Below the pieces are notes generated by a model. That model was not told the origin of the DNA and ran no database searches. It was given only the letters and a program-made list of their open reading frames with translations. This document shows positions 1-18,390 of a DNA stretch of 18,390 nucleotides, in pieces (within the stretch, counting starts at the first letter, position 1; every line of letters begins with the position of its first letter). Made by a program: the position numbers and the translations under genes. Origin of the DNA: an uncultured Collinsella sp. (GTDB lineage: Bacteria; Actinomycetota; Coriobacteriia; Coriobacteriales; Coriobacteriaceae); the NCBI GenBank assembly GCA_937934355.1, contig CALGZY010000009.1, positions 1-18,390 of the forward strand, read 5' to 3'.

Positions 1-29
1 AATTTTCCTCCCTTATTCATTTGTGGCAT
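1..29 (-). CDS. 5' end of a leftward gene, truncated by the window edge (possibly AbrB/MazE-like)
   Basis: An ATG at 29 on the minus strand is preceded by a near-perfect Shine-Dalgarno, AGGAGGTG, six bases upstream (about 36-43). It opens a frame reading MPQMNKGGK before the window ends. Only nine residues are visible, so no function can be assigned. Short AbrB/MazE-type DNA-binding proteins in related bacteria can begin with a similar Met-Asn-Lys-Gly-Gly-Lys stretch, but that is a weak recollection. The start itself is well supported by the ribosome binding site. The AT-rich bases upstream would hold its promoter. Confidence 0.5.
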
Positions 30-31
30 AA

Positions 32-481
32 AAACACCTCCTGAAATTCCGATTTTCCAACAATACAAGCAGGAAATAATTTATCATCTGTATTTTTTTC
101 TTTTTCTTGTGAGTCGAACCCAAGCAAAGAAATGAAGAACCAAGACATAACCATGCTATAGCCATAGAACTTTCATTTCCACTCGTAAAGCCAATAGCTG
201 ACGCTATGAAAAACAGAACTGATGCAATGTAAAAGATCGAGCAAGCCTACAAACTCGAGCGGGAAATAGCCCTGGTCAGGCGCGACGTTGACGCGCTTTT
301 GCGATGAGCTGGCATGGGGGCTGGCGATCGCGACCTGTATCCCTGTGTTGCTGGCGGCGGCGCTCTCACGCCAAACGCTTGCACATTCGGATTGCTACAC
401 AACGAATGAAACATATTGATGTGGGGCGATGTTCATTCAGAGTCCACCCCCTCGCCTCATCCTCAAAAGGCTCGTCGAAGC
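32..481. other. gene-poor stretch, AT-rich on its left half
   Basis: No intact gene is seen here. Bases 32-240 are clearly richer in A+T than the rest of the window and include a T-rich run near 91-107. From about 245 the composition returns to high GC and a degraded reading frame is visible (separate entry). The left part probably holds the promoter and leader of the leftward gene at 1-29. The right end is the 3' flank of the membrane-protein gene at 482. Confidence 0.5.
247..412 (+). pseudogene. degraded ORF: coiled-coil plus membrane-helix fragment
   Basis: From about 232 to 304 the plus strand reads KIEQAYKLEREIALVRRDV followed by DALLR and a TGA, directly after an upstream in-frame stop and with no start codon. 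One base out of frame, the reading continues as DELAWGLAIATCIPVLLAAA and then LSRQTLAHSDCYTTNETY before a stop at about 412. Joined by a single-base shift, the two pieces give a charged helix followed by a hydrophobic helix. That suggests the remnant of a small membrane-associated protein. The base composition is like the host genes and unlike the AT-rich DNA to its left. Chance open frames remain a real alternative. No family is recognised. Confidence 0.25.
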
Positions 482-483
482 CT
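465..483 (-). terminator. weak hairpin with short T run after the membrane-protein gene
   Basis: Read leftward, AGGCTT-CGAC-GAGCCT (one G-T pair) is followed by TTT. The stem starts inside the stop codon of the gene ending at 482. The stem is short and the T run is only four bases, partly in the stem, so it is at best a weak intrinsic terminator. Confidence 0.3.
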
Positions 484-805
484 ACCCCACCGTGACGGAT
501 TCCCCGGTAAAGGTGCTCACAAGCAACAGGATAAAGAAGGCCAAATAGCTGATGCTCAGCAGGTAGGCGATGACCAAAAAGGCAATCCATCCAACATTGG
601 TCTTACCGTCGGCACAGCGTCGCTCGCGATTGCGGCAGAGCCAAATCGTCACGCCAATGGCCACAATCAGCAACACGAGTGCCGCTGCTGCCAACCCGGC
701 AAGCGCAAACATCACGCCAATACTCACAGCAATAACCGGGAGCAGCAGCAACCCACACCCGCACCCACCGGGACTATAAACGGCAGTCTGTCGGCGTCGT
801 TCCAT
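482..805 (-). CDS. small two-helix membrane protein, function unknown
   Basis: This is a 107-residue protein beginning MERRRQTAVY. A Gly/Cys-rich stretch (GGCGCG, about residues 13-18) leads into a long hydrophobic region (about 19-55), then a short basic, Cys-containing loop, and a second hydrophobic segment (about 70-97). It should sit in the cytoplasmic membrane. I chose ATG 805 because GGAG lies five bases upstream. A GTG at 835 overlaps the stop of higA but has no better signal. The gene follows the higBA module on the same strand with a 29-nt gap, so it is probably co-transcribed with it. I do not recognise a family, and no catalytic motif is visible. Confidence 0.6.
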   Translation of the reverse strand: MERRRQTAVYSPGGCGCGLLLLPVIAVSIGVMFALAGLAAAALVLLIVAIGVTIWLCRNRERRCADGKTNVGWIAFLVIAYLLSISYLAFFILLLVSTFTGESVTVG

Positions 806-834
806 CGTCACTCCAACCTCAACATCTTTGAACA

Positions 835-1176
835 CTACAATGCGATAGCCTGCTGGACAGGAACGATCTTATCCAGTTCCGGTTCGATGCGTCTCTTCTC
901 CGCCTCGAGATCAAACGCCATCTGAGCGCGCAGCCAGTAACCATCCGTCAGGCCAAAGTAGCGGCAAAGGCGAAGGTCGGTGTCGGCCGTCACACGACGC
1001 CTTCCCAAGACAATCTGCCCAATGCGTTGAGCCGGAATCCCGGTCTCCTTAGCAAGGCGATATTGAGAAATGCCCATAGGGACAAGAAATTCCTCCTTGA
1101 GAAGCTCACCAGGAGTCACCGGCGGCAGCAAATCGGACGCAGTCTCATCACTTGTGATAATCGACGATTTCGACAT
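835..1176 (-). CDS. higA: HigA-family antitoxin (XRE helix-turn-helix)
   Basis: This 113-residue protein is the antitoxin of a type II module: it neutralises HigB and, with it, represses its own promoter. The HigA signature is clear: PGELLKEEFL followed by ISQYRLAKETGIPAQRIGQI, an XRE-type helix-turn-helix, and LGRRRVTADTDLRLCRYFGL. The C-terminus (AQMAFDLEAEKRRIEPELDK) fits the family. ATG 1176 (MSKSSIIT) was preferred over 1230 because the longer form would lie deep inside higB. Even so the start overlaps the end of higB by 29 nt, an overlap common in toxin-first higBA modules. AGGGGATGG and TTGGA lie just upstream. The toxin gene precedes it and a small membrane-protein gene follows. Confidence 0.85.
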   Translation of the reverse strand: MSKSSIITSDETASDLLPPVTPGELLKEEFLVPMGISQYRLAKETGIPAQRIGQIVLGRRRVTADTDLRLCRYFGLTDGYWLRAQMAFDLEAEKRRIEPELDKIVPVQQAIAL

Positions 1177-1429
1177 TCCAAGCCATCCCCTGTCTCCACT
1201 CAAAACAGACCCGATAGCGCTCATTGACACGGATACTATATTGACCGGCGCGATCGCCCTTCAACGCTTCAAGACGATTGCCTGGCGGAACGCGAAGATC
1301 ATCAAGCGAAGCGCAGATCTGCAGTTGTCGAATCTTCCTCAAGGCGACCCGCTCAAAAGGAATGAACTTCCTAATCCGCGTACCCATTGCAAAGCATTCA
1401 GTGTCTTCATCTTTATATGATGCAATCAT
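1148..1429 (-). CDS. higB: HigB-type toxin (RelE-fold mRNA interferase, 'killer protein' family)
   Basis: This 93-residue protein matches the full length of the HigB/plasmid-maintenance killer family. HigB toxins are RelE-fold nucleases that cut mRNA on the translating ribosome. Hallmarks are LRVPPGNRLEALKGDRAGQY in the middle and SIRVNERYRVCFEW followed by VEIVDYH at the C-terminus. The N-terminal MIASYKDEDTE fits the usual first strand and helix, so ATG 1429 is preferred over the internal Met at residue 15. AAGG lies about seven bases upstream. The toxin gene is first and overlaps higA, the standard higBA order. No residue looks lost, so the module appears intact. Type II autoregulation by the HigBA complex is expected at the palindrome in the leader. 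Confidence 0.87.
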   Translation of the reverse strand: MIASYKDEDTECFAMGTRIRKFIPFERVALRKIRQLQICASLDDLRVPPGNRLEALKGDRAGQYSIRVNERYRVCFEWRQGMAWNVEIVDYHK

Positions 1430-1440
1430 AGTATCGCCTT

Positions 1441-1486
1441 ACGTTAATAACGTCAAACGTTTCTATAGACTTACATCTCTATTATA
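1441..1486 (-). promoter_or_regulatory. higBA promoter and candidate HigA operator
   Basis: Leftward, a perfect TATAAT lies at 1486-1481, about 50 nt upstream of the higB start; the -35 region is poor. Between it and higB, ACGTTA-A-TAACGT (1441-1453) is a 13-bp odd-centred palindrome, and AAACGTTT follows at 1455-1462. A further inverted repeat CTGTTC/GAACAG (1495-1500, 1511-1516) overlaps the -35 region. Placement fits autorepression by HigA, but the binding site is inferred only from symmetry. Confidence 0.5.
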
Positions 1487-1530
1487 CCGTACATCTGTTC
1501 GTGTTTTCTAGAACAGGTATCCTTCGCCAC

Positions 1531-2718
1531 TTAAGCAAGCAAAAGCAATCGTTTGTAGACATCGAGGCCCTTGAGTAGGATTTCCTCGTCAAAGAGCATG
1601 GTATCAGTATGCAGGGCACTCGTGGCATAAGCGGGGCAGCCCTCGGCGTCGCTCGGATTATCCCGACTGACAGGAACGCCCGTGCCCAGCAGGAAGAACA
1701 CGCCTGGCAGATGGCGCTGATAGAAGGCGAAGTCCTCGGCAATCAGCAGCGGCTCGTCCACGAGCTGTAACTCGGGCAGAGCAGGCGCGATTCGAGCAAA
1801 CAACTCGGGGTCGTTGTCGACCGGCGGATAGCCCTCGGCAAAGTCGAGATCGTACGTGCAGCCCGTCGCAGCGCACGCCTCGTCGAGTACGCGGCGCACG
1901 CCTTCGCGCGCGCGGTCGAACATGCCATCCGTAAACACACGCAGACTGCCGGCAACATGGGCCTCCCCCGCCACCGCGTTGCAGACGGTACCGGCCTGCA
2001 GCAGGCCGAACTTACCAATGCAGGGTTCATGGGCACCCAACTCGTCCATCAATTCACGCTCGGCAACCAAGAACTTGGCAGCCGCCAGCGCCGCATCGTG
2101 CGATTCGCGTACGGGAACGCCGTAGGTCTTGGCGATATGGATGCTTGTCCCGTGAATATGGATATGCGTCTCACTCGAGCGCGCCAGCAATGGACCGGAG
2201 CAGCTCGCCAACGTGTTCGCAGGCAGGTCGGGCCATACGTGGAACCCGAAGACACGGTCCGCCCCGTAGCGCTCAAACACTCTGCTCTCACAAACTGTTT
2301 TGGCGCCACCGGTCGTCTCCTCGGCAGGCTGGAACACAAAGAGCACGTTGCGCTTGATGGCACCCGGCTGCTCACGAATCGTGCGATCGACAAAGGTTGC
2401 CGCTGCAAGTGCCATGGCCATGTGTCCATCGTGTCCGCAAGCGTGCATCTTTCCGGGATGCGTCGAGGCAAAGGCCGCACCCGTCGCCTCCGCGATGGGC
2501 AGCGCGTCCATATCGGCGCGAATCGCCGTAGCATGCGCAGCGCCCGTGCCAGCGTCGAAAAAAGCACAAACACAGCTGGGGCAGGGATGGGTCACCTCGC
2601 AAGCGAGCGGTGCCAGCACGCCCTCGATATAGGCTATGGTTTGCGGAAGATCGAAATCGAGCTCCGGAATGCGATGCAGGTCGCGACGATAGCGACGAAG
2701 TTCTTGGAGCTCGGTCAT
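1531..2718 (-). CDS. M20 family amidohydrolase (peptidase M20D), candidate N-acetyl-LL-diaminopimelate deacetylase
   Basis: This 395-residue cytoplasmic metal-dependent amidohydrolase removes acyl groups from amino acids. Metal-site motifs are intact: MHACGHDGH (Cys94, His96), FVFQPAEETTGG (Glu133-Glu134), GFHVWP (His160) and a C-terminal SALHTDT. ADMDALPIAEATG is also typical. The lid domain has GTSIHIAK, the family variant of the usual Gly-Gly-His-Ala motif. ATG 2718 was chosen because AAAGGA lies seven bases upstream; the frame stays open to 2961, but that would run into the divergent lysA leader. It is transcribed away from the lysA-dapA operon, and DapH there makes N-acetylated intermediates, so a deacetylase role in lysine synthesis is attractive. 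Hippurate or other N-acyl amino acid hydrolysis cannot be excluded. Confidence 0.82.
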   Translation of the reverse strand: MTELQELRRYRRDLHRIPELDFDLPQTIAYIEGVLAPLACEVTHPCPSCVCAFFDAGTGAAHATAIRADMDALPIAEATGAAFASTHPGKMHACGHDGHMAMALAAATFVDRTIREQPGAIKRNVLFVFQPAEETTGGAKTVCESRVFERYGADRVFGFHVWPDLPANTLASCSGPLLARSSETHIHIHGTSIHIAKTYGVPVRESHDAALAAAKFLVAERELMDELGAHEPCIGKFGLLQAGTVCNAVAGEAHVAGSLRVFTDGMFDRAREGVRRVLDEACAATGCTYDLDFAEGYPPVDNDPELFARIAPALPELQLVDEPLLIAEDFAFYQRHLPGVFFLLGTGVPVSRDNPSDAEGCPAYATSALHTDTMLFDEEILLKGLDVYKRLLLLA

Positions 2719-2749
2719 AAAGGATCCTTTCATGGGGCACATCCATTCG

Positions 2750-2778
2750 CACAATATTGTGATGCAGAATTGTGACGC
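2750..2778 (-). promoter_or_regulatory. palindrome and direct repeat upstream of the M20 gene (candidate operator)
   Basis: CACAATATTGTG (2750-2761) is a perfect 12-bp palindrome. Read leftward, TCACAAT occurs twice, 13 bp apart. It sits 32 bp upstream of the M20 start codon, just downstream of an AT-rich TATGCT sequence that could be a -10. This suggests a repressor site in the M20 leader, but no regulator is identified. Confidence 0.35.
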
Positions 2779-2829
2779 CCTTGTTTCTAGCATATCCCTG
2801 CATTTTTTAAACGTTATATACGAATACTC

Positions 2830-2858
2830 TTGTTTGGTAAAGTGCAACGTGATAGGGT
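2830..2858 (+). promoter_or_regulatory. weak candidate promoter for the lysA-dapA operon
   Basis: TTGTTT (2830-2835) and TAGGGT (2853-2858) are spaced by 17 bp. That would place the transcript start at about 2865, just before the riboswitch at 2870. Each box matches the consensus at only three of six positions, so support comes mainly from position. Confidence 0.3.
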
Positions 2859-2869
2859 CTTTACCACTT

Positions 2870-3026
2870 GATAGAGGCGCGGGCACGAAGATCCGCGGGC
2901 GAGCCGGCAGGCTTTGACCCCGTGGGGAGGCGAAACCCGCCGAACTGGGTTTTTCGGGCACGAACAGCCTGGTGGGCCTGCGGGAAACACCCGCAGGACT
3001 GTCTGCAGCAATGCGGGAGCGCTATC
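2870..3026 (+). ncRNA. lysine riboswitch aptamer (L-box)
   Basis: The leader of the lysA-dapA operon contains the conserved core of the L-box in order. GATAGAGGCGC begins at 2870, GGGGAGGCGAAACCCGCCGAA lies at 2924-2944 in two adjoining parts, and a P5-type hairpin CCTGCGGG-aaaca-CCCGCAGG lies at 2977-2997. ACTGTC and finally GGAGCGCTATC follow, ending at 3026. P1 closes as GATAG (2870-2874) with CTATC (3022-3026). Lysine binding should stabilise P1 and lower expression of the operon, which starts with a lysine biosynthetic gene. The aptamer is about 157 nt, a usual size. Confidence 0.9.
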
Positions 3027-3097
3027 CGGACATTGGGTCCACGCTATGCGGATTCGATGCGCAGATGGCGCCGTCTGGATAGCGAGGTTTACGGGAC
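3027..3097 (+). promoter_or_regulatory. riboswitch expression platform with possible Shine-Dalgarno sequestration
   Basis: There is no hairpin with a U run between the aptamer and the start codon, so control is probably at translation. CC-A-CGCTAT (3039-3047) can pair with ATAGCG-A-GG (3079-3087), which hides the GAGG ribosome binding site (3084-3087). Alternatively, CGCTATCC (3020-3027, containing the 3' strand of P1) pairs perfectly with GGATAGCG (3077-3084). The two pairings exclude each other. P1 formation with lysine would favour the first, the off state. This is inferred from complementarity alone. Confidence 0.5.
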
Positions 3098-5407
3098 ATG
3101 GCATTGACCCCCAACGAGGCATATGCGGCCAAGCAGCCGTTTGTGGACAAGGAGGCACTCGAGCATATCGTCGAGCAGTTTCCCACGCCGTTTCATCTAT
3201 ACGACGAGGCGGGCATCCGCCGCAACATGCAAGAGGTGCGCGACGCCTTTGCATGGAACCCAGGCTTTAAGGAGTACTTTGCCGTCAAGGCCAATCCCAA
3301 CCCGGCGCTCATCTCCATTCTCAACGAATACGGCTGCGGCTGCGATTGCTCGAGCTATACCGAGCTTATGATCGCCCGCTCGCTGGGCATCACGGGACAC
3401 GACATCATGTTCTCGTCCAACGACACACCGGCGGCGGATTTTGAGCTCGCCGACAAGCTGGGTGCCATCGTCAACTTTGACGACATCAGCCACATCGAGT
3501 TCTTTGAGCGCGTCGCAGGCCCCATCCCCAAGACGGTCAGTTGCCGCTTTAATCCGGGCGGCCTGTTCCAGCTTTCCAACGGTATCATGGATAACCCCGG
3601 CGACTCCAAATACGGCATGACCACCGAGCAGCTCTTCGAGGCCTTCCGCACGCTCAAGGCCAAGGGCGCCGAGGACTTTGGTATCCACGCCTTCCTTGCC
3701 AGCAACACCGTCACCAACGACTATTACCCCAAGCTTGCGCGCATCCTCTTTGAGCTTGCCGTGCGCCTGGAGCGCGAGACCGGCGCACATGTCGCCTTTA
3801 TCAATCTGTCCGGCGGCGTCGGCATCCCCTATCTGCCCGAGCAGCAGGCCAACGACATTCACGCCATCGGCGAGGGAGTGCACGCGGCATACGACGAGAT
3901 CCTGGTTCCCGCCGGCATGGGCGATGTGGCCATCTGCACCGAGATGGGCCGCTTTATGATGGGCCCCTACGGCTGCCTGGTCACCAAGGCCATCCACGAA
4001 AAGCAGATCTACAAGGACTATATCGGTGTCGACGCAAGCGCCGTCGATCTGATCCGCCCCGCCATGTATGGCGCCTACCACCACATTACGGTAATGGGTC
4101 AGCCGGGTGGCGCCGACAAGACCGCGGCGCCTGTCACAAACACGTACGACATTACGGGCAATCTGTGCGAGAACAACGACAAGTTCGCCATCGACCGCGA
4201 GCTACCGCAGATCGACATGGGTGATGTGCTCGTGATCCACGATACCGGCGCGCATGGCTACTCCATGGGCTACAACTACAACGGCCGCCTGCGCTCCGCC
4301 GAGGTGCTGCTGCGCCCCGACGGCTCGGCCGACCTCATCCGCCGCGCCGAGCGCCCGGGCGATTATTTTGCCACACTCGACGTGTTGCCGAGCGGCCGAG
4401 AGCTGCTGGCCAAGTCGCGCGCCGAAAGCGCTCGTCGTCGCGCTCAGGACGAGCGCCTGGCCGTCGCCGCTCAATGGAACAAACGCATCCAGATCGCGGA
4501 AGCGAAGGAGAAGAACATGGATATCCGCAACCTCGAGGGCTCGATCGTCGCTCTCGTCACGCCGTTTAAAAAGGACGGCAGCGTCGACTTTGACGCGCTC
4601 GAGCGCCTTATCGATTTCCACTTGCAAAATGGCACCGACGCCATCCTCACCCTGGGCACCACCGGTGAGAGTGCCACGATGACCGATGACGAGGACAACT
4701 CCGTCGTCGCCGCCGTGGTCAAGCATGTTGCAGGACGCGTCTCCGTCATCGCCGGCTCGGGCTCCAACTCCACGCAAACCATGCTCACCAAGTCGCTCAC
4801 TTACCAGGGCTTGGGAGCCGACGGCCTGCTGCTCATTACCCCCTACTACAACAAGTCCAATGAAGAGGGTATCTATCAGCACTTTAAGTCCGTGGCCGAT
4901 GCCGTGGACATCCCCTGCATCCTGTACAACATCCCCGGCCGCTGTGGCTGCGGCATCAGCGAGCACAACGTAGAGCGCCTGGCCGCACATCCCAACATCA
5001 TGGGTATTAAGGAAGCCTCTGGCAACGTCGCTTACGCGGCCAAGATCGCCCACCTGCTGTCTGACGACTTCCGCATGTACTCGGGCGAGGATGCCCTCAC
5101 CGTGCCGCTCATGAGCCTGGGCGCCTCGGGCACCATCAGCGTGTGGGCCGATGTTCAGCCGCAGCTCGTGCACGACATGTGCCGCGCCTATCTGGACGGC
5201 GACGTGGAGCGCGCCCGCGACATCCAGATTGCCGGTCAGCCGCTCATCAACGCCCTCTTTAGTGAGGTCAACCCCATCCCCGTTAAAGAAGCGCTCGCTC
5301 AGATGGGTATGATCGAGGCAAACTACCGCATGCCGCTATGCCCCATGGCCAACGACACGCGCGCTGCACTTACCGATGCTCTGAAGGGAGCTGGTCTGCT
5401 TGATTAA
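3098..5407 (+). CDS. lysA-dapA: LysA-DapA fusion: diaminopimelate decarboxylase / 4-hydroxy-tetrahydrodipicolinate synthase
   Basis: One 769-residue frame holds two enzymes of the same pathway. Residues 1 to about 428 are a fold-III PLP decarboxylase (last step, meso-DAP to lysine): YFAVKANPNP with the PLP lysine at 64, LSGGVGIPY for the phosphate, EMGRF, and NLCENND near the second active-site cysteine. A charged, Arg/Glu/Ala-rich linker of about 45 residues follows. Residues 474-769 are a complete DapA (first committed step, pyruvate plus aspartate semialdehyde) with GTTGES, YNIPGR and the Schiff-base lysine in GIKEASGN (Lys165 of the module). The start at 3098 has GAGG ten bases upstream. 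A strong internal ribosome binding site precedes the DapA module, so free DapA may also be made. The operon continues into dapB with an 8-nt overlap. Expression should fall when lysine binds the upstream riboswitch. Confidence 0.85.
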   Translation: MALTPNEAYAAKQPFVDKEALEHIVEQFPTPFHLYDEAGIRRNMQEVRDAFAWNPGFKEYFAVKANPNPALISILNEYGCGCDCSSYTELMIARSLGITGHDIMFSSNDTPAADFELADKLGAIVNFDDISHIEFFERVAGPIPKTVSCRFNPGGLFQLSNGIMDNPGDSKYGMTTEQLFEAFRTLKAKGAEDFGIHAFLASNTVTNDYYPKLARILFELAVRLERETGAHVAFINLSGGVGIPYLPEQQANDIHAIGEGVHAAYDEILVPAGMGDVAICTEMGRFMMGPYGCLVTKAIHEKQIYKDYIGVDASAVDLIRPAMYGAYHHITVMGQPGGADKTAAPVTNTYDITGNLCENNDKFAIDRELPQIDMGDVLVIHDTGAHGYSMGYNYNGRLRSAEVLLRPDGSADLIRRAERPGDYFATLDVLPSGRELLAKSRAESARRRAQDERLAVAAQWNKRIQIAEAKEKNMDIRNLEGSIVALVTPFKKDGSVDFDALERLIDFHLQNGTDAILTLGTTGESATMTDDEDNSVVAAVVKHVAGRVSVIAGSGSNSTQTMLTKSLTYQGLGADGLLLITPYYNKSNEEGIYQHFKSVADAVDIPCILYNIPGRCGCGISEHNVERLAAHPNIMGIKEASGNVAYAAKIAHLLSDDFRMYSGEDALTVPLMSLGASGTISVWADVQPQLVHDMCRAYLDGDVERARDIQIAGQPLINALFSEVNPIPVKEALAQMGMIEANYRMPLCPMANDTRAALTDALKGAGLLD
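4505..4519 (+). promoter_or_regulatory. internal ribosome binding site and start for the DapA module
   Basis: AAGGAG (4505-4510) lies six bases before ATG 4517, in frame with the upstream LysA module. MDIRNLEGSIVALVTPF is a typical DapA N-terminus. This spacing and strength are as good as any ribosome binding site in the window. Internal initiation, giving free DapA besides the fusion, is therefore likely, or the site is a relic of formerly separate genes. Confidence 0.6.
4517..5407 (+). CDS. dapA: 4-hydroxy-tetrahydrodipicolinate synthase (DapA) as possible internal-start product of the fusion
   Basis: This is the C-terminal module of the LysA-DapA frame, listed separately because it has its own strong Shine-Dalgarno and ATG. 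The 296-residue product has the normal DapA length (about 290-300). It condenses pyruvate with L-aspartate-4-semialdehyde as a TIM-barrel, usually tetrameric, enzyme. Thr48-Thr49, Tyr137 and Lys165 correspond to E. coli Thr44-Thr45, Tyr133 and Lys161. There is no stop codon between it and LysA in this frame. The other two forward frames also lack nearby stops at the junction, so whether cells make fusion, free DapA or both cannot be told from sequence. Confidence 0.6.
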   Translation: MDIRNLEGSIVALVTPFKKDGSVDFDALERLIDFHLQNGTDAILTLGTTGESATMTDDEDNSVVAAVVKHVAGRVSVIAGSGSNSTQTMLTKSLTYQGLGADGLLLITPYYNKSNEEGIYQHFKSVADAVDIPCILYNIPGRCGCGISEHNVERLAAHPNIMGIKEASGNVAYAAKIAHLLSDDFRMYSGEDALTVPLMSLGASGTISVWADVQPQLVHDMCRAYLDGDVERARDIQIAGQPLINALFSEVNPIPVKEALAQMGMIEANYRMPLCPMANDTRAALTDALKGAGLLD

Positions 5408-6140
5408 GACCGTCATTATGGGAACGGGCCGCATGGGCTCGCTCATCCGCACTACCGCCGAGGGCATTGTCGACGCCGCCGGTCAGCCCGATTTTGATAT
5501 CGTAGCCCAGGTCGGTTTTGATCTGTCCGAGCTCGAGAACGCTCCGGCAGCCGACGTCATCATCGACTTCTCGAACGTTGCGACCTTCGATGCCGTCGTC
5601 GCCTATGTCGAACGCACGGGTGCCGCGTTGGTCTCGGGCACCACGGGCTATTCGCCGGAGCAGATGGGTTGCCTGCGCGAGCTGGGTCAGAACGCCCGCG
5701 TCATGCACTCCGGCAATTACTCCATCGGTATCGCAGCCCTGCGTCATCTAGTAGCACAGGCTACACGCGAGCTGCCCGGCTTTGACTGCGAGATTGTCGA
5801 GACGCACCACAACCAAAAGGTCGACGCCCCCAGCGGCACTGCCAAGTTGTTGCTCGACGCCGTCGTCGAAGCCGAGCCCGAGGCAGGCTACCACCCCGTC
5901 TATGGCCGCGAGGGCATGTGCGGAGCGCGCGACCCCAAGGAGATCGGCATGCACTCGCTGCGCGGCGGCACTGTCGCCGGCGTGCACGAGGTGAGCTTCT
6001 TTGGCCAGGACGAGGAGGTCACACTCACCCACCGCGCCACGAGCCGTCAGATCTTTGTCAACGGCGCCTTGGCGGCCGCGCAGAAGCTCGTCACCCGCGA
6101 ACCCGGCTTCTATACGTTCGACCAGGTCATGTTTGCCTAA
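5400..6140 (+). CDS. dapB: 4-hydroxy-tetrahydrodipicolinate reductase
   Basis: This 246-residue DapB makes tetrahydrodipicolinate with NAD(P)H. It has the N-terminal dinucleotide motif IMGTGRMG, VIIDFS, SGTTGYS, HSGNYSIGI, and the catalytic and substrate region ETHHNQKVDAPSGTA (paired His and the KxDAPSGT lysine). The start is a TTG at 5400: it is the only position that keeps the first beta-strand (IKTVIMGTG), and AAGGGAG lies nine bases upstream. The next ATG, 5418, would remove that strand. The start overlaps the end of the LysA-DapA frame by 8 nt, a sign of translational coupling. The length is close to the shorter DapB proteins. dapH follows after 39 nt, so all belong to one riboswitch-controlled operon. 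Confidence 0.93.
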   Translation: MIKTVIMGTGRMGSLIRTTAEGIVDAAGQPDFDIVAQVGFDLSELENAPAADVIIDFSNVATFDAVVAYVERTGAALVSGTTGYSPEQMGCLRELGQNARVMHSGNYSIGIAALRHLVAQATRELPGFDCEIVETHHNQKVDAPSGTAKLLLDAVVEAEPEAGYHPVYGREGMCGARDPKEIGMHSLRGGTVAGVHEVSFFGQDEEVTLTHRATSRQIFVNGALAAAQKLVTREPGFYTFDQVMFA

Positions 6141-6179
6141 CCAGGTATCAACCGAATCCACCCAAAGGAGAGATAGCAA

Positions 6180-6899
6180 ATGAGCAACGCAGCCGAGATG
6201 GATGCACAGGAGATTATCAACTACATCGCCACCGCGCCCAAAAAGACGCCCGTCAAGCTGTACGTGCGCGAAAAGCCCGGCATGAAGGTCCAGTGGGGCG
6301 ATGCGCACGTCTACGGCGGTCGTCGTGGCAAGACCGTCTTTGGTGACTGGGATGAGCTTAAGGCCATCCTGGACGCCAACGCCGACTCCATCGACTACTA
6401 CGACGTAGAGAACGACTGTCGCAACTCCGCCGTGCCCATGCTCGACCTTAAGGGCATCAACGCCCGCATCGAGCCGGGCGCGATCATCCGCGACCGCGTC
6501 GAGATTGGCGATCACGCCGTCATCATGATGGGCGCCATCATCAACATCGGCTCCGTTATCGGCGAGGGTTCCATGATCGATATGGGCGCCGTGCTGGGCG
6601 GTCGCGCCACCGTGGGCAAGAACTGCCACATCGGCGCCGGCACCGTGTTGGCGGGCGTCGTGGAGCCCGCAAGCGCCACGCCTGTCATCATCGAGGACGA
6701 TGTCATGATCGGCGCTAACGCCGTGGTCCTGGAAGGCGTGCGCGTGGGCAAGGGCGCTGTTGTCGCCGCCGGCGCCGTGTGCGTCGAGGACGTCCCCGCC
6801 GGCGCCGTCGTGGCCGGTGTCCCCGCCCGCGTCATCAAGATGCGCGACGAGAAGACCGACAGCAAGACCGGCCTGGAAGAGGGCCTGCGCCAGCTTTAA
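6180..6899 (+). CDS. dapH: 2,3,4,5-tetrahydropyridine-2,6-dicarboxylate N-acetyltransferase
   Basis: This 239-residue protein uses acetyl-CoA to acetylate tetrahydrodipicolinate, which commits the pathway to the acetylase branch of DAP synthesis rather than the succinylase or direct aminotransferase branches. Residues 1-80 form the family's alpha-helical N-terminal domain ([20 protein letters not shown]). Residues about 90-225 are hexapeptide repeats of a left-handed beta-helix, including [20 protein letters not shown] and [18 protein letters not shown]. The length matches B. subtilis DapH (about 236). AAGGAGAG lies seven bases before ATG 6180. It is the last gene of the operon and is followed two bases later by a perfect 12-bp hairpin that begins a repeated intergenic element. 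The aminotransferase and deacetylase needed next could be the genes at 11442-12605 and 1531-2718. Confidence 0.93.
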
Positions 6900-6901
6900 T
6901 A

Positions 6902-7030
6902 GTTACGCGGTTTTGACAAACCGCGTAACAGGTCGACGCTGCAAACGAGCCAGGGCGGCAATCTGACGTTCAATCGTCGGTCGTGTACCGAAGTACGCTT
7001 CCCTCCTCTTTCACGTCACCTTGCTCGCCT
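6902..7030 (-). repeat. structured intergenic element, copy A (hairpin plus cloverleaf-like stem)
   Basis: Two bases after the dapH stop, GTTACGCGGTTT-tgac-AAACCGCGTAAC (6902-6929) forms a perfect 12-bp stem. Read on the minus strand, the element has an outer stem of 7030-7023 with 6950-6943 (AGGCGAGC/GCTCGTTT, two G-T pairs), an inner stem TGACGT/ACGTCA (7018-7013, 6969-6964), a conserved GTGAAAGAGGAG and a GTAC-TTCG-GTAC tetraloop hairpin (6996-6985). It then continues into GCAGCGTCGA (6942-6933) and the terminal hairpin. Copy B near 17.4 kb has the same order in opposite orientation. The element fills most of the 222-nt gap between convergent dapH and the RelE-type toxin gene. Confidence 0.7.
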
Positions 7031-7082
7031 AGGGACGTTTTCGCTGACGTATGCTCGACCTGCAACGTAATTCAGCCCCAAG

Positions 7083-7115
7083 TAAAAAGGCCGAAGCCCT
7101 CGTCCGAGGCTTCGG
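7083..7115 (-). terminator. intrinsic terminator of the Phd/RelE-type operon
   Basis: Read leftward, CCGAAGCC and GGCTTCGG (7115-7108 with 7098-7091) form an eight-pair stem, extended inward by CTCG/CGAG with one bulged base. GGCC and a TTTTT run (7088-7084) follow. It lies seven bases past the stop of the toxin gene at 7122. Confidence 0.75.
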
Positions 7116-7121
7116 ACTTCA

Positions 7122-7466
7122 TCATCTCAGGGTTCCGTCGTATTCAACCATGGCGGGTTGCTTTGACAGGCGCCCTACGGCCGTCTTATAGACCTCGGAA
7201 CGATCGCGCCGCCCTATTGCCACAATCTCGGCAATCTCAACCATTCCGTCCTCTCGGATTCGGAAAACCATTCTGAGTCCCGCATTCCGCCATTTAATCT
7301 TTTTGCAGCCGGCGAGCTCGCCGTGAAGCGGCGTTCCGATTTCATCAGCGCGCGTCTTTAATTTTGCGACGGCAATACGGACGAGTCTGCGCTGGGATCC
7401 ATCCAGTTTTTGATATTCCTTCTCGACGTCTCGATTCAAAAAGCCGACAACAAAATGCCCGCTCAT
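7122..7466 (-). CDS. RelE/ParE-superfamily toxin
   Basis: This 114-residue toxin belongs to a type II module. RelE-like members cut ribosome-bound mRNA and ParE-like members poison gyrase; the sequence does not settle which. Visible family features are a helical hairpin (RDVEKEYQKLDGSQRRLVRI), TPLHGELAGCKKIKWRNAGL leading into RMVFRIRE, then VEIAEIVAIGRRDRSEVYKT at the C-terminal strands and helix. The start ATG 7466 overlaps the end of the antitoxin gene in an ATGA, so the two are translationally coupled. The antitoxin comes first, the opposite order to the higBA module. An intrinsic terminator follows directly. Nothing looks truncated. Confidence 0.82.
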   Translation of the reverse strand: MSGHFVVGFLNRDVEKEYQKLDGSQRRLVRIAVAKLKTRADEIGTPLHGELAGCKKIKWRNAGLRMVFRIREDGMVEIAEIVAIGRRDRSEVYKTAVGRLSKQPAMVEYDGTLR

Positions 7467-7813
7467 TCGAAAAGATCCTCGTCGGGAATCGCGTCCGGAT
7501 CCATCGACTCAAGCTCCGCGAGCTCCTCGGCAGTTAAGGCGTCCTCAAACGGAACAAACTCATACGGACCATGCTTGACTCGATCCGCAGCGATGCGATT
7601 TATCTCAAGTTCACGCAGATACTGCAGCGCGCCGTACATTTCCTCATAGGCAGCATAGTCGATAATCACGGTATCGATATCATTATGATCAGCAATGAAC
7701 TGAGGCGCGCGTTTTGCGCGTTTACGAATGGCAGATAAGGACTTGCTTGCTTCGGTAGCAGAAACAACCTGGTCTTTTGTAAACACCGGTTTTTCCAGAA
7801 CAAGTGGGGACAT
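7463..7813 (-). CDS. Phd/YefM-type antitoxin
   Basis: This 116-residue protein is partner to the RelE/ParE toxin. The N-terminal half (FTKDQVVSATEASKSLSAIR, then VIIDYAAYEEMYGALQYL) has the pattern of the Phd/YefM fold, which binds DNA as a dimer. The C-terminus is acidic (LTAEELAELESMDPDAIPDE), as expected for the flexible toxin-binding tail. ATG 7813 was chosen because GGAGG ends five bases upstream; the frame can be extended to 7825, but the TTG there lies inside that ribosome binding site. The gene shares four bases with the toxin gene. A long palindrome starting 21 bp upstream is the likely autoregulatory operator. Codon use is slightly more A+T-rich than in the housekeeping neighbours, which fits a mobile module. 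Confidence 0.83.
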   Translation of the reverse strand: MSPLVLEKPVFTKDQVVSATEASKSLSAIRKRAKRAPQFIADHNDIDTVIIDYAAYEEMYGALQYLRELEINRIAADRVKHGPYEFVPFEDALTAEELAELESMDPDAIPDEDLFE

Positions 7814-7833
7814 TTTGACCTCCAAAAAAATAA

Positions 7834-7875
7834 TCTGGATTATATTTCAAAGTATACTTCAAAATATAATCCAGA
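7834..7875 (-). promoter_or_regulatory. 42-bp palindromic operator of the Phd/RelE-type module
   Basis: TCTGGATTATATTT (7834-7847) is perfectly complementary to AAATATAATCCAGA (7862-7875). The centre, AAGTATACTT (7850-7859), is itself a perfect palindrome on the same axis, so 19 of 21 symmetric positions pair. On the minus strand it includes TATACT and TATAAT, either of which could be the -10. Antitoxin binding here would cover the promoter. Confidence 0.75.
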
Positions 7876-7898
7876 CTTTTATTCAAAAGTAAAAGGCC

Positions 7899-8903
7899 TT
7901 ATCGGTTCTCGATGCTGCCGATATTCTTGAGCTCGATGGAGATGAGGCCGTTGGGCTCGTTGACGAACTCGATATACTCGGAATTCGAACCCATCTCGGC
8001 CGGGAAGCTGATCTCGATGCCCGTGTCGGTACGAATCTTGTGATTGCGCACCGCCGCGCGTTCGACCTGCTTGCGCTCCACGGGCACACGCTCAGGCACC
8101 TTCTCCTCGGTCAGCGCCGCACGCACGCTTTCCTTGATGACCGGCTCGTCCTCAAAGACCTCATCGACAATATCCCAAGGCGGCAGCTCCTCGTCATCCT
8201 CAACCTTCTCGGCAACGGCAGCCTTAACCTTAGCGAGCGCTACGGCCGTGTTGGCACCGTGCTCCTCGGCGACTTCCTCGACCACACGCGTCACGGTGTC
8301 GATGACCTCCTTGCTCGATACGCCCGTGTCGCACTGCAGCAGGCCATCGGGGATAAGCATACGGTCCTCGCCGGCAATCTTGCGCTTCTTGTCCACGTAG
8401 CCGATCTCCATGGTGCTCGCGCGCACGATGGCATAGCTCGGCACCTTTTGCGAGGGGTTCGGCAGAATGGCGTAGTGGCGCGCGATGTCGTTGCGCACCT
8501 CCCCCTCCTCTCGGCCCACTTCGTGCATAAAAGCCTGCTTGGAGCCCAGCAGCATCACGGCAAACCAGCGGGCATCCTCATCGTCGTCAAAATCGGCCAC
8601 GAGCACATCGGTGGACTCGGCTTTCTCGGCTTTGGTGAGCTCGGAGGAGATAAACTCCGCAATCTGCTGCGACAGGTCCACGAACTCGCGCTCGCCAAAG
8701 AAATAGCCCTTGAGCTCGCCGCCAAACGCAGAGTTCTCGGCAAATGTGGCACGTTTATTATCGGCCGAGGTACGCGCGCGGCGCAGATGCGTGGTCACGA
8801 AGCTGCGCACGGTACGGCTCTCGATATCGAGCTCGCGCTGGCTCATGACGTTGACGGCAGAGTCAAAGTCCAGGATATGCAGAATCGCGTGATTGATTTT
8901 CAT
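7899..8903 (-). CDS. nucleoid-associated protein, NdpA/YejK family
   Basis: This 334-residue member of the NdpA family (DNA-associated proteins named after E. coli YejK) is of the type found in clostridia and related Gram-positives. Recognisable stretches are MKINHAILHILDFDSAV at the start, STDVLVADFDDDEDARWFAV, IARHYAILPNPSQKVPSYAI, YVDKKRKIAGED, and the C-terminal HKIRTDTGIEISFPAE and GLISIELKNIGSI. ATG 8903 is preferred since the family begins Met-Lys-Ile-Asn; an ATG at 8912, three codons upstream, is possible and the ribosome binding site is modest for both. How the family acts is poorly known. It stands alone, with a candidate -10 upstream and the Phd/RelE-type module downstream, without a clear terminator between. 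Confidence 0.85.
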   Translation of the reverse strand: MKINHAILHILDFDSAVNVMSQRELDIESRTVRSFVTTHLRRARTSADNKRATFAENSAFGGELKGYFFGEREFVDLSQQIAEFISSELTKAEKAESTDVLVADFDDDEDARWFAVMLLGSKQAFMHEVGREEGEVRNDIARHYAILPNPSQKVPSYAIVRASTMEIGYVDKKRKIAGEDRMLIPDGLLQCDTGVSSKEVIDTVTRVVEEVAEEHGANTAVALAKVKAAVAEKVEDDEELPPWDIVDEVFEDEPVIKESVRAALTEEKVPERVPVERKQVERAAVRNHKIRTDTGIEISFPAEMGSNSEYIEFVNEPNGLISIELKNIGSIENR

Positions 8904-8941
8904 ATACGGCATTCCGTTCTAGATCGATTTCGGCACGAACC

Positions 8942-8947
8942 AGTATA
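8942..8947 (-). promoter_or_regulatory. candidate -10 box upstream of the NdpA gene
   Basis: Read leftward, TATACT lies at 8947-8942, about 40 bp upstream of the start codon, in the 111-bp gap after the hydrolase gene. No convincing -35 box is seen at 16-18 bp. Confidence 0.3.
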
Positions 8948-8978
8948 GCGGTCGAGCCCGCCCCAGGCGCATCGAAGA

Positions 8979-9011
8979 TTGGTGCATCGGGGACAGGTTG
9001 CTTTGCGCCAA
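8979..9011 (+). repeat. REP-like hairpin repeat, copy 1
   Basis: TTGGTGC (8979-8985) can pair with GCGCCAA (9005-9011), with one G-T pair, around a loop containing GGGGACAGGTTGC. The same 30-bp pattern returns at 10193-10223 in the same orientation. The pair brackets the gene at 9015-10175. This copy starts three bases past its stop codon. Confidence 0.6.
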
Positions 9012-9014
9012 TGG

Positions 9015-10175
9015 TTAGCGCAGGAGCTCGGACTGCCAAGCCTCGAGCTGTTCTGCCAAACTCTTGCCGGCAGCGGGCACGTCAATCTGGGGTCGTTTGG
9101 GCAACAGTGCGCATTTAAGGATCGCCACGATGGTCTGCGAGATAAAGCGTCGCGTATCTTTGTCAAAGCCTTGCGCAGCCTGGAGCATCACGGGCAGACT
9201 CTCACGCAGATTTCCTGCGATATCCGCAAACCGTTCGGCGTCCGTAGCCTCAAACACGGAGAACAACGCATCTACAAAACGCTCGCGCTCGCTAGGTGAC
9301 ACTGCAAGCAGCATCTCGCGAATGGAGCCATCAACGTATCGAGCACCGGCGGACAGGCGCTCACAGTATACGAAGTCGCAACCATCAACCACCCAGCTAA
9401 AGGGATTGTGCTGCAGCAGACTGAACTCGGTGCTCTCAACGATGGCATAGTCCTCCTGCGTCTCGAACATCATGCCAAAGATCGACGACCGAGGTAGCGT
9501 CTTGTCGATTCGACCGGAAAGATCGGCAAAGGCGTTGCCGTTCAGAAACTCCTCGACGAACCCTGGACCATCATGGGAATACGCCCGTTCGATTCGCTCA
9601 CGGGCGACATCGGAGCACATCGCCGCACCGTACACCGCAAGGTTTCCACCCTTGGAATGACCTCCGCACAAAAGCGGCCCGTCGATCGCATCCGCCGCCT
9701 CGTCCACATAACGCGCCGCGGATTCCTGGGCCGGCACAGGACACCGGAACGCCATGTTAAAGTCCTCTTTCCAGCCCACAATCGTGCTGTCGGTCCCCCG
9801 GAAGGAAAGATAGCTAAACCCCGCCGGAAACCGGAACGCCATGGCTGCAAACTGCTCCGTCGCCACCACATCGCTCACGGCACGATAGCCGCAAACGTGC
9901 ACGCCGCGGTATCTGGGATTTGCTGCCACGGCCTCCAACAAGGCCCTGCTTCCCTCTGGGTCCCACAAGTCGTCAATCATGTCCCGGTAGCACTCGGCAC
10001 GCAGCAGTTCGCGTACGTCTAGGCCCTGCCAGTTCGTCAGCCCCGCCATATCACCCGGCAAGCGCAAATAGGACAACCACGCAAAGACCAGGCTATCCAC
10101 CGCGCAGAACGGCCGCTCCTCAAAGGGATCAAACGCCGTCTGGACATAGGTCAAAAAATTAGGCGAATCCGACAT
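9015..10175 (-). CDS. DUF2974 (Mbeg1-like) alpha/beta-hydrolase-fold protein
   Basis: This 386-residue protein has the lipase-type nucleophile elbow GGHSKGGNLA (Ser in Gly-His-Ser-Lys-Gly) at about residue 174. Upstream lie YLSFRGTDSTIVGWKEDFNM, the usual strand and oxyanion region of DUF2974 proteins, and FCAVDSLVFAWLSYLRLP near the N-terminus, also typical. YSHDGPGF follows the elbow. There is no signal peptide, so it is probably cytoplasmic, and its substrate is unknown. ATG 10175 has GGGAGGG two to eight bases upstream. The gene is flanked on both sides by the same REP-like hairpin. The family assignment is from motif pattern and length; esterase or lipase activity is inferred from the fold. 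Confidence 0.8.
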   Translation of the reverse strand: MSDSPNFLTYVQTAFDPFEERPFCAVDSLVFAWLSYLRLPGDMAGLTNWQGLDVRELLRAECYRDMIDDLWDPEGSRALLEAVAANPRYRGVHVCGYRAVSDVVATEQFAAMAFRFPAGFSYLSFRGTDSTIVGWKEDFNMAFRCPVPAQESAARYVDEAADAIDGPLLCGGHSKGGNLAVYGAAMCSDVARERIERAYSHDGPGFVEEFLNGNAFADLSGRIDKTLPRSSIFGMMFETQEDYAIVESTEFSLLQHNPFSWVVDGCDFVYCERLSAGARYVDGSIREMLLAVSPSERERFVDALFSVFEATDAERFADIAGNLRESLPVMLQAAQGFDKDTRRFISQTIVAILKCALLPKRPQIDVPAAGKSLAEQLEAWQSELLR

Positions 10176-10192
10176 GGCCCTCCCATCAACTA

Positions 10193-10223
10193 TGGTGCAT
10201 TGGAGTCAGGTTACTTTGCACCA
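10193..10223 (+). repeat. REP-like hairpin repeat, copy 2
   Basis: TGGTGC (10193-10198) pairs with GCACCA (10218-10223) around ATTGGAGTCAGGTTACTTT. It matches copy 1 at 8979-9011 at most positions (shared GGTGCAT, CAGGTT, CTTTGC, CCAA). It lies 18 bp upstream of the hydrolase start codon and touches the T run of the ldh terminator. Confidence 0.6.
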
Positions 10224-10256
10224 AAAAGGCGCCCGGGCCGTGTGGACCCGGACGCC
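10223..10256 (-). terminator. intrinsic terminator of ldh
   Basis: Read leftward, GGCGTCCGGG-tccacacgg-CCCGGGCGCC (10256-10247 with 10237-10228) is a ten-pair stem with one G-T, followed by TTTTT (10227-10223). It lies 33 bp past the ldh stop codon. Confidence 0.87.
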
Positions 10257-10289
10257 TTCATTGTAGCTTTTCACTCTAGCGAGCTTGAT

Positions 10290-11240
10290 TTAGCAGGAAA
10301 AGTCGACGCTGTCGATGATGTCCTTGAGGGCCTTGGCGGAGGCAGTGAGCTCATGTTGCTCGTCATCGTTCAGCGGCACGGGGACGCGGCAGACAACGCC
10401 GTCGCGGCCAACGACGGTCGGCATGGAGATGGCAAGATCGGACAGGCCATACTCGCCCACCATGAGCGAGGAGACGGGCAGAACGGTCTGCTCGTCACGC
10501 ATGACAGCGGTGCAGATGCGCTTGACGGCCATGGCGACGCCATAGTAGGTGGCGTGCTTCTTCTCGATGATGGTGTAGGCGGAGTTCTTGACGTCCTCGG
10601 CGATACGCTTCTCGGCGGCTTCGTGCTCCAGGTGGCCGTGAAGCTCGCAGAAGGTGTTCAGCGGAACGCCGGCAACCTGAGCGCTGGACCAAGCGACGAA
10701 CTCGGAGTCGCCGTGCTCACCCATGACATAGGCCTGGACATCGCGCGGGTCAACCTCAACGTGGGCACCAAGCATCTGCTGCAGACGGCCGGTGTCGAGC
10801 ACGGTGCCGGAACCGATGACATGGCCCTCGGGCAGGCCGGACATCTTGATGGCAGCATAGGTCAGAACATCGACCGGGTTGGAGACGATGAGCAGAATGC
10901 CGTCGAAGCCGGACTTCTTAATCTCGGGGATAATGGACTTAAAGATGTTGACGTTCTTGTTGACCAGGTCCAGGCGGGTCTCACCGGGCTTCTGGGCAGC
11001 ACCGGCGGTGACGACAATCATGGCGGCGTCGGCGACATCGGAATAATCGCCGGCGTAGATCTTCATCGGCTCGGCAAACGTCATGCCGTGCGCGATATCC
11101 AGAGCCTCGCCCTCGGCGCGATTCTTGTCCACGTCGATGAGGACCATCTCGGAGAACAGGCCACTCTGCATCAGCGCGAACGCCGAAGACGAACCGACGA
11201 AACCGCAGCCGACAATAGCGACCTTTTTCTCGTTAACCAT
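10290..11240 (-). CDS. ldh: L-lactate dehydrogenase
   Basis: This 316-residue NAD-dependent enzyme reduces pyruvate to L-lactate, regenerating NAD in fermentation. VAIVGCGFVGSS is the NAD-binding loop. AAQKPGETRLDL holds the specificity Gln83 (lactate rather than malate dehydrogenase) and Arg89. VLDTGRLQ gives Asp149 and Arg152, and GEHGDSEF the catalytic His176. All are intact. ATG 11240 is chosen because GGGAG lies seven bases upstream and the protein then starts just before the Rossmann fold; the frame stays open to 11318 but that adds nothing conserved. It is followed by a strong terminator. A terminator-like hairpin lies 27 bp upstream in its leader. No clear Rex-type palindrome was found. 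Confidence 0.94.
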   Translation of the reverse strand: MVNEKKVAIVGCGFVGSSSAFALMQSGLFSEMVLIDVDKNRAEGEALDIAHGMTFAEPMKIYAGDYSDVADAAMIVVTAGAAQKPGETRLDLVNKNVNIFKSIIPEIKKSGFDGILLIVSNPVDVLTYAAIKMSGLPEGHVIGSGTVLDTGRLQQMLGAHVEVDPRDVQAYVMGEHGDSEFVAWSSAQVAGVPLNTFCELHGHLEHEAAEKRIAEDVKNSAYTIIEKKHATYYGVAMAVKRICTAVMRDEQTVLPVSSLMVGEYGLSDLAISMPTVVGRDGVVCRVPVPLNDDEQHELTASAKALKDIIDSVDFSC

Positions 11241-11267
11241 TAGAAACTCCCATCTCTCTCCACAAAC

Positions 11268-11296
11268 AAGCCGCCCGGGAACGACCCGAGCGGCTT
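11268..11296 (-). terminator. terminator-like hairpin between the aminotransferase gene and ldh
   Basis: Read leftward, AAGCCGCTCGGG-tcgtt-CCCGGGCGGCTT (11296-11285 with 11279-11268) is a twelve-pair stem with one G-T, followed by GTTTGTGG. The T tract is poor. It ends 27 bp before the ldh start, leaving no room for a promoter after it. It therefore either ends the aminotransferase transcript or lies in the ldh leader. Confidence 0.5.
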
Positions 11297-11441
11297 GCCG
11301 TAATCCCAATACATCCAATCGGGACTTTGATTATGCTCCTATTCGCAGGCAAATATCGACCGTTTACCGAAATTATTTGCAGGATTCGTAAAGTAACTGC
11401 ACGAAATCGGTTTCGAGCTATTGACGAGCCGAAATACCTTT

Positions 11442-12605
11442 CTAATACAGGCCCGCCTCGCGAATGGCCTCGACAGCCAAAGCAATCTGATCGGGCGGCA
11501 GAACCAGCGCCATGCGCACGTGCCCCTCGCCCGAAGGACCAAAGCTCGCGCCCGGCGTCACCACAACGCCGGCCTTCTCCATAAGCTCCTCGCAAAACGC
11601 CATGGAATCGGTGCGGCCACCGGGGAGCTTGGCCCACACAAACATAGATCCATGCGCGTTGGGACGCTCCCAGCCCAGGCCCTCAAGACCGTCGCACAGG
11701 GCATCGCGGCGCTCCTGGTACTTCAGACGCTGCGCCTCGACCTCATCGCGTGGGCCATTAAGGCACGCGATAGCAGCCTTCTGGATCGGGAAGAACATAC
11801 CAAAGTCGATCTGGCCGCGCAGCTTGGCAAAGGCAGAGACCACGTCCTCGCGGCCGACCAAAAAGCCGATACGCGCACCGGTGACGTTAAACGACTTGGA
11901 GAGCGAGAAGAACTCCACGCCCACCTCGAGCGCGCCGGGATACTGCAAGAAGCTGCCACCCGGCTCACCGTCAAACACGATGTCGGAGTATGCGTTGTCA
12001 TGGACGATGAGAAGGTCGTGCTCGCGGGCGAAAGCGATGATCTCCTCATAGACCTCGGGCGTGCCCACCGAGCCCACCGGGTTAGCGGGCAGCGACACGA
12101 TCATATACTTGGCGCGATCGGCCACCTCGGGATCGATGCCCGCCACATAGGGCAGGTAATTATGCTCGGCAACCAGCGGATAGTATTCGAGCTTGGCATC
12201 GGCGATCTTGGCACCCGCCTCAAAGACCGGGTAGCACGGATCGGGAACCAGAATGGTGTCGCCCGGATCGAGCAGGGCCAGGCCCAAATGGCCCACGCCC
12301 TCCTGCGTGCCGTTGCACGACTGCACCATGGACGGCGTAATGCCCGAAACGCCAAAGCGGCGTTCATAGTAATCGCACACGGCCTGCTTGAGTTCAGGCA
12401 GGTCGCGCAGGGCATACTTCCACATCTCGGGATCTTGGGCTGCTTGCGTGAGCGCCTCGACCACATGGTCGTACGGCTTAAAGTCGGGCGTGCCCACGCT
12501 CATGTTGTAAATGGTCTTGCCCTGAGCCTTCAGCGCGAGCAGTTTGTTGTTGAGCGAGGCAAAAACCTCCGCGCCAAAGCGGTCGAGACGCTGCGATGCC
12601 TGCAT
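11442..12605 (-). CDS. class I PLP aminotransferase, candidate N-acetyl-LL-diaminopimelate aminotransferase
   Basis: This 387-residue fold-I aminotransferase resembles the LL-DAP/PatA group. TIYNMSVGTPDFKPYDHVV is at the N-terminus, CNGTQEGVGHLGLALLDPGD and PDPCYPVFEAG follow, then SLPANPVGS (the usual NPTG is NPVG), HDNAYSDIVFDG, and the PLP lysine in SLSKSFNVTGARIGF. RMALVLP near the C-terminus supplies the carboxylate arginine. ATG 12605 has AAAGGTGG seven bases upstream, whereas the longer frame to 12695 reads through the terminator hairpin. DapH elsewhere in the window makes the N-acetylated keto acid that such an enzyme would aminate, so a DAP role is plausible. Aspartate or aromatic aminotransferase activity is the alternative. 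The gene is separated from nadE and ldh by hairpins. Confidence 0.85.
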   Translation of the reverse strand: MQASQRLDRFGAEVFASLNNKLLALKAQGKTIYNMSVGTPDFKPYDHVVEALTQAAQDPEMWKYALRDLPELKQAVCDYYERRFGVSGITPSMVQSCNGTQEGVGHLGLALLDPGDTILVPDPCYPVFEAGAKIADAKLEYYPLVAEHNYLPYVAGIDPEVADRAKYMIVSLPANPVGSVGTPEVYEEIIAFAREHDLLIVHDNAYSDIVFDGEPGGSFLQYPGALEVGVEFFSLSKSFNVTGARIGFLVGREDVVSAFAKLRGQIDFGMFFPIQKAAIACLNGPRDEVEAQRLKYQERRDALCDGLEGLGWERPNAHGSMFVWAKLPGGRTDSMAFCEELMEKAGVVVTPGASFGPSGEGHVRMALVLPPDQIALAVEAIREAGLY

Positions 12606-12624
12606 GGTGCCACCTTTCGATATG

Positions 12625-12654
12625 AAAAACGCGGCGCTCCGACAAGAGCGCCGC
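12625..12654 (-). terminator. intrinsic terminator between nadE and the aminotransferase gene
   Basis: Read leftward, GCGGCGCTC-ttgtcg-GAGCGCCGC (12654-12646 with 12639-12631) is a perfect nine-pair GC stem, followed by G and TTTTT (12629-12625). Only about 20 bp remain to the aminotransferase start codon, so it may also act as an attenuator or 5' stem of that gene's mRNA. Confidence 0.75.
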
Positions 12655-12655
12655 G

Positions 12656-12706
12656 CAATACGGGCCATCAGATTGCAAAAGTGTAACGCTTGCAACCCCC
12701 GTATTG
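12656..12706 (-). promoter_or_regulatory. inverted repeat with candidate aminotransferase promoter after nadE
   Basis: CAATACGGG (12656-12664) is complementary to CCCGTATTG (12698-12706). The 33-bp loop contains, read leftward, TTGCAA (12695-12690) and TCTGAT (12672-12667) at 17-bp spacing, each four of six to consensus. A start near 12660 would put the hairpin at 12631-12654 at the very 5' end of the aminotransferase mRNA. This is the only promoter-like pair seen here. Confidence 0.4.
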
Positions 12707-12723
12707 GTTCAATTTAGCCAACC

Positions 12724-14703
12724 TTAGTCAATCGGATCGAGCGCATCGACCTGCGCAAGCCACAGACGTGAGCTGGCGTCACTCGGCATACGCCAATCGC
12801 CGCGCGGGCTGAGCGTCACCGAGCCCACCTTGGGACCATCGGGCAGGCAGCTGCGCTTAAACTGCTGGGCAAAGAAGCGACGATAGAACGTACGCAGCCA
12901 CGTGTGGACGGTCTTGGCGTCGTAGACGCCCTCGAAGCTCTTGAGCGCCATGCGGTAGATCTTGCCCGGCTCAAAGCCAAAACGCAGCAGGTAGTAGAGG
13001 AAGTAGTCGTGCAGCTCGTACGGGCCCACCAAATCCTCGGTCTTCTGCGCAATCTCGCCGTCGCCCGTGGGCGGCAGAAGCTCGGGGGACACCGGCGTAT
13101 CGAGGATATCGAGCAAGACCTCGGCAATGCGCCCGCCAAAGACATCGGCGGCATAGCGTACCAGATGGCGCACAAGCGTCTTGGGCACGCTCGCGTTGAC
13201 GGCGTACATGCTCATGTGGTCGCCGTTATAGGTAGCCCAGCCGAGCGCCAGCTCCGACAGGTCGCCCGTGCCAATGACAAAACCGCCAGCCTGGTTGGCC
13301 AGATCCATCAGAATCTGCGTACGCTCGCGCGCCTGGCTGTTCTCGTAGGTCACGTCCTGCACAGCTGGATCATGCTCAATGTCCTTGAAGTGCTGCTCCA
13401 CAGCCGCGTGGATCGAAACCTCGCGGAAGCTCACACCCAGGTCGCGAGCGAGCGACTCGGCATTCGACTTGGTGCGATGCGTCGTGCCAAAGCCGGGCAT
13501 GGACACGGCTGTGATACCGGTGCGCGGCAGCCCCAGCGCATCGAAGGCACGCACGGTCACAAGCAACGCTAGCGTGGAGTCCAGGCCGCCCGAAAGACCA
13601 ATCACCGCAGCCTTGGTACCCGTATGGGCAAGGCGGGTCTTGAGGCCGGCGGTCTGCAGGTCGAGGATGGTCTCGCAACGCTCGGCCAGGTCACCATGGT
13701 CGGCCGGCACAAAGGGCGCGCGGGGGAAGACACGGTCGATGTCGCAGGCGTTGCGCAGGACGGGCTCGTCTGCCAGCACCCCCTCAAACGAAAATTCAAC
13801 GATCGTGGCCTCCGGCGCATCGTCCGCGCGGGTCCACGTCGTCGAGCGACGGCGCTCGGCAACCAGACGGTCAAGGTCAACGTCGGCGACGACCATATCA
13901 CAGGTAAGCAGTTTGGTGGCGGCGAGCTTGGAGCCATTTTCGTAGATAAGGTTCTCGCCCGCAAAGACCATGTCGGTCGTGGACTCGCCCTCGCTCGCGT
14001 CCGCGTAGGCATAGGCGCAGTACAGGCGCGCGCTTTGGTTAGAGATAAGGCTGCGGCGGTAATCCGCCTTACCGATAATCTCGTCCGAGGCCGACGGGTT
14101 GAGGATCACCGTCGCACCGGCAAGCGCCATCTCGGTCGAAGGCGGCGCCGGCACCCACAGGTCCTCACAGACCTCAACGCCCAGCACCAGGTCCTCGGTG
14201 CCCTCATCACAGCAACGGTAGACAAGCCCCGAACCCAGCGGAACCGGACCCTGACCGGCAAATTCAACCCACACGGGATCCGCAGGCGCTGGAGCAAACC
14301 AACGGCGCTCATAGAACTCACCATAGTTGGGCAGATACTTCTTGGCCGACAGGCCCAAAAGCTCGCCCGCACAGCACACGGCGGCACAGTTGTAGATATT
14401 CTCGGCAACTGCAACGGGAAGACCGATGGTAAAGACAATCGGCAGCTCGCGGGTTTCATCGAGAATATGTGCCAGTGCGGTCTCGCAGGCATGCAGCAGC
14501 GTGCGGTTATGGAACAAGTCGGCCGCGGTATAGCCGGTCAGGTTAAGCTCGGGCAGCACCAGCGCGCGAACGCCACGTTCGGCAGCATCGCGAACAGCCG
14601 CCAGCGCAACCTCGGCATTGCCCTCGACATCGGCCACGCGAATCTGCGGCGACGCCGCCGCCACACGCAAAAAGCCATCAGACTGAGAAAGGTGAAGATT
14701 CAT
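12724..14703 (-). CDS. nadE: glutamine-dependent NAD+ synthetase
   Basis: This 659-residue two-domain enzyme amidates nicotinate adenine dinucleotide, the last step of NAD synthesis, using ammonia channelled from glutamine. Residues 1 to about 290 are a nitrilase-type glutaminase with the Glu52 (LPELNLTGY), Lys121 (AKKYLPNYGEF) and Cys179 (VEVCEDLW) triad. The synthetase domain follows with the ATP-pyrophosphatase motif LSGGLDSTLAL, GTGDLSELALGWATYNGDHM, and DAKTVHTWLRTF and RRFFAQQFKRS near the end. The layout and length match the long bacterial form typical of Actinobacteria such as M. tuberculosis. ATG 14703 has GGGAG eight bases upstream; the frame extends nine codons further without a ribosome binding site. 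It is transcribed away from the membrane-protein gene at 14907. Confidence 0.94.
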   Translation of the reverse strand: MNLHLSQSDGFLRVAAASPQIRVADVEGNAEVALAAVRDAAERGVRALVLPELNLTGYTAADLFHNRTLLHACETALAHILDETRELPIVFTIGLPVAVAENIYNCAAVCCAGELLGLSAKKYLPNYGEFYERRWFAPAPADPVWVEFAGQGPVPLGSGLVYRCCDEGTEDLVLGVEVCEDLWVPAPPSTEMALAGATVILNPSASDEIIGKADYRRSLISNQSARLYCAYAYADASEGESTTDMVFAGENLIYENGSKLAATKLLTCDMVVADVDLDRLVAERRRSTTWTRADDAPEATIVEFSFEGVLADEPVLRNACDIDRVFPRAPFVPADHGDLAERCETILDLQTAGLKTRLAHTGTKAAVIGLSGGLDSTLALLVTVRAFDALGLPRTGITAVSMPGFGTTHRTKSNAESLARDLGVSFREVSIHAAVEQHFKDIEHDPAVQDVTYENSQARERTQILMDLANQAGGFVIGTGDLSELALGWATYNGDHMSMYAVNASVPKTLVRHLVRYAADVFGGRIAEVLLDILDTPVSPELLPPTGDGEIAQKTEDLVGPYELHDYFLYYLLRFGFEPGKIYRMALKSFEGVYDAKTVHTWLRTFYRRFFAQQFKRSCLPDGPKVGSVTLSPRGDWRMPSDASSRLWLAQVDALDPID

Positions 14704-14784
14704 AAGAATGCTCCCGTGCGTAGACGCCATTCACAACAATTAGCAAGCCCTATTGTAGTTCAACCGCCGGGTGCAGCCGCATCC

Positions 14785-14797
14785 CACCAACTTGGTG
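14785..14797. promoter_or_regulatory. palindrome in the divergent nadE / membrane-protein gap
   Basis: CACCAA-C-TTGGTG is a perfect 13-bp odd-centred palindrome, 82 bp upstream of nadE and 110 bp upstream of the rightward gene. It could bind a regulator of either. No clear promoter boxes for either gene were identified in the 203-bp gap. Confidence 0.3.
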
Positions 14798-14906
14798 AGC
14801 TATTGATGAGTTGATGGTATCTGTTAAATGTCACGTACGATTCACATCTGGTGGGTACTCTGATGGCTACATGAAACGAAGCAGATTTACACCGGGAGGA
14901 CCCCGT

Positions 14907-15851
14907 ATGACAACCAAGTACACCGACGCGCCGCGCACGCGCGTCATGACACCGGCATCGCTCAACAACGGCGTGCACGAGAACCATTCCATCGGACAGA
15001 CCATGGCCATCGCGCCCAAAAAGGGCCTGTTCGACGACATTTCCATCCCCCAAATCATCGCCGGCGCCGCAGCTGCCGCCACGAGCGTTGCGCTTGCCTC
15101 CAAGATTGGTATCGCCGGTTCAGTAATTGGTGCCGCCGTGAGCTCGGTCATCACCGTTGTGTCCTCGCAGGTCTACCGCCACTTTATCTCTGCCAGCGCC
15201 GAAGCCCTCAAAGGTACGCACGCCGACGTCGACTACCCTGTCAGCGCCTATGAGCCCGTTGAGCTTAATGCCGAGGAGCACCTGGGCGGCGCCGCGACTG
15301 CACAGGAGATGCGCCAGGTTGCGGGGCGCGCGACCACGGCGCGCGTCGCCCCCAACAGCCTGCGCGCCAAGGCAGCGGCAGAGCGCAGCCAGACGCAAAA
15401 GAAGGTCATCGTCTTCTCGATCGCCATCGCCATCGTCGCGGTCATCGCCTGCGCTGGCGCCATCCTTATCACCACTGCCGGTGAGGGTCTGGGCGAGCGT
15501 CCCGAGCCAATCCTTTCGTCGCGCACGACCGAGCACGACGCGGATAGCTCCGTTCAATCGCAAAGCCAGCAGGACGACCCGCAGGGCACCTCCGCATCCA
15601 CCGACTCGTCCTCGAACACTCCCGATCAATCGCAGGGCGTCGATTCCTCTGCGAACAACAGCGGCACGCAATCCGGCACGACCGACTCAAGCCAAACGAC
15701 TGACAGCTCGCAGCCGAGCACGGGCGACCAGACGAGCGGCAATACATCGGGCACGGGATCTACCGACAACAGCAGCACTAACAGCTCGAGCGGAACCGCG
15801 TCCGGCACGGCATCTGACAGCTCGAGCCAAGGCACGGCATCGGGCAACTAA
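14907..15851 (+). CDS. membrane protein with Gly/Ala-rich hydrophobic region and Ser/Thr-rich tail, function unknown
   Basis: This is a 314-residue protein. Residues 1-45 are polar. Residues about 47-85 are a long Gly/Ala-rich hydrophobic stretch (IPQIIAGAAAAATSVALASK onward), and residues about 164-192 form a clear transmembrane helix (VIVFSIAIAIVAVIACAGAI) preceded by the basic QTQKK. From about 205 to the end the chain is almost only Ser, Thr, Gly, Asn, Gln and Asp, with repeated SSG, TSG and TDSS units, like a cell-wall spacer. The basic-before-helix pattern suggests the tail is outside the cell. There is no LPXTG motif or catalytic signature. ATG 14907 has GGGAGGA five bases upstream; the open frame begins at 14811 without one. 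A terminator follows. The family is not recognised. Confidence 0.75.
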   Translation: MTTKYTDAPRTRVMTPASLNNGVHENHSIGQTMAIAPKKGLFDDISIPQIIAGAAAAATSVALASKIGIAGSVIGAAVSSVITVVSSQVYRHFISASAEALKGTHADVDYPVSAYEPVELNAEEHLGGAATAQEMRQVAGRATTARVAPNSLRAKAAAERSQTQKKVIVFSIAIAIVAVIACAGAILITTAGEGLGERPEPILSSRTTEHDADSSVQSQSQQDDPQGTSASTDSSSNTPDQSQGVDSSANNSGTQSGTTDSSQTTDSSQPSTGDQTSGNTSGTGSTDNSSTNSSSGTASGTASDSSSQGTASGN

Positions 15852-15886
15852 GCACGTTTGCCTCTCATAGATAACCGACCTGTATA

Positions 15887-15925
15887 ACGGGCGCGAACCG
15901 GCAACGGTCGCGCCCGTTTGCCTTA
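15887..15925 (+). terminator. intrinsic terminator after the Ser/Thr-rich membrane-protein gene
   Basis: ACGGGCGCGA (15887-15896) pairs perfectly with TCGCGCCCGT (15908-15917), with a further CCG/CGG inside, followed by TTGCCTT. The stem is strong and the T tract interrupted. It lies 35 bp after the stop codon. Confidence 0.7.
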
Positions 15926-15989
15926 GGTGCCGAGGTGGCACGCCCCGTGCGATGGTAAGATGCTTTGGTGTGTAAAGAGGAGATTTGCC

Positions 15990-17297
15990 ATGAGCAAGAC
16001 AATAGTTACGCCCGCACTATCGCTGGGCAACCACATCTATCTGTATCGCCTGCTGCGCGACGCGATTGGGTGCGGTAAGCAAACGTTTATGACGCAGGTC
16101 GAGGAGGCACTCGACGCTGGCGACATGACTGCTTATGACCTGGGCTTTGAGTCCACACGCGAGCTGCTCGAGGAGCTTGATGACTGTATTAAGCTGACCG
16201 TCTTTAAAGGCGGCCGCCTGTATGCCACCGTCATCGCCAACGAGGCCTGGGATACCGCCCTTGCCAAGGGCGAGGACAAGCCCAAGGCGGCCAAGGGCGC
16301 CAAGCAGTCCTACAAAAAGAAAAAGCGCGGCGAGAAGGACCTCAAGGCTGTGCGTCCCAAGCACGTCAAGCGTCCCGAGCCCGAGCCCGTGGCCGAAGTC
16401 GCTCCGGAGCCCGAGCCCGAGACAGAGATCGAAGTCGCTATTGAGGTAACAGCAGAAGCCGAAACCGAAATCGCCGCCACGACCGATCCCGAAGTCATAT
16501 CCGAGCAGGAAGCCACTGTGGAGCTCAACGAAGCTCCCAAGTCGACAACCGAAGAAGCCGCTGACCAGCCCGAGACGCCTGCGTTCCAAAACAGCGATGT
16601 CTTTGGCGACGAGGCTGAGGACGACCAGCCCGAAGAGCCCGCAGAGCAGGACGCTACCGAGGCGGCATCGGAGCCCGAGGCACCGCAGCCTGCCATCTCG
16701 CTCACGGTCGTCTATGACCCCGAGAACGCCAATGCCGGCATCACCACCATGGCATCCACGCCCATCGAGGCAAAGTCGAGCGTCGAGAATGAGAGCGCGA
16801 CGCAGGCTGAGGTTGAAACTGAAGCTGCAGACGCGCCCGTCACCGTGAAGCCCGCAGATTCCACAATCAAGCCGAAGACGACGCTGGAGTTCGCACCCGT
16901 CATCGAATCCGTGCCCGCCTCTGCTTGCGACCAAATTCCCGCACCGGCACCGGCTTCGGTACTCGCAGAGGCCCCAACCCCCGCACCCGTAGCGCCCGCC
17001 ATCCCCGAGGACTTCCCCGTCGATTTCGCAACCGAGGTCTTCTGCCCCGGCCCGCTTCTGCACCAGCTGTCGACCTATCTCCCCTACGGAGCCGATACCC
17101 TCGGCATTGTCGGCGAGTACTACTGGATCGCCCGCGAGCGCGGTACCATCGAGGCCGCGCGAAACCGCGCAAGCTTCCCCCTGCGCTACACGCAGGCCGG
17201 CGAGCGGCACGAAGTCACCGTGCGCATCCGCCGCAACACCACCGGCGGTCTCGGAGCCGCCTGGACCATCGATAAGGTCGAAGAACCCGAGCAGTAA
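15990..17297 (+). CDS. protein with OST-HTH/LOTUS-like N-terminus, long acidic Pro/Ala linker and C-terminal domain; function unknown
   Basis: This is a 435-residue soluble protein in three parts. Residues 1 to about 90 look like a winged-helix fold: LGNHIYLYRLLRDAIGCGKQ, then DMTAYDLGFESTRELLEELD and IKLTVFKGGRLYATV. This pattern (helix, Tyr/Gly-Phe, leucine helix, beta-hairpin) recalls OST-HTH/LOTUS RNA-binding domains. Residues about 92-130 are very basic (KKKKRGEKDLK). Residues about 130-340 are low-complexity Glu/Pro/Ala/Thr. Residues about 341-435 are folded again (LLHQLSTYLPYGADTLGIVG, EYYWIARERGTIEAARNRAS, VTVRIRRNTTGG). ATG 15990 has AGAGGAG eight bases upstream; the frame is open from 15927 without one. 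It is a single-gene unit with its own terminator. The RNA-binding idea is inference from pattern only. Confidence 0.75.
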   Translation: MSKTIVTPALSLGNHIYLYRLLRDAIGCGKQTFMTQVEEALDAGDMTAYDLGFESTRELLEELDDCIKLTVFKGGRLYATVIANEAWDTALAKGEDKPKAAKGAKQSYKKKKRGEKDLKAVRPKHVKRPEPEPVAEVAPEPEPETEIEVAIEVTAEAETEIAATTDPEVISEQEATVELNEAPKSTTEEAADQPETPAFQNSDVFGDEAEDDQPEEPAEQDATEAASEPEAPQPAISLTVVYDPENANAGITTMASTPIEAKSSVENESATQAEVETEAADAPVTVKPADSTIKPKTTLEFAPVIESVPASACDQIPAPAPASVLAEAPTPAPVAPAIPEDFPVDFATEVFCPGPLLHQLSTYLPYGADTLGIVGEYYWIARERGTIEAARNRASFPLRYTQAGERHEVTVRIRRNTTGGLGAAWTIDKVEEPEQ

Positions 17298-17305
17298 CGA
17301 TAAAC

Positions 17306-17341
17306 GGCTCAAATCAAAATCAGGATTTGAGCCGCTTTTAT
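17306..17341 (+). terminator. intrinsic terminator of the 435-residue protein gene
   Basis: CGGCTCAAATC-aaaatcag-GATTTGAGCCG (17306-17316 with 17325-17335) is a perfect eleven-pair stem, followed by CTTTTATT. It begins nine bases after the stop codon. Confidence 0.92.
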
Positions 17342-17374
17342 TAGCATTCATCGATGTTTCGTGACCAACAGCGA

Positions 17375-17515
17375 GCGGGCCGCAAGAGTCCCAGGTTGCC
17401 GTGAAAGAGGAGCGACGCGTACTTCGGTACGCGAGCGACGGTTTGAACGGCAAGATGGGGTGCTTGCGGCCCGCGCAGCGTCGAGCAGTTACGCGGTTTA
17501 GTAAAACCGCGTAAC
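17375..17515 (+). repeat. structured intergenic element, copy B (hairpin plus cloverleaf-like stem)
   Basis: The outer stem is GCGGGCCGCAAG (17375-17386) with CTTGCGGCCCGC (17463-17474), twelve perfect pairs. Inside are CCCA/TGGG (17390-17393, 17456-17459) and TTGCCGT/ACGGCAA (17396-17402, 17447-17453). Then come the conserved GTGAAAGAGGAG and a GCGTAC-TTCG-GTACGC hairpin (17417-17432) with a cUUCGg tetraloop. After the outer stem come GCAGCGTCGA and the hairpin GTTACGCGGTTT-agta-AAACCGCGTAAC (17488-17515), ending three bases from the ettA stop codon. Copy A at 6902-7030 has the same parts in inverse orientation. In both the stems are kept although their bases differ. Confidence 0.75.
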
Positions 17516-17518
17516 AAA

Positions 17519-18390
17519 TTAGTCACGCGTCAGCTTGCGGTGAATACGATGCGGCTGGGCTGCGTCCTCGCCCAGACGCTCGATACGATTGGCCTGATAG
17601 GCCTCAAAGTTGCCCTCGAACCAATACCAGTTGCCCGGGTTCTCGTCGGTGCCCTCCCACGCCAGAATGTGCGTGGCGACGCGGTCCAGGAACATACGGT
17701 CGTGGCTAATGACCACCGAGCAGCCCGGGAACTCGAGCAGTGCCGCTTCGAGCGAGGACAGCGTCTCGACATCGAGGTCGTTCGTGGGCTCGTCGAGGAG
17801 CAGCAGGTTGCCGCCCTGCTTGAGCGTGAGCGCCAGGTTCAGACGGTTGCGCTCGCCACCGGAGAGCACACCAGCGCGCTTCTGCTGGTCTTGGCCCTTA
17901 AAGCCAAAGCTCGCCACATAAGCACGGCTCGGAACCTCGGTCTCGCCGACCATCATGTGGTCCAGTCCGTCCGAGACGACCTCCCACAGGTTCTTATCGG
18001 GGTCGATGCCGGAACGGTTCTGATCGACATAGGAGATCTTGACGGTCTCACCTACCTCGAGCTCGCCCGAAGTCAGCGGCTCCAGACCCACAATCGTCTT
18101 GAACAGCGTGGTCTTACCGACGCCGTTGGGGCCGATGACGCCCACGATGCCGTTGCGCGGCAGGGTGAACGAAAGGTCGTCGATAAGCACACGACCGTCG
18201 AATTCCTTGTGCAGATGATGAGCCTCAAGCACCTTGTTGCCCAGACGCGGGCCCACAGGGATGCGGATGTCGGTCCAGTCGAGCTTCTGGCTTGCGCGGG
18301 CCTCGGCCTCCATCTCCTCATAGCGAGCCAGACGGGCCTTGTTCTTGGCCTGGCGGGCCTTGGGCGAGCTGCGCACCCACTCGAGCTCGG
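17519..18390 (-). CDS. ettA: EttA, energy-dependent translational throttle ABC-F ATPase (C-terminal part, cut by the window edge)
   Basis: The last 290 or so residues of an ABC-F protein are present; the gene continues past 18390. EttA binds the ribosomal E site and gates the first steps of elongation according to ATP/ADP level. The visible part starts in the linker between the two ATPase domains (ELEWVRSSPKARQAKNKARL, then IPVGPRLGNKVLEA). It contains the whole second ATPase domain: Walker A GPNGVGKTTLF, Q-loop YVDQNRSGIDP, signature LSGGERNRLNLAL, Walker B LLLLDEPTNDLD with the catalytic Glu, and the H-loop ISHDRMFLDR. The WFEGNFEAY and QPHRIHRKLTR ending is diagnostic of EttA among ABC-F proteins. 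A GTG at 18376 could look like a start but lies inside the conserved linker. A perfect hairpin lies just past the stop. Confidence 0.93.
   Translation of the reverse strand, partial: ELEWVRSSPKARQAKNKARLARYEEMEAEARASQKLDWTDIRIPVGPRLGNKVLEAHHLHKEFDGRVLIDDLSFTLPRNGIVGVIGPNGVGKTTLFKTIVGLEPLTSGELEVGETVKISYVDQNRSGIDPDKNLWEVVSDGLDHMMVGETEVPSRAYVASFGFKGQDQQKRAGVLSGGERNRLNLALTLKQGGNLLLLDEPTNDLDVETLSSLEAALLEFPGCSVVISHDRMFLDRVATHILAWEGTDENPGNWYWFEGNFEAYQANRIERLGEDAAQPHRIHRKLTRD

Follow-up and report, generated by a model that had tools for sequence, protein, structure and literature searches.

Two intergenic stretches in an 18,390-nucleotide piece of DNA from an uncultured Collinsella sp., here called the window, raise the question of what kind of element keeps its fold while changing its sequence, and what places it where it stands, at the end of a gene. 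The initial annotation had described them as inverted copies with common blocks, and both were recovered with four common blocks at the positions given, copy B at 17375-17515 on the forward strand and copy A at 7030-6902 on the reverse strand; a repeat search detected the two through inverted matches, one of 52 nt with 85% complementarity and one of 41 nt with 88%. In each copy a rod hairpin is followed by the block GCAGCGTCGA and then by a tail hairpin, GTTACGCGG...CCGCGTAAC. The start of the element is probably further upstream than first assigned, because a 5' block with CAGCGA or GTCAGCGAG precedes most copies examined, and by eye the extents including this block are about 17350-17515 for copy B and about 7062-6902 for copy A. 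The parts and neighbours of the two copies are as follows.

17350..17374, forward: 5' block of copy B, ATCGATGTTTCGTGACCAACAGCGA, by eye like GCCGATGTTTTGGCAACGACAGCGA before other Collinsella-type copies
17375..17474, forward: rod hairpin of copy B, outer stem 17375-17386 with 17463-17474 in the predicted fold
17401..17406, forward: GTGAAA of copy B, 5' side of a conserved tandem G.A step in which G17403 would pair with A17446 and A17404 with G17445
17416..17433, forward: tip hairpin of copy B, CGCGTAC-TTCG-GTACGCG, from the predicted fold; the loop varies in the family
17443..17448, forward: TTGAAC of copy B, 3' side of the putative tandem G.A step; T, G and A invariant in 16 sequences
17475..17484, forward: 3' block of copy B, GCAGCGTCGA, whose counterpart GCAGCGTCG is common in Eggerthellaceae-type copies
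17488..17515, forward: tail hairpin of copy B, GTTACGCGG...CCGCGTAAC, from the repeat search and the predicted fold
17519..18388, reverse: ettA, neighbour of copy B, cut by the window edge; stop codon 3 nt from the tail hairpin
7035..7062, reverse: 5' block of copy A, starting CAGGTCGAGCATACGTCAGCGA, read from the sequence; by eye similar to blocks in other copies
6946..7034, reverse: rod hairpin of copy A, from a covariance-model match (83.2 bits) and the predicted fold
6933..6942, reverse: 3' block of copy A, GCAGCGTCGA, read from the sequence
6902..6929, reverse: tail hairpin of copy A, from the sequence, the repeat search and the predicted fold
6180..6899, forward: tetrahydropyridine-2,6-dicarboxylate N-acetyltransferase gene (dapD-type), neighbour of copy A; frame end 2 nt from the tail hairpin

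By eye, each copy lies between convergent frames, with a terminator-like hairpin preceding it on its own strand and the opposite-strand gene ending 2-3 nt away. The gene beside copy B has EttA as its top NCBIfam match (456 bits, under the full-length cut-off because the frame is cut), and the gene beside copy A matches DapD_Ac with 347 bits against a cut-off of 231.75. Elsewhere in the window (3098-5407, forward strand) a single 769-aa frame matches lysA over residues 15-424 and dapA over residues 481-763; this fused LysA-DapA has a lysine riboswitch upstream (2864-3032) and dapB and the dapD-type gene downstream.

Folded as RNA on the strand favoured by the initial annotation, copy B reaches -88.3 kcal/mol (z -9.9) and copy A -55.9 kcal/mol (z -3.8), with none of 200 shuffles as good in either case; the opposite strand folds well too (copy B -77.1, z -8.3; copy A -51.2, z -2.8, with 3 of 200 shuffles as good), so one copy alone cannot settle the strand. 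Of the stems said to be kept despite sequence change, the inner ones stand as stated, but the outer stem AGGCGAGC/GCTCGTTT given for copy A is not favoured, the predicted pairing there being GGCG-A-GCAA with TTGC-CGCC. The broader proposal of a selected fold is borne out by covariation statistics, the check that had been suggested for it, here run by shuffling a MAFFT alignment of 16 copies. No shuffle among 500 equalled the real alignment: 17 of 24 pairs are changed on both sides, more than in any shuffle, the covariation score is 0.459 against 0.153 +/- 0.020, and paired cells amount to 90.9% against 72.8%. Sliding the partners by 1-3 columns makes the pairing and covariation measures collapse, a gap that is in part built in because the structure was predicted from the same 16 aligned copies. 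Across the family alignment, copies differ at most stem positions.

Conservation extends to steps outside canonical pairing. In the alignments several internal loops appear as purine steps, such as GUGAAA with UUGAAC, which gives tandem G.A; in the GTGAAA block G, A and A are invariant, and further columns nearly so, in 16 sequences, from which the pairing listed above for copy B is predicted. One internal-loop position covaries as a non-canonical pair, A·G with C·A: among 61 distinct aligned copies matching a search expression in which the 3' side was limited to G or A, the pair is A·G in 43, C·A in 10, A·A in 4, T·G in 3, T·A in 1 and C·G in none.

The choice of folding strand made by the initial annotation proved sound, on grounds other than the one it had offered. 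It had pointed to a cUUCGg tetraloop that appears in one orientation only, and this fails both as strand evidence and as a family feature: among the 61 distinct aligned copies with a tip that fits the expression, the loop is TTCG in only 20, the rest having TTTG, TTAG, TAAAT and others. The evidence that carries the point is energetic and compositional. All 89 distinct copies fold more stably as RNA on the annotation's strand, by a median of 12.7 kcal/mol, and 87 of them favour it with DNA parameters too; the 89 are the distinct sequences among the best 97 of 104 matches to a model itself built on that strand, with the seven lowest matches, including mirror-strand ones, dropped. Among paired cells of an alignment fitted to the model, G-U outnumbers A-C on this strand by 124 to 27. 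Such evidence fits RNA and single-stranded DNA equally, and the two are not distinguishable from it.

Both copies belong to a large family of dispersed elements in Coriobacteriia, each about 160-190 nt long. From 5' to 3', its members carry a block with CAGCGA(G), then a long rod hairpin, then the block GCAGCGTCG and, as a rule, a tail hairpin. The genome search that had been suggested was carried out with a covariance model of the 90-nt core (R1, built from 16 copies), which matches copy B at 17381-17470 with 102.5 bits and detects the core in five families of Coriobacteriia, in 90 of 246 genomes; the genus nearest to the window accounts for 33 of the 90 and includes two listed genomes without the core. 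In a phylum-wide draw the core was present in 14 of 346 genomes, every one in one order, and the draw thus also serves as a control for false matches. In the nearest genus, 19 of 24 genomes match copy B by blastn at E <= 1e-5, and at a loose limit of 10 many have 20-37 matches. In eight genomes searched in small sets, copies number 32 in G169, 37 in G107, 34 in G024, 40 in G014, 31 in G103, 32 in G122 and 18 each in G219 and G162. A pattern scan suited to the Eggerthellaceae form returned 34 stretches, each bearing the title of an Eggerthellaceae genus or MAG.

The blocks flanking the rod recur with the family. In G169, 21 of the 32 copies have CAGCGA in the upstream stretch examined. Of 85 Eggerthellaceae-type copies, 73 have an exact GTCAGCGAG before them and 69 an exact GCAGCGTCG after them; in shifted control windows neither occurs for any of the 85. 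The initial annotation had allowed that other copies might not keep the stems, or that the likeness might be a chance similarity or palindrome artefact of the tail hairpin and its tetraloop. Genome searches found the opposite, and in view of the many copies, the covariation and the restriction to one class this reading is ruled out for practical purposes, its probability being negligible. No phage in the collection searched matches the element, nor does any viral contig match one exact pattern. The sole match in a plasmid collection is an 899,693-bp Collinsella aerofaciens record, equal in size to contig C6 of G008 and therefore perhaps chromosomal. Tandem head-to-tail groups of 2-3 copies, about 100-125 nt apart and in the same orientation, were seen in G022 (L014/L080), G084 (L081) and G057 (L077).

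As far as the Rfam scans and the literature searched go, the family is undescribed, as had been claimed. Nothing in Rfam lies over either copy in the window (E up to 5) or over the element in eight family loci (E up to 1). Collinsella-1 RNA (RF01700) is likewise a structured RNA candidate, listed in the available part of PMC2864571 for Actinobacteria and human gut, and the Rfam scans, whose library should include it, gave it no match in the window or in those loci. The literature searched yielded no description of the element, and an unnamed candidate in the supplements of PMC8040213, a source available in part, could overlap with it.

Most copies lie antisense to a neighbouring gene and abut its 3' end. 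In four genomes, with genes called by a codon-usage script that erred at times, a gene that is confidently coding lies on the opposite strand at the 3' side of the element in 94 of the 117 copies fetched, and the other 23 lack such a neighbour on the expected side. A recognisable tail hairpin is present in 86 of the 94, and the stop codon lies between -6 and +10 nt from the end of that hairpin in 61 of the 86, 14-18 nt inside it in 10 and elsewhere in 15. Under a strict test, antisense abutment occurs in 61 of 117 copies against 9 of 1600 random places and 5 of 304 random intergenic places. The gene on the far side of the element may be convergent or co-directional. A named C. aerofaciens record has a copy flanked by lacB and by an aldose 1-epimerase gene that runs in the same direction. 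A tRNA scan of 32 loci with uncalled neighbours found one distant tRNA only, and none that explained the neighbours. At three loci (L104, L120 and L132) the called frame of the neighbour extends into the tail hairpin as far as a stop within the loop; there the stop codon may be supplied by the element itself. A copy in G169 ends 18 nt from the 3' end of rnpB, the RNase P RNA gene (RF00010, 288 bits). Since this gene has no stop codon, what the sites have in common is a gene end and not a stop codon, and a role strictly tied to stop codons is ruled out.

Dispersed palindromic repeats are common, and for REP and ERIC sequences 3'-end protection, termination tuning or processing sites have been proposed. 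A comparable role here, with the tail hairpin and rod lying in the sense mRNA and protecting its 3' end, tuning termination or setting a processing site, would account for the stop codons clustered at the end of the hairpin, or 14-18 nt inside it in ten more copies, and would suit the copy between lacB and the co-directional epimerase gene. It is nonetheless a distinctly unlikely account: the sense-strand fold is the weaker one in all 89 copies and is without the conserved G.A and G-U steps, the rnpB copy has no stop codon beside it, and the bias with respect to replication described below is left unexplained. Nor is the element an intrinsic terminator, the hairpin being without a following T run: with tails placed by a loose expression, 6 T in 9 nt after the tail occurs in 0 of 115 copies on the forward strand, and on the other strand a T run falls within 25 nt of the rod in 4 of 117.

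Orientation relative to replication was reckoned with the origin at the dnaA position and the terminus opposite to it or, for G107, at the GC-skew flip; the counts cover all matches of G169, G107 and G024, and the listed matches elsewhere (25 of 31 in G103, 27 of 32 in G122, 14 of 18 in G219, 11 of 18 in G162 and 39 of 40 in G014). Five Eggerthellaceae-type genomes have 114 listed copies, and the element's forward strand points to the origin in 107 of these with the terminus set opposite dnaA, and in 110 with that of G107 set at the skew flip. Taken together, G107, G103 and G122 have 85 of 89 listed copies in this orientation; the leading strand carries 357 of 551 genes, and the excess is significant (Fisher p = 7e-11; singly 5e-6, 0.005 and 0.001). 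By dnaA positions and GC skew, the folding strand is the leading-strand template. The three Collinsella-type genomes have 81 of 105 listed copies toward the origin, and in G169, the only one of them with a gene baseline, the count is 25 of 32, no excess over the 127 of 176 genes that lie on the leading strand (p = 0.67; 26 of 32 and p = 0.38 with one near-palindromic match read the other way), so that gene ends alone explain the bias there.

Of the four exceptions among the 89 copies of G107, G103 and G122, two are one locus before hisF in G107 and G103; the remaining two are at G103 1456725 and G122 1091329. At the hisF locus the element has the sense orientation; it lies ahead of hisF in both genomes, with hisA on its other side in G107, and has perhaps been co-opted and long kept. 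Both hisF copies (in L364, G107 3771900-3774900, and in L261, G103 1308100-1311100) score weaker than usual.

One possible though rather unlikely explanation for such placement is that the element acts as a brake on antisense transcription. An antisense RNA, arising by read-through from a convergent gene or from a divergent promoter, would fold just before the polymerase enters the gene from behind, and the rod would recruit a factor or nuclease that stops or destroys the transcript, thereby sparing the cell head-on conflicts with replication. The folding strand is indeed the antisense strand, most copies stand where an antisense transcript would enter the gene, including the one abutting rnpB, which has no stop codon, and three Eggerthellaceae-type genomes favour leading-strand genes, on which antisense transcription is head-on. 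Against this are the hisF copies of G107 and G103, which stand in sense orientation before the gene, and the missing T run after the tail in 115 copies with the tail placed by a loose expression; moreover, near-identical copies already obey the orientation rule, and selection alone would need to act fast.

That last point bears on how the bias arises. Of the 35 copies fetched from G107, 19 share at least 90% identity with another copy, a level reached by the right flank in 0 of 35 and by the left flank in 4 of 35. All 19 follow the orientation rule, and because such near-identical copies are probably recent, the bias looks set at insertion and not filtered later. The sites themselves turn over, filled and empty sites being found between related species. 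Only 5 neighbour genes are common to the 35 copies of G107 and the 26 of G122, which belong to the same genus, and 6 are shared, across genera, between G107 and the 24 copies of G103; shared sites were found by blastp of the longest frame, which may miss some, and one pair at 31% identity was left uncounted. With sites common across genera, such as these six and that of the hisF copy, turnover is slower than one would expect of a purely selfish repeat. Six sites that carry the element in G107 were compared in four relatives: G177 has it at two of them, and no full copy stands at those found in G122 (six), G103 (five) and G166 (five), remnants being present at some. The hisE-glmM junction carries the element in G107 and a remnant in G103, and is empty in G122, G177 and G166, where the stop of the phosphoribosyl-ATP diphosphatase gene and the start of glmM nearly touch. 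The 3' flank of ettA bears the element in the window and in 7 of 22 readable relatives (G001, G003, G004, G007, G011, G012 and G014), one of the 22 showing 81 nt only; a 23rd match falls short of the gene end, and G023 gave no match. At the hisE-glmM site no terminal inverted repeats or target-site duplication were recognised by eye, with element ends that are not exactly defined, and comparison of the ettA flanks revealed no clear target duplication.

Taken together, the turnover and the orientation by gene ends and, in some genomes, by replication make a mobile repeat at least as likely as an RNA gene. In the latter case the copies would be genes for a multicopy small RNA acting in trans, for which the RNA-like architecture and the conserved 5' and 3' blocks speak; it is a very improbable reading, in that a common terminator was not seen, copies differ at most stem positions, and so strict a placement at gene ends is unexpected for a free-standing small RNA gene. 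We lean instead, with somewhat better than even confidence, towards a dispersed, non-autonomous mobile repeat whose folded strand would be the part recognised. Mobility is indicated by the turnover of sites, by copies nearly identical to one another and by remnants, the conserved fold implies that something recognises the folded strand, and the placement, together with the orientation of near-identical copies, suggests aimed insertion; it is the three in combination that favour a non-autonomous mobile element. The fold would be read, as RNA or as single-stranded DNA, by a mobilising enzyme, and insertion would be coupled to replication direction and aimed at gene ends. Any role for the host would be a putative one.

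Candidates for the mobilising enzyme were sought among known families. The Y1 transposase (PF01797) was detected in G122, G024, G014 and G169 and not in G107, G103, G219 or G162 (37, 31, 18 and 18 copies), and membership in the REP/RAYT system is ruled out by these four element-bearing genomes. By eye no GT(A/G)G head stands directly before the palindrome; GTAG occurs inside some 5' blocks (for example GGCGTAGTAAG) and is missing from many others. Reverse transcriptase (PF00078) was detected in G014, G122 and G103 and not in G107, G219, G162, G169 or G024, five element-rich genomes that rule out a resident enzyme of this family as the general mobiliser and speak likewise against a group II intron or other reverse-transcribed element. 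The genomes in which one or the other of PF01797 and PF00078 was not detected carry 18-37 copies. Replication-linked orientation is described for Tn7 (TnsE) and IS200/IS605, through lagging-strand targeting and clamp contacts, in the available part of PMC5371812. Single-strand transposition of the IS200 type is disfavoured here: with the leading-strand template as the stable strand, the arrangement is the reverse of the one predicted for IS200/IS605.

Parallels with other dispersed repeats are instructive. REP/BIME sequences with their RAYT partners, as the available part of PMC2817692 presents them, are likewise palindromes dispersed between genes, with compensatory changes and at times in tandem; the Coriobacteriia element differs in its longer rod with conserved non-canonical steps, in tandem copies that run in one direction and in the four element-bearing genomes without a detected Y1 transposase. 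The enterobacterial ERIC/IRU and YPAL/RU-2 elements are also non-coding and intergenic, 127-168 bp long with stable RNA folds, and YPAL has, as here, sites that are occupied in one relative and vacant in another, besides internal inverted repeats and a lack of TA ends. Going by these partial descriptions (PMC2229807), the Coriobacteriia family is set apart by its hosts, by copies that are mostly antisense at gene ends and, in the Eggerthellaceae-type genomes, by orientation with replication. The betaproteobacterial BRE, found in a structured-RNA screen, is mostly intergenic and forms tandem groups as well, with about 90 bp and up to 29 copies; it occurs in other hosts, and its orientation does not follow fork direction according to the available part of PMC3110155.

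What is unusual is the combination of a class-wide family with an elaborate fold, a covarying non-canonical pair, docking in one orientation at gene 3' ends and, in some genomes, near-perfect alignment with replication direction. Mobility and host function might also be joined, in that a mobile structured-RNA border element would insert behind genes in an orientation set by replication, and its antisense transcript would fold into a G.A-studded rod barring head-on antisense transcription from genes. This combined account is unlikely; if true, a selfish repeat would supply a genome-wide boundary function. Finding the reader of the fold would point to a new fork-linked movement of small elements or to a new transcription boundary in common gut bacteria.

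Two sites known from the element hold other palindromes in relatives. In G019 (L035) a different palindrome, GTGACAAAGGGACTGTCCCTTTGTCAC, lies 3' of ettA at the gene end used by copy B in the window, and in G177 (L290) a different large inverted repeat, of ATCCTTCGACT...CTCAGGATGACA type, occupies the site of a G107 element, following a shared left flank that includes part of the element's 5' block.
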